From Actinoallomurus purpureus (lineage in GTDB: Bacteria > Actinomycetota > Actinomycetes > Streptosporangiales > Streptosporangiaceae), in assembly GCF_024055795.1 (NCBI RefSeq), contig NZ_JAMXMY010000027.1, positions 1-64,000 on the forward strand: 64,000 nucleotides of DNA, read 5' to 3'. The stretch's first letter is position 1; each line of letters opens with the position of its first letter. Under the pieces are notes generated by a model. That model worked only from the letters and a program-made list of their open reading frames with translations, did not search any database and was not told where the DNA came from. Positions 1 to 64,000 of the stretch are shown here, piece after piece. The translations under genes were made by a program, and so were the position numbers.

Positions 1-90
1 GCCCCCCGCCCCCCCCACCAGCCGCGCTGCGCCCCCACGCCACCTCTTGATCATCTTTGGGCCATAGATGAGTTGATCTTGGATTGGAGA

Positions 91-128
91 TTTGAGCGTC
101 ACTCCCCGTAGAGAGAGGAACGCTCAAA
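91..128 (+). promoter_or_regulatory. hairpin enclosing the ribosome binding site
   Basis: Nine bases TTTGAGCGT (91-99) pair perfectly with ACGCTCAAA (120-128). The loop holds the purine-rich Shine-Dalgarno stretch GAGAGAGGAA, and the stem takes in the A of the ATG. This is the layout of a translational control hairpin for the lectin-like gene. The structure is seen in the sequence; a control function is inferred. Confidence 0.45.
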
Positions 129-583
129 TGAAGCGAACGATCATTGGGACGGTGGCGCTCGGTCTGACGGGTCTCGTCCTGAGCGGGACACCGGCGCAGG
201 CGGCGTCGTCGTACGTGTCGTACAAGAACAGCGCGACGCACAAGTGCCTGAGCGTCAACGGCAAGCGCCAGGCCTACGTCGCCCGCTGCACCAACGGCCG
301 CGCCCAGAAGTGGACCCGCCTGGCCTTTCCGGGCGGTCACGCGATCCGCAACCAGGCGACCGGCTACTGCCTGACCATGGTCGACTCACGCGCGAAGACC
401 AGGGCCGTGGTGGTCCGCCCGTGCGAGCACTTCACCTACCAGTACTGGGCGCCGAACGCCTCGCACGGGCAGCAGATCATGAACGAGTGGGGACCCGGCG
501 GATACCTGCGCGCGACGGCGAAGGGCGCCGTGTACGTCGGCGGGTCCTCGACGGTGGCCCAGCGGAGCTGGACCCTCAGGTGA
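128..583 (+). CDS. secreted ricin B/beta-trefoil lectin-like protein
   Basis: 151-residue exported protein. Residues 1-26 form a Sec signal (MKRT, hydrophobic core, cleavage near TPAQA-A). The rest is one beta-trefoil-like carbohydrate-binding unit: paired Cys residues and motifs such as HKCLSV, GRAQKWT and GYCLTM resemble the QxW repeats of ricin B lectins. There is no catalytic module, so it probably binds sugars or acts as a small external factor. The ATG at 128 is preferred over an upstream GTG because it follows GAGAGAGGAA and opens directly into the signal peptide. No clear operon partner follows; the next gene lies on the opposite strand. Confidence 0.75.
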   Translation: MKRTIIGTVALGLTGLVLSGTPAQAASSYVSYKNSATHKCLSVNGKRQAYVARCTNGRAQKWTRLAFPGGHAIRNQATGYCLTMVDSRAKTRAVVVRPCEHFTYQYWAPNASHGQQIMNEWGPGGYLRATAKGAVYVGGSSTVAQRSWTLR

Positions 584-784
584 GGCCCCCGCAGCCCTGA
601 GATCCGGTCGGAGCCGCCGCGGGCAGTCGGCCGCGTAGACGATCGGCGGCCACGCTCGCGCCAAGGTGACTGGTGGGCGTGGCCGTGGACGCGGTGGCTC
701 CTCCGGACCGGGCACCACGGGCCCCGGCGAGCCGCTCAAGGAACGGATCTACGCGGCATCACCAGGCTTGCCGTGGTGGTCAGC

Positions 785-2611
785 TTAGAGAGTCTCGGTC
801 ACGGGACGGCGGCCGCCAAGGTGGGCGGGAACAGAGGTGAGCGCCGCCACCACGAGCACGGTTGCGAGCACCAGCCCGATCAGCTGCCAGGGCACGGGAA
901 GCGTGGCCTTGTCGCTGTCGCCGCCGGTGATCGTGTTGATGGCGGCGAACAGCAGGAAGCCTCCCGGGAAGACACCCATGACGGCGCCAAGGAGCGCGGG
1001 CAGCACCTGCGCGGTCGCCAGGGCGACGGTCACTTCACGAGGGGTTGCGCCGAGGGCGCGTGCCAGCGCCGACGCATGCCGGTTGTCGAGCACCGTCGCC
1101 CAGGTGATGACGATGGCGTTGACCGCCGCCAGGGAGAGCAGGATGACCGTCCAGACGAGGAGCACGTGCCGCAGCACCGCCACCTGAGTTTCGGTGTATG
1201 CGCCGGTGCCTGGCTGGTCGCCGAGGAAGGCGTTGAGCACCATCAAGACGTAGTTCCCGCTGACCGTGATCGCGATGCTGACCACACCCAGTGCCACCCG
1301 TCGCGGCCGGCGGGCGGCGACCCGCAGAGCGAGCAGCAGCGGGACGGGCAGTCGCGCCGAGAGAGTGATCAGCCAACCGGTGCGGCGAGGTGGGCGTGCC
1401 GCGTCGGCCAGCGCGCTGACGGTGCTGGAGCGGGCCGCGCGCACGGCCGGAACAGCGGTCGCCACCACGGCGACGCCGAGTGCCACGGCGGTCACCAGAC
1501 CGATCGTGGACCAGGTCAACGACGCCGTCCCCGCGCTGCCGACGAGGCCCGCGCTCGACTCGGTGAGCAACGGAGCGGTCAGCGCTCCGATCGTCAGCCC
1601 GGCCGCGGCCGCGACGACGGCCACCAGGAGATACTCCGCCAGCAGCACGGCAGCGACCAGACCCGGTGTGCCACCGACTGCCTTGAGGAGTCCGACGCGT
1701 CGAGTCTGATCGGCCATCCGGCCGCCGACCAGCACCGAAAGACTGGCCACAGCGAGCAGGCCGAGCAGCCAGGCGCCGATCAGCAACAGGATCTGGGAGT
1801 CCCGGGCCAGGTCGGTGGCGTCGGCGAGGATGCTCTCCCAGCTCTGCATCGGCATGGCGCCGCCATGATCGCCGCCGGTCCGGTCGACGAATGCCTGGGC
1901 TTTGTCCGGGTTGGCCAGCTTCAGGTTCATCACGTAGGACAGGGAGCTTCGGTCCGAGGCGAGGCTCCGCACATCCGCCTGGGTGAGCCAGACCAGCCCG
2001 GGATTGTGCAGCAACCCCGCCGGCAGGTCCCGGTCGTCGGGGATGGCGCCGTTGATGCAGCCGGCGGAGACGATGCAGGACGCGCCGGGATAGGGCGGCA
2101 TGGCGGCGGTGACGGCGACGCCGACGACCTTGAACGACCTACCGCCCAGGGTGACCGAGTCGCCGACGCCCACATCGAGTGAGTCGGCGAAGGCGGCCTC
2201 GAGCACCACGCCGCCGTCGCTGACCCAACTGCCCTGCGTCACCTCGGGCTGGTCGACCGCCGCGATAGTGGCGTCACGCCCTTCGACCTGCACGTCCGAC
2301 GTCCGGTCGGATACCTCGAGCTTCCCCGCGATGACGGAGTACGGTCCGCTGTGCTCGGTGACGCCGGAGGCGGTGGCCAGTTTCTCGAGGTCGGCGAGGT
2401 CGGTGACCCGGCCGACGTTGGCGACCACGTCAGGTCCCTTGGTCGCCGCCCGGGTGCTCTCGTACGGGTCGCTGGCCGCGTCGCGCAGGACGAGCCCGAG
2501 CGTCAGCGTCGTGGTGGCGGCCAGGATGGCGAGCAGCAGAAGCGCGGCCTCGGTGCGACGCCGCCGAAGGTCTCGCAGGGCGAGACGGAGCACGAGGAGG
2601 ATGCTGCCCAT
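785..2611 (-). CDS. FtsX-family ABC transporter permease
   Basis: 608-residue membrane subunit of a MacB/LolCDE-type exporter. An N-terminal membrane segment follows a basic RDLRRRR stretch. A large extracytoplasmic MacB-like domain (about residues 45-260) precedes a three-helix FtsX block (about 270-390, with the QTRRVGLLKAVG-type coupling loop) and a second FtsX block (about 420-600). It is shorter than the roughly 800-residue double-FtsX proteins common in actinomycetes, because the second external domain is nearly absent. It starts 4 bp after the ATPase gene, so the two are one operon and one complex. Such exporters move peptides, antibiotics or lipids, or act mechanically on wall enzymes; the substrate cannot be read here. 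The neighbouring TCS at 3.9 kb is a plausible regulator. Confidence 0.9.
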   Translation of the reverse strand: MGSILLVLRLALRDLRRRRTEAALLLLAILAATTTLTLGLVLRDAASDPYESTRAATKGPDVVANVGRVTDLADLEKLATASGVTEHSGPYSVIAGKLEVSDRTSDVQVEGRDATIAAVDQPEVTQGSWVSDGGVVLEAAFADSLDVGVGDSVTLGGRSFKVVGVAVTAAMPPYPGASCIVSAGCINGAIPDDRDLPAGLLHNPGLVWLTQADVRSLASDRSSLSYVMNLKLANPDKAQAFVDRTGGDHGGAMPMQSWESILADATDLARDSQILLLIGAWLLGLLAVASLSVLVGGRMADQTRRVGLLKAVGGTPGLVAAVLLAEYLLVAVVAAAAGLTIGALTAPLLTESSAGLVGSAGTASLTWSTIGLVTAVALGVAVVATAVPAVRAARSSTVSALADAARPPRRTGWLITLSARLPVPLLLALRVAARRPRRVALGVVSIAITVSGNYVLMVLNAFLGDQPGTGAYTETQVAVLRHVLLVWTVILLSLAAVNAIVITWATVLDNRHASALARALGATPREVTVALATAQVLPALLGAVMGVFPGGFLLFAAINTITGGDSDKATLPVPWQLIGLVLATVLVVAALTSVPAHLGGRRPVTETL

Positions 2612-2615
2612 TCGG

Positions 2616-3311
2616 TCAGTCCTCCAGCCCGGCGAGCGCGCCGTCGCGCATCGAGAACTTCCGGTCCGCGGTGGCCGCGATCCGCGCGTCGTGGGTGACG
2701 ATGATCAGTGTCTGCCCGGCATCGTGCAGGTCCTTGAAGAGCTGGAGGACGTCCAGGGTGGCGGCGCTGTCCAGATTTCCGGTCGGTTCGTCGGCGAGGA
2801 CGACCAGCGGCTCATTGCTCAGCGCCCGGGCGACCGCGACCCGCTGCCGCTGGCCGCCCGACAGCGCGGAGGGCAGGAACCGCGATCGGCCGGCGAGCCC
2901 GAGCTGATCCAGCAGCTCCTCCGCTCGCCGCCGGGCGGCCCGGGGCGAGCGTCCGGCCAGCAGCGCCGACAGCTCGACGTTCTCCACGGCGGTGAGCTCC
3001 TCCATCAGGTGGAAGGACTGGAAGACGTAGCTGACGTCGGTCCGCCGCATCCGGGCCAGGGCCTTCTCGCTGATGTCGTCGATGCGCCGGCCGTTCAGCC
3101 GCACCTCTCCACCCGAGGGCCGGTCCAGCCCGCCGAGCAGGTGCAGCAGCGTGGACTTTCCGCAGCCGCTCGGCCCCGTGATCGCCACCGTCTCTCCGTT
3201 GACGACGTCGAGATCGACCCCGTCGACGGCGCGCACCAATCCTTCCCCCTTGCCGTACTCCTTCCGCAGCCCGAGGGCACGAAGCACGGGCGTGTCGGCG
3301 GCGTTGCTCAC
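2616..3311 (-). CDS. ABC transporter ATP-binding protein (LolD/MacB type)
   Basis: 231 residues, standard length for this family. Walker A is GPSGCGKST (about 46-54), the Q-loop follows at YVFQSF, the signature is LSGGQRQRVAVARAL, and Walker B is VVLADEPTG with a downstream H-loop (VTHD). This fingerprint matches the MacB/LolD ATPases that drive FtsX-type permeases, and the permease follows 4 bp downstream. The ATG lies in a purine-rich context (CGAAGGAGTG upstream on the coding strand). First gene of a two-gene operon. Confidence 0.95.
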   Translation of the reverse strand: MSNAADTPVLRALGLRKEYGKGEGLVRAVDGVDLDVVNGETVAITGPSGCGKSTLLHLLGGLDRPSGGEVRLNGRRIDDISEKALARMRRTDVSYVFQSFHLMEELTAVENVELSALLAGRSPRAARRRAEELLDQLGLAGRSRFLPSALSGGQRQRVAVARALSNEPLVVLADEPTGNLDSAATLDVLQLFKDLHDAGQTLIIVTHDARIAATADRKFSMRDGALAGLED

Positions 3312-3494
3312 GATCCACTCCTTCGATAGGTCCAGTTCTGCTTACGTGTCTCGAGCCGGCGCAGGTCCGCCTGAAGCCGGAACGATGCGCTCCGGCAACA
3401 GCGCTGCGGCCGAGCGGTCCGGCTCGGCCATGGCGGCGCGCCGGGTGTCGGCGAGGGTGAGGGGGCGGCCAGCCCGGCCGCTGCGGCAAGCGCG

Positions 3495-3846
3495 TCAAAC
3501 AAGCGCAAGCGCCTTGGCCACGCCCGGGTCACGCCCGATGGCCAGGTCGAGCGCGGTCATGGGTGCATAGTGGTCGACCGGCACGCCGATCGTGTCGATG
3601 ATTTCGCGGTCGGGCTGCGGGGTCGAGCTGCGATCCGCCCCGCTGGGCCGACACGCCCACGATGCCCGTTCCGGTTGACCCGCCCTCCGGCGGTGGCCCC
3701 GTGCTGGTGGTGCAGCCCCCGCCTGGGGTGGTGGCCGATGGGGACGCCGGCTTCGGCTGGGGCTTCGGGGCCGATGCAAGCGCGGACGCGGGTGCGGACA
3801 TGGAGCAGGCCGTCGCCAGGGCGGCGGCGCAGAGGGCTTTGATCAT
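3495..3846 (-). pseudogene. frameshifted small secreted protein
   Basis: The first frame gives a clear Sec signal (MIKALCAAALATACS...ALA) and then a Pro/Ser/Gly-rich stretch. It degenerates into Arg-rich text near 3610-3620. The next frame over gives a protein-like tail, DREIIDTIGVPVDHYAPMT...KALALV, that ends in a stop at 3495. Joining the frames near 3615 yields a coherent exported protein of about 115 residues. Either the gene is broken by a one-base indel or the assembly has an error in a GC-rich run. It is divergent from the response regulator gene and may be a target of that TCS. Function not recognised. Confidence 0.5.
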
Positions 3847-3884
3847 GGCCGCCAGCGTGGCCTGAAGCGGGTTGCAGGATCGTG

Positions 3885-3896
3885 AACGGATCCGTT
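3885..3896. promoter_or_regulatory. 12-bp palindrome between divergent genes
   Basis: AACGGATCCGTT is a perfect palindrome 39 bp upstream of the response regulator start and 38 bp from the start of the frameshifted secreted protein. Related GTTAAC and CGTTGTTAC steps follow immediately. It is a candidate operator for autoregulation by the adjacent TCS; this is inferred from position only. Confidence 0.3.
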
Positions 3897-3934
3897 AACG
3901 CCGTTGTTACGCCGGTTCGGGTACGAACGTCGGC

Positions 3935-4588
3935 ATGCGGGTTCTGGTGGCCGAAGACGAACGCGACCTGGCCGATCTCGTGGCGGTGGGGTTGCGCCGC
4001 CATGCCATGGCCGTTGACGTGGTGTACGACGGGGCCGCCGCGGTGGAGCGGCTGGCGGTGCACGACTACGACGTTCTCGTGCTGGATCGGGACCTGCCCG
4101 AGATGCACGGCGACCTCGTGTGCCGTGAGCTGGTGGCGCGCGGAAGCCGTACGCGGATCCTGATGATGACGGCGGCGGCGTCGGTGCCGGAGCGAGTCGC
4201 GGGTCTCGGGATGGGGGCCGACGACTACCTGCCCAAACCGTTCGACTACACCGAGCTGGTCGCACGGGTGCAGGCGCTGGGGCGGCGCAGCCAGTCGCAG
4301 GTACCGCCGGTGCTGACGCGTCACGGAATCGTGCTCGACACTCACCGGCTGCAAGCCTCGCGGGACGGGCGGCACCTGCGCCTGTCGCTCAAGGAGTTCG
4401 CCGTCCTTGAGGTGCTGATGAGGGCCGACGGCGCGGTCGTGAGCTCCGAACGGCTGCTTGAAGAGGCATGGGACGAGAACGCCGATCCGTTCACCACGGT
4501 GGTGCGGGTCCTGGTCAGCCGCCTGCGGGCCAAGCTGGGCGCCCCGCCGTGCATTCAGACGGTTCCCGGTGCGGGATACCTGCTGTGA
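3935..4588 (+). CDS. OmpR-family response regulator
   Basis: 217 residues. The receiver domain (about 1-115) has the acidic pair in AEDERD, the phosphoacceptor Asp in LVLDRDLP (about residue 50) and the conserved Lys in DDYLPKPF. The C-terminal winged helix (about 125-217) shows the OmpR/PhoB recognition region around VVRVLVSRLRAKLG and the wing GYLL. The stop overlaps the kinase start by GTGA, so the two are translationally coupled. It closely resembles the regulator at 43.4-44.0 kb, and both sit beside ABC exporters. The FtsX exporter at 0.8-3.3 kb is the likely target. Confidence 0.93.
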   Translation: MRVLVAEDERDLADLVAVGLRRHAMAVDVVYDGAAAVERLAVHDYDVLVLDRDLPEMHGDLVCRELVARGSRTRILMMTAAASVPERVAGLGMGADDYLPKPFDYTELVARVQALGRRSQSQVPPVLTRHGIVLDTHRLQASRDGRHLRLSLKEFAVLEVLMRADGAVVSSERLLEEAWDENADPFTTVVRVLVSRLRAKLGAPPCIQTVPGAGYLL

Positions 4589-5721
4589 CGACGATCCGGG
4601 TACGGCTCACGCTGATCTACTCCGGACTGTTCCTGCTGACCTCGGTCGTGTTGCTGGTCACGGTCAACCTCCTGCTGCGCCAGACGCTGGACGCGCGGAT
4701 CGCCCGGCTGCCAGGGGGAGCGGTGGCGCCGACGCGGGGGGTGCCGGGCGATCGGCCGCCGCCGCTGCCGCAGCTGCCCGAGCTAGTGAACGACGTGATC
4801 GGCTACCAGTGGCAGGTGACCGCGTTGACGGTCGGGATCCTGGCGCTGGTCTCGTTGGTCGTCGGATGGCTGGTCGCCGGGCGAATTCTGAGGCCCATCC
4901 ACCGGATCACCGCCACCGCGCAGCGGCTGTCCCTGTCGACCCTGCACGAACGGATCGCGCTCGCCGGACCGAAGGACGAGCTGAAGGAACTGGCCGACAC
5001 CTTCGACGCGATGCTCGACCGGCTCGAACGCTCCGTCGCGGGGCAGCGGCGGTTCATCGCGAACGCATCCCACGAGTTGCGGACCCCGCTGGCCGTCCAG
5101 CGGGCGGCGATCGAGATCGGGCTCCCCGAGGACGTCGGCGAGATCCGCGGCACGCTCCTGCTTCACAACCGCCGCGCGGAGAACCTCATCGACGCCTTGC
5201 TGGTCCTGGCCCAGGCGGAACACGGCCTGGACAACAGGAGTCCGGTGGCCTTGGACCAGGTGGTACGGCTCGTCCTGGCGGAGAGGGGTTCGGACGGCGT
5301 CACCGTGACACAGCGGGCAGAGCCGTTCGTCGTCGATGGGGACCCTGTCCTGCTGAATCGGCTCGTCACCAACCTCCTCGACAACGCGGTTCGCTACAAC
5401 CATCCCGGCGGAACCGTTGGGGTAACGCTCTCCCGTGGAGTGTTGACGGTCCGTAACACCGGCCCGCACGTGCCCCAGGAACGTTTCGGCGATCTCTTCG
5501 AGCCCTTCCGGCGGCTGCAAACGACCCGTGGACAGGGCGCCGGCCTCGGGTTGTCGATCGTCGCGGCGATCGCGAAGGCTCACGGGGCCGACGTGCGAGC
5601 GAACCCCCACCCGGGTGGCGGGTTGGAGCTCGTCGTGGTTTTCCCGGGAGCTGACGATGCGGTGGATGCGGTGCCTGCACCGACGACCGTGGCCGGTGCT
5701 GATCCCCGAGCGCGAGCCTGA
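4585..5721 (+). CDS. sensor histidine kinase, HAMP type
   Basis: 378 residues from a GTG that overlaps the regulator stop (GTGA). Two membrane helices (about 10-32 and 76-100) enclose a short Pro-rich external segment of about 45 residues, so there is little room for a classical sensor domain. A HAMP linker follows (ILRPIHRITATAQRL). The phosphoacceptor is in ASHELRTPL, the N box is LLDNAVRYNH, and the ATP lid is GAGLGLSIVAAIAKAHG. Kinases of this short-loop type often sense envelope stress or cell-wall drugs through the membrane. It pairs with the regulator just upstream. Confidence 0.93.
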   Translation: MTTIRVRLTLIYSGLFLLTSVVLLVTVNLLLRQTLDARIARLPGGAVAPTRGVPGDRPPPLPQLPELVNDVIGYQWQVTALTVGILALVSLVVGWLVAGRILRPIHRITATAQRLSLSTLHERIALAGPKDELKELADTFDAMLDRLERSVAGQRRFIANASHELRTPLAVQRAAIEIGLPEDVGEIRGTLLLHNRRAENLIDALLVLAQAEHGLDNRSPVALDQVVRLVLAERGSDGVTVTQRAEPFVVDGDPVLLNRLVTNLLDNAVRYNHPGGTVGVTLSRGVLTVRNTGPHVPQERFGDLFEPFRRLQTTRGQGAGLGLSIVAAIAKAHGADVRANPHPGGGLELVVVFPGADDAVDAVPAPTTVAGADPRARA

Positions 5722-6049
5722 TGATCGGGCAGTGTGGGGTGCCTGACTCGATCTCGGCCCACGGTCGGCGTGGCCGCGGAGCAAGAACCGGACGGCGCGG
5801 ACCAAGCCGACCGGTCTGCCGGGCGTGGCCGTGACGCAGCGGCTCGCCCGGCTCTCCGGAGCGGAGTTCGACGCCTGCTGGGCGTCGGTCGAGACGCTGG
5901 ATCCGCTGTGCTCGTTCGACCGGGCGCGGCGTACGAAGTTGAAAATTCCCTGAGAAGCCGAGCAACCTTGACGGCCCATCGAGCATCTCCACTCATGAGG
6001 CCAACGATCATGAGTGCTCACCGCGCTCATCGGAGCTCGGGGAGAGCCG
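5722..6049. other. intergenic, no convincing gene
   Basis: No frame carries both a start with ribosome site and family-like sequence. A short open stretch ending near 5953 (...FDACWASVETLDPLCS...) looks protein-like but has no start signal and may be gene debris. A 7-bp inverted repeat CTCATGA/TCATGAG (5992-5998 and 6008-6014) lies just upstream of the next gene. Confidence 0.4.
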
Positions 6050-6661
6050 ATGGAGACCAAGAACCGGCACCGGTTGCCCGTACTGATCGCCGGGGCGGTC
6101 GTCGTGGGCGGCGTCGCCGTCGGCGTGACCGCCGTCGCGCCCTCCAGCCCCACGTCCACCGCCACGGCCGCCGCCGCTTCGAAGGTGACCGCCGCGGCAC
6201 CGTCGCCGCGGCCGGCCGCCGTGAACGTGCCCGTCGTCCCGGCGAGAAACGCACCGGTGAGCGCCGGCCGCGACGCGCGGCTCTGCGCGTCCAAGCATGG
6301 CGAGTACCACGGCGCGGTGCTGAGGACCTTCCCCGTCGTCGGTGACATGGGGGCGTCGCGGGGCGAGCGCGGCGGCACCCTCACCGTCATGTGGTCCCGC
6401 GTGTGCCGCACCGCGTGGGTCCAGGTGACGAAGGACGCGCGGCACGACGGGCGGGCGTACGGCACCAACGCCTGGATCGCCACGTACGCCACAGCGCCCA
6501 CGGATCACTCGAAGCAGGCCGAGGACTACCGAGAGGCCACCACCCGCGCGGTGCTCTCCACGAAGGCGGTGCCCCTCCTCGCGCACGGCCGGATCGAGGC
6601 AGAGGCCGGGTGGGCCGGGAACGACTTCAGCTTCAACACCGTCCACACCATCCTCTACTGA
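6050..6661 (+). CDS. secreted/anchored protein, DUF2690-like
   Basis: 203 residues from an ATG preceded by GGGGAG. A hydrophobic segment (about 8-30) follows METKNRHR, so the protein is exported or membrane-anchored. An Ala/Ser/Thr/Pro-rich linker runs to about residue 75. The folded part holds CASKHGEYHG and LTVMWSRVCRTAWVQV, which resembles the two-Cys core of actinobacterial DUF2690-type proteins (a Cys, then a SxxCxxxW motif). The family role is unknown. The gene ends 7 bp inside the convergent LysR gene. The family call is weak; the export call is stronger. Confidence 0.65.
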   Translation: METKNRHRLPVLIAGAVVVGGVAVGVTAVAPSSPTSTATAAAASKVTAAAPSPRPAAVNVPVVPARNAPVSAGRDARLCASKHGEYHGAVLRTFPVVGDMGASRGERGGTLTVMWSRVCRTAWVQVTKDARHDGRAYGTNAWIATYATAPTDHSKQAEDYREATTRAVLSTKAVPLLAHGRIEAEAGWAGNDFSFNTVHTILY

Positions 6662-7545
6662 CGCCGGAGGGCGGCCAACTCCCGTACGACGTGGGCGAAG
6701 CCGTGGACCAGCGGGTTGTCCGTGGCATCGGGCCAGGCGAGGGCGACCCGGAGCGGTTCGACGTCGGTGAGCGGCACCCAGGCCAGGTCGGGGCGGGCGT
6801 AGTAGCGGGCCATGCTGGCGGGCGCGAAGCAGATCGCGGCGCCCTCAGCGACCTGTTCCAGCATCTCCTCGACGTTGTCGTTGGTCGGTCCCCAGCGCGG
6901 GACCGAGCCGTCCGGCCTGGGGTTGACCGCCCACCAGTCGACCCACGCGCGCGGCGCGCGTTCGGTCCACATCAGCGGCTCGTCCTTGACGTCGAGGATC
7001 GACATCCCCGTACGGTCGGCGAGCGGGTGGCCGACGGGCAGGCCGACCACGCGGGCCTCGGTGTGGACGATCTCGCTGCGCATCCCGGACAGGTCGGCGG
7101 GCAGCCAGACGAACGCCACGTCGACGCGGCCGTCCCGCAGCGCCACCGCCTCCTCGCCCCAGTCGAACCGTTTGGGCTCGACCCGTACGCCGGGGTGGCG
7201 GCGGGCGAACTCCGCGCGAGCGCGCGTGGTCAGCTCACCCGCGCCGCTGGCCTCGAAGCCCACCCGCAGCACCCCGGTCGCGCCTCGGCGGTGGCGTTCG
7301 GCGGCGGCGGTGACGCGTTCGGCCTGCTGGAGCGTACGGCGGGCCTCGGTGATGATGTCGCGGCCGGCGGGGGTGGCGGTGACGCCCCCGGCGTGCCGGT
7401 CGAACAGCCGCACGCCGAACTCCGCCTCCAGGCTCTTGAGGGCGTACGAGAGGGCGGGCTGGCTGACGTACAGCCGCTCGGCGGTACGGCCGAGGTTCCC
7501 CTCGTCGTCGATCGCCACCAGGTAGCGCAACTGGCGTAGCTCCAC
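6655..7545 (-). CDS. LysR-family transcriptional regulator
   Basis: 296 residues, normal LysR length. The N-terminal winged helix is MELRQLRYLVAIDDEGN...ALSYALKSLEAEFGVRLFDR; the C-terminal part is a periplasmic-binding-protein-like effector domain (about 95-290). It is divergent from an SDR gene, the usual arrangement in which a LysR protein controls both itself and its neighbour. A T-N11-A type inverted repeat in the shared promoter supports this. The effector is probably an SDR substrate, but nothing in the sequence identifies it. Confidence 0.93.
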   Translation of the reverse strand: MELRQLRYLVAIDDEGNLGRTAERLYVSQPALSYALKSLEAEFGVRLFDRHAGGVTATPAGRDIITEARRTLQQAERVTAAAERHRRGATGVLRVGFEASGAGELTTRARAEFARRHPGVRVEPKRFDWGEEAVALRDGRVDVAFVWLPADLSGMRSEIVHTEARVVGLPVGHPLADRTGMSILDVKDEPLMWTERAPRAWVDWWAVNPRPDGSVPRWGPTNDNVEEMLEQVAEGAAICFAPASMARYYARPDLAWVPLTDVEPLRVALAWPDATDNPLVHGFAHVVRELAALRRQ

Positions 7546-7554
7546 GCTGCGATG

Positions 7555-7569
7555 ATAAACGCTCTTTAT
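7555..7569. promoter_or_regulatory. LysR-type operator (T-N11-A)
   Basis: ATAAACGCTCTTTAT is an inverted repeat (ATAAA/TTTAT, 5-bp spacer) of the T-N11-A form bound by LysR proteins. It lies 10 bp from the lysR start and about 85 bp upstream of the SDR gene. Site seen; binding inferred from family habit. Confidence 0.5.
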
Positions 7570-7652
7570 GGCTCAAACGATCTTCTGTCTTGGACGGCCC
7601 GCGTCCCCCGCTGGCATAACGGAGGCATCCCACCTCGACAGGAGTTCGTGAG

Positions 7653-8516
7653 ATGAGCATTGAGAGCACACGTACGGCGAGCGGCCGGGTCTGGTTGATC
7701 ACCGGGGCCTCCTCCGGCTTCGGCCGGGCGATCGCCGAGGCGGCGCTGGCGGCCGGTGACACCGTCGTGGCCGCCGCCCGCAGGCCCGAATCGCTGGACG
7801 ACCTGGTCGCCGCCCACCCCGACCGGGTGAACGCCGTCCGGCTGGACGTCACGGACACGGCGCGGGTCTCCGCCGTCGTCGCGGAGGTGATGCTCTGGTA
7901 CGGCCGGATCGACGTCCTGGTCAACAACGCCGGCCGGGGCCTGGTCGGGGCCGCCGAGGAGACCACCGACACCGAACTGCGCGACCTGATGGACCTGCAC
8001 TTCTTCGGCCCGGCGGCGCTCACCCGGGCGGTGCTGCCGCACATGCGCGACCAGGGGGCGGGCGCCATCGTGCAGATGAGCAGCATGGGCGGCCGGATGT
8101 CGTTCGCCGGCGTGCCCGCCTACTCGGCGACCAAGTTCGCGCTCGAGGGATTCACCGAGGCCCTCGCCCAGGAGGTCGCTCCGTTCGGCATCAAGACGAT
8201 GATCGTCGAGCCGGGTGCGTTCCGGACCGCCTTCTCCGGCAGCGGCACGCTCCAGGAGTCGGCGGCCCTGCCCGCGTACGCCGACATCGTCGGCCCCGTC
8301 CGCAAGCTCCAGGCCGACCTCGACGGCCGGCAGCCGGGCGACCCCGCGAAGGCCGCCGCAGCCATTCTCGCCGCGCTCGACGCCGAGCAGACCCCGCTCC
8401 GCCTCGCGCTGGGCAACGACGCGGCCGACGCGATCACTGCCTCGCTCGACGCCGCCCGCGCGGAGTTCCTCGCATGGGAGCAGGTTTCGCGCGGCACCGA
8501 CTTCGACGACGCCTGA
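7653..8516 (+). CDS. short-chain dehydrogenase/reductase (SDR)
   Basis: 287-residue classical SDR. The cofactor motif is TGASSGFG (about 17-24), followed by the NNAG structural motif, a catalytic Ser in MSSMGG and the YSATK catalytic Tyr/Lys. The roughly 40 extra C-terminal residues and the FTEALAQEVAPFGIKTMIVEPG segment are typical of actinomycete oxidoreductases annotated as SDR family with NADP preference. The ATG follows AGGAG with 8-bp spacing. It is probably controlled by the divergent LysR protein. The substrate cannot be assigned. Confidence 0.92.
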   Translation: MSIESTRTASGRVWLITGASSGFGRAIAEAALAAGDTVVAAARRPESLDDLVAAHPDRVNAVRLDVTDTARVSAVVAEVMLWYGRIDVLVNNAGRGLVGAAEETTDTELRDLMDLHFFGPAALTRAVLPHMRDQGAGAIVQMSSMGGRMSFAGVPAYSATKFALEGFTEALAQEVAPFGIKTMIVEPGAFRTAFSGSGTLQESAALPAYADIVGPVRKLQADLDGRQPGDPAKAAAAILAALDAEQTPLRLALGNDAADAITASLDAARAEFLAWEQVSRGTDFDDA

Positions 8517-8528
8517 TCGCTCGTTGTC

Positions 8529-8584
8529 GACCTTGGGAGAATCGCCCTTCATCCGCCGGCGGAAACGGCGATTCTCCCAAGGTC
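8529..8584. terminator. long inverted repeat, probable terminator
   Basis: GACCTTGGGAGAATCGCC (8529-8546) is followed 20 bases later by its exact reverse complement (8567-8584). The loop contains a second palindrome, CCGCCGGCGG. It starts 12 bp after the SDR stop. There is no U-run, which is normal for actinomycete terminators. The stem is unusually long and identical, so a small mobile palindrome is an alternative. Confidence 0.6.
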
Positions 8585-8683
8585 AACACGCTCCTTCGCC
8601 GATGAGTTTCGGGTGGTCGGTGGGTCTGCATGTGAGGGGTCGTCCGTGCGGCGGCCTCGCACCGACCGAGCGAAGGAGTCTCG

Positions 8684-9283
8684 ATGAGCCAGATGATCGA
8701 CCTCGGGCCCGCCGCGAAGCGGATGTCCGAGCTGCTCGCGGCCGTTCCCGGCGACCGGCTGACCGCGCCGACGCCGTGCGCGGACTACACGCTCGCCGAC
8801 CTGATCGACCATGTCGGCGGCCTGTCCATCGGCCTGGCTGCCAGCGCCCGCAAGGATCTCGGTCCGCTGACGTCCGGCGGCGGTTCCGGGGACGCGGCGC
8901 GGCTCGGCGCGGACTGGCGTGCCCGCATCCCCGAGGATCTCGCCGCCCTCGCCGAGGCGTGGCGGGACCCGGACGCGTGGCAGGGCATGACCCAGGCCGG
9001 CGGCGTGACGCTCCCGGCTGACGTCATGGGCGGCGTCGTCCTGGACGAACTCGTCGTCCACGGCTGGGACGTCGCGCGGTCGATCGGGCGACCGTACGAC
9101 TGCGACGACCGGGAGGTCGACGCGTGCCTGCGGTTCGTCTCGACGGTCGCCACACCGGATCCGATCGCCGCGGCCAAGGGCCCGTTCGGGCCGGTCGCCG
9201 AGGTCCCGGCCGACGCTTCGCCGCTCGACCGTCTCCTCGGGCTGACCGGCCGCGACCCCTCATGGCGGTCGCCGGTGCATTAG
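8684..9283 (+). CDS. TIGR03086/DinB-like metal-dependent (mycothiol) protein
   Basis: 199 residues of the actinobacterial TIGR03086 family, part of the DinB/maleylpyruvate-isomerase N-terminal superfamily. Diagnostic parts are LTAPTPCADYTLADLIDHVGG near the start and DELVVHGWDVARSIG in the middle; the two His in these segments are the usual divalent-metal ligands. Family members are four-helix bundles thought to act with mycothiol, the actinomycete thiol. The start is preceded by GAAGGAG. It stands alone and converges with the XRE-cupin gene. Confidence 0.85.
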   Translation: MSQMIDLGPAAKRMSELLAAVPGDRLTAPTPCADYTLADLIDHVGGLSIGLAASARKDLGPLTSGGGSGDAARLGADWRARIPEDLAALAEAWRDPDAWQGMTQAGGVTLPADVMGGVVLDELVVHGWDVARSIGRPYDCDDREVDACLRFVSTVATPDPIAAAKGPFGPVAEVPADASPLDRLLGLTGRDPSWRSPVH

Positions 9284-9310
9284 CCGCCGGGCGGATGGGG
9301 ACCGCGTCGG

Positions 9311-9925
9311 TCAGAACAGCGAGGGCGTCAGCATCCACAACAGCTCGGCGTCCTCGTCCGCAGACGGGTTGCGCCAGCTCTTCACGTTCTCCCGTCCGGT
9401 GAAGGTCAGGGAGTCCCCGGCCCTCAGCAGGAAGACCTCGCCGTCGAGGGTGATCTCGAACTCCCCCCGCGTGACGTGGATGAACTGCGCGTCCGAACGG
9501 GTGCGGTAGGGCGGATCCCCGTCGTCTTCGCTGTTCCCGCCCGGTGCCACGGTCGACTGAAGGACCTGGATGCTCCGGTTCGCGCGGGGGGTGAGCAGGA
9601 AGTCCCGCACTCCCGTGCCGCCGAAGTGCATCGCGGGCCTGTCGGCGGCCGGCACCAGCCCGGACTCCTCGTCGTCGAACAGGTCTCCCACCCGGACGCC
9701 GAGCACCTCGCAGATCCGCAGCAGCGAGGCGACCGACACGTTGGCCCGATCGCGCTCGACCTGGGACAGGAATCCCTTGGTCAGCCCGGTGGCCTGGGCG
9801 AGCTGTTCGATCGTCAGCTCCCGTCGCCGTCGCTCACGCCGCAACCGGGCTCCGATCCGCGGTCGGACGTCGGAGGCCGACCCGGAGTCACGGTCGCCGC
9901 GCGGCTCGGATTCGTCGGTGGCCAT
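9311..9925 (-). CDS. XRE-family regulator with C-terminal cupin domain
   Basis: 204 residues. A helix-turn-helix (about 20-80; IGARLRRERRRRELTIEQLA, then GLTKGFLSQVERD) is joined to a cupin barrel (about 95-200; GEFEITLDGEVFLLRAGDSLTF). This is the SutR/PuuR-like architecture in which the cupin binds a small molecule and tunes DNA binding. The ATG at 9925 follows CTGGGGGTG; longer upstream readings start in Arg-rich non-protein text. It is divergent from the acetyltransferase gene and may control it. Confidence 0.9.
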   Translation of the reverse strand: MATDESEPRGDRDSGSASDVRPRIGARLRRERRRRELTIEQLAQATGLTKGFLSQVERDRANVSVASLLRICEVLGVRVGDLFDDEESGLVPAADRPAMHFGGTGVRDFLLTPRANRSIQVLQSTVAPGGNSEDDGDPPYRTRSDAQFIHVTRGEFEITLDGEVFLLRAGDSLTFTGRENVKSWRNPSADEDAELLWMLTPSLF

Positions 9926-10109
9926 CACACCCCCAGAGATTTCTATTGGCAAACTTAGTTTAGTCACGACATACTTCCCCGGACGGTCCGCCGTCTCGTT
10001 CGGAGACGCCATGCTCTCGCAGACCACCCCGTCGCCACCGACGTGGAGCGTGGCGTGGCCGGACCGCCGCGCAGGCCGACCGATGTGAGACCCCGAGAAG
10101 GGAAGAGAC

Positions 10110-10634
10110 ATGGCACCGCGAACCACCCCCGAGGTCCGGATCGAGCCGTGGGGCGAGAGCGACCTCGACCTGCTCCGGTGCCTCAACGCGCCCGAGATGA
10201 CGGAGCACCTCGGCGGCCCGGAGACCGAGGAGAAGGTCCTCGTCCGGCACCGGCGCTACCTGGAGCCGGGAGAAGAGGGCTCCGGGGCGATGTTCCGCGT
10301 CGTGGTGCTTCCTGAGCGAGAGGCCGTCGGGAACATCGGGTACTGGGAGCGCGAGTGGCGAGGCGAGACGGTGTACGAGACCGGCTGGGGCATCGTGCCG
10401 GAGTTCGGCGGGCGGGGCCTGGCCACGGCGGCGGGACGTCTCGTCGTCGAACGCGCCCGCGCCGAGGGCCGGCATCGGTTCCTGCACGCGTACCCGTCCG
10501 TCGACCATCCCGCCTCCAACGCGATCTGCCGGAAGCTCGGCTTCACCCTGCTCGGCGCGTGCGACTTCGAGTATCCGCCGGGTCGCCCGATGCGCTGCAA
10601 CGACTGGCGTCTCGAACTCCGGCCCGAACGATGA
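10110..10634 (+). CDS. GNAT-family N-acetyltransferase (RimJ/RimL-like)
   Basis: 174 residues. The acetyl-CoA motif A is GWGIVPEFGGRGLATAAG (about 88-105) and a late ASNAICRKLGF is the motif-B signature of the Acetyltransf_3 (RimJ/RimL) subgroup. Such enzymes acetylate protein N-termini, antibiotics or small amines; this substrate is unknown. ATG preceded by GAAGGGAAGAG. Located 42 bp upstream of alkB but probably transcribed separately, because alkB has its own promoter. Confidence 0.9.
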   Translation: MAPRTTPEVRIEPWGESDLDLLRCLNAPEMTEHLGGPETEEKVLVRHRRYLEPGEEGSGAMFRVVVLPEREAVGNIGYWEREWRGETVYETGWGIVPEFGGRGLATAAGRLVVERARAEGRHRFLHAYPSVDHPASNAICRKLGFTLLGACDFEYPPGRPMRCNDWRLELRPER

Positions 10635-10662
10635 GATCGAACAGACGTTTGAAAAAACCGCG

Positions 10663-10668
10663 TACACT
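10663..10668 (+). promoter_or_regulatory. -10 box of a leaderless alkB transcript
   Basis: TACACT lies 6 bp before the alkB ATG and there is no ribosome binding site in between. In actinomycetes this spacing places the transcript start on the start codon. No good -35 is visible. Confidence 0.4.
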
Positions 10669-10674
10669 CCTCGT

Positions 10675-11304
10675 ATGACGGGCGCTTTCCAGGCGTCGCT
10701 GCTGGACTTCGACGACGAGATCGGCCTCGGCCCGCTCGGCTCGTCGGTGCACCGGACGCCGCTCGACCACGGGGCGTGGATCGATGTGCGCCGGGGCTGG
10801 GTGACCGGCGCCGACACGCTCTTCGAACGGCTGCGGGACACCGTGCCGTGGCACGCCGAACGGCGGCACATGTACGACCGGGTGGTCGACGTGCCCCGCC
10901 TGCTGAAGTTCTACGACGAGGGCGAGCGGCTGCCCGACCCGGCGCTCGACGACGCCAAGCGAGCACTCGACGCGCACTACGCCGCCGAACTCGGCGAGCC
11001 GTTCCGCACGGCCGGGCTGTGCTTCTACCGCGACGGGCGCGACAGCGTCGCCTGGCACGGCGACACGATCGGGCGCGGCAGCACGCACGACACCATGGTG
11101 GCGATCATCTCGATCGGCACGCCGCGCGCGCTGACGCTCCGCCCGCGCGGCGGCGGCACGGCCCTGCGGTTCGACCTCGGCCACGGCGACCTCATCGTCA
11201 TGGGCGGCAGTTGCCAGCGCACCTGGGAGCACGCCATCCCGAAGACCGCCCGGCCCTGCGGGCCCCGCATCAGCATCCAGTTCCGTCCGCGCGGTGTCCG
11301 CTGA
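10675..11304 (+). CDS. alkB: AlkB-like 2-oxoglutarate/Fe(II) dioxygenase
   Basis: 209 residues. The Fe(II) triad is in WHGDTIG (HxD) and the later EHAIPK His; the 2-oxoglutarate Arg is in GPRISIQFRPR. This is the pattern of AlkB-type enzymes that remove alkyl groups from DNA or RNA bases by oxidation in the cytoplasm. The protein has the shorter N-terminal lid of actinobacterial AlkB homologues. It appears leaderless (see the -10 box), a common arrangement for stress genes in these bacteria. No ada or DNA-repair partner lies beside it. Confidence 0.9.
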   Translation: MTGAFQASLLDFDDEIGLGPLGSSVHRTPLDHGAWIDVRRGWVTGADTLFERLRDTVPWHAERRHMYDRVVDVPRLLKFYDEGERLPDPALDDAKRALDAHYAAELGEPFRTAGLCFYRDGRDSVAWHGDTIGRGSTHDTMVAIISIGTPRALTLRPRGGGTALRFDLGHGDLIVMGGSCQRTWEHAIPKTARPCGPRISIQFRPRGVR

Positions 11305-11401
11305 CGGCGGCACCCGCTCGCGGTGTCCGCTGACCTAACATCGCGCATAGGCGGGCAAAAGCGGGACATACTCGGTGTGTCCCCAATCCTCCGGAGGAGC
11401 A

Positions 11402-11833
11402 ATGGCCTGGCTGGGCGCCCTCGTTCTCTTCGTCGGCGCGGTCCTGACCTTCGCGGTCGGCGGTGACGTCGGAGGCCTCGACGCCACCACGATCGGCATC
11501 GTCGGGATGACCGTCGGCGGTGTCCTGCTCGTCATCGGCATCGTGCGGCTCCGCCGGCGCCCTCGGCCGTCCGGAGCACGATCTCCCTCCGGGGCGATCC
11601 GGGGCGGCGTGCAGGCGCGCGTACAGGACCAGGTGTACCGGACGAGCAAGGGCAAGATCATCGCGATGATCGCCGTCGTCATCTACATCCTGTCGCCCGT
11701 CGACCTCATCCCGGACGTCTTCCTGCCCGTCGGCATCATCGACGACGGCACGGCGTTCGCCTGGCTACTGTTCGCGATCGGCCAGGAGGTCTCCCGGAAG
11801 CGCCGGAGCGCGCTGCCGGCCCGTGAGCGATGA
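11402..11833 (+). CDS. membrane protein: two-helix N-terminus plus DUF1232 (YkvA-like)
   Basis: 143 residues. The first half has two membrane helices (about 2-22 and 28-46), like the short actinobacterial DUF6458 proteins. The second half is a DUF1232 domain (about 85-125) with the hallmark SPVDLIPDVFLPVGIIDD, which forms a hairpin in the membrane. The two modules are usually separate, so this looks like a fusion. The ATG follows CCGGAGGAG with 3-bp spacing. Its 3' end overlaps the convergent AraC gene by 69 bp. Function unknown for both families. Confidence 0.75.
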   Translation: MAWLGALVLFVGAVLTFAVGGDVGGLDATTIGIVGMTVGGVLLVIGIVRLRRRPRPSGARSPSGAIRGGVQARVQDQVYRTSKGKIIAMIAVVIYILSPVDLIPDVFLPVGIIDDGTAFAWLLFAIGQEVSRKRRSALPARER

Positions 11834-12775
11834 CCGGCCGGTCGAGGAACCCGCGCGGTACCGGCCCGGCGCGGTCGCGAACTCCCGCTTGAACGCCCGG
11901 GCGAAGGCGAACTCCGACGTGTACCCGGTGCGTTCGGCCACCGAGCGCAGCGGCAGGTCGGTGTCGCGGAGGAGCCGCGCCGCGATCGTCATCCGCCACC
12001 ACGTGAGGTAGGCCAGCGGCGGCGATCCGACCATCGCCGTGAAGCGCCGGGCGAAGGCCGCCCGCGACAGCCCCGCCCGGGCGGCGAGCGACTCGACGGT
12101 CCACGGCCAGGCGGGGTCCTCGTGGACGGCTCGCAGCGCGCCCGCGACGGCGGGATCGCGCAGCGCGGCGCCCCAGCCGGCGGTCACCTCGTCGGGCTGG
12201 TCCTCGTAGTACGCGCGAAGGATGTACAGCAGGAGCAGGTCCAGCAGCCCGGACAGCGCGGCGTCCCCGCCGGGGCGGGGGCGGGCGCCGAGTTCGTGGC
12301 CCAGCAGGTCGATCGCGGCGCGTAGCGCGGGATGCCGCCCGACACGGGCGGGCAGGTGAACGACGTCGGGCAGGTCCGTCAGCAGCGGGTGGGCGCGGGA
12401 GTGATCCAGGCGGTACGCGCCGCACAGCATCTCGGTCCGGGCGCCGGACCCGTCGCCCGCGTCCACGCCCAGGGCGAGGCCGTCGCCGTCGAGCGGCAGG
12501 TCGTCGTAGGCGAGGCGGACGTCGGCCAAGCGCCGCGACGGGGAGTCTGCGATCCCGTGACCGAGCTCGCGCGGCAGGAAGACCACGTCGCCGACGCTCA
12601 GCGCGATGGGCTCGCCGCGTGCCGGGATCAGCCAGCAGGAACCCTGCAGGATCACGTGGAACCCGGCGCCCTCCTGCGGCTGGAACCGGATCCCCCACGG
12701 GGCACGCAGCCGGGTCCGCGACGAGTGCGGCCGGCCCGTGCGCATCACCGCGACCGCGTCGCTCAGCACGTCCAT
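11765..12775 (-). CDS. AraC-family regulator with N-terminal cupin
   Basis: 336 residues. The N-terminal cupin (about 1-190) has WGIRFQPQEGAGFHVILQG and GDVVFLPRELGHGIADS. The C-terminal double helix-turn-helix (about 210-310) has WTVESLAARAGLSRAAFARRF and LRSVAERTGYTSEFAFARAFKREF. This matches the AraC cupin_6 subgroup found beside oxidoreductase genes. It is divergent from the saccharopine-dehydrogenase-like gene, which is the likely target. The last 69 bp overlap the DUF1232 gene tail to tail. Confidence 0.92.
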   Translation of the reverse strand: MDVLSDAVAVMRTGRPHSSRTRLRAPWGIRFQPQEGAGFHVILQGSCWLIPARGEPIALSVGDVVFLPRELGHGIADSPSRRLADVRLAYDDLPLDGDGLALGVDAGDGSGARTEMLCGAYRLDHSRAHPLLTDLPDVVHLPARVGRHPALRAAIDLLGHELGARPRPGGDAALSGLLDLLLLYILRAYYEDQPDEVTAGWGAALRDPAVAGALRAVHEDPAWPWTVESLAARAGLSRAAFARRFTAMVGSPPLAYLTWWRMTIAARLLRDTDLPLRSVAERTGYTSEFAFARAFKREFATAPGRYRAGSSTGRSSLTGRQRAPALPGDLLADREQ

Positions 12776-12929
12776 GCACCAACCGTACGGCTCGCCCGAT
12801 CTCGGCGAGACGATCGGACATGGAACGCGGACGCACGGGCATGGGATCGGTCTCTCGTGATTCCTACGGTGATTCCCGGGCGAGGTCGCGGACCGCCGCG
12901 GCCCGCCCGAGACCTTCAGGGAGAACGAG

Positions 12930-13970
12930 ATGAGAATCGCCGTCTACGGGGCCAGTGGATTCACCGGCCGGCTCGCCGTCACCGAGGTACTTCGCAGGGG
13001 CATGACCCCCGTCCTGGTCGGCCGGAACGAGGAACGCCTGCGCAAGGCCACGGTGGAGGCCGGAGGCGGGGACGTCCGCGTCGCGGGCCTGGACGACCCC
13101 GCGGCACTGGCCGGCGCGTTCGGCGACTGCGACGCGGTGGTCAACTGCGCGGGGCCGTTCACCTCACAGGGCGAGCCCGTGGTGCGCGCCGCCATCGCCG
13201 CGGGCCGGCACTATGTCGACACCACCGGCGAGCAGCGGTACATCAACTGGATCCTGGCGGCGTACGACGCCGACGCCGAACGCGCCGGAGTCGCGGTCGT
13301 TCCGGGACTCGCCGACGACGGCGGCCCCGGCGACCTGATCGCGCACCTGACGGCCGAGCGGGTCTCACCGGTCGCGGAGCTGCTCATCGCCGACATGCGG
13401 CGTCCCGGTGCGGTCTCACGCGGGACCGCGCGAACGATGGCGGAGGTGTTCGCCGAAGGGCCGCTCGACTACGTCGACGGCGCCTGGGTCCCGGCCGGTG
13501 ACGACGCGCCCGCGTCGCTCGCCGTACCCGGCGCGGACGAGGAGGTGCCGGTCACTTCGTTCCCGCTGCCGGGGGTCGCCACCGTGCCGCGCCACGTGAC
13601 GGCGCGCCGAGTCCGGAGCGTCGTGGCGGCCGAGGTGGCCGCGGCGTTCCTGGCGCTGACGCCGGACGTCGTGGAAAGCATCCCCGAGACGCCGGACGAG
13701 GACGCCCGCCGCGCCGCCCGGTGGCTCATGGTCGCCCAGGCCGAGGACGGCCGGGGCGGCCGCGCTCGCGGCTGGGTCACCGGCCCGGATCCGTACAGGC
13801 TCACCGCGGTGATCGCCGTGGAGGGGGCCCGGCGGCTCGCCGCCGACGAGGGCCGGGTCTCCGGCGAGAGGCGGGCGGGAGCGCTGGCCCCGGCTCAGGC
13901 GTTCGACCCGGCGGATTTCCTCGACTTCCTCGCCCCGCACGACGTCACCTGGCAGGTCACCGGGTCGTGA
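12930..13970 (+). CDS. saccharopine dehydrogenase-like NAD(P)-binding protein
   Basis: 346 residues. A Rossmann start MRIAVYGASGFTGRLAV and VNCAGPFTSQGEPVVRAA place it in the trans-acting enoyl reductase/saccharopine dehydrogenase family; DTTGEQ is also typical. Members reduce or isomerise lipid-like or amino-acid-like substrates; the substrate is unknown here. It stands opposite an AraC regulator, suggesting induction by its substrate. The ATG follows GGGAGAACGAG. The stop lies within a hairpin shared with the convergent phosphoesterase. Confidence 0.87.
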   Translation: MRIAVYGASGFTGRLAVTEVLRRGMTPVLVGRNEERLRKATVEAGGGDVRVAGLDDPAALAGAFGDCDAVVNCAGPFTSQGEPVVRAAIAAGRHYVDTTGEQRYINWILAAYDADAERAGVAVVPGLADDGGPGDLIAHLTAERVSPVAELLIADMRRPGAVSRGTARTMAEVFAEGPLDYVDGAWVPAGDDAPASLAVPGADEEVPVTSFPLPGVATVPRHVTARRVRSVVAAEVAAAFLALTPDVVESIPETPDEDARRAARWLMVAQAEDGRGGRARGWVTGPDPYRLTAVIAVEGARRLAADEGRVSGERRAGALAPAQAFDPADFLDFLAPHDVTWQVTGS

Positions 13971-13993
13971 CGGTCAGAGCGTGACGACCCGGT
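13959..13993. terminator. bidirectional terminator between convergent genes
   Basis: ACCGGGTCGT (13959-13968) pairs with ACGACCCGGT (13984-13993). The hairpin spans both convergent stop codons, so it can end both transcripts. Confidence 0.5.
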
Positions 13994-14738
13994 AGTGAGT
14001 GGTCAGCCGCCCCTCGTCGTCCAGGACGTGGAAGGCGAGCGCGGGAGGGATGTCGAGGTCGACGAGGCCGTCCGTGTCCGTCCCCCACGTGCCCGTCTCC
14101 CAGGGCAGGCGGGTGGTGGAGACGACCCCGGGCGCGACCAGCAGCGGCCGGCCCGCGAACGCCGTCGCCGCCGGGGTGTGGGCGTGGCCGCACAGGACGG
14201 CGACGACGTCCGGGTGACGGCCGATGAGCCCGGCGAGCCGGTCCTCGCCGAACTGCCGGATCCCGTCGACGTACGGGGCGTGCAGGACGACGGGCGGGTG
14301 GTGGAAGACGACGAACACCGGCGTTCCGGGCGGTGTCTCGACGAGCACCCCCTCCAGCCAGGTCAGGGTCTCGTCGTCGAGACGGCCGTCGTCCCGCCCC
14401 GGGATCGACGAGTCGCACATCGCGAATACCGCCCCCGCGATGCGGTGCGCCTGGTTGACGGGTCCGTCGCCGACCGGCTCGTCGAGAAGCACCTGACGGT
14501 ACGGGGCGCGGACGTCATGGTTGCCCGGGCAGGTCAGCACCGGATGCCGGGAGGCCAGGAGCCGCCGCGCCTCCTCGTACTCGGCGGGCAGTCCGTGGTC
14601 GGCGATGTCCCCGGTGACCAGGATGGCGTCCAGGTCGTACGGCAGCCGGTCGAGGTACGCGAGGACGGCGGCCGTCCGCGCGGTCGCGCGCGGCGTGCCG
14701 TCGAGGTGGGTGTCGCTGAGATGCGCAAAGACGATCAC
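13974..14738 (-). CDS. calcineurin-like metallophosphoesterase (CpdA-like)
   Basis: 254 residues. The full class III phosphodiesterase metal-site series is present: SDTH near residue 8, VTGDIADHG, PGNHD, a His in FHHPP, and CGHAHT. Order and spacing fit the CpdA/Rv0805 group, which hydrolyses cyclic nucleotides and other phosphodiesters in the cytoplasm. No signal peptide. The downstream half ends in a short beta-rich segment typical of this group. Single gene, convergent with the saccharopine-dehydrogenase-like gene. Confidence 0.9.
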   Translation of the reverse strand: MIVFAHLSDTHLDGTPRATARTAAVLAYLDRLPYDLDAILVTGDIADHGLPAEYEEARRLLASRHPVLTCPGNHDVRAPYRQVLLDEPVGDGPVNQAHRIAGAVFAMCDSSIPGRDDGRLDDETLTWLEGVLVETPPGTPVFVVFHHPPVVLHAPYVDGIRQFGEDRLAGLIGRHPDVVAVLCGHAHTPAATAFAGRPLLVAPGVVSTTRLPWETGTWGTDTDGLVDLDIPPALAFHVLDDEGRLTTHYRVVTL

Positions 14739-15224
14739 ACGGCGACCGTACGTGGCGCGTGCGAGGGGTATGCAGCGCCACTATGGGTCAGAAGCCGGCG
14801 ACCACTTAATAGAACCTACGGAATGGCCCGTGTATTCAGGTTCTGGGGTGGAGGCGGGAGGTCGGGGTGGTTCGGAATACCGGCGGTAGCGAGAGTTCCC
14901 TCTGGTCGCTGAGGCGCCGGCGCGGGGCCGGCCTGGCGTTCGTGTCGACCCGAGGTCGGCCACGGGCCGATCGTGGTGCGGGCCTTGATGGGCGCGGCCG
15001 CGGTGGTGCTGGCCGCCGCGACGCCAGCTGAACCATCGATGTCCGGGGACCAGCGGATGCTGGCCGCGCAGGTGGCCCGCCTCCAGCCGCGCGTCCAGGC
15101 CGAGGAGCTGGCCGTTTGCGCCAATACGTCGTTTCCGGACGATCTCAATGAGGCCACCCATCCAGGGCTGCCTCGGGCGCCTAAAGGCGCCACGACGATC
15201 GACACAAACAGGGAGTCAATAGCA
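14739..15224. other. 485-bp region without a recognised gene
   Basis: Open frames exist on both strands but none has a ribosome site plus family-like sequence. The main content is a perfect GGCGCC-TAAA-GGCGCC hairpin close to the following small gene. Long upstream leaders like this can hold regulation of the Cys-rich peptide gene. Confidence 0.4.
15176..15191 (+). promoter_or_regulatory. 6-bp perfect hairpin upstream of the Cys-rich peptide
   Basis: GGCGCC, TAAA loop, GGCGCC, ending 33 bp before the ATG and 19 bp before its GGGAG ribosome site. It is a candidate leader structure or operator; function inferred only. Confidence 0.3.
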
Positions 15225-15362
15225 ATGCCCCAGGAAGAGAACACCAACAAGCAGCTCCCCTGCGGCTGCACCGGGACATGCACCTGCGCGTCGGACAAAC
15301 TGGCGTGCGGCTGCCGGGGGACGTGCATCTGCTGGCTGGTAGGCGACTGGCCAGCTAGCTAG
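15225..15362 (+). CDS. 45-residue peptide with duplicated CGCxGTCxC motif
   Basis: A short gene with GGGAG 9 bp before its ATG and its own strong terminator. After a polar 12-residue start (MPQEENTNKQLP) come CGCTGTCTC, a six-residue spacer ASDKLA, then CGCRGTCIC, and a tail WLVGDWPAS: eight Cys in 45 residues in two equal nonapeptides. The duplication also shows in the DNA (15261-15287 against 15306-15332). It could be a metallothionein-like metal chelator or a precursor of a modified peptide, but no maturation enzyme, protease or transporter lies nearby. It belongs to no family I recognise. That it is a gene is fairly sure; function is open. Confidence 0.6.
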   Translation: MPQEENTNKQLPCGCTGTCTCASDKLACGCRGTCICWLVGDWPAS

Positions 15363-15389
15363 CCAACTAGTGCCGGCCCGCTCAACATG

Positions 15390-15418
15390 CCCCCGGCGCG
15401 CAGTGCGCGCGTCGGGGG
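15390..15418 (+). terminator. strong hairpin terminator
   Basis: CCCCCGGCGCGC pairs with GCGCGCGTCGGGGG across a five-base loop (one G-U pair), 27 bp after the Cys-rich peptide stop. No other gene on this strand could use it. Confidence 0.7.
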
Positions 15419-15580
15419 TATCCGGAAGGGGGCCTCATCCGCCACAAGTCGGTGGTGTCGTGAGTTAGCCGCCGGTGATGTCTCCTTGCCGCCGGTGTGG
15501 ACGGCGGATTGTCCCGGATCGGGCGGATCGGGCGGTCAACGACGGCGGCAACGTGGAGGGGGCGGCCCTGCGGCCCCCTC

Positions 15581-16663
15581 TCAGCCCGTTGCCGTTGTGT
15601 ATGCCACTGGCGTATAGGCCGGGCCGCAGGAACTGGCGCAGGAGGACGGGAGGGAGAAGGAGTACACGCGGCCGCCGCCCACCGGCGCGTCGGAGGCGTC
15701 GACGACGCGGATCCGGTAGTCGCGGCCGGCGGTGGCCGTCGGGGCTATGACGTACGCCTGGCCCATGTCGCCGTCCATCGTGGCGTTCTTCCACGCGCTG
15801 CCGTCGTAGTACTGCACGCCGTGGATCCCGTTCGGCAGGTGGGAGACCGCGATGACCGGCCACCAGACCTGGGCGTTCTGCAGGAACCCGATCTTGATGT
15901 CGCCGGTGTATCCGGGCGCGGACACGAACTGCCAGCTGATGTGCCGGTTGTTCCAGTGGTTCGGGTACATGTCGCCGACCGGAGCGCCGTTCTTGACGAA
16001 GCGGTTGAGTGACCCCTGGGCGAGGTCGAGATGGTACGGATCGTCGCGGCACCAGGCGTTGCCGTCGGCGCAGCTGTCGGCGACCAGCATGGTCAGCGTC
16101 GCGCCGTCGTAGGCGTCGGCGGTCCAGGAGCCGTTCCGGCAGAACGGCTGGTTCGGCGCTCCGTCGTTGACGCCTGTGCAGTAGTCGCCGATGGTCACCT
16201 GGACGTACCGGCCGCAGTTCAGGCCGTTGGCGAAGATCCCCATCCGGGCCGCGTCCGACGCGGCGATCGGGCGGGGGTAGCCGTTGTAGTCGTGCGGCGT
16301 GTTGAAGACGTTGAGCGCGACGAAGTCCTGGCTGTCAATGTTCGCCTGCGGAAGGCCGCACCCGCCGTACGGGGAGCCGAGCCCGGTGAACCAGGTCGCG
16401 TTGCCGGTGACCGGGGACGACGCCGCCGGAGCCGCCCCGCCGACGCCCCCTGGGGCGACCGCTGCGCCGGACGACGCCCCGCCGGCCGCACCGCCGACGG
16501 TTCCGGGGGTGGCCGTCCCTCCGGAGGGTGTCCGGGCGGCCGGTGCGGCGAGGGCCGCGGTGTGCGATCCGGTCGCCATCGGGGACGTGCAGGCGAACAT
16601 CAGCGCGCCCACGGCCGGCAGCCACCTACGCAGCCGGTAGCGCCTGCGGTTCCGCTCGGGCAT
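15581..16663 (-). CDS. secreted expansin-like protein
   Basis: 360 residues. A signal peptide is followed by a Gly/Ala/Pro/Thr-rich linker to about residue 85. A six-stranded double-psi barrel (about 88-240) then opens with TWFTGLGSPYGGCGLP; the key acidic residue of expansins is in DPYHLDLAQGSLNRF. A C-terminal beta-sandwich (about 250-360), the CBM63-like second domain, completes the classical two-domain plan. Expansins loosen cellulose-pectin or cellulose-glucan contacts without hydrolysis. It lies 24 bp downstream of a pectin methylesterase and surely shares its mRNA. Confidence 0.85.
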   Translation of the reverse strand: MPERNRRRYRLRRWLPAVGALMFACTSPMATGSHTAALAAPAARTPSGGTATPGTVGGAAGGASSGAAVAPGGVGGAAPAASSPVTGNATWFTGLGSPYGGCGLPQANIDSQDFVALNVFNTPHDYNGYPRPIAASDAARMGIFANGLNCGRYVQVTIGDYCTGVNDGAPNQPFCRNGSWTADAYDGATLTMLVADSCADGNAWCRDDPYHLDLAQGSLNRFVKNGAPVGDMYPNHWNNRHISWQFVSAPGYTGDIKIGFLQNAQVWWPVIAVSHLPNGIHGVQYYDGSAWKNATMDGDMGQAYVIAPTATAGRDYRIRVVDASDAPVGGGRVYSFSLPSSCASSCGPAYTPVAYTTATG

Positions 16664-16687
16664 CTGAGCCTCCGTCCAGGGGGTCGG

Positions 16688-17713
16688 TCAGTACACCGGG
16701 TTCCAGCCGTCCGATCCGGCCAGATACCGGGCCGGGGTGTAGGAGGGCGCTTGGGAAGCGCTCAGTTGCGGCCGGTTGGCGTTGACCGCCGCTCCGGCGC
16801 CCGTGTTCGTGTACTCGGAGAAGCGCGCGGTCTTCCACGAGAACCCGGACATGTCCGTCCAGGGGTCGTCACGGACGTGCGCGCCGAGCGTGCACTCGCG
16901 GAACAGCACCTGGCCCACCGCGTTGACGTCGCCGGACGGGTGCCAGGGGCGGCCGAGGTAGACGGACTTGGCGGAGGCGTTGCCGGTCAGCGTCGATCGG
17001 TAGAACAGGAAGCCGTACGGGTTGGTGTTGGTCGTGGCCGCCGCCGTGACGTACCCGTTGTTGGTGGACGAGCCGCGGCTGAGCGAGTGGATCTCCGAGC
17101 GGTCGAACACCGCGGTCCCCCGGCCGAAGATGAAGTCGACGTCGCCCTCGACGTAGGACGTGCGGATGTAGGACCGGCCGACCGTGCTCGTGCTCGCGGT
17201 CCACAGCAGCAGGGTGTCCTGGTTGCCGAGGACGCGCACGTTGTTGAGGACCGCGCGGTCCGCGTTGAGGTCGAGGGCCACCGCCTGCGAGCTCCCGTTC
17301 TTCGCCTCGTCGTAGTCGTTGGCGAAGGTCAGGTTCTCGGCGCGGAAGTCGCTGGCGGACACGGCCACCGTCGCGCTGCCCTGCGTGCCGTATGAGCTCG
17401 CCGCGTGGTTCTCGACGATGACGACCTGGTCCGCGGCCGACCCGAGGCCCTTGAGGGTGACGTGCGTCTTGGCGGACGCGACCGAGACGGTGCCCCGGTA
17501 GGTCCCCGGCTTGATGTCGACCTCGTACGTGCCGGAGCCGTTCGACGGGGCGGCGTCGACGGCGGCCTGGACGGTGGTGAAGTTCCCGCTGCCGTCCTTG
17601 GCCACGGTGACGACCGTGGCCGCCGACGCCGATCCGCCGAACGCCGTCACCGTCGTCAGTGCCAGCGACGACACGACGACCGCCACGGAACCGATGCGTG
17701 GTGTCCGGGGCAT
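16688..17713 (-). CDS. secreted pectinesterase (CE8)
   Basis: 341 residues with a Sec signal (cleavage near GSASA-A). The right-handed beta-helix shows all CE8 signatures: GxYxG-type start near PGTYRG, the Gln-Asp of GNQDTLL, the second catalytic Asp in EGDVDFIFGRGTAVF, and the Arg-Trp of LGRPWHP. It removes methyl groups from homogalacturonan outside the cell, exposing pectate for lyases or calcium binding. It is the first gene of an operon with an expansin-like gene. Together they suggest a plant-associated or litter-degrading lifestyle. No pectate lyase lies in this window. Confidence 0.95.
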   Translation of the reverse strand: MPRTPRIGSVAVVVSSLALTTVTAFGGSASAATVVTVAKDGSGNFTTVQAAVDAAPSNGSGTYEVDIKPGTYRGTVSVASAKTHVTLKGLGSAADQVVIVENHAASSYGTQGSATVAVSASDFRAENLTFANDYDEAKNGSSQAVALDLNADRAVLNNVRVLGNQDTLLLWTASTSTVGRSYIRTSYVEGDVDFIFGRGTAVFDRSEIHSLSRGSSTNNGYVTAAATTNTNPYGFLFYRSTLTGNASAKSVYLGRPWHPSGDVNAVGQVLFRECTLGAHVRDDPWTDMSGFSWKTARFSEYTNTGAGAAVNANRPQLSASQAPSYTPARYLAGSDGWNPVY

Positions 17714-17992
17714 CCCGCCTCCCGAGGGGTCGACCGGGCGGGGCCACCCGGATCAGGAGCAGGTTCCGGCCAGTGGAACGCCGTGTCAAAAACTGGGTTC
17801 GCATCGGCGCTCACGACTCGGCGGTCTCCGGCCATCGCCTCAGGTCACCGGCCCGGTCGGCGGCGGGTCCGCGCTGAAGGTTTCACCGGCCGCCGCCCTG
17901 ATCACTGAGCGGGGGGTCGGCGGTTCTTACGGAATGCGGACGGCTCGCCGTCGTTCCGGGCCGGGCCGCCTCCTCGCGGTTACCGTGCGGAC

Positions 17993-18979
17993 ATGCGCGT
18001 ACTCGTGACCGGCTCCGCCGGGTTCATCGGATCCCACGTCGTCGAGGCGCTCCGGGAGCACGGCCATGACGTGCGCCCGTTCGACCTGCGGTCGGGCGAG
18101 GACGTCCGCGACGCCGCAACCGTCGCGCGGCGTCTCATCGGCGTCGACGCCGTCTGCCACCAGGCGGCCAAGGTCGGACTCGGCGTCGACGTCTCCGACC
18201 TCCCCGCGTACGCCTCCAGCAACGTCCTGGGCACGGCCGTCCTGCTCGCCGAGATGGCCGGGGCGGGCGTACCACGGCTCGTGCTGGCCTCCTCGATGGT
18301 CGTCTACGGCGAGGGCGCCTACGACTGTGCCGCGCACGGCCGGGTACGCCCCGGCCCGCGCGCGGAGAACGACCTGGCCGCCGGGCGGTTCGAGCCGCGC
18401 TGCCCGCTCTGCGGGGCGGTGCTGACGCCCGGCGCCGTCGGCGAGGACGCGCCCGTGGACCCCCGCAACGCCTACGCCGATTCCAAGCTCGCGCAGGAGC
18501 ACCTCGCCGCGTCCTGGGCCCGTACGACCGGGGGAACCGTGATGGCGCTGCGCTACCACAACGTGTACGGGCCGCGGATGCCGCGCGACACCCCGTACGC
18601 GGGGGTCGCGGCGATCTTCCGGTCGGCCCTCGAACGCGGCGAGTCGCCCCGCGTCTTCGAGGACGGCGGGCAGCGTCGCGACTTCGTCCACGTGCGGGAC
18701 GTCGCCCGTGCGAACCTCCTGGCGCTCGAGGCGGCCGGCCCGCGAACCGGGGAGCTGCGGGCGTACAACATCGCCAGCGGCGAGCCTCGCACGGTCGGGG
18801 AGATGGCCGGTGCCCTCGCCAAGGTGTACGGCGGGCCCGATCCCGTCGTGACCGGCGAATACCGGCTGGGCGACGTCCGTCACGTCGTCGCCTCCCCCGG
18901 CCGTGCCCGTACGGAGCTCGGCTTCCACTCCTCGGTCCCCTTCGAGGAGGGCATGACCGAGTTCGTCACCCGCCCCTGA
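17993..18979 (+). CDS. NAD-dependent sugar-nucleotide epimerase/dehydratase
   Basis: 328 residues, extended SDR. Cofactor motif GSAGFIG (7-13), catalytic Y161-xxx-K165 in NAYADSK. Between VVYGEGAY and the catalytic Tyr is an extra segment of about 45 residues with C112, C137 and C140 (RCPLCG). This recalls the insertion seen in dTDP-L-rhamnose 4-epimerase-like enzymes, where it may bind zinc. It probably makes an activated sugar; the GT2, CofC-like and methyltransferase genes downstream could be its partners. It has its own promoter region, divergent from the pectinesterase. Confidence 0.85.
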   Translation: MRVLVTGSAGFIGSHVVEALREHGHDVRPFDLRSGEDVRDAATVARRLIGVDAVCHQAAKVGLGVDVSDLPAYASSNVLGTAVLLAEMAGAGVPRLVLASSMVVYGEGAYDCAAHGRVRPGPRAENDLAAGRFEPRCPLCGAVLTPGAVGEDAPVDPRNAYADSKLAQEHLAASWARTTGGTVMALRYHNVYGPRMPRDTPYAGVAAIFRSALERGESPRVFEDGGQRRDFVHVRDVARANLLALEAAGPRTGELRAYNIASGEPRTVGEMAGALAKVYGGPDPVVTGEYRLGDVRHVVASPGRARTELGFHSSVPFEEGMTEFVTRP

Positions 18980-19030
18980 GCCCCGTCGACGTCGACGAGC
19001 CGACACGGACGGGCTTCGACCCGGCCAGCA

Positions 19031-19092
19031 CGGGCCGGTCGGCGCGGGCCGGTCGACGCGGGCCGGTCGACGCGGGCCGGTCGACGCGGGCT
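19031..19092. repeat. 14-bp tandem repeat, four copies
   Basis: Unit CGGGCCGGTCGACG repeats four times head to tail (first copy has GGCG at its end) and a fifth begins as CGGGCT. It fills the gap between the epimerase and kinase 3' ends. It could be a slippage product or a terminator-like structure. Confidence 0.7.
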
Positions 19093-19302
19093 AGGCGGGC
19101 AGTCCGGCGCCGGCCGTTTACGTCAGAGGGTCGACCCTAGGCCGGTGGGCGAGCAGGATGCTCGGTGAACGTACAGACCGCAGGGTCTTCCGTCCGCTAT
19201 GGGCTGGATCGGCCCGCCCTTTCCCGAGCCCTCCGCTCGGACGCGGGCGGGCGATCAGACGCCGATCCGACGCCGGACGACGAAGCGGCAGGCTGCTTCG
19301 GG

Positions 19303-20430
19303 TCAGACGCCGAGGGGGAGGCGGACCACGAAGCGGCAGCCGGAGCCCGCGTTCGACACGCCGATCTCCCCCGCGTGGGCCTCGACGATGCCGCGGGCGA
19401 TGGCCAGGCCGAGCCCGGCTCCGCCGCCCGGCGTCCGCGCGGCCTCGCCGCGGAACGCCACGTCGAACAGGCGCGGCAGGTCCGCGTCCGGGATCCCGCC
19501 GCAGGCGTCGGACACCGTGACGTACGCCATGCCCTCCTCGGCTCCCGCGACGATCTCCACGCCGCCGTCCTCCGGGGTGTGCCGGATGGCGTTGACCACC
19601 AGGTTGCGCAGGGCCCGGCCGAGTTCGGCCGCGTCCACCTCGACGGGAAGGACGCCCTGCGCCTGCCCGCGCAGCCGTACGCCCTTGGCCCGCGCGAGGG
19701 GCTCCGTCCCCGCGACCGTCTCCGACACCAGGTCGCCGAGGCCCACCCGCTGCCGGGACAGCCGCAGCGCCCCGGCGTGGATCCGGGACAGCTCGAACAG
19801 GTCGTCGACCATCGTGGTGAGCCGGTCGGTCTCCGCCCGCATCTGCGCGTGGTACTGGCGGACGGTCCCCGCGTCGGCCACGACCTCGTCCTCCAGCGCC
19901 TCGGCCATGGCCCGCAGCCCGGCCAGCGGCGTGCGCAGGTCGTGGCTGACCCAGGCGACCAGCTCGCGGCGGCTGGACTCCAGGGCGCGTTCGCGGGCGC
20001 GGGCCGCGTCGAGGCGCTCGTACGCGGCGGACAGCTCGGTGCCGAGCTCGGCGAGTTCGGCGGGCAGCCGGCGCTCCGGCGGGCCGAACCTTCCGGTCTC
20101 CCCCGCCTGCCGCACGGACACCAGCAGCGAACGCGTGCCACCGATCAGCCGGTGGCCCAGCAGCAGCGACACCCCGAGCCCGACGAGTCCACCGATCACG
20201 GTGACCGTGAGCGCGACGGACCGGTCGTGGTCGCTGATCAGCATCTTCAGGGTGATCGCCACGATGCCGGCCACGGTGGCCAGGACGGTCGCGGCCGAGA
20301 CGACGGCCAGCAGGGCGGCGATGGAACGCCCGCGCAGCGCGTACAACGCCGAGACGCCGACCGCCCCGACGAGCAGCGCGGCACCGGCGGCGTACGCCAC
20401 CACCTCGACGAACGCGTTGAAAGGGATCAT
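19303..20430 (-). CDS. sensor histidine kinase
   Basis: 375 residues. Three or four membrane helices lie in the first 95 residues with very short loops, then a HAMP-like linker (HRLIGGTRSLLVSVRQAGE), a coiled region, the phosphoacceptor in VSHDLRTPL, an N box (LRNLVVNAIRHTP) and a catalytic lid GGAGLGLAIARGIVEAH. With no external sensor domain, it probably reads the membrane or a partner protein. The start overlaps the regulator stop by ATGA. Likely controls the adjoining polytopic membrane protein gene and the divergent GT2 operon. Confidence 0.93.
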   Translation of the reverse strand: MIPFNAFVEVVAYAAGAALLVGAVGVSALYALRGRSIAALLAVVSAATVLATVAGIVAITLKMLISDHDRSVALTVTVIGGLVGLGVSLLLGHRLIGGTRSLLVSVRQAGETGRFGPPERRLPAELAELGTELSAAYERLDAARARERALESSRRELVAWVSHDLRTPLAGLRAMAEALEDEVVADAGTVRQYHAQMRAETDRLTTMVDDLFELSRIHAGALRLSRQRVGLGDLVSETVAGTEPLARAKGVRLRGQAQGVLPVEVDAAELGRALRNLVVNAIRHTPEDGGVEIVAGAEEGMAYVTVSDACGGIPDADLPRLFDVAFRGEAARTPGGGAGLGLAIARGIVEAHAGEIGVSNAGSGCRFVVRLPLGV

Positions 20431-21118
20431 GTGAGCGGCTCGAATCGGTAGCCGACGCCCCAGACGGTGAGGATCCGCCGGGGCGCGGTGGGGTCTTGTT
20501 CGATCTTCTCTCTCAGCCGTCGGACGTGGACGGTGACCGTCGACGAGTCGCCGAACTCCCAGCCCCAGACCTTCTGGAGCAGGTCCAGGCGGGTGAACGC
20601 CTGCCGGGGATGTCGCATCAGGAACGCCAGCAGGTCGAACTCCCGTGCCGTCAGGGAGATCTCCTCGCCGCCGAGCCGCACCTCGTGGGCGGCGGCGTCC
20701 ACGGTCAGGTCGCCGTCGGTGATCGTCTCACCGACCGGCGCGAGCGCGCCGCGCGCCCTGCGCAGGACGGACTTCACGCGCAGGGCCAGCTCACGCGGGC
20801 TGAACGGCTTCGTGACATAGTCATCGGCGCCCATCTCCAGCCCGATCAGCCGCTCGGTCTCCTCACCCAGCGCGGTCAGCATGACGATCGGCACCGGCCG
20901 GCGTTCGCGGAGCCGCCGGCACACCTCCAGCCCGTCGATGCCGGGCAGCATGAGGTCGAGGACGACGAGGTCCGGGGGCCGCTCCTCGGCGGCGCGCAGC
21001 GCGGCGTACCCGTCGGCGACGCAGACGACCTCGTGCCCGTCGCGGACGAGGTACCGGGACACCACGTCGGCGACGGTCGGATCGTCGTCGACGACGAGCA
21101 CGCGCCCGGTCTCGGAAC

Positions 21119-21134
<16 letters not shown>
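20427..21134 (-). CDS. OmpR-family response regulator
   Basis: 235 residues. Receiver motifs: VDDDP, LVVLDLMLPG (phosphoacceptor) and DDYVTKPFSP. The winged helix ends in VHVRRLREKIEQDP and the wing GVGYRFEPL. Three starts are possible (GTG 21134, ATG 21125, GTG 21122). 21134 has the best ribosome site (AGGGA five bases upstream), while 21122 gives a classic GTGA overlap with the upstream gene's stop. Operon order on this strand: membrane protein, regulator, kinase. Confidence 0.93.
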
Positions 21135-22687
<1,553 letters not shown>

Positions 22688-22780
22688 CCCTTCACACTAG
22701 GGCTGACCAGTGCCGATGCGCCGGACACGTCATCACTCCGTAAGGGTTGGGCACGGGGTTCCCGGCGTAGCGTCAGGAAC

Positions 22781-23437
22781 ATGATCGACGTCGTACTGCC
22801 CTGCCTCGACGAGGCCGCCGCCCTGCCCTGGGTGCTGACGCGGATGCCCGAGGGCTTTCGCCCGATCGTGGTCGACAACGGATCGGCCGACGGCTCCGCC
22901 GAGGTCGCCGCCGCCCACGGCGCGCTGGTCGTCCACGAGCCGCGCCGCGGCTTCGGCGCCGCCTGCCATACCGGGCTGCTGGCCGCGACCGGCGACATCG
23001 TCTGCTTCATGGACGCGGACGCCTCCCTCGACCCCGCCGACCTGACCAGGGTCGTCGGTCTCCTGGCGAGCACCGCCGCGGAGAACGACGGCCCGGACGG
23101 GGCCGACCTCGTGCTCGGCCGGCGGCGCCCGGTGTCGCTCCGCGCGTGGCCGCCGCACGCCCGGCTCGGCAACGCCGTCGTCGCGCGCCGCGCGGGCCTG
23201 CGCGACCTCGGCCCGATGCGGGCGGCCCGGCGGACCCGCCTGCTCGACCTGGGCCTCACCGACCGGCGATCCGGGTATCCACTGGAGATGGTGCTGCGCG
23301 CCCGCTCCCGGGCCTGGCTGATCGCCGAGACGGACGTCGCCTACCACCCGCGTACGGGCCGTTCCAAGGTGACCGGCACCGTCCGGGGCACGCTGCGGGC
23401 CGTCCGCGACATGCGGCGCGTGCTGGAGACGGTATGA
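22781..23437 (+). CDS. family 2 glycosyltransferase
   Basis: 218 residues, a compact GT-A fold. MIDVVLPCLDEAAALPW starts the nucleotide-binding unit; VVDNGSADGSAE and the DxD-like MDADASLD are GT2 marks. No C-terminal membrane helices, so it is a soluble polyprenyl-phosphate glycosyltransferase-like enzyme (DPM1 or GtrB type). The ATG follows AGGAAC. First gene of five that overlap in series, divergent from the membrane protein/TCS operon. Donor and acceptor unknown. Confidence 0.88.
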   Translation: MIDVVLPCLDEAAALPWVLTRMPEGFRPIVVDNGSADGSAEVAAAHGALVVHEPRRGFGAACHTGLLAATGDIVCFMDADASLDPADLTRVVGLLASTAAENDGPDGADLVLGRRRPVSLRAWPPHARLGNAVVARRAGLRDLGPMRAARRTRLLDLGLTDRRSGYPLEMVLRARSRAWLIAETDVAYHPRTGRSKVTGTVRGTLRAVRDMRRVLETV

Positions 23438-24138
23438 CGACGCCCGTACGACCCGCTGACGACGCCGTCGGCGGTATGACGACGCTACTGGTCATCGCCA
23501 AGGAACCGGTGCCCGGCCGGGTCAAGACCCGGCTCACCCCGCCGTACACGCCCGCACAGGCGGCGGCGCTGGCGGAGGCGGCGCTGGCCGACACGCTCGC
23601 CGCCGTCGCGGCGACCCCGGCGGCACGGCGCGTGCTCGTCCTCGCCGGGCGCGCGGGGCGGTGGCTGCCGGAGGGGTTCGAAGTGATCCCGCAGCGGGGC
23701 GGCGGCCTGGACGAGCGGCTCGCGAACGCCTTCCACGACGCTGGCGGGCCCGCCGTCCTGGTCGGCATGGACACGCCCCAGGTCACCCCGGCGGCGCTCA
23801 CCCGGGCGGCCCAGAGCCTCGACGACGGCGACGCGGTGTTCGGCCCGGCCGCCGACGGCGGGTTCTGGCTGCTGGGCCTGCGGGAGCCGGCTCCCCGCCT
23901 GTTCCTCGGCGTGCCGATGTCCCGCCCGGACACCGGTGCGCATCTGCGCGCCCGGCTGCGCGGCCTGCGGGTCACGACCCTCGGCACGCTGACCGACGTG
24001 GACACCGCCGCCGACGCCGTACGGGTGGCGGCGCAGGCGCCCGGCACCCGGTTCGCCGCCGCACTCGCCGGCATCGGCCGGGCCGAGGGCCCGCACGAAC
24101 CAGTGGGCAGCGACCCGGCACAGGGAGGCGCGCGATGA
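23434..24138 (+). CDS. TIGR04282/DUF2064 transferase (CofC/MobA-like)
   Basis: 234 residues. VIAKEPVPGRVKTRL is the phosphate-binding start of the TIGR04282 (DUF2064) family, GT-A-fold proteins related to CofC and MobA nucleotidyltransferases. VGMDTPQVTPA and PAADGGFWLLGL are further marks. The start overlaps the GT2 stop by ATGA; an in-frame ATG at 23476 sits closer to the conserved start and is the alternative. In many bacteria this family stands next to a GT2 gene, as here, for synthesis of an unknown glycolipid or sugar. Activity inferred only from fold. Confidence 0.85.
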   Translation: MTTPVRPADDAVGGMTTLLVIAKEPVPGRVKTRLTPPYTPAQAAALAEAALADTLAAVAATPAARRVLVLAGRAGRWLPEGFEVIPQRGGGLDERLANAFHDAGGPAVLVGMDTPQVTPAALTRAAQSLDDGDAVFGPAADGGFWLLGLREPAPRLFLGVPMSRPDTGAHLRARLRGLRVTTLGTLTDVDTAADAVRVAAQAPGTRFAAALAGIGRAEGPHEPVGSDPAQGGAR

Positions 24139-24749
24139 TCGGCGGGCTGTACGAAGGTTCGCTCGCCGGTCTCGGATCGGTGCGGATCGAGCACGCCGAC
24201 GGACGGCGGGAACCCCTGCCGGTGGACCAGTGGTGCGACGGGCGGCCCGGTGACGACGCCCTGCTGGACCGCTGCGCCGGGCCGACGCTCGACGTGGGAT
24301 CCGGCCCGGGGCGGCTCACCGTCGCGCTCGCCGAGCGCGGGCTGCCCGCGCTCGGCATCGACGTCACGCCGTACGCCGTCGAGATGACGCGGGCGGCGGG
24401 CGGTCTGGCGCTGCTCCGCGACGTGTTCGACCACGTCCCGGGCGCCGGGCGGTGGGAGACGGTGCTGCTGGCCGACGGCAACATCGGCATCGGCGGCGAC
24501 CCTCCGGCGCTTCTGCGCCGCGTCGAGGCCCTGCTGCATCGGCGGGGCCGCGCGATCGTCGAACTCGGCGCGACGACGCGCACCGAGTGGGTGCGGCTCC
24601 GCGACGCACGGCAGGTGAGCGACTGGTTCCGCTGGTCGCACGTTGCCCGCGACGCGATCGGCGCGTACGCGGAGGAGGCCGGCCTGCGGGTGGCCGAGAT
24701 CTGGACGGAGGCCGGGCGATGGTTCGCCGACCTGACCCCACCGGGCTGA
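24135..24749 (+). CDS. class I SAM-dependent methyltransferase
   Basis: 204 residues. The SAM motif I is LDVGSGPGRLTVAL (about 52-65), acidic end of strand 2 in GIDVTPYAV, and motif post-I at LLADGNIGIGG. Starts inside the previous stop (ATGA). Such small methyltransferases modify small molecules; the substrate is probably the product of the GT2/CofC-like pair. The 3' end overlaps the next gene by 31 bp. Confidence 0.87.
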   Translation: MIGGLYEGSLAGLGSVRIEHADGRREPLPVDQWCDGRPGDDALLDRCAGPTLDVGSGPGRLTVALAERGLPALGIDVTPYAVEMTRAAGGLALLRDVFDHVPGAGRWETVLLADGNIGIGGDPPALLRRVEALLHRRGRAIVELGATTRTEWVRLRDARQVSDWFRWSHVARDAIGAYAEEAGLRVAEIWTEAGRWFADLTPPG

Positions 24750-25915
24750 TCGCCGCTCTCCGAGAGTCGATCCCCGCCCGGCTGATCGCCGCTCTCGGAC
24801 GGTCGATCCACCGCGAACGCGACGAGCGCGCGGAGCGGACCGCCGCGTGGCTCGGCGTGTGGCTCGGCATCAGCTTCACCGTGGCGTTCGTCACCGGGCT
24901 GATCAGCCATTTCATGCAGCATCCGCCGGGGTGGGCGGTCTGGCCGTCGCGGCCGGTCGGCCTCTACCGCCTCACCCAGGGCGTCCATGTGATCGGTGGC
25001 CTGGCCACGATCCCCCTCCTGCTCGCCAAACTGTGGACGGTCTACCCGAAGCTGTGGCAGTGGCCGCCGGTGCGCTCGGCCGGGCACGCGCTCGAACGGG
25101 CCCTGGTCCTCCCGCTGGTCGGCGGCGCGCTGTTCCAGCTCGTCACCGGCCTGTTCAACATCGCGTACTTCTATCCGTTCCCGTTCTTCTTCCCGGCGGC
25201 GCACTACTGGACGGCCTACATCGTCTACGGCGCGCTCGTCATCCACGTCGCCAACGAGTGGGCCAAGGTCCGTGGGCTGCGCAGGTCCGGATCCGCGGGC
25301 GGCGCGGCCGCCCGGCCCATGGGGCCGTCGCGCCGGGGTTTCCTCGCGACCGTCGCGGGGGCGTGCGGCCTGGTCGGGCTCACGACCGTCGGGGAGACGT
25401 TCACCCCGCTCGGCGGGCTCGCGCTCCTCGCTCCGCGCCGGCCGGGCGTGGGACCGCAACGGCTGCCGGTGAACAAGACGGCGGCGGCCGCCGGCATCAC
25501 CCCGGATCCGGACTGGCGGCTCGCCGTCACCGGGGACGTCGCGCGTGAGCTGTCCCTCTCCCTCGCCGACCTGCGGGCCATGCCCCGCCACGTCGTACGG
25601 CTGCCGATCGCGTGCGTCGAGGGCTGGAGCGCGGAGGCGACCTGGGCCGGGGTACGGCTCCGCGACGTGCTCCACGCGGCGGGCGTCGACGCCGGCGTAC
25701 GCGTCCGGGTGGAATCTCTCGAAGCAGGGGGGCGGTACCGGACCTCCGAGGTGGACCCGCCGCACTGGCACGACGAACTCACGCTCCTCGCCCTGGACCT
25801 GAACGGAGAGCCGCTGTCGCTCGACCACGGGTATCCCTGCCGGCTCATCGCCCCCGACCGCCCCGGCGTGCTGCAGACCAAGTGGATCGCCCGGCTGGTG
25901 GTGCACCGGCCGTGA
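24719..25915 (+). CDS. molybdopterin oxidoreductase fused to a cytochrome b-like membrane domain
   Basis: 398 residues. Four membrane helices (about 44-180) carry several His (64, 67, 90, 123, 162, 176) that can ligate haem. A twin-arginine-like PSRRGFLATVAG motif follows at 203-214 with a fifth helix, then a sulfite-oxidase-type Mo domain (about 240-398) whose Cys in PIACVEGWS (C299) is the expected Mo ligand. This layout matches actinobacterial Mo proteins in which Sec inserts the first helices and Tat exports the folded cofactor domain. The ATG follows GGAGG with 7-bp spacing. It would oxidise or reduce a small substrate outside the cell and pass electrons through the haem domain. Confidence 0.88.
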   Translation: MVRRPDPTGLIAALRESIPARLIAALGRSIHRERDERAERTAAWLGVWLGISFTVAFVTGLISHFMQHPPGWAVWPSRPVGLYRLTQGVHVIGGLATIPLLLAKLWTVYPKLWQWPPVRSAGHALERALVLPLVGGALFQLVTGLFNIAYFYPFPFFFPAAHYWTAYIVYGALVIHVANEWAKVRGLRRSGSAGGAAARPMGPSRRGFLATVAGACGLVGLTTVGETFTPLGGLALLAPRRPGVGPQRLPVNKTAAAAGITPDPDWRLAVTGDVARELSLSLADLRAMPRHVVRLPIACVEGWSAEATWAGVRLRDVLHAAGVDAGVRVRVESLEAGGRYRTSEVDPPHWHDELTLLALDLNGEPLSLDHGYPCRLIAPDRPGVLQTKWIARLVVHRP

Positions 25916-26337
25916 GAGGACGACTGATCGCCTACGGCTTCGGCGCCACGTTGATCGGCGTCGGCGGCATCGGACTGCTGCGCGACGCCGCCGAAACGCG
26001 CCCGGCGGGCTGGCTGGTCTGGTTCGCGGGCGCGGCGCTCACGCACGACCTGCTGCTGGCCCCACTCGTGCTGGGCGCGGCGTTGCTGACCGGACGGCTG
26101 CCGGAACCGTACCGCCGGCCGGTCCGGGTGTCGCTGGTGCTCGCGGCCTGTGTCTCAGCGGTCGCGCTGCCGATGGTGCTCGGACTCGGCAACCGGGCCG
26201 GCGACCCGTCGCGGCTGCCCCGGGCGTACGGCGCCGACCTGGCGATCATCCTCGCCCTGATCGGCCTGGCGGGCGCCCTCGCCGTGGCGGTGAGCGCGGT
26301 ACGGGTCAGACGAGGACGTTCCCGCCGTCCGCGGTGA
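25912..26337 (+). CDS. small four-helix membrane protein
   Basis: 141 residues from a GTG overlapping the oxidoreductase stop (GTGA). Four hydrophobic segments (about 3-20, 30-50, 62-82, 103-123) with HD in ALTHDLLLAPLVLG and a basic tail. No known domain recognised. Its strict coupling suggests an electron-transfer or assembly partner of the Mo protein. Last gene of the five-gene operon. Confidence 0.75.
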   Translation: MRGRLIAYGFGATLIGVGGIGLLRDAAETRPAGWLVWFAGAALTHDLLLAPLVLGAALLTGRLPEPYRRPVRVSLVLAACVSAVALPMVLGLGNRAGDPSRLPRAYGADLAIILALIGLAGALAVAVSAVRVRRGRSRRPR

Positions 26338-26395
26338 GGACCGTGCCGGTGGCGGCGGCGACCCGTCACCGGCTCACTGCCGCGTCCCGGCGGGC

Positions 26396-26629
26396 TCAGT
26401 GCAACTGCGGGACGATCAGGTAGATGCCGTAACAGACGATCAGAGCGCACGCGAGGAAGCAGAGCCCCGCCGCCACGGTGGCGAGCGTCCCCGCCTGTCT
26501 CCGGTCGGCGCCCGCGGCCGGGCGTACCGACCAGGCGAGGACGCCCACTGCGAAGATCACAACGATCGCGACGCCGACGGCGAACGCGACGACGGCCACC
26601 TCTCCGAGAGCGGTCCACTTGATGTTCAT
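26396..26629 (-). CDS. small two-helix membrane protein
   Basis: 77 residues with two membrane helices (about 8-30 and 48-72) separated by a short basic loop (ADRRQ). The ATG follows AAAGGTGG with correct spacing. It starts 11 bp after the Pit transporter gene and is therefore in the same operon. Small membrane genes in this position are common behind actinomycete Pit genes; an accessory role is inferred. Confidence 0.75.
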   Translation of the reverse strand: MNIKWTALGEVAVVAFAVGVAIVVIFAVGVLAWSVRPAAGADRRQAGTLATVAAGLCFLACALIVCYGIYLIVPQLH

Positions 26630-26640
26630 CGCGCCACCTT

Positions 26641-27780
26641 TCACGCGGAGGCCTGGGAGGGCGACATGATCGGCGTCGTCGGGTGGTCGTTGACGTTGGC
26701 GGCGTGCACCGGATTCCGCCGGGACACCGCGTAGATCCCGGCCGCGACGGCGATCGCCGCGACGAAGACCACCGTGATCCCCACGGTGCCCTGCTCGGCG
26801 ACCGCCGCGGCCACCCCGCCGACCGCCGCGGCGGCGGGCAGGGTGAACACCCACGCCAGTGCCATCCGGCCCGCGACGCTCCAGCGCACCTCCGCGAGCC
26901 GGCGGCCGATCCCGGCCCCGAGGATCGCGCCGGAGCACACCTGCGTCGTGGACAGCGCGAACCCGAGGTGGGAGGAGGCCAGGATCACCGTTGTCGCCGA
27001 CGTCTCGGCCGCGAATCCCTGCGGCGACTCGATGTCGGTCAGCCCTTTGCCCATCGTGCGGATGATCCGCCACCCGCCGACGTACGTGCCGAGCGCGATC
27101 GCCGTGCCGGCCACCGTGACGACCCACCAGGGCGGCCCCGAGCCGTGCGACAGCACGCCCGCGGAGATCAGCGTGAGGGTGATGACGCCCATCGTCTTCT
27201 GCGCGTCGTTGGTGCCGTGCGCCAGCGACACGAGCGAGGCCGACGCGATCTGCCCGGCCCGGAACCCGCGGGTGACCTCCTGCCGGCGACCGCGCTGGGT
27301 GATGACGTACGCCAGGTAGGTCGCCGTCATCGCGACCACGCCCGCGATCAGCGGCGAGGCGACCGCGGGGATGAGGATCTTCTCCGTCACCACGCTGAAG
27401 TGGACGCCCTTGACCCCGGCGCCCACCCACGTCGCCCCGATGAGGCCACCGAACAGCGCGTGGGACGAGCTCGACGGCAGGCCGAGCACCCAGGTCACGA
27501 GGTTCCACACGATGGCGCCGACGAGCCCGGCGAAGATCATCGATGGCGTGACGAGGGTGTCATTGACGATCCCGCCGGAGATGGTCTTGGCCACCTCCGT
27601 GGACAGGAACGCGCCGACCAGGTTGAGCGCTCCCGAGATCGCCACCGCGATCCGGGGAGGCAGCGCGCCGGTCGCGATGGAGGTCGCCATCGCGTTGGCG
27701 GTGTCGTGGAAACCGTTGGTGAAGTCGAATGCCAGGGCCGTGATCACGACGGCCACGACCAGAAACGACCAGTTGCCCAT
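26641..27780 (-). CDS. inorganic phosphate transporter, Pit family
   Basis: 379 residues, about ten membrane helices. Both inverted family motifs are present: FDFTNGFHDTANAMATSI near the start and SLAHGTNDAQKTMG in the second half. Pit proteins symport metal-phosphate with protons across the cytoplasmic membrane. The central cytoplasmic loop is short, as in other bacterial Pit proteins. Followed at 11 bp by a small membrane gene. No PhoU/DUF47 homologue is found next to it, although one often accompanies Pit. Confidence 0.93.
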   Translation of the reverse strand: MGNWSFLVVAVVITALAFDFTNGFHDTANAMATSIATGALPPRIAVAISGALNLVGAFLSTEVAKTISGGIVNDTLVTPSMIFAGLVGAIVWNLVTWVLGLPSSSSHALFGGLIGATWVGAGVKGVHFSVVTEKILIPAVASPLIAGVVAMTATYLAYVITQRGRRQEVTRGFRAGQIASASLVSLAHGTNDAQKTMGVITLTLISAGVLSHGSGPPWWVVTVAGTAIALGTYVGGWRIIRTMGKGLTDIESPQGFAAETSATTVILASSHLGFALSTTQVCSGAILGAGIGRRLAEVRWSVAGRMALAWVFTLPAAAAVGGVAAAVAEQGTVGITVVFVAAIAVAAGIYAVSRRNPVHAANVNDHPTTPIMSPSQASA

Positions 27781-27952
27781 CGATCCCGCCCTCTGCCTGC
27801 CCGGCGGCGTCTTTAGTCCAAGAGCCTACTTTGGCGCTCTTAACGGGCAGTGAATCGAACGCAACGCGGGAGTTGAGGTACGGCAATGACGCCGCAAGCG
27901 ACGGCGGGGACGCGCCGCCGCCCCAGCGCCGACCGCCGGCGCCCTGGACGGC

Positions 27953-27986
27953 GTACGGGCCCGGGACATGGGTCCCGGGCCCGTAC
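27953..27986 (-). terminator. perfect 15-bp hairpin terminator
   Basis: GTACGGGCCCGGGAC pairs exactly with GTCCCGGGCCCGTAC across an ATGG loop, 80 bp after the stop of the beta-propeller gene and upstream of the Pit gene. Confidence 0.75.
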
Positions 27987-28066
27987 GGAGGATCGGCTTC
28001 GGCCGATCAGCGGATCACCGGCCGATGGCCGTCGGACGATCGGCCGGTGCCCTCGATCAGAGACGC

Positions 28067-29128
28067 TCAGCCGGCGCGAAGGAAGACCCCGTTGCCGGTC
28101 GGGTCGTCCGGGTCGCCATCGGGGAACGAACCGCCGGCCGACCAGACGGTCTTCGTGCCCGTGCGGTTCTCCAGCGTGGACAGGTTGATGTCGTGCCCGG
28201 CCGGACGCGGTGCGGCCGCGGAGGTGAACGTGTCGCCCGTGACGTGGACGATCGCCGCGTTCCACGCGCCCTGGAGGACCCACACGCCGCCCGACCCGTC
28301 GGCCGCCACCTTGGTGTAGCCGGTGCCCTTCGTGGCGACGAAGGACTTGGACTTCGTGCCGGTCAGCCGCAGCGCCAGCGGCTTGTAGCAGACGTCGTCG
28401 CCCTCCTCGCCGCACGACCACGACTGGGAGCCGACGGCCCAGACGTTCTTGCCCGACACGGTGATGTCGGCGAAGGACGTCGACTCGTCGTCGCTCTGCT
28501 TGGGCAGGGTGACGGTCTTCGCGACCTTCCAGGACTTGCCGTTCCAGTGGATGACCGCGGCCTTGGTGCCGCCGATGGAGCCGGCCGCCCAGATGTTCTT
28601 GGCGGACACCGCGTGGACCGTGCCGACCTGGGCGGGGAGCTTGACGCTCGCCCACTTCTTGCCGTTCCAGTGCCGGGCCGTGCCACCGCCCACCGCCCAG
28701 ACGTCAGAGGCGCTGAGCGCCTCGGCGTCGGTCGGGTGGAAGCCGCCGGTGAACTTCGACGACGTCCACTTCTTGCCGTTCCAGCGCACGATCGAACCGT
28801 CTTCGCCGAACGCCCAGACGTTCTTGCTCGACGACGCGTCGACGACCTTCAGCTGCATCGACCAACTGGCGGGCAGCTTCACGTTCTTCCAGGTCGTCCC
28901 GGACAGGTGCTGGACGATCGGCCCCGGCTTCCCGCTGATGGACCGCTCACCCACCGCCCAGGTGCTCCCGGTCGACGCGACCGTGAGGTCGTTGATGAGA
29001 TCGTCACCCGGCAGATTCGTGGTCTGGGTGACCCGCCACGCCGGAGTGGCCGCGTGCGCCGTACCGGCGCCCATTCCCAGGGCCAGCGCCACCGCGCCGG
29101 CCCCCACGAGCATTCGTCGCATCCTCAC
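28067..29128 (-). CDS. secreted beta-propeller protein
   Basis: 353 residues. A Sec signal ends near AHAATP. The rest repeats a blade unit with the consensus VWAVG...HWNGKKW about seven times (HLSGTTWKNV, RWNGKKWTSS, HWNGKKWASV, HWNGKSWKVA). Such propellers are frequent in secreted actinomycete proteins and serve as binding scaffolds. No catalytic or anchor motif is visible. The two Cys in the later blades (SCGEE, DVCYK) may form a disulfide. Single gene with its own terminator. Confidence 0.8.
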   Translation of the reverse strand: MRMRRMLVGAGAVALALGMGAGTAHAATPAWRVTQTTNLPGDDLINDLTVASTGSTWAVGERSISGKPGPIVQHLSGTTWKNVKLPASWSMQLKVVDASSSKNVWAFGEDGSIVRWNGKKWTSSKFTGGFHPTDAEALSASDVWAVGGGTARHWNGKKWASVKLPAQVGTVHAVSAKNIWAAGSIGGTKAAVIHWNGKSWKVAKTVTLPKQSDDESTSFADITVSGKNVWAVGSQSWSCGEEGDDVCYKPLALRLTGTKSKSFVATKGTGYTKVAADGSGGVWVLQGAWNAAIVHVTGDTFTSAAAPRPAGHDINLSTLENRTGTKTVWSAGGSFPDGDPDDPTGNGVFLRAG

Positions 29129-29335
29129 CCTTTCGGTGAACCGCTCAATGAGATTCGGGAAGGGACGGCCGACGCCGAGATCAGGTGCACCGCCGACGTC
29201 ATGGAACCGTTTCCCGTGAGGTCGCCGGGCGGGTCCGGAGCGGTGCGCCCGCGCTGCCGTAATCGTCCCTTCGCAAAGAGGACGCCAGACATGATCGCTC
29301 GGTTCACACGATCGACACTTTTCGGTATTTCCTCT

Positions 29336-31405
29336 CTATCGAAACGAATCGGGTTCCTGGCCGGGGAACTCCGACAGCAACCGTTCCGCCGCCTCGCGGA
29401 CGCCCGGGTCGGCGTCGTCCAGCAGGTCGGACACGACGGGGAGACACTCCTCGACCGTCGAGCGGGCGTGCTCGGCCCACGGCACGGCGTCCTCCCCCTC
29501 GCCGACCGGTCCCGGAACGGCCCGTGCGATCTCCAACAGCAGAGACAGCAGGGGGCCTCGGACACGGTTGTCCGGATCGGCGGCGAGGAGCGCGAGGTAC
29601 GGGGCGGCCGCCACGGTCACCGGGAAGACCGTTCCGCCGTCGTACAGCACCGCGCGCAGGCCGGCCAGCGCGGCCGCGGCCGTCTCGGCGTCGGCGGACG
29701 CGGCCGCGAGGATCTGGTCCGGGATCTCGGGGGCCGGGCCCCGCGCGCCATCGAGCCGCTCCCATTCGAACCGGTGCACGAGCTCGGTGAGCGCCCGCCT
29801 CGGCCACAGGCGTTCGGTGTCGAGACGTACGGTGGCGGTCCCCGTGGCACCGCCGACGGTCAGGGTCCCCTCCGGGTTCAAGGCGATCGTCTCGATGCCG
29901 GACCCCAGGGTCAGCGTCGCGTCGAGACCCGAGCCGACGTCCCACAGCCGGACCGTACCGGTGCTCCAGGCGGCGGCGATCGCCGGACCGGTCTCCAGGC
30001 ACTCGGCGCTGAGCGCGATCACCGTCCCGCCGTGGCGGCCGATCCCGGCCGGTCCCCAGTCACCGTCGTCGGGCAGCCACAGGTTCACCACCCCGGTCGA
30101 GTCCCCGCTGACCACGGTGGCGCCCAGGCCGTCGAACCGACGGCAGGCGATCGCGGTCACCGGCGCGTCGTGCGCCGTACGGCTGAGCGGAGCCGCCGTA
30201 CCCTCCGGCTCCGGGGAGCCGTCCGGCCGGGCGGCCGGCCACAGGTGCAGGCCGCCGGCCTGGTCACCCGCGGCGACGTCCGCGTCCGGGTCGGTGACCC
30301 AGACGGTGAGACCGGCCGGCCGGCCGGCGCCGGTCAGCCGCGCCGGGGGCTCGGGCTCCAGCGACGACAGCGGCCGGTCGGAGACGTCCTCCACGGTCCA
30401 CCGAGCGCCGGCGTCGGCCTGGCCGGCGCGCAGGGACAGCGGCTCGGGGCCCGCCGGCTCGGCCTCGTCCGGCGACTCCGGCTCGTCGGCCGGAGGGGAC
30501 TCGATCTCGTCGCTCCAGTCGACGCCGAGCGTACGGGCGACCTCTTCGAGGGCCGTACGCGTCCGCGCGTGCACCAGGAAGGAGAAGTCGGCGTAGCCCC
30601 CGTCATCGAGGTAGATCAGTGCGTCGGGCGCGCCGTGGACGACGGCCCTGCTGCCGAGTTCGCGCCAGGGCAGCAGGCCCAGCTCCGGGAAGTCGCGCCG
30701 GACCCGGTCGACCACGCCGGGCTCGGCCTCGTACAGCCGCACGGTCCAGCCGAAGTGCGCGGGCAACCGCATCACGGCCAGTTGCAGGAAGAACTCCGAG
30801 ATCGACCCGGCCTGTACCACCCAGCCGTCCTCGGAGCTGACCAGCACCCTCGGGTCGGGAAGTCCGGCCTCGGCGGCGAGATAACCCCACTCATTGCAGT
30901 ACTGGTACTCCGCCTTGAACACGCAGACCCGGTGGTCGTCGTCCGGCGCGACGAAAGGGCTGTCCGGCGGCAGTCCGTCGGAGACGCCGTAGCCGCTGGG
31001 GTCCGGGCGCACCGTCGGCGGCCACTCCGGGTTGGTCCAGTACAGGCGCGGCCGGTAGGTGAAGGAGTTGAACGGCAGATCCCACCACTCGTCCAGCGCC
31101 GCCGGGACCGGCAGCGTCAGGTCGCAACGGGCGAACGCGTCCTCCTCCTCGCCGGTCCACTCGGCCCTGAGGCGGCGGACGTACGCCTCGTGTTCGGACT
31201 CCGACCAGCGCGGCCAGGCGGGTTCGCCGCCGGGCGGCTCGTACCCCCACTCCTCCTGGAACACGCGCAGCAGGTCCCAACGCGGGCCGGTGTCCGCCAG
31301 ATGCTCGGCGAACTCTTCGGGCGCCATGCGGTCGCGGTCGCCCCATCGCGGCATCACCCGCCGCAGCCGCTCGGCGAACCGTCCGTAATCGATCTTCTCC
31401 GACAC
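29336..31405 (-). CDS. SUKH-like + WD40-like + HEAT-like fusion protein
   Basis: About 689 residues. The N-terminal third resembles SUKH (SMI1/KNR4) immunity domains: LYWTNPEW, then VFKAEYQYCNEWGY and WVVQAGSISEFFLQLAV. An acidic Pro/Glu linker (about 310-340) leads to a WD40-like propeller (blade ends such as VVNLWLPDDG and TVRLWDVGSG). The tail (about 555-689) is helical with HEAT-type repeats (LLDDADPGVREAAERLL). I know no standard family with this order. The GTG at 31405 is chosen because a -10 box sits 7 bp upstream; a GTG at 31438 would add 11 residues. No toxin gene lies beside it. Confidence 0.7.
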   Translation of the reverse strand: MSEKIDYGRFAERLRRVMPRWGDRDRMAPEEFAEHLADTGPRWDLLRVFQEEWGYEPPGGEPAWPRWSESEHEAYVRRLRAEWTGEEEDAFARCDLTLPVPAALDEWWDLPFNSFTYRPRLYWTNPEWPPTVRPDPSGYGVSDGLPPDSPFVAPDDDHRVCVFKAEYQYCNEWGYLAAEAGLPDPRVLVSSEDGWVVQAGSISEFFLQLAVMRLPAHFGWTVRLYEAEPGVVDRVRRDFPELGLLPWRELGSRAVVHGAPDALIYLDDGGYADFSFLVHARTRTALEEVARTLGVDWSDEIESPPADEPESPDEAEPAGPEPLSLRAGQADAGARWTVEDVSDRPLSSLEPEPPARLTGAGRPAGLTVWVTDPDADVAAGDQAGGLHLWPAARPDGSPEPEGTAAPLSRTAHDAPVTAIACRRFDGLGATVVSGDSTGVVNLWLPDDGDWGPAGIGRHGGTVIALSAECLETGPAIAAAWSTGTVRLWDVGSGLDATLTLGSGIETIALNPEGTLTVGGATGTATVRLDTERLWPRRALTELVHRFEWERLDGARGPAPEIPDQILAAASADAETAAAALAGLRAVLYDGGTVFPVTVAAAPYLALLAADPDNRVRGPLLSLLLEIARAVPGPVGEGEDAVPWAEHARSTVEECLPVVSDLLDDADPGVREAAERLLSEFPGQEPDSFR

Positions 31406-31412
31406 GGCGGTC

Positions 31413-31418
31413 AGCGTA
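31413..31418 (-). promoter_or_regulatory. -10 box of a probable leaderless gene
   Basis: TACGCT on the minus strand, 7 bp before the GTG at 31405. There is no Shine-Dalgarno sequence, so leaderless initiation would explain the start. Confidence 0.3.
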
Positions 31419-31593
31419 GGGCACGCTTCGCCGATCACCGTTCATGGGACTTTCGGCCCTAGCGCTACCCGTTGCCGTCCGGCGACCATTCACTTACCAG
31501 GCGGAGACCGAGCCGTTGAACGGCGATCCGGCGCCCGTGCTCGTAGACGGGTCGTGCCAGGCTCCGCCGCTTCTGATGCAGGGGGAAGCATCA

Positions 31594-31965
31594 ATGGCGG
31601 GAAAGCTGCTGACACATCCATCCGGGGTAACGACCATACGGGAAGACTGGGAGATACTCGCTCCGACACTCGACGTGGCCGTGCACATACGCTCCGGGGC
31701 GGCTCCCGTGGTAGCCGTGCACGGCGAGCTGGACCTCGCCGGCGCGGAAGCCTTCGAGCGCCTGGTGGCCGAGGTGATCCTCCGCCACGGGCCGGACGTC
31801 GTCATCGACGGGTCCGGCGTCACCTTCTGCGATGCCCGCGGGCTCGGGGCCCTGGTGCGATGCGCCAATGAGGCCCAGCGGTCCGGCGGCCGGCTGACGC
31901 TCTCGGATCCGGCGCAGAGGCTGCGGCGCCTGGTCCGGATCGTCGGCCTCGACCACCTCATGTGA
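31594..31965 (+). CDS. STAS-domain protein (anti-sigma antagonist-like)
   Basis: 123 residues, one STAS domain (about 25-120; VVAVHGELDLAGAEAFERLV, VVIDGSGVTFCDARGLGAL). Antagonists of the SpoIIAA/RsbV type are switched off by phosphorylation of a Ser in DSSGL. Here that stretch reads DARGL, with no Ser at either position, so the protein cannot be controlled this way and may be constitutively active or act as a scaffold. The ATG at 31594 follows GGGGGAAG; upstream in-frame codons give no sensible sequence. No kinase or sigma gene is adjacent. Confidence 0.85.
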   Translation: MAGKLLTHPSGVTTIREDWEILAPTLDVAVHIRSGAAPVVAVHGELDLAGAEAFERLVAEVILRHGPDVVIDGSGVTFCDARGLGALVRCANEAQRSGGRLTLSDPAQRLRRLVRIVGLDHLM

Positions 31966-32206
31966 CCCATATCACAGGCATCGACGGTTTACGCGGAGGG
32001 GCGTAACAACGGCGAGACGCCTGAGCGACGCGGACGTCACGGCCCGCTGTTCGACATTGTCGGCAGCGGGCCGTTGACGTGCTCAGATACCCGCCATACG
32101 GTCTCAGAGGCCGTGAGAGAGGACCGATGGTTCCCGCTCTCGGCGGACATCGAGGTCCGCCACGCGCGTGTCCGCTCAGCGGCCCCTGTTCCCCTTCCCC
32201 CTGCAA

Positions 32207-32238
32207 ACGGGCGGGGTGCTCCCCCGCACCCCGCCCGT
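32207..32238 (-). terminator. hairpin terminator of the Rpf gene
   Basis: ACGGGCGGGGTGC pairs with GCACCCCGCCCGT across a TCCCCC loop, 11 bp downstream of the rpf stop. It may also stop transcription arriving from the left. Confidence 0.75.
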
Positions 32239-32249
32239 AAGCGCTTCTC

Positions 32250-33053
32250 TCAGCTGAACAGGAAGTGGCCGCAGTTCGGCCACTGGCCCTGCCAGCGGCC
32301 GTTCACCCGGTTGTACAGGAGCTGGGCGCGGTAGGTCTGCTCGGCCGCCGGCGCCTGGCTGGGCAGCCCCGACCCGCCGACCGTCGCCCAGGACTGCCGG
32401 TTGAACTGGTACAGCCCGTAGTAGCCCGCCGGGTTGACCGCCGCCGGGTTGCCGCCCGACTCGCACTTGGCCAGCGCCGCCCAGTTGAGGCGGGCGGCCG
32501 CGCCACCGCCGCCGGACTGCGGTCCGAGTGAGACGATCCGCGACACCGGCTTCCGCTTGACCTTCTGGTCGATGACGGCCTTGACCTTCTTGCCGTGCCG
32601 CCGGACGTACGCGGTCGTGACCATCTTGAGGCCGGAGCGGCCCTCGCGGGTCACCTTGCGGCTGAAGGCGGGCAGCTTGCTGTCCTTCTTCTCGACCGTC
32701 GGCGGCGGGATCGTCACCTTGGTGGTCTTGGGCGCGGACAGCAGCCGCACCACCTTGATCGTCGCGGCGGGGGCCTGGTCGGCGGCGGGGGTCACCAGGT
32801 CGTACTTGCCCAGCGGGATGTGCACCTGGGCCAGCACCTCGCGAACCGTGCCCGCGATCGTCATGGTCTCGGCGAGCTTCTTGCGATCGACGAGGACGAC
32901 GACCTTGTGCGGCGTCGCCGTGGGGCTCACCGCCACGTCGCGCGGTGCGACCGCCGCCGCGTTCTTCTTCCTGTCGTCCGCCTTGGAACCGCCACAGGCC
33001 GAGGCGGTGATCGCGAGCATCGTCAGACCAGTGACCAACAGGGAACGGCGCAC
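32250..33053 (-). CDS. resuscitation-promoting factor-like lipoprotein (G5-Rpf)
   Basis: 267 residues from a GTG after GGAGGAAAT. The first 20 residues end in the lipobox ITAS-AC, so it is a lipoprotein. Then follow one DUF348 repeat (about 45-95), a G5 domain (about 140-185; VTREGRSGLKMVTTAYVRRHGK) and a C-terminal Rpf lysozyme-like domain (about 195-267; WAALAKCESGGNPAAVN with the catalytic Glu). Actinobacterial RpfB has three DUF348 repeats; this one is shortened. It cleaves peptidoglycan glycan chains and helps spores or dormant cells resume growth. Confidence 0.92.
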   Translation of the reverse strand: MRRSLLVTGLTMLAITASACGGSKADDRKKNAAAVAPRDVAVSPTATPHKVVVLVDRKKLAETMTIAGTVREVLAQVHIPLGKYDLVTPAADQAPAATIKVVRLLSAPKTTKVTIPPPTVEKKDSKLPAFSRKVTREGRSGLKMVTTAYVRRHGKKVKAVIDQKVKRKPVSRIVSLGPQSGGGGAAARLNWAALAKCESGGNPAAVNPAGYYGLYQFNRQSWATVGGSGLPSQAPAAEQTYRAQLLYNRVNGRWQGQWPNCGHFLFS

Positions 33054-33122
33054 ATTTCCTCCGCATCGGCAGCCCCGGTACGGGCCAGACCTTAGCGGAG
33101 CATCGGGACACATCCGCACCAA

Positions 33123-33386
33123 GTGACGAATTTCGCACCATTACCGACCGGCCTTGCACGCCCCTCACTGATCACCGAGGTGTTCTGGCGGCGACTGAGC
33201 GCGCTGCCACCGCGGGAGCCCACACCGGAACGGCCGCGCGAGCGGGTGATCGCGGTGCTGGGCGGCCCGCTGCCGGACGCCGAGGCCCGCATCGTGCGCG
33301 CACTGGAGTTCGCCTACGCCGGCGCCCTCGTGCACGCGGGAATCGGCTCGCTGAACGGCGGCGCGGCCGGCCGTCGTACAGCCTGC
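33123..33386 (+). pseudogene. truncated TetR-like C-terminal fragment
   Basis: From a GTG, about 80 codons look like protein (VFWRRLSALPPREPTPERP..., ALEFAYAGALVHAGIGSL), with the helical feel of a TetR ligand-binding C-terminus. No DNA-binding part precedes it. The frame then runs without a stop into the antisense of the NarL-type kinase. It is probably a gene remnant cut at about 33380. Family call is weak. Confidence 0.3.
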
Positions 33387-34586
33387 TCAGCGCCCATCTC
33401 GGACCCCCGTCTCAACCTCGCCCGTGCCATGGGTGACGGCGGGGAGGGGCACCGTGACCTCGATGTAGGTGCCGGCTCCCGGACTCGAGTCGATCAGTAC
33501 CGTGCCGCCGATCTCCGCGATCCGGCCGCGGATCGACTCGGCCAGGCCGATCCCCCGATGCTCGACCGACGGGTCGAAGCCCCGACCCTGGTCGACCACG
33601 CTGAGCGTGAGGACGCCCGGCTCGGCGCCGACCCGGAGCACGGCGCTCGACACGCCGGCGTGCTTGGCCACATTGGTCAGCGCCTCCTCGGCGGCCCCGG
33701 CCAGCGCCGCGCACACCGCGCCGTCGAGGGAACGCCACTCGGCGGGCGACTCCGTGAGCATGGTCCCGTTGAACTCGACGCGCAGGGCGTCACGGGCCTT
33801 GCGCGCGACGACGGCCCGCAACCGGCCGATCAGGTCCTCGTCGGCGTCGGCACCGCCTTCGACGAGGGCCCGGAGCCACGCGGTCTCCTCCGCGACCCGC
33901 ATCCGGAACTCCCGGTCGGCGATCCAGGGACCGCGGGCGAGCGCCTCCATCGTCTGCAGGACCCGGTCATGGAGGATCCGGGCATGGCGGGCGCGCTCGC
34001 GGTCCCGGGCGAGTTCGGCCTCCCGGATCCGGCTCTCGTCGAGCTCTCGGGCCGTCGCACGCATCCGCCGGGAGACGACGAAGGCCACCAGGGTGTTCGG
34101 GGCATAGGTGAGAGCGTTCAACGTCACCTGCATCGCCGGGTCCCCATGCCAGTACGCGGAGGCGAACGCGTCCGTGACGGCCAGCAGGGCCGTCGCCCCG
34201 ATGACCGTGCGCAGGCGGCGCAGGGCCACGCCGAACGCCACGGAGCTGATGATGGAGTACGGGTAGGCGAAGTACAGCCGCTCGTGCGGCCGGCCGGTGA
34301 TCATCCCGCCGACCAGGAGCACCGCGACCGTGAACCACACGTCGGCCACGGCCCAGGCGGGCCGGATCCGCCCGGTCCGCAGGCACGCCGCGCACAGCAC
34401 GATCCCCTCGACGAAGACGGCGGCCAGCAGGGCGACGGCCGCGCCGAGCCGGTCACCGTAATGCGCGCCGTCGAATCCCACGACGAGCGCGACCTCGGCG
34501 AGTCCGCCACACCGGAAGAGAACCGCCGCGCGGGCGAGCGTCGCCTCGTTCTGAGCGACGGCGCCGGCCGACGGGCGGGCATCCAT
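33387..34586 (-). CDS. NarL-type sensor histidine kinase
   Basis: 399 residues. Five or six membrane helices in the first 170 residues, then a dimerisation segment with the phosphoacceptor in RILHDRVLQTMEAL (HisKA_3-like HDxxxQ pattern), and a HATPase domain with EEALTNVAKHAG, VDQGRGFDP and GIGLAESIRGRIAEIGG. The likely partner is the NarL regulator at 35.8-36.4 kb, on the other side of a CHAP gene. The input signal is probably in the membrane part. Confidence 0.92.
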   Translation of the reverse strand: MDARPSAGAVAQNEATLARAAVLFRCGGLAEVALVVGFDGAHYGDRLGAAVALLAAVFVEGIVLCAACLRTGRIRPAWAVADVWFTVAVLLVGGMITGRPHERLYFAYPYSIISSVAFGVALRRLRTVIGATALLAVTDAFASAYWHGDPAMQVTLNALTYAPNTLVAFVVSRRMRATARELDESRIREAELARDRERARHARILHDRVLQTMEALARGPWIADREFRMRVAEETAWLRALVEGGADADEDLIGRLRAVVARKARDALRVEFNGTMLTESPAEWRSLDGAVCAALAGAAEEALTNVAKHAGVSSAVLRVGAEPGVLTLSVVDQGRGFDPSVEHRGIGLAESIRGRIAEIGGTVLIDSSPGAGTYIEVTVPLPAVTHGTGEVETGVRDGR

Positions 34587-34795
34587 TGATCACCGTCCGG
34601 GTCACAGCCGTCCCCGGCGGGGATCAGCGCCCAGAAGTTATCACGGAAAAGCCCGGTGAAAGCCCCGTCGGCCGGGTCCGTCACCGGCCGCACATTCGGC
34701 CGGAATGCGCCCGATCGAAAGGCGGCCCAGGACCCACGCCGTCACATGTCAAGCGAAGATCACCATCTCCTGCCGCAATCGCGGCGATGACCGCA

Positions 34796-35584
34796 TCAGA
34801 AGCTAAGATAACGACTCGGAGCGGACGCGGAGATGGTCCGGATGTTCAGCCGATGGAAGTTGCCCCAGTTGTATTCCTCGACCTTGATGGTGCCATTGTT
34901 GTAAACGGCCGCGACATACGCCACATGGCCTTTGTCGCCCGCCTGATTGTGGTCGTCGTCCCATTGGGCGACGTCGCCGACGTGCGGGCTCGCGTCGACC
35001 GAGGCGCCGTGCCACATGTCGGCGTTGCCGAGCCAGTCGGGGGACTTGGTGTGGTGCAGCCCGTCCGAGCGGACCGCCCAGGCGGCGAAGGACGTGCATT
35101 CACCCTCGTAGTAGCCGTGCCCGTCGGCGACCCACGCGTCCTGCGCCGGCCACGGGTAGGCGTTCGGGTTCAGCGGCGAGCTCGGACTCTGGTCGCAGTG
35201 GCGGACCCCCGGCGACCAGCCGTTCGCGTCCTGGGCCGGCGTGGTGACGAAGTGGTCGTAGACCCAGCCGCCCGCCGTCGTGTAGTCCCACGTCCGGCTG
35301 AGGAGGTTGTCGTACGTATCGGTGCCGCCATCGTTGACCTGGCAGATCACGCCGACGGTGGCGCCCTCCTTGAGCGTTCCCTTGACGTTGCCGACCCTCG
35401 GCGCCGCCTGGACGGCGAGGGTGCCGTCGGTTCCGCTGATCTTGTAGTTGACGGGGGTCACACAGGCGCCGCTGTACGGATCGGCCGCCGCGCAGGCGCT
35501 CGCCGGCGTCGCCGCGCCGACGACGCCCAGCACCGGCGCCGACAACAGCGCGGCCACGGCCAGTTTCGCCAGGTTTCGCACCAT
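34796..35584 (-). CDS. secreted CHAP amidase with SH3-like domain
   Basis: 262 residues; Sec signal (cleavage near ASA-C), ATG after GGAGGAGAG. The first module (about 45-130) is SH3-like and carries GGWVYDHFVTTP...NGWSPGVRHC. The second (about 140-255) is a CHAP domain with catalytic Cys in GECTSFAAWAV, His in GHVAYVAAV and an acidic residue in VEEYNWG. CHAP enzymes cleave peptide cross-links of peptidoglycan. The same SH3-like module ends the GH25 lysozyme gene 2.6 kb away. Sits between a NarL-type kinase and regulator gene. Confidence 0.9.
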   Translation of the reverse strand: MVRNLAKLAVAALLSAPVLGVVGAATPASACAAADPYSGACVTPVNYKISGTDGTLAVQAAPRVGNVKGTLKEGATVGVICQVNDGGTDTYDNLLSRTWDYTTAGGWVYDHFVTTPAQDANGWSPGVRHCDQSPSSPLNPNAYPWPAQDAWVADGHGYYEGECTSFAAWAVRSDGLHHTKSPDWLGNADMWHGASVDASPHVGDVAQWDDDHNQAGDKGHVAYVAAVYNNGTIKVEEYNWGNFHRLNIRTISASAPSRYLSF

Positions 35585-35761
35585 GACTCTCCTCCAGAAC
35601 TCGGGGACGGGTGGAGTCGAGACGAGTCTTGGACAGGCGGTGGATCACGTCATGTCAGGCGTTCTGGAGCGCCGTGCCGTCGTGCGAAAACACCTCACGG
35701 CCGCCGGTTGACGAGGCCGCCGGGGCCCACCAGGGTGGTGGGGAACGAAGGGCGGTAGGGC

Positions 35762-36427
35762 GTGGCGGCGACGCACGGCATCCGGGTCGGGGCCATCGAC
35801 GACCATCCGGTGACGCTGCGCGGGATCGAACTCGTGCTCGCCGAGTTCCCCGAGATCCACGTCGTGGCCATGGCCGACACCCCGGCCGCGCTCCTCGAGG
35901 CCCCGGAGACCGGCCGTGACCTCGACGGGCTCGACGTGGTCCTCCTCGACCTCTATCTCGCCACCGACGTGCCCTCGCTCGACGTGGTCCAGGAGCTGGC
36001 ACCCCGCGTACCGGTCCTGGTGATGTCGGCGTCGCGGCACCGGCATGACGTCGTGGCCGCCATCCGCGCCGGCGCTTCGGGATACCTCACCAAGGACAGC
36101 GCCGACGATCAGTTCGCGGCGGCCATCACCACCGTCGCGAGCGGCGGTTTCTTCCTCTCCTCGCAGCTGGCCGACATGGTCGGTGCGGTCCTGGCCGGCC
36201 GCGCCTCCGAGCCGGAGCTATCGCCCCGCGAGGAGGAGGCGCTCGGCTGGATCGCCCGCGGGTTCACCCACGCGCAGACCGCCCGGCGGATGGGCGTGAC
36301 CAAGGCGACGGTCGACACCTACGTCGAGCGGATCCGCCGCAAGCTGCAGCTCGGCAATAAGGCGGAGCTGACCCGCGCGGCACTCAGACGTCACGGCGGG
36401 CACGGCGGGCACGGACCTCGCGCCTGA
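35762..36427 (+). CDS. NarL/FixJ-family response regulator
   Basis: 221 residues from a GTG. Receiver motifs: IDDHPVTLRG, phosphoacceptor in VVLLDLYL, and Lys in GYLTKDS. The LuxR-type helix-turn-helix is LSPREEEALGWIARGFTHAQTA (about 155-176) and KLQLGNKAELTRAA. Partner of the kinase at 33.4-34.6 kb. The last ten codons (GGHGGHGPRA) come from the degenerate repeat that starts just past the gene, so the natural C-terminus may have been altered. Confidence 0.9.
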   Translation: MAATHGIRVGAIDDHPVTLRGIELVLAEFPEIHVVAMADTPAALLEAPETGRDLDGLDVVLLDLYLATDVPSLDVVQELAPRVPVLVMSASRHRHDVVAAIRAGASGYLTKDSADDQFAAAITTVASGGFFLSSQLADMVGAVLAGRASEPELSPREEEALGWIARGFTHAQTARRMGVTKATVDTYVERIRRKLQLGNKAELTRAALRRHGGHGGHGPRA

Positions 36428-36662
36428 GCCGATGCGCGGTGAGCACAGGCCTCGTGCCCTGAGCCGGTCAGCAGCGAGCACAGCCCCCACGCCTTGGCCT
36501 CCCGGCGACACAGGTCCCACGCCTTGGCCTCCCGGCGAGCACGGACCTCGCGCCTGAGCCGACTCCCGGCAGGCACAGGCACAGGCCCCGGCCCCGGCCC
36601 CGGCCCCGGCCCTAAAGCCTCCCGGTGAACACCGGCTCGCGCCTGAGCCGACTCCCGGCGGG
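36411..36662. repeat. degenerate repeat cluster with long direct repeats
   Basis: Three direct repeats interlace. ACGGACCTCGCGCCTGAGCC (36411 and 36541) is separated by exactly 130 bp. CCCACGCCTTGGCCTCCCGG (36486 and 36516) has a 30-bp period. CTCGCGCCTGAGCCGACTCC (36547 and 36636) is 89 bp apart. Five GGCCCC hexamers lie at about 36583-36612. No gene is seen from 36428 to 36868 (a ribosome site for the next gene excepted). The units are not CRISPR-like because spacers are neither constant nor unique. Confidence 0.7.
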
Positions 36663-36868
36663 CCGTCCGCGCATTCGGGCGGCCGTTCGTTCCCGAAGCG
36701 ATCCCCTGGAGTACGGCAGAGCCATCGCGTGGTGCGTTCACACCACACGTCGCCGTCATTGTTCTGCCGACCGCGGGGACGTGCATTCGCCTGGCATGAC
36801 CAGCACCGTCGGCTCTGGTGACAATCGGCGCGTCCACAGATCCACGCACCGCGTGAAAGGCGAAATGA

Positions 36869-37414
36869 ATGCCATCCAAACGACTCCTCCCGACCGCGTT
36901 GGCCGCTGCGGCATGTGCCGTGGCGGTCCTGATCCCCGGTATGTCGTCCGCGTCGGCCGCGGCCGTCGACCATGACGAGTGCGTGGAGAGCGCGAACCAT
37001 TACTGCATCGCGCCCCACGTCGCCGCGACGGGTGACCAGTGCCCGGGCACCCAGTATTTCCCGGCGAACGACGCGTACGGCGTGCCGATGCATTGGACGT
37101 ACTCCAACGACACGGTGGCCTGCGTTCGCGTCGACTACTCGTACGACATCTCGATAAGGAGCCAGAAGAGCTGCCAGTACTGGTTCTACGTTCCGGCGGG
37201 CCACGCGACCGCTCCCGTGGTGTTCGGGTACTGGACTCGGCCCTGGAGCATCAAGCACACCGTCCGCCTCGACGAGAACGCCCATGAGGGCTGGACCCAC
37301 GTCTTCGACGCCGCGGAGGTCTTCGACATCCAGTTCCAGGACAACAACGGCACCAACGCGGGCGCCATCGGCTGGGGCGACGGGTCCCGCTACGGCTGGA
37401 GCGTCTGGTGCTGA
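36869..37414 (+). CDS. secreted protein of unknown function
   Basis: 181 residues. Signal peptide ends near SASA-A. The mature part has six or so Cys (DECVESANHYCIAPHV, GDQCPGTQ, VACVRVD, KSCQYWFYV, SVWC) that suggest disulfides in a small beta-rich fold ending in WGDGSRYGWSVWC. No domain recognised. The stop overlaps the GH25 start, so it is co-translated with a lysozyme. The ATG at 36869 is preceded by AAAGG; an out-of-frame ATG lies 4 bp before. Role in cell-wall turnover is inferred from context only. Confidence 0.8.
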   Translation: MPSKRLLPTALAAAACAVAVLIPGMSSASAAAVDHDECVESANHYCIAPHVAATGDQCPGTQYFPANDAYGVPMHWTYSNDTVACVRVDYSYDISIRSQKSCQYWFYVPAGHATAPVVFGYWTRPWSIKHTVRLDENAHEGWTHVFDAAEVFDIQFQDNNGTNAGAIGWGDGSRYGWSVWC

Positions 37415-38484
37415 GCGGGCGCGCGGCGGCGTGCAGGATCATCGTGGGCGTCACCGCGGTGACCGCCGTGCTGGGGTCGGGGGCCGGCGGGGCGTCCGCG
37501 GCGACCGGGCCGACGCCCGCTCCGCTGCGAGCGCCCCTCGCCAGGCCGGCGGCGGACGGCGCGACCGTTCCGGGCCTCGACGTCTCCAGTGGCCAGCCGA
37601 ACGTCGACTGGTCGACGGTGTACGCGTCGGGGCGGCGATTCGCCTACGTCAGCGCGGCGGACGGCACGGCCAAGAACCCCTCCTTCACCGCCCAGACGAA
37701 CGGTGCGAAGGCCGCCGGGCTGCTGGCCGGGGCGTACTTCTTCGCCGAGCCGGTGTTCGAGACGGGGACCACCCACGCCGACTGGTTCCTGGATCAGATC
37801 CACTACACGCCGGACGGGCGGACGCTGCCACCGGCCCTGGACGTGGAGCGCAACACCAACCAGCCCGCCTGTGACGGGGTCGGCGCGGGGACCTGGCAGA
37901 CGTACGTCCGCGACTTCACCGCCGAGGTCAAGCGCCGCACCGGGGCCGACGCGATGATCTACGTCTCTCCCTCCTTCTGGGCGGACTGCGTGGGCGACAC
38001 CCAGGCGTTCTCCCAGACCAACCCGCTCTGGGTGGCGCACTGGGGAGTGAGCAGGCCGGCCATGCCGGGCGGCTGGCCGTACTACACGCTCTGGCAGACC
38101 GGCGTCGGCTCCGTACCGGGGGTGTCCGGAACCGTCGACATCGACGTCTTCGGCGGCTCGATGGACCAGTTGCGCAAGTTCGCTCCCGGCCGCGCGGACG
38201 GCCTGCCGTACCAGGTGACCGGCGTCGACGCCCAAGGGCTCGCGGTGCAGAGCCAGCCCCACGTCGGCCATGTGGTCCGGTACGCCCCGGAGGGCGCGAC
38301 GCTCTCCGTCGACTGCCAGACAGTCCACGGCGACCAGGTCGACGGCCGGGTCCGGAACGGCCGACCCTTCACCACGTGGGACCGGCTCACCGACGGCACC
38401 TGGGTCTACGACTGGTACCTGAACACCCCGGTCGTCGACACCGACGGCCACTCCCCCGGCATCCCCCACTGCGCGGGCGGCTGA
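37408..38484 (+). CDS. secreted GH25 lysozyme with C-terminal SH3-like domain
   Basis: 358 residues from a GTG overlapping the upstream stop by 7 bp. Signal peptide about 1-32. The GH25 barrel (about 50-260) has GLDVSSGQPNVDWSTVY, GAYFFAEPV and ALDVERN (the catalytic acid pair region), and WQTGVGSVPGVSGTVDIDVF. A C-terminal SH3-like domain (about 270-358) ends in TWVYDWYLNTPVVD and SPGIPHC, matching the CHAP amidase's module. GH25 enzymes cut the muramic acid-glucosamine bond of peptidoglycan. Probably part of the same regulon as the CHAP gene. Confidence 0.92.
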   Translation: MLSGRAAACRIIVGVTAVTAVLGSGAGGASAATGPTPAPLRAPLARPAADGATVPGLDVSSGQPNVDWSTVYASGRRFAYVSAADGTAKNPSFTAQTNGAKAAGLLAGAYFFAEPVFETGTTHADWFLDQIHYTPDGRTLPPALDVERNTNQPACDGVGAGTWQTYVRDFTAEVKRRTGADAMIYVSPSFWADCVGDTQAFSQTNPLWVAHWGVSRPAMPGGWPYYTLWQTGVGSVPGVSGTVDIDVFGGSMDQLRKFAPGRADGLPYQVTGVDAQGLAVQSQPHVGHVVRYAPEGATLSVDCQTVHGDQVDGRVRNGRPFTTWDRLTDGTWVYDWYLNTPVVDTDGHSPGIPHCAGG

Positions 38485-38502
38485 CGTACGACCGAGAGGG
38501 AA

Positions 38503-38535
38503 GGCGACGCCCGGCCGATCCGGCCGGGCGTCGCC
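38503..38535 (+). terminator. hairpin terminator after GH25
   Basis: GGCGACGCCCGGCC pairs with GGCCGGGCGTCGCC across a five-base loop, 18 bp after the lysozyme stop. Confidence 0.8.
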
Positions 38536-38648
38536 GAGGCGTACGGGACGACCGCTCTTCCCGTCGACGTGAGAGTCCCGCTCCGGCACTCGCCAACGAT
38601 CACTATCTGTGACAGAGTGACTACCGTTCTCCCCCAAGGAGGTCGGTG

Positions 38649-39983
38649 ATGCGCGGACTGCCTCTTGCCGCACGGGCCTATGCCGGCGGCGTCATCGCAC
38701 TGGCGATCGGCGTCATCGCCACGTCCTCGTTGACGGGCCTGTGCTGGCCGCGACTCGCCGTCCTCGCCGCCCTGTTCGTGGTCACCGAGTCGTCGGCGGC
38801 GACCCTCACCATCAAACGTGCCCGCGTGTCGATGAGCTTCGCGGCGGGCCTGGCCGCCGTGGTGCTGGCCGGCCCGGTCGGCGCCACGTTGATCGGCGTC
38901 ACGGCGATCCTCACGGGCCGGCGCGACATCGGCCTCGTCAAACGCCTCTTCAACGCCGCCCAGTACGCCTTGAGCGGTTACGCGGCGGGTGCGGTCTTCC
39001 AGGCGCTCGGGGGCCACCCCTACCGCTGGGGCGAGGCCGACTGGACCCGGCATGTCCTGGGACCGTTCGTCGGCGCGCTCGTCACGTTCGTCACCGTGAA
39101 CCTCGCGCTGATGGCCGCCGTCCTTCTCGCCAGCCGGCAGGCGACCTGGCGCGAGGTCCTGGCGACCGGGCGCCTGGTCGCCCCCGGGTGTCTCGCGTTC
39201 GGAATGATCGGGCTGCTCATCGCGGGCATGTGGCCGACGGCCGGCCCCCTGTCCGCCGTGCTCGTTCTGATGCCGCTGTTCACCGCCCGCTGGGCGTTCA
39301 CCCAGATCGACGCCCAGCAGCGGGCCCACGCGGCGACCGTCGCCGCGCTGTGTCAGGCGGTCGAGACCAAGGACTACTACACCCGCGGCCACAGCGAACG
39401 CGTCGCGCACGGGTCGGTGATGATCGCCCGGCAGATCGGCATGCGACCCGACCGGATCAGGCGGATCCGCTACGCCGGCATGCTGCACGACGTCGGCAAG
39501 CTCGGCGTGCCGACCAAGGTCCTGCAGAAGGCCGACGATCTGACCGAGGAGGAGTACGCCGCCGTCCAGCTGCATCCCATGCGCGGCGAGGAGATCGTGC
39601 GGGGCATCGACTTCCTCGACGAGGCGCTGGGCGGCATCATGCACCACCACGAGCGGCTCGACGGCACCGGCTACCCCATGGGCCTGTCCGGAGAGGAGAT
39701 CCCCGAGTTCGCGCGCATCATCGCGGTGGCCGACACCTTCGACGCGATGACCTCGACCCGTTCCTACCGTCCCGGCCTGCCGATCGAGACCGCCGTCGAG
39801 GAGCTTCGGCGTTTCGCCGGCACGCAGTTCGATCCGGTGCTGGTCGACGCCTTCATCGCGATCCTGCGCCGCGACGGCTGGATCAAGGCTGAGCCGGTCC
39901 CTCCGCCCGAAGGCGACGATGTGGAGACCACCCAGCAGGACCACGACGACCCGTCCATGCCGATCGGCCTGCCCAGCGCCTAG
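38649..39983 (+). CDS. membrane HD-GYP domain phosphodiesterase-like protein
   Basis: 444 residues from the ATG that follows AAGGAGG by 6 bp (a GTG one codon earlier is possible). Six or seven membrane helices fill residues 1-220. The cytoplasmic part is an HD-GYP domain: HSERV, HDVGKLG (280-286) and HHERLDGTGYP (333-343) are complete. Canonical HD-GYP proteins hydrolyse cyclic-di-GMP or other signalling nucleotides. The membrane part lacks a known sensor name. Preceded by an independent promoter region downstream of the lysozyme terminator. Confidence 0.9.
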   Translation: MRGLPLAARAYAGGVIALAIGVIATSSLTGLCWPRLAVLAALFVVTESSAATLTIKRARVSMSFAAGLAAVVLAGPVGATLIGVTAILTGRRDIGLVKRLFNAAQYALSGYAAGAVFQALGGHPYRWGEADWTRHVLGPFVGALVTFVTVNLALMAAVLLASRQATWREVLATGRLVAPGCLAFGMIGLLIAGMWPTAGPLSAVLVLMPLFTARWAFTQIDAQQRAHAATVAALCQAVETKDYYTRGHSERVAHGSVMIARQIGMRPDRIRRIRYAGMLHDVGKLGVPTKVLQKADDLTEEEYAAVQLHPMRGEEIVRGIDFLDEALGGIMHHHERLDGTGYPMGLSGEEIPEFARIIAVADTFDAMTSTRSYRPGLPIETAVEELRRFAGTQFDPVLVDAFIAILRRDGWIKAEPVPPPEGDDVETTQQDHDDPSMPIGLPSA

Positions 39984-40023
39984 GCGGGCAGACCGCACCG
40001 GCGGGATCGGCCGCCGTGGACGT

Positions 40024-40518
40024 TCACGCGTCGGCTGAGCGGTCCGCCGCGTCGTCGGCCGCCCGCAGCGCCTCGGCGGCCTCCCGATAGGCGTCGGCGG
40101 CGCGGGAGAAGTAGTCGAAGAGCGCCTCGAGCTGCTCGGGCGAATAACCCGCGAGGATCTGGCCGATCTTCTGGCGGGCCGGGGCCATGACCTGGTCGAG
40201 TTCCGCGGGCTTGCCGACCGGTTCGACGATCACCTTGCGACGGTCGCCGGGCGCCGGGGACCGGCGCACGTACCCGGCCTGCTCGAGCCGGTCGATGAGT
40301 CGAGTGGTGGGCCCCGTCGTCAGCCCCGTACGCGCGGCCAGCTCCCCCGGCGTCATCGCGCCCGACAGCTCCAGGATGTTCAGCGCGTACAGATCGGTCG
40401 CGCCCAGGCCACAGGCCTTGGCACCCGCGTGACCGTGCAGCATCACGGCGCTGAGGTACCGGCGGTAGACGTGGCTCGCGTCCGATGGCATCGACGGTGT
40501 TGACACTCGATCATCCAC
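40024..40518 (-). CDS. MarR-family transcriptional regulator
   Basis: 164 residues. Winged helix core: LYALNILELSGAMTPGELAARTGLT, then TRLIDRLEQAGYVRRSPAPGDRRKVIVEP (wing DRR is the family signature), with dimerising helices at both ends. It is divergent from the SnoaL/aldolase chimera. The short intergenic region holds a palindrome that fits an operator. Ligand unknown. Confidence 0.93.
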   Translation of the reverse strand: MDDRVSTPSMPSDASHVYRRYLSAVMLHGHAGAKACGLGATDLYALNILELSGAMTPGELAARTGLTTGPTTRLIDRLEQAGYVRRSPAPGDRRKVIVEPVGKPAELDQVMAPARQKIGQILAGYSPEQLEALFDYFSRAADAYREAAEALRAADDAADRSADA

Positions 40519-40555
40519 TATCTAATCTCTTCTCCAACGCAGATAAATCCTCTAG

Positions 40556-40566
40556 GCAGTAACTGC
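40556..40566. promoter_or_regulatory. 11-bp palindrome, candidate MarR operator
   Basis: GCAGTAACTGC lies between the divergent MarR and SnoaL/aldolase genes, where an autoregulating MarR protein would bind. Binding is inferred. Confidence 0.35.
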
Positions 40567-40598
40567 TCGCTTGAAGATATCATCGAAGGGATCGACGC

Positions 40599-41594
40599 GT
40601 GGACACCAGCACCATCGCCCCGGCCCAGGCCGACCTCGCCGCCATCCGCACCCTGCTCCAGCAGAGCCAGGAGGCCTGGAACCGCGGTGACGGCACCGCC
40701 TACGGCGCCTGCTTCACCGACGACGCCACCGACGTCACCTACGTCGGCACGATCTACCACGGCGGATCCGAGATCGGCCGTGCCCACCAGGCCCTGTTCG
40801 ACAGCTTCCTCAAGGACAGCCGGCTCCTCCTCGAGATCGTCGGCATCCGCCTCTACGGCACCGACACCGCCGTCGTCGTCACCCGCGGCGACGTCTCCAA
40901 GGGCAAGCCGAAGAAGCTCGGCAAACTCGCCACCTACACGCTCATCCGCCAGGCCGACGACCACTGCGACGCATCGCACCTGGACTACGCCGACAACCTC
41001 ACCTCTACCCGGTCGGCGGCGACCTGGGCGCACAACAACGACCTGTGGATCGAGGCCGAGCTCGGAGAGATCGGCGGCAAGGACGGCGTGCACTCCCCGA
41101 CCGCGCGCACCGACGCCGGCGAGGCGGCGGCCTACGTCGCCGACACCGGAGTCGACGCCCTCGCGGTCGCGGTCGGCAGCTCGCACGCCATGACCAGCAA
41201 GAGCGCGAGCCTCGACATCGAACTGGTCGGCGAACTGCGCGCCGCGGTGCCGGTCCCGCTCGTGCTGCACGGCTCCAGCGGCGTCCTCGATGGCGATCTA
41301 CGGCGAGCGGTCGCCGCCGGGCTCACCAAGATCAACGTCGGCACGCAGCTCAACGAAGGACACGCCGAATCCCTCGTACGACCTTCGCGTCGCGGTCACG
41401 GAAACTGCGGTCATCTCCCGCCGGCCCGCCGTGCGCGTTCCGCACTCGCGGACGCACACGGCGGGCTTTCCGCGTTGCGGGCACCGATGTCGCGGCGGCC
41501 GGGAACGGCCGGGCCGTCACACGGCTTCGGCGGGGTCGGGGTGCTTCCTTGCATTGGTCGAGATGAGGAAGACCCGCAGGGCCGACGCGAGTAG
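40599..41594 (+). CDS. in-frame chimera of a SnoaL-like domain and a class II aldolase fragment
   Basis: 331 codons from a GTG after GAAGGGA. Residues 1-122 are a SnoaL/SgcJ-EcaC domain (QEAWNRGDGTAYGACFTDDATDVTYV), cut before its last strand. Residues about 123-252 are an internal piece of a ketose-bisphosphate aldolase (DASHLDYADN, EAELGEIGGKDGVHSP, VDALAVAVGSSHAM, VPLVLHGSSGV, KINVGTQLN) lacking its N-terminal zinc His region. The remaining 80 residues are Arg/Pro-rich and look like read-through. The join appears to be a deletion that fused two genes in frame. The SnoaL part could still fold; the aldolase cannot be active. Likely decaying. Confidence 0.75.
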   Translation: MDTSTIAPAQADLAAIRTLLQQSQEAWNRGDGTAYGACFTDDATDVTYVGTIYHGGSEIGRAHQALFDSFLKDSRLLLEIVGIRLYGTDTAVVVTRGDVSKGKPKKLGKLATYTLIRQADDHCDASHLDYADNLTSTRSAATWAHNNDLWIEAELGEIGGKDGVHSPTARTDAGEAAAYVADTGVDALAVAVGSSHAMTSKSASLDIELVGELRAAVPVPLVLHGSSGVLDGDLRRAVAAGLTKINVGTQLNEGHAESLVRPSRRGHGNCGHLPPARRARSALADAHGGLSALRAPMSRRPGTAGPSHGFGGVGVLPCIGRDEEDPQGRRE

Positions 41595-41647
41595 GCCGCT
41601 GCCGGCGATGAACGCGATTCGGTGGCCTCCGCCGGCCGATTCAGCGA

Positions 41648-41905
41648 TCAGGGAAAGATGACCTCGGTCGAGGAGACGACGCGAACCGACGTGACGGGGA
41701 TCCCCTCGCGCCGGCAGCGGTCCAAGACGTAGTCCCGTAGCGACGGACTCAGGTCCTCCAGGTGGTTCCGGCTCTCGACAGGGCCGTTCTTTGATGTACG
41801 CGGTCTCTTAGAAGTCAACTCGGTGATCGCCTCAATGGCAGAAGGGATGATCCGGACGCTGTCATGAACAGTATCCGTGTAACTACGATGCCCCACCCGA
41901 TTCAT
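41648..41905 (-). CDS. hypothetical 85-residue protein
   Basis: The C-terminal half (LEDLSPSLRDYVLDRCRREG, TSVRVVSSTEVIFP) reads like a folded protein; the first half less so. A GTGGGG run five bases before the ATG may be a ribosome site. No family recognised. It may be a remnant, because this interval lies between a gene chimera and a TCS. Confidence 0.3.
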   Translation of the reverse strand: MNRVGHRSYTDTVHDSVRIIPSAIEAITELTSKRPRTSKNGPVESRNHLEDLSPSLRDYVLDRCRREGIPVTSVRVVSSTEVIFP

Positions 41906-42205
41906 CGCCGCCCCACGTCAGTCCAAGATACCCGTCAGTAGAAGCGGCCGGCCAGAGGGGAAGGGTGCGGGCGCCACCGTGATCAGTCAAAGTTCTGATG
42001 CCCAGAATTGGGCGACCGAGTGGCGCCTCGGGTCCCTCGGCGGCAACCGGCCGATCGAGGTCTGCACCAACCCCAGCCTGCATCCCCAACATTCAGGCCC
42101 AGGTTTCTGAGCCAACATCTTCGGAGCGGTTCAGAGTGACGACCCGGAGCGGCAAGCTCTGGTCCAACGCGCATGCATGGGGTTTGGTGAAACCCTGATT
42201 TGCGT
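41906..42205. other. intergenic, nothing recognised
   Basis: 300 bp of lower-than-average coding character without ribosome sites, terminators or repeats that I can support. It lies downstream of the kinase gene on the minus strand. Confidence 0.4.
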
Positions 42206-43357
42206 TTAGATCGCGAGTTCTGCGTAGTTGTCCCGCTGATGTGGGGGGTTTGGGTGAGATGGGGGTGCGAACCGTACGGTCATGGCCAGGCCGCCTTCGG
42301 GGCGTGCGCTGGTGGTGAGGGTGGCGTGGTGAGCTTGGGCGACGGCGTGGACGATGGCGAGGCCGAGGCCGTAGCCGTCGCGGCGGCTGTTACGGTCGGG
42401 CGCCAGTCTCTGGAAGGGTTGGAAGAGGCGCTGAATCTGGTTGTCGGGGATGACCGGCCCGCTGTTGACGATCGTCAGGGTCGCCTGCGCGCCAGAGGTC
42501 TGAGTGGTGATCTCGACGTGCCCGCCTCGGTGGTTGTGGCGGATGGCGTTGTCGATGAGGTTGGCGATGAGGCTTTCGATCAGTCTCGGGTCCCCGGCCG
42601 TCGCTGCGGGCGTTAGGTGCTCGGCGAGGGCGATGCCCTTTTCTGTTGCTCGGTCGCAGCGGGAGGCGAGCACTCCTTGGACGACTTGGCCGAGGTCGAG
42701 GATGTCCCAGCGGGTGACTCCGCGCTCGCTGGTGGCCAGGGCGAGCAGTGCTTGGACGAGCCGTTCTTGGTGTCCGCCGAGGGCGAGGGCCTCCTGGCAG
42801 GCCGAGCGCAGGGTGTCGACGCCGGCGTCGGGGTCGGCGAGGGCGACTTCGAGGAGGGTGCGCAGGCCGGCGAGGGGGGTGCGTAGCTCGTGGGAGGCGT
42901 TGGCGACGAAGTGTCGGTGGGCGTCGAAGGAGGCTTGGAGACGGGCGAAGAGGTCGTCGAGGATGTAGCCCAGTTCGGTCAGCTCGTCGGCGGGTTCGCC
43001 GAGGTTGAGGCGCTGGTGGAGGTTTCCGGCGGAGATGGCGGTGGCGGTGGCGGTAATGGCCCGCAGGGGCCCGAGGAAGCGGCCGGCGACGAACCAGCCG
43101 CCGGCGAGGGCGATGGGGATGAGGATGGCGAGCGCGACGGCGGAGCCGACGAGGAGCTGGTGCGGGCCGATCCCGTGCCCGGTGCCGGTGAGCGCGCCTG
43201 GCGCTGAGCTGTGAGCGGGATGGGTTGATCGGATGCCGACCAGGGGGACGGTGGCGACGGCGAGGACCACGATCCCGGCGGCGTAGATGCCTGCGGCGTA
43301 GAAGAGCGCGAGCCGGGCCCGCAGGGACCGTCTGGGGAGCGGTCGGGGGTTGGTCAT
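42206..43357 (-). CDS. sensor histidine kinase, HAMP type
   Basis: 383 residues. Two membrane helices (about 14-38 and 75-99) enclose a short His/Gly-rich loop (THPAHSSAPGALTGTGHGIG). HAMP follows (RFLGPLRAITATATAIS). Phosphoacceptor in ASHELRTPLAGL, N box LIDNAIRHNH, lid DGYGLGLAIVHAVAQAHH. Its ATG overlaps the regulator stop (ATGA). It is the paralogue of the 4.6-5.7 kb kinase and sits near an ABC-2 exporter. Confidence 0.93.
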   Translation of the reverse strand: MTNPRPLPRRSLRARLALFYAAGIYAAGIVVLAVATVPLVGIRSTHPAHSSAPGALTGTGHGIGPHQLLVGSAVALAILIPIALAGGWFVAGRFLGPLRAITATATAISAGNLHQRLNLGEPADELTELGYILDDLFARLQASFDAHRHFVANASHELRTPLAGLRTLLEVALADPDAGVDTLRSACQEALALGGHQERLVQALLALATSERGVTRWDILDLGQVVQGVLASRCDRATEKGIALAEHLTPAATAGDPRLIESLIANLIDNAIRHNHRGGHVEITTQTSGAQATLTIVNSGPVIPDNQIQRLFQPFQRLAPDRNSRRDGYGLGLAIVHAVAQAHHATLTTSARPEGGLAMTVRFAPPSHPNPPHQRDNYAELAI

Positions 43358-44016
43358 GGTGGCCCGATTCGGTAGCCGCCTTCGCGGATGGTCTCGATCA
43401 CTGGTGGGTCGCCGAGTTTGGCGCGCAGCCGGTGCATGGTGTGTTTGACCGCCGAGGTGAAGGGGTCGGCTGCTTCGTCCCAGACTCGTTCGAGTAGTTC
43501 CTCGGCGGGCAGGACCAGGCCTGGTGAGGCGAGCAGGCATTCAAGGAGCGCGAACTCCTTCGGGCTGAGCTCGAGGCGTCGGCCGGCGCGGAACGCCACC
43601 CGGCGGGCCGGGTCCAGGGTGATGTCTCCGCAGGAGAGGGTGGGAGGTAGCGGCGGGGTGGCCCGGCGGGCCAGGGCCCGGACGCGGGCGACCAGTTCGG
43701 CGAAGGCGAACGGCTTGGGCAGGTAGTCGTCGGCGCCGAGGCTGAGCCCGTCGACGCGGTCTTCGATCGTGTCGGCGGCGGTCAGCATGAGCACGCGGGT
43801 GTCGGAGCGGTCGCGTGCGAGTCGCCGGCAGATCTCGTCCCCGTGGACGCCGGGCAGGTCGCGGTCGAGGATCACCACCTCGTAGCGGGTGGTGGCCAGG
43901 CGGTCGAGGGCGTCGGTCCCGTCCAGGACAACGTCGACGGCCATGCCCTCGCGGCGCAGCCCGGTGCCGATCGAGCGGGCGAGCACCTCGAAGTCCTCGA
44001 CCACCAGGACCCTCAC
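43354..44016 (-). CDS. OmpR-family response regulator
   Basis: 220 residues. Receiver: VEDFEVLA, phosphoacceptor in VILDRDLPG, Lys in DDYLPKPFAF. Winged helix: SAVKHTMHRLRAKLGDPP and wing EGGYRIGPP. About half of its residues match the regulator at 3.9 kb by eye. Divergent from the ABC-2 exporter genes; three CAGGTCGC repeats in the shared promoter fit an OmpR-type tandem site. Confidence 0.93.
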   Translation of the reverse strand: MRVLVVEDFEVLARSIGTGLRREGMAVDVVLDGTDALDRLATTRYEVVILDRDLPGVHGDEICRRLARDRSDTRVLMLTAADTIEDRVDGLSLGADDYLPKPFAFAELVARVRALARRATPPLPPTLSCGDITLDPARRVAFRAGRRLELSPKEFALLECLLASPGLVLPAEELLERVWDEAADPFTSAVKHTMHRLRAKLGDPPVIETIREGGYRIGPP

Positions 44017-44092
44017 CGCAGATCACCGCCGGTCGTAGGGGAAGGACGGCGGGGCGGGCCGCCGGTTCGAGGTGTCATGTGTTCAACGATGC

Positions 44093-44120
44093 CAGGTCGC
44101 AGGTCGCAGCCAGGTCGCAG
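44093..44120. promoter_or_regulatory. three direct CAGGTCGC repeats, candidate OmpR-type site
   Basis: CAGGTCGC starts at 44093, 44100 and 44111. Direct repeats at about one helical turn are typical of OmpR/PhoB-class binding. They lie between the regulator start and the ABC exporter. Function inferred. Confidence 0.45.
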
Positions 44121-44197
44121 CGGCTGAGACCGGGCGGGAACCAGGCGGCATGTACAAAAACCAGCATGAGACAACACCGAACCGGAAGCTCACCCCG

Positions 44198-45133
44198 ATG
44201 AGCGCCGCAGAGATCGTCGTCGCCGGGCTGCGCAAGCGATACGGGGCGACCCGAGCCCTCGACGGCATGTCCTTCACCGTCCGTCCGGGGCTGGTGACCG
44301 GCTTCCTGGGGCCGAACGGGGCCGGGAAATCCACCACGATGCGGGTGATCCTCGGCCTTGACGCGGTCGATGCGGGCACCGCGCTCATCGAGGGCAAGCC
44401 GTACCACAGCCTTCGGCATCCGCTGAACCACGTCGGTTCACTGCTGGACGCGGCGGCGCTGCACCCCAGCCGGAGCGCTCGTGACCACCTGCTCTGGCTG
44501 GCGCATTCACAGGGCCTGGCCGCGCGGCGGGTGAACCAGGTGATCGAGCAGGTCGGCCTGACCTCGGCGGCCCGGCGCAAGGCCGGAGGCTACTCGCTCG
44601 GCATGCGGCAGCGGCTCGGGATCGCCGCGGCCCTGCTCGGGGACCCGCCGATCATCATGCTCGATGAGCCGTTCAACGGCATGGACCCCGACGGCATCAT
44701 CTGGATGCGTGGCTTCCTGCGGTCGCTGGCCGCCCAGGGCCGCGCCGTCCTGGTGTCCAGCCACCTGATGAGCGAGGTGCAGGACACCGCCGACCACCTC
44801 GTCGTGGTCGGGCGCGGCAAGGCCATCGCCGACGCCGGCGTGGCCGACCTGATCGCGGCCGCCTCCGGGAACCGGGTGGCCCTGCGGACCACGGCCGGGA
44901 CGCACGCGATGAGGGTACTCGGGCACGCAGGCGCTGCCGTGGCGGCCACCGGCCGCGACACCATCACCGTCTCCGGCCTGCCGGCGGATCGCATCGTGAC
45001 GCTGCTCAACCAGAGCGCGGTCCCGTTCTCGGAGGTATCGGCGCACCGCGCCACCCTTGAGGACGTCTACCTGGAGCTCACCCGCGACGCGGTCGAGTTC
45101 CGCGCCGCGACGCAGTCGGAGGTGTCGCGGTGA
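44198..45133 (+). CDS. ABC-2 exporter ATP-binding protein
   Basis: 311 residues from the ATG at 44198 (an in-frame ATG at 44150 would add 16). Walker A GPNGAGKST (about 40-48), Q-loop, signature YSLGMRQRLGIAAALL, Walker B IIMLDEPFNGMDPDG, H-loop SSHLM. The C-terminal extension of about 90 residues is usual in actinomycete DrrA/BcrA-like exporters. Forms an exporter with the two permeases that overlap downstream (GTGA, ATGA). Substrate unknown; self-protection or lantibiotic/peptide export is common in this class. Confidence 0.93.
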   Translation: MSAAEIVVAGLRKRYGATRALDGMSFTVRPGLVTGFLGPNGAGKSTTMRVILGLDAVDAGTALIEGKPYHSLRHPLNHVGSLLDAAALHPSRSARDHLLWLAHSQGLAARRVNQVIEQVGLTSAARRKAGGYSLGMRQRLGIAAALLGDPPIIMLDEPFNGMDPDGIIWMRGFLRSLAAQGRAVLVSSHLMSEVQDTADHLVVVGRGKAIADAGVADLIAAASGNRVALRTTAGTHAMRVLGHAGAAVAATGRDTITVSGLPADRIVTLLNQSAVPFSEVSAHRATLEDVYLELTRDAVEFRAATQSEVSR

Positions 45134-46659
45134 CCCCTACCGTTACGCCGTACCGGCCCAGCGAACGGGTCGGGCGAGACGGCTTCCTCCAGGTGCTGCA
45201 CGCGGAATGGACCAAGTTCCGGACGGTCCGGGGCTGGACGGTCGGCATGATGGCGGCGGCACTGATGGTGGTGCTGTTCGCCCTGCTCGTCGGGGTCAGC
45301 AGCAACCAGAAGGGCTCACCACCCGTTCCGATCGGACCGGGTGGTGAGCCGGTCACCGACAGCTTCTACTTCGTGCACCAGCCGCTCGCCGGAGACGGCA
45401 GCATCACCGTCTCCGTCTCCGCGCTCAAGAGCAGCATCCCTAAGGCCCCCGGGGACCTGCGGCCCGGCACCGTGCCGTGGGCGAAGGCCGGGCTCATCAT
45501 CAAGGACGGCACCCGCCAGGGATCACCCTACGCGGCGATCATGGCCACCGGCAGCCACGGCGTGCGGATGCAGGACAACTACGTCAACGACACGGCCGGC
45601 CCCACCGGTCCGGCCTCCGCCGAGTCCCCCCGCCGGCTGCGGCTGGACCGCTCGGGCGACACGATCACCGGCTACGCCTCCACCGACGGCACGAAATGGA
45701 CCAAGGTAGGCACCACGCAGGTGAGCGGGCTCGGATCGACCGCGCAGGTCGGGCTGTTCGTCGCCTCTCCGCCTGCCGTGGGCGGCGGGGGCACGGCCGG
45801 CAGTGTGTCCACGGCCACCTTCGGGGATCTTCGAACCCAGGGGGGCTGGGCCGGTGGCAACTGGACAGGCAGTCAGGTGGGAGCCAAATCCCCCACCTTC
45901 GCCGGCTACCCGGAGAACGCCCCGGGTTCGTTCACGGGATCCGACGCCCGGTTCACGGTGACCGGTGCCGGCGACATAGCGCCCGCTGTCAGCGACAGCC
46001 TGCCGACCGGCGGCCACCTCCGGAACATCCTCACCGGCACGTTCGCCGCGCTGATCGCAGTGATCGTCGTGGGGGCGCTGTTCATCACCGCGGAGTACCG
46101 GAACAAGATGATCCACCTCACCCTGGCCGCGAGTCCGAGGCGGAGCCGGGTGCTGGTGGCCAAGGCGATCGTGTTGTGGGCCGTCACCTTCGTCGCCGGG
46201 TCGGTGGGGGCGATTCTCGCGACTCCGCTCGGTCTGGGGCTCGCACGGGGCAACGGCGTCTACATCTTCCCGGTGACGTCCTCGACCGAACTGCGGGTGG
46301 AGCTCGGGACCGCGGCGCTGCTCGCGACCGCCTCGGTCCTGGCCCTCTCCGTCGGCGCCATCTTCCGGCACAGTGCGGGCGCGGTCACCACCGCCATCGT
46401 GGCCATCGTGCTGCCCTACATCCTGATCGCCATCCCGTTCATGCCCGCGAGTGTGTCGAAGGGAGTGGCCACGGTGACACCAGGCGCAGCTTTCGCCGTC
46501 CAGCAGACGCTTGTGCCATATGACCAGGTCGCAAGCAATTACACGCCGTACTACGGCTACTACCCGCTGGCGCCATGGGCCGGGTTCGCCGTCCTGGCCG
46601 GCTACGCGGTGGCAAGCCTGGCCGTGGCCGCCGTCCTTCTCAACCGGAGGGACGCATGA
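45130..46659 (+). CDS. ABC-2 permease with large external lectin-like domain
   Basis: 509 residues; GTG start overlaps the ATPase stop. After the first helix (about 38-60) is an external domain of about 230 residues (FYFVHQPLAGDGSITVSVSA, AKAGLIIKDG, GVRMQDNYVND, LRLDRSGDTITGYASTDG). Its pattern resembles concanavalin-like DUF1349 or LamG sandwiches. Membrane helices 2-6 follow from about residue 300 (LIAVIVVGALFITAEYRNKMIHLTL is typical ABC-2). Ordinary permeases of this class have about 250-280 residues, so the insert is striking. It may bind a surface glycan or the substrate. Confidence 0.88.
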   Translation: MTPTVTPYRPSERVGRDGFLQVLHAEWTKFRTVRGWTVGMMAAALMVVLFALLVGVSSNQKGSPPVPIGPGGEPVTDSFYFVHQPLAGDGSITVSVSALKSSIPKAPGDLRPGTVPWAKAGLIIKDGTRQGSPYAAIMATGSHGVRMQDNYVNDTAGPTGPASAESPRRLRLDRSGDTITGYASTDGTKWTKVGTTQVSGLGSTAQVGLFVASPPAVGGGGTAGSVSTATFGDLRTQGGWAGGNWTGSQVGAKSPTFAGYPENAPGSFTGSDARFTVTGAGDIAPAVSDSLPTGGHLRNILTGTFAALIAVIVVGALFITAEYRNKMIHLTLAASPRRSRVLVAKAIVLWAVTFVAGSVGAILATPLGLGLARGNGVYIFPVTSSTELRVELGTAALLATASVLALSVGAIFRHSAGAVTTAIVAIVLPYILIAIPFMPASVSKGVATVTPGAAFAVQQTLVPYDQVASNYTPYYGYYPLAPWAGFAVLAGYAVASLAVAAVLLNRRDA

Positions 46660-47414
46660 GACTGGCATTGCACGCGGAATGGACGAAGATGCGGACCGTC
46701 GCCAGCCCTCTATGGCTGCTGCTCGGTACCGTCGCGGCGACGGTGGCCCTGAGCGCCGTGGCGACCTCGGTCGTGAACTGCACGGCCCGTGGCTGCGGCG
46801 GCGACACGACGAAGCTCAGCCTCATGGGCGTCTACCTCGGCCAGGCGCCGGTCGCCATCCTGGCAGTGCTGGTCATCAGCGGGGAGTACAGCTCGGGCAT
46901 GATCCGCACCACCCTGACGGCGATGCCGCGGCGCGCCACCGCCTTCGCGGCCAAGGCCATCACTCTCACCGGAGTCGTGGCCGTCGGCGGAACGGTCGCC
47001 GTCCTCGGGGCGGTGCTCGCCGGGCGGCTCATCCTGCCCGACCTCGGCGACCAGGCCCTGTCCCTGGCCGACGGGCCGACGCTGCGCGCGGTCTTCGGGA
47101 CGGTCCTCTACCTGATTCTGATCGGCCTTCTGAGCCTCGGTATCGCGACCGCCGTGCGGGACTCCGCCACCAGCATCGGGATCGTCCTCGGCCTGCTCTA
47201 CATCTTCCCCATCATCTCCGGGACCATCAGCGATCCGGACTGGCAGCGCCTGCTCCAACAGATCGCGCCGATGAGCGCCGGGCTCGCCATCCAGGCCACC
47301 ACCGATCTCCACAGCCTGCCCCTCAGCCCCTGGGCCGGTCTTGGCGTCACCGCCGGATGGGCCACCGCAGCGCTCCTGGCCGGCGGCCTACTGCTACGCG
47401 TACGCGACACCTAG
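46656..47414 (+). CDS. ABC-2 permease
   Basis: 252 residues with six membrane helices; ATG overlaps the preceding stop (ATGA). Starts MRLALHAEWTKMRTVASPLW, the same N-terminal element (HAEWTKFRTV) as the larger permease, so the two are paralogues. EYSSGMIRTTLTAMPRR is the ABC-2 coupling loop. Last gene of the exporter operon; a terminator overlaps its stop. Confidence 0.92.
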   Translation: MRLALHAEWTKMRTVASPLWLLLGTVAATVALSAVATSVVNCTARGCGGDTTKLSLMGVYLGQAPVAILAVLVISGEYSSGMIRTTLTAMPRRATAFAAKAITLTGVVAVGGTVAVLGAVLAGRLILPDLGDQALSLADGPTLRAVFGTVLYLILIGLLSLGIATAVRDSATSIGIVLGLLYIFPIISGTISDPDWQRLLQQIAPMSAGLAIQATTDLHSLPLSPWAGLGVTAGWATAALLAGGLLLRVRDT

Positions 47415-47437
47415 AGAGGCTTGTGGACGAGCCTCTC
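47414..47437 (+). terminator. terminator of the ABC-2 operon
   Basis: GAGAGGCT pairs with AGCCTCTC across an eight-base loop; the stem begins in the stop codon and is followed by GTTCTC. Confidence 0.6.
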
Positions 47438-47475
47438 GTTCTCAAATGTCGTGGCCGCCTCGGCGCCCATCGGCC

Positions 47476-47625
47476 TCAGGTGACGGAGACGGGGACGGTG
47501 ATCCTCATCGGGGGAAGTTCGTCGAAGTCGACGCCGGCGTTCATTCTGCGGAGCAGGAGGTCTGCGGAGCGGCGGCCGATCTCGTCGGGATCGTAGGTCG
47601 CCAGGACGAGCCGGCGGTCGAACGA
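47476..47625 (-). pseudogene. C-terminal remnant of a LacI-family repressor
   Basis: The last 48 residues of a LacI repressor are intact up to their stop (RRLVLATYDPDEIGRRSADL, LRRMNAGVDFDELPPMRITV). This is the C-terminal subdomain end of sugar-operon LacI proteins. The frame closes with TGA at 47626-47628, where homology stops, so about 85 percent of the gene is gone. LacI repressors regulate exactly the sugar ABC operon that follows, so the operon has lost its local repressor. Confidence 0.7.
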
Positions 47626-47723
47626 TCAGCTCGAAGGTCAAGGACGCCGCCAAGGCGACCAAGTTCGCCGAGGCGTGGTCATTGGACCCGAACAACCTCA
47701 AGACCGAGACGACGACACGGCAG
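47625..47723 (+). pseudogene. possible tail of a sugar-binding protein
   Basis: An open stretch immediately right of the LacI break reads ISSKVKDAAKATKFAEAWSL and runs in frame into the permease. It resembles the C-terminal helix of an extracytoplasmic solute-binding protein, which is normally encoded between lacI and the permeases. There is no stop before the permease ATG. The assignment is weak, but with the LacI remnant it suggests a single deletion that removed both N-termini and the intervening promoter. Confidence 0.3.
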
Positions 47724-48659
47724 ATGAGGCCACGGCCCGTTCCGGCACCCGCGGCGCGCAAGGAACCCTTCCCCCGGCCGTTGCTGCGGCGGCTGAGGGA
47801 GAGCGGCCTTTTCGGCCTCGCCGCGGTGGCCTTCGGCCTCTATGCGCTGTTCCTGATCGTTCCGATCTTCATGAGCGCGCGGAGCAGCCTGACCGACGAG
47901 AACCCGCTGCGCCCGCACAGCAAGTTCGTGGGGCTGGCCAACTACCGCGAGATGGTCCACGATGACCAGCTCGCGGCCGGCCTCGTCTTCACCTTCACGC
48001 TCGCGGTGGGCGTGACCCTCGCGGCGAACGTGACCGGCGTGGGGCTGGCCATGCTGCTCAACCGGTCGTCGCTGCCGTACCGGATGCTGCGGACCATCGC
48101 GTTCCTCCCGCAGGTGTTGTCCGGTGTCATCGTCGCCTTCATCTGGCGGGCCATCCTGACCCAGGACGGCCTGCTCAACACGCTGCTGACGAGCGTGGGG
48201 ATCATCGACCGGCCCGTCGCGTGGCTCGGCAGCCCGCACAACGCGATGCTGTCGATCGGGATCGTGGTCACCTGGGTGCTGAGCGGCTTCACCACCGTCG
48301 TCCACCTCGCCGCGTTGCAGGGCATCCCGCTCGAGCTGTACGACGCGGCGGCGATCGACGGCGCGGGCCCCTGGCAGCGCTTCCGGCGGGTGACGGTGCC
48401 GATGATGGCGCCGGGCACCACGATCAGCGTCACGATCTCCCTGATCACCGTGCTCAAGCTCTACGACATCATCGCCGTCCTCACCGGCGGCGGACCGGCC
48501 GACTCGACGCGGTCGACCGCTCTTTACATCGTCTCGGTCGCCTTCACCGACAACCGGTTCGGCTACGCCTCGGCCGTGGCCATCCTGCTGCTGATCATCT
48601 CCGCGGTGGTGGCCATCGGCGTGACGACACTGCTCCGACGCAGGGAGGTCTCCGCTTGA
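47724..48659 (+). CDS. sugar ABC permease (MalF type)
   Basis: 311 residues, six membrane helices. The EAA loop is ELYDAAAIDGAGPWQRFRRVTVPMM (its core EAAxxDGA is the ATPase contact). The ATG at 47724 is chosen from context; a TTG at 47682 is possible if the short remnant upstream is translated. No binding-protein gene remains nearby. Normal partner of the MalG-type permease at 50 kb, now separated by an insertion element. Its stop codon TGA lies at the junction with that element. The shared ATPase is probably encoded elsewhere, as is usual in actinomycetes. Confidence 0.87.
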   Translation: MRPRPVPAPAARKEPFPRPLLRRLRESGLFGLAAVAFGLYALFLIVPIFMSARSSLTDENPLRPHSKFVGLANYREMVHDDQLAAGLVFTFTLAVGVTLAANVTGVGLAMLLNRSSLPYRMLRTIAFLPQVLSGVIVAFIWRAILTQDGLLNTLLTSVGIIDRPVAWLGSPHNAMLSIGIVVTWVLSGFTTVVHLAALQGIPLELYDAAAIDGAGPWQRFRRVTVPMMAPGTTISVTISLITVLKLYDIIAVLTGGGPADSTRSTALYIVSVAFTDNRFGYASAVAILLLIISAVVAIGVTTLLRRREVSA

Positions 48660-48664
48660 CGTCC

Positions 48665-48686
48665 TCCCCCGCCTGAAGACGGGGGA
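48665..48686 (-). repeat. right-end hairpin of the IS element (guide RNA 3' region)
   Basis: TCCCCCG pairs with CGGGGGA around an eight-base loop. In IS200/IS605 elements the tnpB-proximal end also encodes the 3' part of the guide RNA, so the 48657-48800 stretch is the expected omega-RNA region. Presence of the RNA is inferred. Confidence 0.55.
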
Positions 48687-48698
48687 TTCTAACCAGCT

Positions 48699-49886
48699 CT
48701 ACCCGGAGGTGAGAACAGGTTGAGGTTCGCGGTTCACAGCCCCGCCCAGCGGCTGGAGGGCTCCCCGCGCTGTCACGGCACGTCCTGCCGCGATGTTCTT
48801 GGCCGCGTTCACATCCGCGTGATCGACATGCCCACAGGCGCGACAGCGAAAGACCGCTTGGCTCTCACGGTTCTCCGCTGCGCAGTGCCCGCAGGCGTGA
48901 CAGATCTGGGAGGTGTACGCGGGGTTGATCTTTTCCACCCGGCCCGGTGCCTTGTGCTCCAGGCGGGTGACCAGATGGCCCCAGCCGGCTGCGTGGATGG
49001 ATCGGTTGAGCCCGGCTTTGGCCCGCACGTTGCTGCCGGGTGCGGTGAGGGTGCCGCGCGCGGAGCGGACCATGTTCTTGATCAGGTTTTCGACCCGGAT
49101 TACGTCGAACTCGGCGGCGAGGCGGGTGGAGGTCTTTTCAACCCAGTCCTTACGCCGGTCGGTCTCCCGCGCCTTGATCCGGGCGATCGCGGTCTTGACC
49201 CCCTTGCGGCGGTTCGATCCCGGCTTTGCGCGCGCCAGTCTGCGCTGCAGACGCCGCAGGCGTTCGGCCTCGGTATCGCGCAGGCCGGGCACGGACAGCC
49301 GTTCGCCGGTGGAGAGGGCGGCCGAGACGGCAACGCCACGGTCCACGCCGACGACCTCCCCGGTACCGGGCCCGTTGATCGGTGGCGGGATCACCGCGAA
49401 AGCCACATGCCAGCGACCTGCATGATCCCGCTTCACCCGGAACGACTTGGCCTCGTCGGGGAGCTGACGGGACCAGCGGAACCGGACCCAGCCGACCTTG
49501 GGGATCCACACCTGTCCCGTTTTGCGGGACAGGTGGCGCACGTCCCAGTGCCGGCCGCGCTGCCCGACGATCCGGAACCCCTCATGCACCCCCGCCTTAC
49601 GCCACGTCGGCCGCCGATGCGTGCCCGCGAAGAAACCCGCCATGGCCTGGGCGAAGTCACGCAACGCCTGCTGCTGCACCGTCTGCGAACCCGCCGCCAA
49701 CCAGGGGAACGCCTTCCTGGCTTCGGTCAGCTGACGGCACTGTTCGGCATAGCCCGGCGCGCTCTTCCGGCCCGGTTGCCAGTGCTGATGCTGCTCGACC
49801 GCGAGATTCCACACATATCGGGCCTGCGAACAGTGCTCCAGCAAACCCTGCTCTTGGGCGGGCGTAGGCGAAAGCCGGAACCGCAT
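48699..49886 (-). CDS. tnpB: TnpB RNA-guided nuclease (IS605 OrfB)
   Basis: 395 residues, full length for the family. The three RuvC acidic residues are D182 (GVDRG), E266 (RVENL) and D358 (HADVNAAKNIA). A zinc ribbon is formed by C329/C332 and C348/C351. The N-terminal helix-turn-helix-like part (MRFRLSPTPAQEQGLLEHC) is normal. TnpB cuts DNA next to a short target-adjacent motif using an RNA from its own 3' end, and helps the element persist. It looks intact and may be active although no TnpA is present here. Confidence 0.93.
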   Translation of the reverse strand: MRFRLSPTPAQEQGLLEHCSQARYVWNLAVEQHQHWQPGRKSAPGYAEQCRQLTEARKAFPWLAAGSQTVQQQALRDFAQAMAGFFAGTHRRPTWRKAGVHEGFRIVGQRGRHWDVRHLSRKTGQVWIPKVGWVRFRWSRQLPDEAKSFRVKRDHAGRWHVAFAVIPPPINGPGTGEVVGVDRGVAVSAALSTGERLSVPGLRDTEAERLRRLQRRLARAKPGSNRRKGVKTAIARIKARETDRRKDWVEKTSTRLAAEFDVIRVENLIKNMVRSARGTLTAPGSNVRAKAGLNRSIHAAGWGHLVTRLEHKAPGRVEKINPAYTSQICHACGHCAAENRESQAVFRCRACGHVDHADVNAAKNIAAGRAVTARGALQPLGGAVNREPQPVLTSG

Positions 49887-49978
49887 GTCCGCACACTAAC
49901 CACCGCCACCGACATTCCGAGGAGGGAGCGGCGTTTCCTCCCCAGCCCGACGGCCGGAGTCTCCACGCCGCAAAGCCG

Positions 49979-50809
49979 ATGAACACGGGCGTACGGCGCG
50001 TGGCCAGACTCGTCATCGCGGTGGCGCTGACACTGGCGTTCGTGGCGCCGGTCTACCTGACCCTCGTCAACGCGTTCAAGACACAGCCGCAGATCGAGCA
50101 CAGCCCGGCCGCACCACCGATCCCGCCCACGTTCCACAACCTCAGCGTCGCGCTGCGGCGGCCCGACCATCTGATCCAGTCCGGGCTGCAGAACTCGGTG
50201 GTGGCCGTGCTCTGGTCGGTCGGGCTGCTCATCCCGCTCGGCTCGGCGCTGAGCTTCTACCTGACCCGCAGGAAGGGGCGTACCAGGGCGGTCGTCCTGG
50301 CGCTCCTGGCGATCGGGCTCATGGTGCCGCCGCAGGTCGTGCTGCTGCCGACCATCCAGATCCTCGGCCACCTCGGGCTGAACCACACCTATCCCGGGCT
50401 CATCCTGTCCAACCTCGGCGGTGGCTACATGTCGTTCGCGGTCTTCGTCTATGTCGGGTTCATGCGCTCGGTGCCCGAGGAGGTCATCGAGGCCGCGCGC
50501 CTGGAGGGCGCGTCCTGGCTGCGGATCTGGTGGCGGATCGTGATGCCGCTGGTCCGGCCCGCCACCGCGACCGTCGCGATCTTCCTGTCCCTGTGGATCT
50601 GGAACGACTTCCTCAACCCGCAGTTCATCCTCGGACCGGTGCAGGGGCAGACCATCACGACCGGGCTCTACCTGTCGATCGGCCAGTACTCGGTCGACTA
50701 CGGGCAACTGTTCGGGATCATGTTCCTGGCGGCGGTGATCCCGGTGGTGGGTTACCTGGCCATGCAGCGGCACTTCGTGGCCGGTCTGACCTCCGGAGCG
50801 ACCAAGTGA
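49979..50809 (+). CDS. sugar ABC permease (MalG type)
   Basis: 276 residues, six membrane helices. EAA loop: EEVIEAARLEGASWLRIWWR. Starts about 10 bp after the IS boundary, and no clear ribosome site precedes the ATG, so translation may depend on sequences from the element. GTGA overlap couples it to the next gene. In the undamaged operon it would directly follow the MalF-type gene. Confidence 0.88.
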   Translation: MNTGVRRVARLVIAVALTLAFVAPVYLTLVNAFKTQPQIEHSPAAPPIPPTFHNLSVALRRPDHLIQSGLQNSVVAVLWSVGLLIPLGSALSFYLTRRKGRTRAVVLALLAIGLMVPPQVVLLPTIQILGHLGLNHTYPGLILSNLGGGYMSFAVFVYVGFMRSVPEEVIEAARLEGASWLRIWWRIVMPLVRPATATVAIFLSLWIWNDFLNPQFILGPVQGQTITTGLYLSIGQYSVDYGQLFGIMFLAAVIPVVGYLAMQRHFVAGLTSGATK

Positions 50810-53442
50810 GCGTCCCGGAGCTGGACGAGCTGGCGGGCCCCTGGCTGTCACGTGACGACCTGGCGCATCTGCACTCGCTGCGCAACCAGTGGGGCCAGGC
50901 ACATGTGAACGACGACCTGACCTCCCTGTCGTGGCTCACCTTCCCGCCGTACAGCGTCGGCTATCACACCGGTGCGCTGCGGATCGACGCGGTCCCGCTC
51001 GCCGCCGAACGGCTGCGCTGGTCGCCGTGGGGGGTGGAGCGCGAAGGCGCGACCGGCCGCCTCCACGTGCGCACCGACGTGCGCATGGGCTACGAGCGGT
51101 CGGACGTGCTGTGGCGGCTGACGCTGAGCAATCCCACCGATGTCACGGCCTCGGTCACGGTCGAACAGGACCTGCTGGCCTGCGCGGCGCGGTCGGAGGT
51201 GGACTGGGGCTGGCTGTACGGGACTCCCTGGACCGCCGGCCACCATCACGACTACTTCGCCACCGAGCGGATCCGGGCCGAGGTGACCGCTGTGAACCCA
51301 CGGCAGCCCCATCTCGTCCCGCCCGACGCCCGGTCGATCCGGCTCGGCCGCCCCAGGATTCCCGGAATCCAGCGGGACGAGGACCAAGAGCCGATGCTCC
51401 TCGAGACGACGCTGCCCGACCACACCGCACCCGACGCCGTACGCGAGCGGCCGCCCGGGGTGCGCTGCCGGGTCCGGCGGGTCGTCCTGCACCACCCCGA
51501 CGGCTCGCTCGAACCGGTGACCGACCGGGAGACGGAGATCGAGGCGGACACCGACGTACGGCTCGCGGCCGTCACGATCGGGGACGGTGCCGAGCTGCGG
51601 TTCGAGGTCATGTTCGATCACGCCGGTCAGTCCGGCGTCATCCTCACCCATGGCAACCATCCCGACTCCCTCCAGATCGGGTTGCGGGACGGGCACCTCA
51701 CGATGGGCCTGGCCGGGGAACGGGTCACCGCCGCCGAACGGCTTCCCTCCGGGGTATGGCACCGGATCGCGGCCCGCATCGGTCTCGACGGCGCCGAGCT
51801 GCGGGCCGGTGATGTGCCGGTCGCCGCGACCGCTCCCTGGTGGGGGGATGCGCGCTGGCAGGCCCGGATCACCGACGACGCACAGGTGATCATCGCGGAC
51901 TCCCGTACGACGGCGGTATCGGCGTACGCGTTCTCGCATGCACCGGACGAGCTCGGCCTGGACGGCTGCCGGGGCACCGCGCGGTGGGAACTGTCCCTGC
52001 CACCCGGCGGGCGTACGACGCTGGGCGTCGTGCTCGCGATCACCGACGACTCAGGCGAGGCGAGGCACACGGCCGCCACGCTCGCCGCGGACTTCGACGC
52101 GGCCTTCGAGGGCATCGCTCGCCGCTGGCGGCGGACCTGGCGGAGCGCGTTCGACCCGCAGGGCGATGAGTTCTCCGGCCATCTGCCCACGCTGCATACC
52201 GAGAACGCCGACCTGGGCCGCACGTACTATCTGGCCGCGTTGCTCGCGATCTATATGCGCAACACGAAGGTCAGCCCGCTCGGCCCGGTGTTCCTCACCG
52301 GCGGCCCGCGCCTCGGTCCCACCACCACGTTCTTCTGGGACCAGTCCGAATGGCCGCGCACGGCCGCCATGCTCGAGCCCGCCGGAACGCGCGCGTGGAT
52401 CCTGGCCGCGCTCGCCCAGCCGTACGAGGAGTGCCACTCCTTCGACACCCGCAACCTGCTGCCGATCGGTAACCACTACACCGCCAACGACCACGCGCTG
52501 TTCCGCGTGGTCGAGGCCTACATCGGCGTCACCGGCGACCTGGCGCTCCTCGACGAGCCGGCACGCGGGGGCACCGTCCTCGACCACCTGCGCCACATGG
52601 CCTATCGGCCACGGCACCGGCGTGCGCGGTTCGGCGACGGGATCCTGGCCGACTTCGGGAACGACGCGTGGGAACTGCTGGAATGCGTCCCGAACTACCG
52701 GCACGCCGTCGTGTCCTTCAACGCGGGCTACGTCGGAATGCTCCGATCGCTGGGAGCCGTCCTGCGACTCCGCGGTGCCATCGACGAGGCCGAGCGGGCT
52801 GAGGCCGATGCCGCCGAACTGGCCAGAGCGGTCCTGGCCGCCTACGCCGGGAACGGGCGCTGGAGCATCGGCTTCCCCGATCACCGTGAGGCCATCGGGC
52901 ACTGCCTGGACTTCCAGTTGGTCGCCGCCGAGATGCCGGACGTCCTACCCGAGAGCGTGCGGCGCGAGATGGCCGAGTTCGTCATCGGCAGCCTGCTCGA
53001 CGGCGATTGGATGCGAGCACTCGACCCGGACGATCCGATCGCTCCGTACGCCGACCGCCCCGACCACGGTGCCGCCGGCGCCTTCGCGGCCTGGCCCGCC
53101 GACGTCGCGTACGGGCTGTGCCGGCTCGGCCGGCCGGAGGTCGCGGCCGAAGTCCTGGCCCGCGCCCACCGGACGACGTCAGGAGCGCTGTGGGGCCAGG
53201 CGATGGAGGTCACCCGGAGCCCGCACTACCGGGTCGCCGAACACGGCGTGTCCAACCGTGACAGCAGCGCGGCCGTGGCGTTCGCCGAGACGGTGCTCGC
53301 CGGGCTGTTCGGGATCGGTGCCGGCTTCGCCGGCCTCCTCCACCCCCAAGGCTCGGCGGCATCCGTGGCCGGTGAGCTGACCAATGTCCGCGCCGTCGGC
53401 TTCGACCTGGCCCCGGCCGGTGCGGAACCCCCCAAGGAGTGA
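50806..53442 (+). CDS. six-hairpin glycosidase-like protein with internal lectin-like domain
   Basis: 878 residues from a GTG overlapping the permease stop; no signal peptide, so cytoplasmic. Residues about 1-230 are a beta-sandwich (WRLTLSNPTDVTASVTVEQD). About 240-420 looks like a LamG insert (FEVMFDHAGQSGVILTHGNH, SGVWHRIAARIGLDGAELR). About 440-860 is an (alpha/alpha)6 barrel (TTTFFWDQSEWPRTAAMLEP, NHYTANDHALFRVVEAYIG, WELLECVPNYRHAVVSFNAG), the fold of GH63/GH15/GH37-like enzymes. Conserved Asp/Glu in FFWDQSEW are candidate catalytic residues. The exact family is not clear. It would process oligosaccharides brought in by the two permeases. Confidence 0.75.
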   Translation: MSVPELDELAGPWLSRDDLAHLHSLRNQWGQAHVNDDLTSLSWLTFPPYSVGYHTGALRIDAVPLAAERLRWSPWGVEREGATGRLHVRTDVRMGYERSDVLWRLTLSNPTDVTASVTVEQDLLACAARSEVDWGWLYGTPWTAGHHHDYFATERIRAEVTAVNPRQPHLVPPDARSIRLGRPRIPGIQRDEDQEPMLLETTLPDHTAPDAVRERPPGVRCRVRRVVLHHPDGSLEPVTDRETEIEADTDVRLAAVTIGDGAELRFEVMFDHAGQSGVILTHGNHPDSLQIGLRDGHLTMGLAGERVTAAERLPSGVWHRIAARIGLDGAELRAGDVPVAATAPWWGDARWQARITDDAQVIIADSRTTAVSAYAFSHAPDELGLDGCRGTARWELSLPPGGRTTLGVVLAITDDSGEARHTAATLAADFDAAFEGIARRWRRTWRSAFDPQGDEFSGHLPTLHTENADLGRTYYLAALLAIYMRNTKVSPLGPVFLTGGPRLGPTTTFFWDQSEWPRTAAMLEPAGTRAWILAALAQPYEECHSFDTRNLLPIGNHYTANDHALFRVVEAYIGVTGDLALLDEPARGGTVLDHLRHMAYRPRHRRARFGDGILADFGNDAWELLECVPNYRHAVVSFNAGYVGMLRSLGAVLRLRGAIDEAERAEADAAELARAVLAAYAGNGRWSIGFPDHREAIGHCLDFQLVAAEMPDVLPESVRREMAEFVIGSLLDGDWMRALDPDDPIAPYADRPDHGAAGAFAAWPADVAYGLCRLGRPEVAAEVLARAHRTTSGALWGQAMEVTRSPHYRVAEHGVSNRDSSAAVAFAETVLAGLFGIGAGFAGLLHPQGSAASVAGELTNVRAVGFDLAPAGAEPPKE

Positions 53443-53444
53443 TC

Positions 53445-56400
53445 ATGATCCGACCCCCTCGGCTCAGATCGCGAGCCATCGTGCTGGCGACCGTCCTACT
53501 GACCGTTCTCTCCCTCGCCGCCGCGCCGTCCGCCGGCGCCCGCACCGTGTCCCCGGGTGCCCGGTGGGCGGCGATGCGGGCGAAGCTAGCCGGCATCCAA
53601 GGTGTGTGGAACGACGACGCCTACAAGGGCTCGATCACCCCGCTGATGCCCGACACCGCGCTGCTGGGCAATGGCGACCTCGGCGTGACCTCGGGTGGCA
53701 GTCCTGGTGTCAAGTCGTTCTACATCTCCAAGAGCGACTTCTGGACCGAGAACCCCAACCCGCGGCCCGCGGCGGTCGGCGGAGTCACCCTCCAATCGCC
53801 TGACAAGCCGCCGAACACCGACCTGGCGTTCGGCTCGGTGGCCACCGCGAGCAGCGCACATGACTCCTTCACGCCCGACCGCGCCGTCAACGGCGGATGG
53901 ACCGCCGGCTACGAAGGCTGGGTCTCCGAGATCGGCAAGCCCCAGTGGATCGCGCTGGACCTCGGCGCCCCACGGACCATCGGGCGCTTCGTGCTGTGGA
54001 ACGACGAGGCCGCCCGGCCCGGCAATGCGGCCGGCACGGCCAAGGACCTCAGGCTGCAGACCAGCACCGACGGTCAGACCTGGACCGACGCCGACACCGT
54101 CACGGGAAACTCCGCGCCGGTCATCAACAAGACGATCACCCCGGTGACCAGCCGCTACGTGCGCTTCTACTTCACCGAGCCGACCCAGGGCACCACCGAG
54201 GACTCGATCCAGAACCCGCGCGCCAGAGTCGGACGGATCAGCCTGTACGCCCCGTCCGCCGACCCGAACCTGGCGATCGGTTCTCTCGCGCAGGCCGGCA
54301 GCACACACGACACGTTCACGCCCGACCGGGCCGTCAACGGCCGCTGGACCGCCGGCTACGAAGGCTGGGTCTCCGAGGTCGGCAAACCCCAGTGGATCAC
54401 CCTGGACCTCGGAGCGGAGCAGTCCATCGCCCGCTACGTGATCAAGAACGACTCGGCCGCCCGTCCGGGCAACGACGACCACACCACCAGAGACGTCACC
54501 CTGCAGCGCAGCGACGACGGTAAGACCTGGACCGACGTCGACAGTGTCACGGACAACACCGCCGCGGTCATCGACCGGGACGTCCCGTCCTTCAAGACCC
54601 GCTATCTGCGGTTCTTCACCACCAAGCCCACGCAGGAGACGACCCAGGACTCGATCGACAATCCGCGCGCCCGGTTCGGGCAGATCTCGCTGTACCCGCT
54701 TCCCAAGACGCAACAGGACCCGGAGGCGCCACCGGCGAGCGGCCCGTTCCACGAGGAGGAGCACATCCTCGACGCGAAGGTCACCACCTCCATGACCATT
54801 GACGGTGCCGCACTCGACCTGACCACGTGGGTCGCGCCCGGTGCCGACTACCTGGTCACCTCGGTCACCTCGAAGGCCAAGGCTCCGGTCAAGCTGCAGT
54901 CGTCCACCTGGGCGGGTGCCGCGGGCAACGCCAACTCCTCCTACACCGGCACCGCGGGAGTGGAGAACGCGACGATGTGGGCCGCACGGGCGACCGCACC
55001 CGGTGCCCACTGGACCTCTCGCGCCGCGATGGCCACCCGGATCCTGGGCGCGCGGTCGGTCGATCCGCCGTCGGCCTCCGGCCCGACCGCGGCGACCACC
55101 TTCACCATCGCGCCCAGGCAGACGGTGCGCATCGTCACGGCGGTCACCGGCGGGGGCCAGAACGTCCAGGACCCGCAGGACGAGGCGGTCAAGCTGGCCG
55201 CTGGTCAGAACGGCCAGAGCGTCGACCGGCTGCGTGACCAGGACGTGTCCTGGTGGAAGACCTACTGGCAGCAGTCCGGAATCGACGTTCCCGACGCCGT
55301 CCTGGAGAAGTACTACTACGCGGCCCAGTACTTCATCGGCTCGGCCAGCCGCCCCGGGCACACCGCACCCGGCCTGTACGGCATCTGGACGACGACGGAT
55401 TTCCCGTCGTTCAACGGCGACTATCACATGAACTACAACATGGCGGGCCCGTTCTACGGCGTCTACTCCAGCAACCGGCCCGAACTGGCACAGCCGTACT
55501 TCGACGCGATGCTGGCCTATGTCCCGGAAGCCCGGCGGCGGGCCCAGCACGATCTCACCCGGGTCAAGCCCGACTACATCGGCAAGCGGTTCCCCAGCGG
55601 CGGGGTTCCGGGTGGACTGCTGTTCCCCGTCGGCATCGGTCCGTTCGGCTCCACGACCGACGACCAGTATCTCCAGCAGGTCGTCGACTCGCTGTTCGCC
55701 GCCTCCCAGTTCGTGTCGTACTACGAGTACACGCAGGACCGCACGTTCCTGCGGGAGAAGGCGTACCCGTTCCTCTCGGAGGTCGCCGAGTTCTTCGAGA
55801 ACTACCTGGAGTGGGACGACCAGGCCAAGCGGTACGTGCTCTGGAGCGGACCGCAGGAGAACGCGTGGGGACGCAATTCCTCCTCCGACATCGGGCTCCT
55901 GAAGTCCGTGCTGTCCACCCTGATCTCGGGCAGCCGGGGCCTCGGCGTCGACCCGGCCAAGCGGGCGAAGTGGCAGCACATCCTGGACCACCTGGCGCCT
56001 CCGCCCACGGCCGTGCACAACGGCACCACGGTGTACTCGCTGGTCGATGCGGGCACCATGCAGGGCGGTGACACCCGGGACATCCGGCCCGGCGACAACA
56101 CCGTCAACCTGGAGTTCATCCACCCGGGCGGGGTGCTCGGCATCAACGGACCGGCCGCGGAGCGCAAGACCGCGATTGACACCATCGACGTGATGAACTC
56201 GTGGGGGCAGGCGAACAGCTTCGTCAAGATCTTCACCCAGGCGGCACAGGTCGGCTATCCGGCGCAGTCCCTGATCGACAAGCTGGACGCGCAGCTCCGC
56301 GAGAGCATGGCCGCCAACCTGCGCATCGCCGACCCGTACCACGGGATCGAGAAGTCCGGTACGACCGAGGCGGTCAACGACCTGCTGGTACAGACCGACC

Positions 56401-56690
56401 AGGGAATCACGGTTCTGTTCCCGGAGTGGCCGACCGGCAAGGACGCCGCCTTCTACCGGCTGCGACAGCCGGGCGCGTTCGAGATCACCAGTGCTCGGCG
56501 GCACGGCGTCGTCGAGACCACGGAGATCACCAGCGACGCGGGCCTGCCGTTCAAGCTCGCCAACCCCTGGCCGGGTGAACGGGTCTCGGTCACCGACGGA
56601 CACGGAGGGCCGGTCCGGTTCACGATCACCGGCGGGATCATCTCCTTCGGCACCACCAAGGGCGGCGTCTATCGGATCTCGAGCCGGTAG
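53445..56690 (+). CDS. secreted GH95-like glycosidase with tandem F5/8-type C domains
   Basis: 1081 residues; the ATG follows AAGGAG by 5 bp (a GTG two codons earlier is less likely). Signal peptide about 1-27. The early part (about 35-110) reads NDDAYKGSITPLMPDTALLGNGDLGVTSGG, the GH95-type N-terminal sandwich start. Two nearly identical discoidin-like (CBM32) domains follow (about 125-275 and 276-425). The catalytic (alpha/alpha)6 half (about 600-980) has GIWTTTDFPSFNGDYHMNYN. Plausible targets are fucosylated or other branched plant or algal glycans. It would trim polymer outside before uptake. Confidence 0.8.
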   Translation: MIRPPRLRSRAIVLATVLLTVLSLAAAPSAGARTVSPGARWAAMRAKLAGIQGVWNDDAYKGSITPLMPDTALLGNGDLGVTSGGSPGVKSFYISKSDFWTENPNPRPAAVGGVTLQSPDKPPNTDLAFGSVATASSAHDSFTPDRAVNGGWTAGYEGWVSEIGKPQWIALDLGAPRTIGRFVLWNDEAARPGNAAGTAKDLRLQTSTDGQTWTDADTVTGNSAPVINKTITPVTSRYVRFYFTEPTQGTTEDSIQNPRARVGRISLYAPSADPNLAIGSLAQAGSTHDTFTPDRAVNGRWTAGYEGWVSEVGKPQWITLDLGAEQSIARYVIKNDSAARPGNDDHTTRDVTLQRSDDGKTWTDVDSVTDNTAAVIDRDVPSFKTRYLRFFTTKPTQETTQDSIDNPRARFGQISLYPLPKTQQDPEAPPASGPFHEEEHILDAKVTTSMTIDGAALDLTTWVAPGADYLVTSVTSKAKAPVKLQSSTWAGAAGNANSSYTGTAGVENATMWAARATAPGAHWTSRAAMATRILGARSVDPPSASGPTAATTFTIAPRQTVRIVTAVTGGGQNVQDPQDEAVKLAAGQNGQSVDRLRDQDVSWWKTYWQQSGIDVPDAVLEKYYYAAQYFIGSASRPGHTAPGLYGIWTTTDFPSFNGDYHMNYNMAGPFYGVYSSNRPELAQPYFDAMLAYVPEARRRAQHDLTRVKPDYIGKRFPSGGVPGGLLFPVGIGPFGSTTDDQYLQQVVDSLFAASQFVSYYEYTQDRTFLREKAYPFLSEVAEFFENYLEWDDQAKRYVLWSGPQENAWGRNSSSDIGLLKSVLSTLISGSRGLGVDPAKRAKWQHILDHLAPPPTAVHNGTTVYSLVDAGTMQGGDTRDIRPGDNTVNLEFIHPGGVLGINGPAAERKTAIDTIDVMNSWGQANSFVKIFTQAAQVGYPAQSLIDKLDAQLRESMAANLRIADPYHGIEKSGTTEAVNDLLVQTDQGITVLFPEWPTGKDAAFYRLRQPGAFEITSARRHGVVETTEITSDAGLPFKLANPWPGERVSVTDGHGGPVRFTITGGIISFGTTKGGVYRISSR
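53823..54716. repeat. 447-bp duplicated F5/8-type C domain coding unit
   Basis: The two units run in tandem, 447 bp (149 codons) apart. They share DNA-level stretches such as those encoding DRAVNG and TAGYEGWVSE, which is stronger than needed for protein conservation, so the duplication is fairly recent. Confidence 0.75.
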
Positions 56691-56838
56691 ACAGCCGGGA
56701 GGGCGCCGATGGTGGGTCCGCTGTAGCGGCTTTGCCGGCCGTGATGCAGCCGAATAGTGAGGTTGCGCAAGATCGCGCACCGCGGACGGTAGTTCTCTAA
56801 GCAGCGACCGACGGTCGCCCAAAGGAAAGGACAACCTC

Positions 56839-56952
56839 ATGCTTCACGGTCGAATCCCGTTCGAACCGCTCGGCACCACGCCGGAAGAGCCGCCGCAGCC
56901 CATCGGGCCGAGCTGGCCGGTGGAACCGGCGCCGAAGCCGTCGGGGCGGTGA
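56839..56952 (+). CDS. 37-residue proline-rich peptide
   Basis: MLHGRIPFEPLG...GPSWPVEPAPKPSGR: eleven Pro in 37 residues. AAAGGAAAGGA ends 7 bp before the ATG, an excellent ribosome site, and a very strong terminator follows 48 bp after the stop. It has no partner gene on the same strand. It could be a signalling peptide, a short chaperone-like peptide or a leader peptide. No known family. The reading as a real gene is good; function unknown. Confidence 0.6.
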   Translation: MLHGRIPFEPLGTTPEEPPQPIGPSWPVEPAPKPSGR

Positions 56953-57000
56953 CCAACGACACCGCATGAGGGCTCCGTCTGAGGAACCCTGATCAACTGA

Positions 57001-57039
57001 TCCCGGCGGGGTGGTTCTGTTGAACCACTCCCGCCGGGA
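57001..57039 (+). terminator. 17-bp hairpin terminator
   Basis: TCCCGGCGGGGTGGTTC pairs with GAACCAC-T-CCCGCCGGGA (one bulge) across a TGTT loop, followed by CTCTTT. It ends the proline-rich peptide gene. Confidence 0.8.
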
Positions 57040-57501
57040 CTCTTTCATCTCTGGCCCTTTAAAAGGACCGAAGCCGGTCTCGTTCTCGTCCGAGGGACCC
57101 CAGACCCCGTGCAGCAGTTGCTGCTGGCTGACCTGGGACTAATCGCTGAGGTAGTGGTGTCCTGGCTTGGCGGGATGGGGACCACGCGCTTCTCGCCGAC
57201 CGGCCGCCGCTCCGGGTTTCCGGCCCCCGATCGCGACTCGGGTGAGCTGGGAGGGTCCCGGTGCACCCGCTTGGTGCCTTCTGGGCGTGGTGCCCAGTGT
57301 GGCTCAAGCGGCAACGGACGCAGAGCTGGCCCCAAGGCGTACCGGCCGAGCGAGTTTTCGCAGTTGCGTCCGTGCCAGAGCCAGGATTCAAGCGTCGTTG
57401 ACAGGGTGATCTCTGTGCGGTGGAAGTCCATCGTGGATCCGCTATCGGTGACGCGAGGGCGGTCACCGGTGTCTAGTTTTATGCCTCCGCCGGAATCAAA
57501 G
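57040..57501. other. 460-bp region with no recognised gene
   Basis: Frames are open on both strands but lack ribosome sites and family-like sequence (Arg/Pro/Ser-rich readings only). No repeats of note. Probably degraded or non-coding. Confidence 0.4.
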
Positions 57502-57535
57502 ATCCCGGTCCCTCGCCTGAGCGAGGGACCGGGAT
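57502..57535 (-). terminator. 15-bp perfect hairpin terminator
   Basis: ATCCCGGTCCCTCGC pairs with GCGAGGGACCGGGAT across a CTGA loop. On the minus strand it is followed by CTTTGATT, matching an intrinsic terminator 49 bp after the small gene at 57.6 kb. Confidence 0.8.
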
Positions 57536-57583
57536 TCGTTGGTCACCAGCCGGCCAGGGCGGTGACCTGTTCAGCAATCGGGA

Positions 57584-57772
57584 CTAGTCGGCGTTCTCGA
57601 TGAGCTCCTTCGCTTTGCTCTCCGAGATCCCGTTTGCCGTGGCGAGGGAGCTGACCGCGCCATTGAGGGTTACGTCCCCGTTCGCGACGCCGCCCTTGAG
57701 ATTGGCGGCCTGCTGCGGGAGGTCAGGGGAGTGACGTCCCCAGTCTTCGTCGTCTCCTCCGCGTCGCGCCAT
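57584..57772 (-). CDS. 62-residue acidic protein of unknown function
   Basis: The ATG sits 5 bp after AGGAGGAAG, a near-ideal ribosome site, and a strong terminator follows. The peptide is charged and Gly/Asn-rich (MARRGGDDEDWGRHSPDLPQ, VANGDVTLNGAV, ISESKAKELIENAD). The last 25 residues are likely helical (SAP- or HeH-like spacing, ISESKAKELIE). Soluble, no signal. No family recognised. Confidence 0.75.
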   Translation of the reverse strand: MARRGGDDEDWGRHSPDLPQQAANLKGGVANGDVTLNGAVSSLATANGISESKAKELIENAD

Positions 57773-57909
57773 GTCTTCCTCCTGGTGATAGTCGGTGTGT
57801 GGCCGACTGTTCGGGTTTCCTTGGCTGTGTGTTCCGCGTGCCGTTTAGCGCACGCACAAGGGATTGTCCGTACGCACCGCGTATCGGCCATCGCAGGAAA
57901 CCCGGTCAC

Positions 57910-58110
57910 ACCTGATTGGCTCGGGTCCGGCGGCTGGCCAACCAAGCATTCTTCGAGAAGCTGCTCGTCACGGACGATCTCGACGGCGTGAAGGTCGCAG
58001 GTGCCGTCATCCGGGAGCCCTGGGCCAGCCTGCTCGCCGAAGACCTACGTAGCGAACAGCCGCTCAACGCAACGAACCTCGACCCTGTTGATCTTGGCCG
58101 AGGTTCGAAA
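57910..58110 (+). pseudogene. C-terminal remnant of a serine recombinase
   Basis: A TTG-start stretch reads RVRRLANQAFFEKLLVTDDL and VAGAVIREPWASLLAEDLRS. This resembles the C-terminal end of large serine integrases from actinomycete integrative elements (RRLANQAFF... tail). The catalytic N-terminus is absent. It implies that an integrative element once ended here. No att site can be placed. Confidence 0.45.
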
Positions 58111-58277
58111 ATGATGACTTTGGTGCCCCGGCGGGATACACACCACATCTACGGCGCCACGACCGGCATCTTCATCCGACCGGCTGGTCATCGAAGCACA
58201 AGTTCGCCTCAAATAGAGTTTCGAGACGCAGCCAACCAGCCCCTGCCGGCGAAGCCCAACCCGACGATCATCGGGTA

Positions 58278-58306
58278 TTGACACCGGAGACGCGTGACAC
58301 GAGAGT
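58278..58306 (+). promoter_or_regulatory. promoter with consensus -35
   Basis: TTGACA at 58278-58283 and GAGAGT at 58301-58306 with 17-bp spacing; the -10 matches only three of six bases. The ATG of the next gene lies 9 bp later and no ribosome site is seen, so the mRNA may be leaderless or nearly so. Confidence 0.45.
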
Positions 58307-58315
58307 GTCCGCGCG

Positions 58316-60058
58316 ATGGACGCCAAAGATCTGACAACCGCAGAACGCCGTGTCTACCGGGCCTTTCCCCGTGGCGACGAGGTCGACTTCCGCGACGGCG
58401 ATGACGATCCCGCCGACGGTGCGTCCTGGGGCCCCGAACGGACCATCCGTGCCAAAGTTCTCCGTACGCTGCTCCTCCGCGAGGGTGCCGGTCGAGCCCA
58501 GATACCCGCGCTGCGGATCGTCGGCGCCCGCATCACCGGTCCGCTGGACATGCGGAACGCGGTCGTCATGCATCCCGTCCGCCTCAGAGCCTGCTACTTC
58601 GAGGAGGCGCCGAACCTGTACGCCGCGCGGACCCGCCAGCTCAATTTCTCCGGGTCGGTCCTTCCCGATCTGGTCGCCACCGAGATCCAGATGGAAGGTG
58701 CTCTGCACCTCACCGATTGCCACGTCCTCGGAACGGTACGGCTGGTCAGCGCGAGGATCACCGGCGCGCTCCTGCTGGACGGCGCCCGCCTCGGCTCGGG
58801 AAAGGGCGAAGTTCTCCAGCTCAATCCGGCGCACATCGAACATGACCTGTGGGGCCCATGCCTCAGCGCAGCCGAGCAGGTCCGGCTGGACGGGGCGCAC
58901 ATCGGCGGCGCGTTGAACCTCCAAAACGCCAAACTGACCAACCCCGGCGAGGTCTGCCTACGGGGAGTCAATCTCACCATCGGTTCGGGAATCTATGGCG
59001 AACGCCTGACCTCCCACGGAGAGATCAGGCTGACCGGCGCCCGGATCGGCGGCTCGTTCAACGTCTCAAACGCCGCGCTCACCAACCCTGGTGGCCCCGC
59101 TCTGACAGCCCCAGTGATCAACGTCGGGCTCGACATGCTCTGCGTCCGGATGCAAACCGAAGGACATGTCCGATTCAGAGGCGCGCGCATCGCCGGGGTC
59201 GTGAACCTCGACGACGCGACGCTCACCGATCCCGCCGGCACCGCCTTGCAGGCCGAGAACCTCGCCGTCGGCACGGATCTTCAGGGGATGCGGCTACGCG
59301 CCGACGGCCGAGTGGACCTGCGGGGAGCGAAGATCACAGGCCAGCTCAACCTCGCCTACGCCAGGCTCGCCAATGCGGGCGGCATGGCTCTGCAGGCCAG
59401 TGGCTGCACGGCGGCCGAGTGCTGGCTGCGCGATGCGGAGCCGATCGTAGGGTCGGTCAACCTGCGCCGTGCGCAGTTCGATCTCCTCCACGCCGCCCCC
59501 GGCGTCTGGCCCGGCTCCGTCAAGCTCGATGGCCTGACCTACGGCAGACTGACTCCCCACCTGCCCGCGCGTGAACGCCTGGAACTCCTGGAACGCGACG
59601 AGGACGGCTACGTTCCGCACGCCTATGAGCAACTCGCCGGCGCGTACAGCCGCATCGGAGACGATGCCGCGGCACGCCTCGTACAACTGGCAAAGCAACG
59701 CCGGCACCGTTCCACCCTTCCCTGGTACGCCAAGGTCTGGGGATATCTGCAGGACGCCACCGTCGGCTACGGCTACCGACCGATGCGCGCGGCCGCCTGG
59801 CTGGCCGTACTGCTGGCCATCGGCACCATGACCTTCGGGCTGCACCACCCGCCGCCGCTGGAACACGGCAAGGCACCCGGCTTCAACCCAGTCATCTACA
59901 CCCTGAACCTGCTACTGCCGATCGTGGACTTCGGCCAGGCAAAAGCGTTCAACCCGCAAGGCCCGTACCAGTGGCTCTCGTACCTGCTCATCGCCGCGGG
60001 CTGGATCCTCGCCACCACCGTCCTCGCAGGCATCACCCGCACGATCAACCGCCAGTAG
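58316..60058 (+). CDS. beta-solenoid membrane protein (pentapeptide-like repeats)
   Basis: 580 residues. After an N-terminal segment (MDAKDLTTAERRVYRAF...) about ten units of 30-40 residues repeat the pattern LRLAGARIxGxLNLxNAxLTNPGG (for example IGGALNLQNAKLTNPGE, IGGSFNVSNAALTNPGG, ITGQLNLAYARLANAGG), giving a solenoid. Two or three membrane helices end the protein (WLAVLLAIGTMTFGL, LLLPIVDFG, YLLIAAGWILATTVLAGI). Actinomycete homologues are often called membrane-associated oxidoreductases without evidence for that. Function unknown. Promoter with good -35 precedes it. Confidence 0.8.
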   Translation: MDAKDLTTAERRVYRAFPRGDEVDFRDGDDDPADGASWGPERTIRAKVLRTLLLREGAGRAQIPALRIVGARITGPLDMRNAVVMHPVRLRACYFEEAPNLYAARTRQLNFSGSVLPDLVATEIQMEGALHLTDCHVLGTVRLVSARITGALLLDGARLGSGKGEVLQLNPAHIEHDLWGPCLSAAEQVRLDGAHIGGALNLQNAKLTNPGEVCLRGVNLTIGSGIYGERLTSHGEIRLTGARIGGSFNVSNAALTNPGGPALTAPVINVGLDMLCVRMQTEGHVRFRGARIAGVVNLDDATLTDPAGTALQAENLAVGTDLQGMRLRADGRVDLRGAKITGQLNLAYARLANAGGMALQASGCTAAECWLRDAEPIVGSVNLRRAQFDLLHAAPGVWPGSVKLDGLTYGRLTPHLPARERLELLERDEDGYVPHAYEQLAGAYSRIGDDAAARLVQLAKQRRHRSTLPWYAKVWGYLQDATVGYGYRPMRAAAWLAVLLAIGTMTFGLHHPPPLEHGKAPGFNPVIYTLNLLLPIVDFGQAKAFNPQGPYQWLSYLLIAAGWILATTVLAGITRTINRQ

Positions 60059-60358
60059 GTACCACTACCGGCACGCCGACCAGCCGACGGAAACCTCTGT
60101 ACTGTCAATCCCCTCAAAGCGTGGAGGCGCTCTTATGCCACTTCGGCCCTGAGCTGGGCCGTTGATGTCCTCCGTGCTTCTGCCATGTGATGTTCGAACG
60201 TGATCGGTGCGAGCCCGTTTGACGTCTCCCCCCCGCAGGACGACGCCGAAGGGCCAGACCTTCATCTCCTGCAGGGCACCACATCCAGCAAGATCGCCTA
60301 CACACCAACCTCACCTTCAGCGCTCGTGGCGCACCTAAAGAACAAGCTAAGAACGAAA
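60059..60358. other. 300-bp region, no supported gene
   Basis: A GTG near 60199 opens a short frame (MIGASPFDVSPPQDDAEGPD... to about 60374) with no ribosome site. It reads partly like protein but cannot be supported. Otherwise nothing seen. Confidence 0.35.
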
Positions 60359-60402
60359 CCGCCCCTTCGCCTCTGAAGAGAACTCCAGAGGCAAAGGGGC
60401 GG
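60359..60402. terminator. 17-bp hairpin terminator
   Basis: CCGCCCCTTCGCCTCTG pairs with CAGAGGCAAAGGGGCGG (single mismatch) across a ten-base loop. It can end the small gene on the minus strand, and the plus-strand transcript from the left. Confidence 0.75.
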
Positions 60403-60441
60403 CGTATTGGAGGCTGTCGTTCTAAGTGGCCAGTTCCCTAG

Positions 60442-60600
60442 TCAGCTGCCACTGCCACCGTCAGCCGTCGGGATTTCCTCGTCGAGCTCCTCGACCAAGT
60501 CCTTAAGCACCTGCTTCTGCTTCGGGCTGGTCCCGGGGGCCTGCGCCTCGACGGTAGCCGCCTCCCGCAGCTCCTCGAGGTGGTTTTTCCAGCTGGGCAT
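60442..60600 (-). CDS. 52-residue charged helical peptide
   Basis: The ATG follows AAAGGAGAG. Sequence MPSWKNHLEELREAATVEAQ, then KQKQVLKDLVEELDEEIP and a Gly/Ser tail. Heptad-like Leu/Val spacing suggests an amphipathic or coiled-coil helix. A terminator lies 40 bp beyond the stop. No family recognised; possible antitoxin-like or protein-partner role is only a guess. Confidence 0.7.
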   Translation of the reverse strand: MPSWKNHLEELREAATVEAQAPGTSPKQKQVLKDLVEELDEEIPTADGGSGS

Positions 60601-60727
60601 TCCCGCTCTCCTTTAGTTTGTACGCGCCCTATAGGGGCCTGCAGGGTCAACAGTCCGCGAAGACGCTTGGCCGACCACCTCAACAACCCGCCCGACGCCG
60701 CACGGGGCCCGGCCGAGCTCGATCGCG

Positions 60728-61146
60728 GTGGCGGGTTCGCCGAGGAGTTCATCGCCGGGCCCGTGGCCTCTCACCGCGTCCCACTCGGTGGCCCGTGGGA
60801 TCGGCCGGCAGTGCGAGCGCGAGGAGCGCCGCGAGGCCGCCGTCAAGACCGCCGGCTTCAAAGCCACGACAGTCGAGAAGGCCCGCCAGCTCATCGCGGA
60901 CAAGGGCATCGTCCCCCTGCGCGGCCGCCGGGTTTTCCAGGTGTCTCCAGCGACGGCACCGCCACGTACAAGACCGCACCGCAGGGCTGCACCTGCGCCG
61001 CTGGCGTCAAGGGCCGCTACGCCTGCTACCACCGCGTCGCGGCGGCGTTGCTGGCGGCCTGCCCCCTCAAGAGACAGCCCCCGGAACGCGGTGACGAGAC
61101 CACCCGACCGGGGCCCCAACCGGACGCAGGAGGCCCCTACCCATGA
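60728..61146 (+). pseudogene. frameshifted SWIM zinc-finger protein
   Basis: One frame gives QCEREERREAAVKTAGFKAT and LIADKGIVPLRGRRVFQV; the next gives SSDGTATYKTAPQGCTCAAG, then a SWIM finger (CTC...CYH). Joined near 60944 by a 2-base deletion or 1-base insertion they form a compact SWIM protein. The C-terminal frame ends in TGA overlapping the next ATG (ATGA), which shows it was a translated operon gene. SWIM proteins bind DNA or protein in recombination-linked roles. Either a disabled gene or a sequencing error. Confidence 0.55.
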
Positions 61147-61466
61147 GGAACCGCAAGACCCACGACCGCGTGCGGGATCTCTACTACCGGGCCGGATACA
61201 TCGCCGGCCGCCGCGACGGCGCGCGCCCGGACTGGCGAGACGCCCTCACCGCCGTGCGCGACGCGCTCGACATCCCGTACCCGCGCACGGCAGGCGACGA
61301 GGAGATCTACAAGGAGATCCTCGACCGGCGGCTGATGCAGGCCCTCGTCACGCTGCGGAGCATCCTCGACCGCGACGACGCGGACGTGGCCTGGCACGTC
61401 GAGTACCTGCGGGCCAAGCTCGTCGAGATGCCCGCCGAGAGCTACCAGCGGTGGGCCGACGAGTAG
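61143..61466 (+). CDS. 107-residue conserved-looking hypothetical protein
   Basis: The ATG follows GCAGGAGG and overlaps the SWIM protein stop, so it is co-translated with it. Sequence is helical and charged (DRVRDLYYRAGYIAGRRDGA, YKEILDRRLMQALVTLRSIL, VEYLRAKLVEMPAESYQRW). No family recognised. A U-tract terminator follows 18 bp after the stop. Confidence 0.75.
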   Translation: MRNRKTHDRVRDLYYRAGYIAGRRDGARPDWRDALTAVRDALDIPYPRTAGDEEIYKEILDRRLMQALVTLRSILDRDDADVAWHVEYLRAKLVEMPAESYQRWADE

Positions 61467-61483
61467 CCGACACGACAGCGCAG

Positions 61484-61518
61484 AGACGCCCCGCCAGGTC
61501 GACCGGCGGGGCGTCTTT
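61484..61518 (+). terminator. intrinsic terminator with U-tract
   Basis: AGACGCCCCGCC pairs with GGCGGGGCGTCT and is followed by TTTGG, 18 bp after the stop of the small hypothetical gene. Confidence 0.8.
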
Positions 61519-61548
61519 GGTGCACGCGCCTCTCAGCGTAGACATCGT

Positions 61549-61554
61549 TAGGCT
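61549..61554 (+). promoter_or_regulatory. -10 box, probable leaderless cutA
   Basis: TAGGCT lies 7 bp before the ATG of cutA; no ribosome binding site intervenes. Spacing fits leaderless transcription. Confidence 0.35.
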
Positions 61555-61561
61555 CCGTTGT

Positions 61562-61876
61562 ATGGCGAAGTACGTACAGGTATCCACAACGGCGGACAAT
61601 CGCGAGACGGCGATCGAGTTGCTGAACTCGGCGGTCAAGGCGCGTCTTGCCGCGTCCGGCCAGGTCTTCGGGCCAGCGACTACGGCGTTTTGGCATCTGG
61701 GCGAGTTCGGCACCGGCGAAGAGTGGCAGGTCGTGCTCAAGACCGCCGAGGACCGCTATCCGGAATTGGAGGAGCATCTCCTCCATGCGCACCCGTGGGA
61801 CAACCCTGAGGTGTCCTTCACGCCTCTCGGTGGCTCGGCGGCGTACCTGGCCTGGGTGAGCCGGGCGACTGCCTGA
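61562..61876 (+). CDS. cutA: CutA1-like divalent-ion tolerance protein
   Basis: 104 residues. Trimer-forming CutA core: VQVSTTADNRETAIELLNSA, LAASGQVFGPATTAFWHLGE, EEWQVVLKTAEDRYPELEEHL, HPWDNPEVSFTPL and YLAWV. These are the canonical strand and helix boundaries of the CutA1 fold. Proposed roles are metal binding and signalling; its biochemical job is unsettled. Probably leaderless. The last 59 bp overlap the convergent XRE/TPR gene. Confidence 0.85.
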   Translation: MAKYVQVSTTADNRETAIELLNSAVKARLAASGQVFGPATTAFWHLGEFGTGEEWQVVLKTAEDRYPELEEHLLHAHPWDNPEVSFTPLGGSAAYLAWVSRATA

Positions 61877-63143
61877 GGAGTGTCTCAGCCTCATCGATCA
61901 GTTCGGCCACCGCGATCACGCCACGGTGCGGCTCCAGCCGCTTGAGCGTCTCTTCGATGCGGTGCCGCGGACGAACCGATGCGATGTCAGCGCACAGCAC
62001 GACCGCGCGGCGGGTGACGGCTGCGGCCTGCTCGATGTCGCCGTCATCGATGTGAGCATCCGCAAGCCACGTCAGGTACAGCGCCTTATCTCGCGCGTGC
62101 GTGTCCTCGTATCGATCAAGAGCGTCCGCAAGGGCGGGGATGGCGCGGCTCGGTTCGCCCAGGACGCTCCAGCAGCGGCCGGTCATGATCTGCAGCTCGG
62201 TTTGATCCACCCAGAGCGCCCAGTCCGGGCCTTGCCGATCGTGACCGCCGTCGAGTGCCTCACGTGCCAGATCGAGCGCCTGCTCAGTGGCTCGTGCGTT
62301 CCCGGCGACGGCATGGGCCCAAGCGGCGCGCTCGCGGAGCAACGCCTGGACTGCTCGAGGTGTCTCGTCGCTGTCCGCAACGCGACATGAGGCGTCGGCC
62401 TCGGAGGCGCCTGGCTGCCCGGTGCTGACCTTCTGATAGGCGAGGAACGCCAGCGAGTTGGCGATCAAGGATGTGTCTCCGGCATCCGATGCAGCAGTGA
62501 GGCTGTGCTTAAAGTGCTGACGGGCCGGCGCGTGCCGTCCGGCGTCAAAAGCGGCCCATCCGGCCTGCTGAGCCTGTTTGGCGATGACTCCCATGAGCGC
62601 GCGGCCAGTCGCGTCGGAATAGCTTGCCTTGTCGGCGATGGCGATCGTGGACTTCAGTTCGGCCGCGTAGACCGGATAGGTTTCCGCACCGCCCAGCACG
62701 TCATCCAGACGTCGGAGCCGGGCCGTCCGGTTATGTAGCCGTACGACCTCCTGTGTCCCGATCCGACGCCCACCATCGAGATTGGCAGCCCTGGGCATGG
62801 CGAGCCTGAGCCCGGCGGCCAGTGACGACCCCACGAACTCCCGACGGTCCACATCGTCCTCGCCTTCCCCGAAGAGTTCTTCTTCGGACATCTCGAACGC
62901 GCAGGCGTACAGGAGTCGGTAGCGCTCGCTGATCTCGTCCACGTCGCCGCGCTCCCAGCGCTTGACGTACGACAGCAGGCTCTCGTGGCTCGGAAGCCTG
63001 TTGCGCGCCTCTCCGGCGGCATCCGCAAGCCGGCGCGCCATCTCCGGCTTATCCCAGACGCGCGCCTTGCGCTCCTCCCGGATGCGGTCAGTCCACACCC
63101 TACGAACGTCGGCCATCGTGTTGCGTGCACCTTTGCCGAGCAT
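61818..63143 (-). CDS. XRE-family regulator with TPR-like C-terminus
   Basis: 441 residues. N-terminal helix-turn-helix (about 15-80; IREERKARVWDKPEMARRLA, SLLSYVKRWERG), then a helical array of TPR-like repeats to the end (YPVYAAELKSTIAIADKA, WAAFDAGRHAPARQHFKHSL, ALYLTWLADAHIDDGDIEQA). This is a large actinomycete class related to NsdA/BldD-side regulators. Start at 63143 or at the second ATG (63116), both with weak ribosome sites. Divergent from three overlapping small genes, its likely targets. Confidence 0.88.
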   Translation of the reverse strand: MLGKGARNTMADVRRVWTDRIREERKARVWDKPEMARRLADAAGEARNRLPSHESLLSYVKRWERGDVDEISERYRLLYACAFEMSEEELFGEGEDDVDRREFVGSSLAAGLRLAMPRAANLDGGRRIGTQEVVRLHNRTARLRRLDDVLGGAETYPVYAAELKSTIAIADKASYSDATGRALMGVIAKQAQQAGWAAFDAGRHAPARQHFKHSLTAASDAGDTSLIANSLAFLAYQKVSTGQPGASEADASCRVADSDETPRAVQALLRERAAWAHAVAGNARATEQALDLAREALDGGHDRQGPDWALWVDQTELQIMTGRCWSVLGEPSRAIPALADALDRYEDTHARDKALYLTWLADAHIDDGDIEQAAAVTRRAVVLCADIASVRPRHRIEETLKRLEPHRGVIAVAELIDEAETLLRQSPGSPRPGTPPSHREA

Positions 63144-63256
63144 CCCAGAGCACCCTCGCGTGCTCCGTCGTGCTCCGCATTGTCCTCTGTCGCTGCCTGG
63201 TACGCAGCCCCTTCACTGACCGTAGTCGAAACGCGACGGAATTCGGGAGGCGTCAG

Positions 63257-63589
63257 GTGCACGCGCAAACGAACCCTTCCCCACCTGTCGACACCGTCAG
63301 GGCCCTGGTGCTCAAGCTCGCGCCGCTGCTGCTGCGCGACGGCTTGAACGTCGCGGTGCGCTCAGACGGTGTCGTCGAGGTACGGAACCCCGGCGACACG
63401 CGGATGACGCAGCCGATCGTCGCCCGCGAACACCAGGGCGCGCTCTGGTGGTGGTGGGTCTGGTCGGGGCCGACCCGCGACGCTCCGCTCGAGTACGAGC
63501 CGATGGTGCCCGCTGACGACGTCGACGAGGCGGCCCGCCGTCTGTCGAACGTGCTCCGCGTCGCGGAGCCTGCCAGGGCAGAGCAGTGA
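63257..63589 (+). CDS. 110-residue hypothetical protein
   Basis: GTG start after GGGAGG. Sequence: LVLKLAPLLLRDGLNVAVRS, EVRNPGDTRMTQPIVAREHQ, ALWWWWVWSGPTRD. Soluble, Trp-rich centre. Short genes of this kind commonly sit beside XRE/TPR regulators in actinomycetes. First of three genes coupled by GTGA/ATGA overlaps. Function unknown. Confidence 0.78.
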   Translation: MHAQTNPSPPVDTVRALVLKLAPLLLRDGLNVAVRSDGVVEVRNPGDTRMTQPIVAREHQGALWWWWVWSGPTRDAPLEYEPMVPADDVDEAARRLSNVLRVAEPARAEQ

Positions 63590-63873
63590 TCGCGGGCATC
63601 CGGCACCTCGTCGGCATCGAGCCGGCCGGGCCGGTGCGTCCTCCGATCCGCCGTCCGGTCGTCACGGATCCGAGTCCTCAAGATCTCGCCGCGGTTCAGG
63701 CGGCCTGCCGCGACTGGGCGGTGATGTGGTCGCGTTGGCGGCGCGCGTACACGGCGTTCGCCACGTTCACCGCGGGCCCGCTCATCGTCGACGAGCCGGA
63801 CCCCGCGCGGCTGCTGCAACGGTGCCGGGAAGTCCGGTATGCCGTGGCACACGGTCAGGCGTTGATCGAATGA
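63586..63873 (+). CDS. 95-residue hypothetical protein
   Basis: GTG overlaps the previous stop (GTGA). Helical, with DWAVMWSRWRRAYTAFATFT and RLLQRCREVRYAVAHGQAL. No domain recognised. Co-translated with its neighbours; likely the same regulatory unit. Confidence 0.75.
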   Translation: MIAGIRHLVGIEPAGPVRPPIRRPVVTDPSPQDLAAVQAACRDWAVMWSRWRRAYTAFATFTAGPLIVDEPDPARLLQRCREVRYAVAHGQALIE

Positions 63874-64000
63874 GCATCGGCAACCAGGTCGGCGACTTCC
63901 GGCGCCTGCTCGATGAGGTGTCCGTGGTCGGGAATCCGAACCGAGAGGCGCAGCTGGCCGCGCTTGAGCGGCTCATCCACCTGTTCCCCGACGAGACACG
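63870..64000 (+). CDS. hypothetical protein, 5' part
   Basis: Starts in an ATGA overlap. The 43 residues visible (MSIGNQVGDFRRLLDEVSVV, LAALERLIHLFPDET) are helical and run past the window end. No family recognised. Confidence 0.65.
   Translation, partial: MSIGNQVGDFRRLLDEVSVVGNPNREAQLAALERLIHLFPDET

Follow-up and report, generated by a model that had tools for sequence, protein, structure and literature searches.

A 45-codon open reading frame with two CGCxGTCxC units in Actinoallomurus purpureus, a candidate gene for a metallothionein-like peptide

Here we describe an open reading frame (ORF) of 45 codons in Actinoallomurus purpureus that encodes a peptide in which the tetracysteine nonapeptide CGCxGTCxC stands twice. 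The ORF, its cysteine pattern, the internal repeat and the approximately 820 nt of extra DNA around it were found within a stretch of 64,000 nt, analysed as a whole and referred to below as the window. Our tentative reading, held at a little under even confidence, is that this is a gene of recent origin, restricted to the strain and coding for a metallothionein-like peptide, with translation and metal binding inferred from the features that we set out here. The peptide would act like a metallothionein and is a member of no family tested; the idea of a small cysteine-rich metal peptide is itself fairly ordinary.

The ORF, its cysteine units and its signals

The encoded peptide, MPQEENTNKQLPCGCTGTCTCASDKLACGCRGTCICWLVGDWPAS, contains eight cysteines among its 45 residues, laid out as four CxC pairs (CxC-x3-CxC-x6-CxC-x3-CxC). 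The two copies of the nonapeptide unit (Table 1) are identical at 22 of 27 bases. A sequence-only reading of this DNA had drawn attention to two CGCxGTCxC copies in a 45-residue peptide, and both the sequence and the coordinates proved exact. Dinucleotide shuffling of the window, repeated 100 times, never produced a double CGCxGTCxC, and the ORF has the highest cysteine density among the 461 window ORFs of 30–80 codons (one start per frame). In the organism's own 9.25 Mb genome, the looser DNA pattern TGYGGNTGYNNNGGNNNNTGYNNNTGY matches twice, both times at the units of the ORF; its backward control also matches twice, so that single matches to the loose motif are not rare but the pair is. Among 84,980 species genomes, a scan for the double motif (first cysteine codon TGC, threonine or proline after the second glycine, and 1–11 residues between the copies) returned three places, all of them tandem repeats, indicating that the twin arrangement is very rare by chance. 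One of these (L044) lies in a tandem repeat opposite an 807-codon Pro/Gln-rich ORF, and the other two (L043 and L045) were set aside from their tandem repeats alone. The twin-cysteine sequence is real and rare, and it is unproven as a gene.

Table 1. Coordinates of the ORF, its units and signals, the surrounding features and the phage protein family with the twin motif. Positions are those of the window unless a locus is named.
Feature	Coordinates	Strand	Remarks
Metallophosphoesterase, left neighbour	13974-14738	-	
Stretch of about 820 nt without counterpart in related genome G001	14756..15576		46 nt in G001
Frameshifted, truncated PycTM-like fragment	14926..15024	+	89% identity to a segment of a PycTM-like gene of contig C40, same genome
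Leader hairpin around GGCGCC-TAAA-GGCGCC	15173..15195	+	z -2.1 (41-nt piece)
Shine-Dalgarno-like AGGGAG	15210..15215	+	9 nt before ATG
ORF, 45 codons plus TAG, eight Cys	15225..15362	+	Translation in text
First CGCxGTCxC unit	15261..15287	+	CGCTGTCTC
Second CGCxGTCxC unit	15306..15332	+	CGCRGTCIC; 45 nt after first unit
15-pair hairpin, terminator-like without T tract	15387..15421	+	z -3.3 (63-nt piece)
Imperfect palindrome, about 84 nt	15468..15551		Diverged copies elsewhere in genome and genus
Expansin-like protein, right convergent neighbour	15581-16663	-	NCBIfam match well below cut-off
Phage family with twin CGCxGPCxC	L029:6213-6947; L039:6215-6955; L042:891-1556	- (L039)	

The signals around the ORF bear out the earlier description in part. 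The ribosome site, which had been called good, is present and would pair with the 16S tail at -7.5 kcal/mol; by comparison its strength is ordinary to good, being matched or beaten at 10.5% of the 1066 window ATGs and exceeded at 10 of 18 chosen CDS starts. The leader hairpin that had been described upstream folds well. Beyond the stop codon, starting 24 nt past it, the proposed private terminator survives as a strong hairpin, without the T tract and without a report from the terminator scan. The signal scan found no sigma-70-like promoter for the ORF; a hairpin lacking a T tract and the want of a recognisable promoter are not unusual in actinobacteria. Rfam, searched over 14500-15900, gave no match at E values up to 1.

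Codon choice and the divergence of the two copies were assessed post hoc, with the sequence known and on copies that are not independent. The third codon position is G or C in 39 of the 45 codons (P 0.005 at GC 0.69), and among 5000 base-composition recodings of the same peptide 0.42% fit the codon habits of the window, taken from 18 of its genes, equally well. The codon score of 0.62 lies at the bottom of the range of the 18 reference genes (0.62–0.84); when 2371 open stretches of 45 codons were drawn at random from the window, 25.5% scored at least as high. All five differences between the 27-nt copies spare the cysteines, glycines and threonines, an outcome that arises in 0.43% of simulated cases when five substitutions are placed at random and in 4.7% when three are, the three changes within one codon then counting as a single event. 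Start site, codon choice and between-copy change each moderately favour a real gene, and the description of the ORF as a credible unnamed gene retains moderate support from the start site, the codon choice and the retained motif.

Relatives of the peptide and the surrounding DNA

Profile searches with the peptide gave no family in Pfam and NCBIfam at E values up to 10, and none in PHROGs and PADLOC, in agreement with the earlier statement that this is not a known bacterial metallothionein. The PDB returned a single meaningless match (E 1.6); further PDB searches gave a best E of 3.5, a best E of 0.019 (for an SH3-like stretch outside the motif) and, in one case, nothing. Neither a collection of 72,556 plasmid records nor one of 50,697 phage records yielded a match at E values up to 1, and comparison with plasmids at the DNA level gave three matches of 40–46 query bases, outside the ORF. 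Translated searches were run against overlapping sets of genomes. At E 0.1, matches were seen in 20 of 100 relatives, of which one is the window itself and the others are weak; the weak matches were rejected as homologues because the 24 re-aligned loci retain at most five of the eight cysteines (five in L014, four in L007, L013 and L024, and three or fewer in the others). The search of 341 family genomes, with a limit of E 0.005, returned the window and a single further match (L236 in G202, E 2e-4), which was discarded with three cysteines retained and an internal stop. With the limit set to E 0.001, the window alone was found in 396 genomes of the phylum and in 394 of the class. The loose single motif is present in at least 180 of the 341 family genomes, where its backward control looks, by eye, at least as frequent; from 49 single-motif loci inspected by eye among the matches listed, only L106 was kept. 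Homologues with conserved cysteine spacing, which the sequence-only reading had expected of a gene, were found by none of these searches, made in part on public collections that may omit the window's own genome, and this outcome counts against a conserved gene family. The spacing is otherwise common only to unrelated phage proteins, and titles and abstract beginnings in the literature revealed no paper on the motif or the peptide.

The ORF lies in DNA that two related genomes lack. Similarity to G001, the only related genome with both flanking genes, ends at about 14755 and 15577, and the gap between the metallophosphoesterase and expansin-like genes measures 842 nt here versus 68 nt there. 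The expansin-like protein has no Pfam match, and a pectinesterase gene follows on its right. In a second relative (G005, L072), the stretch, the expansin-like gene and the pectinesterase gene are all absent at the matching place, and the other five genomes of the genus have no comparable locus (the metallophosphoesterase is 40–42% identical in four of these and lacking in one). We consider it likelier that the approximately 820 nt represent an insertion here than a loss elsewhere, with the direction unproven.

Within the stretch, the PycTM-like fragment shows, on comparison by eye, a change of frame and the loss of both ends. Its counterpart in the same genome (G000:C40:11338-11435; L073:5088-5582) belongs to a gene that matches Pfam PycTM just above the cut-off (28.3 versus 27.2 bits), has an FtsK-domain gene 1.4 kb away and probably sits on a mobile element. 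Comparison of the insert DNA with the family genomes gave, besides C40, matches of 32–64 bases that were judged to be chance. The stop-to-stop frame that contains the ORF spans 149 codons and runs through the PycTM-like fragment, in a window with a GC content of 70.7%.

Copies of the palindrome (L233, L234 and L235) were seen on contig C17, in G001 and in G005, with four full or partial copies within 6 kb on contig C17.

Among 51 genes called in the window, 20 proteins were scanned, including that of every gene placed by the rough caller within about 5 kb, and none of them was recognised as a regulator or exporter of metals. The window encodes a mycothiol-domain protein, and its response regulators match heavy-metal models below cut-off only.

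The motif in phage proteins and competing explanations

A scan of viral sequences for CGCxGTCxC returned 110 stretches, 80 of which were examined, and its backward-motif control 116, so the raw number of viral motif stretches is not raised. The motif falls within the longest frame (at least 100 codons) at 15 of 80 viral loci versus 4 of 80 control loci, both sets containing near-duplicates. By eye, the form MARCGC[SG]GTC[SAG]C stands near the start of proteins that we label tail-fibre-like from their likeness to L106 (L125, L129, L131, L154, L161 and L167, with one identical stretch shared by L125 and L131), and the motif occurs near the N terminus of collagen-like proteins (L145, L163, L171, L172, L188, L195 and L200, with one identical stretch shared by L171 and L195). 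It is also present in a head–tail adaptor (L179; phrog_783, E 5.5e-68), and L180 is such an adaptor by likeness. The N-terminal part of L106 is matched by 16 phage records, mostly annotated 'hypothetical protein' but including Streptomyces phage TP1604 gp25 ('tail fiber assembly', E 7e-3), in which the motif is found in degenerate form only, CDCAGLGADGCMC. PHROGs hmmscan of the L129, L029 and L166 proteins gave no family.

Seventeen viral places carry the double motif, and three of them (L029, L039 and L042) represent one real protein family. Two of these phage proteins, which share 70% identity, both keep the twin CGCxGPCxC but vary in the x residues and the spacer; the L029 protein has no named-phage match in the phage collection. 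The other 14 places were dismissed by eye as CGC or other repeats or as short low-complexity frames. Phage tail-fibre-like, collagen-like and adaptor proteins share with the peptide the same nonapeptide, CGCxG[TP]CxC, once doubled, but they are larger and have no sequence in common with it that we could see outside the motif. This recurrence in unrelated phage proteins, once in doubled form, suggests that the motif could be a tetracysteine hairpin module capable of reuse. A bolder proposal, which we regard as improbable, is that CGCxG[TP]CxC is a free-standing tetracysteine β-hairpin, perhaps the smallest genetic metal–thiolate unit, that arose independently in phage structural proteins and bacterial peptides, and that the bacterium here built a miniature metallothionein de novo within a remnant of mobile DNA, through the duplication of a single such unit.

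A serious possibility, to which we give appreciable although minority weight, is that no peptide is made and that the ORF is a chance frame in relic DNA, in which case an insert now in decay would have acquired the 45-nt duplication by accident. The failure of every search to return a homologue, the absence of the stretch from G001 and G005 and the relic-like surroundings indicated by the broken PycTM-like fragment all speak for chance, as do the ease with which frames stay open in such GC-rich DNA (the 149-codon frame being an example), the spread of the loose single motif through the family with a backward control that is seemingly no rarer, and a codon score that a quarter of random open stretches attain. 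Such a frame sits less comfortably with two clean in-frame copies behind an ordinary to good ribosome site, with the restriction of the double motif to three tandem repeats in the 84,980-genome collection, and with the codon choice given the peptide and the retention of cysteine, glycine and threonine. The phage proteins suggest another origin, in which the ORF would be a remnant or exaptation of a cysteine-rich part of a tail or connector protein and the motif would make disulfides or hold metal; what commends it is that CGCxGTCxC occurs both in the phrog_783 adaptor and, on viral contigs, in tail-fibre-like and collagen-like proteins, and that a twin CGCxGPCxC is conserved. We nevertheless judge this origin unlikely, as neither the peptide nor the surrounding 149-codon frame matches PHROGs, and the peptide has no match in the phage collection and no visible similarity outside the motif.

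Least probable is a ribosomally synthesized and post-translationally modified peptide (RiPP) precursor, in which a leader of 12 residues would precede a core rich in cysteine and threonine, the latter to be heterocyclised or crosslinked. The composition of the two units, mostly cysteine, threonine and glycine, and the short, charged leader would suit such a precursor, but the 20 scanned window proteins, which cover about 5 kb to the left and right of the ORF, include no recognisable maturation enzyme, so that the crosslinked peptide suggested earlier is left without support, and no cleavage site was recognised by eye. Taken together, the arguments from the start site, codons, cysteine pattern, structural model and likeness to fungal proteins favour a metallothionein-like peptide over a chance frame, a phage hairpin or a RiPP, and we infer that a new metal-binding peptide, as had been proposed among other options, is the best reading of the ORF.

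Proposed metal-binding peptide and known metallothioneins

The metallothionein-like peptide would be a small cytosolic metal–thiolate protein with a 12-residue soluble tail followed by two C-x-C-x3-C-x-C units. Each unit would form a tight β-hairpin with the turn x-G-T, placing cysteines 1, 3, 7 and 9 on one face, such that the four thiolates could hold one Zn(II) or Cd(II) or take part in a shared cluster of Cu(I); the pair of units would have been born by a 45-nt internal duplication, and the peptide would serve in buffering copper, zinc or cadmium. The best of five AlphaFold2 single-sequence models (mean pLDDT 64, with residues 21–40 near 80; 46–58 in the others) has strands at residues 26–30 and 34–38, giving a hairpin across CGCRGTCIC, and no strands called in the first unit; the hairpin fold of the units is accordingly a low-confidence prediction. 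If translated and metal-binding, the peptide would represent an orphan bacterial metallothionein of two units that resembles a portion of the fungal copper thioneins in its construction, its gene would have been caught shortly after birth by duplication, and its 9-residue module would be open to direct testing. If not translated, the ORF would stand as a warning about cysteine-rich frames within GC-rich relic DNA.

As is expected of bacterial metallothioneins, the peptide is small and very rich in cysteines that are arranged in CxC pairs, whereas the match to a curated profile that would also be expected was absent from Pfam and NCBIfam at E values up to 10. The cysteine pattern of MymT, the mycobacterial copper metallothionein, differs from that of the peptide. 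Like the peptide, MymT is small and cysteine-rich and, in the passages of PMC7558416 that concern it, comes from a once unannotated actinobacterial ORF. SmtA/BmtA proteins are likewise small and cysteine-rich, the metal–thiolate character being presumed in the case of our peptide, and differ in the zinc-finger fold attributed to them in the same passages (PMC7558416), the peptide matching no Pfam or NCBIfam model.

The closest parallel is with the fungal copper thioneins (Neurospora/Agaricus family 8 and Tremella TmMT), which PMC4755600 describes as very small or built of units and whose growth it attributes, as a hypothesis, to duplication of the unit. The Neurospora unit is given there as [CXC]-X5-[CXC]-X3-[CXC]-X2-C and the TmMT repeats as CXCX3CSCPPGXCXCAXCP (PMC4755600). 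Common to these proteins and the peptide are the CxC-x3-CxC spacing and the glycine or small residues between cysteines (PMC4755600). The peptide departs from the family 8 pattern CxC-x5-CxC-x3-CxC-x2-C, the fungal unit in those excerpts having seven cysteines and the peptide two four-cysteine units six residues apart. The likeness in cysteine spacing between the peptide and the fungal copper thioneins would be convergent.
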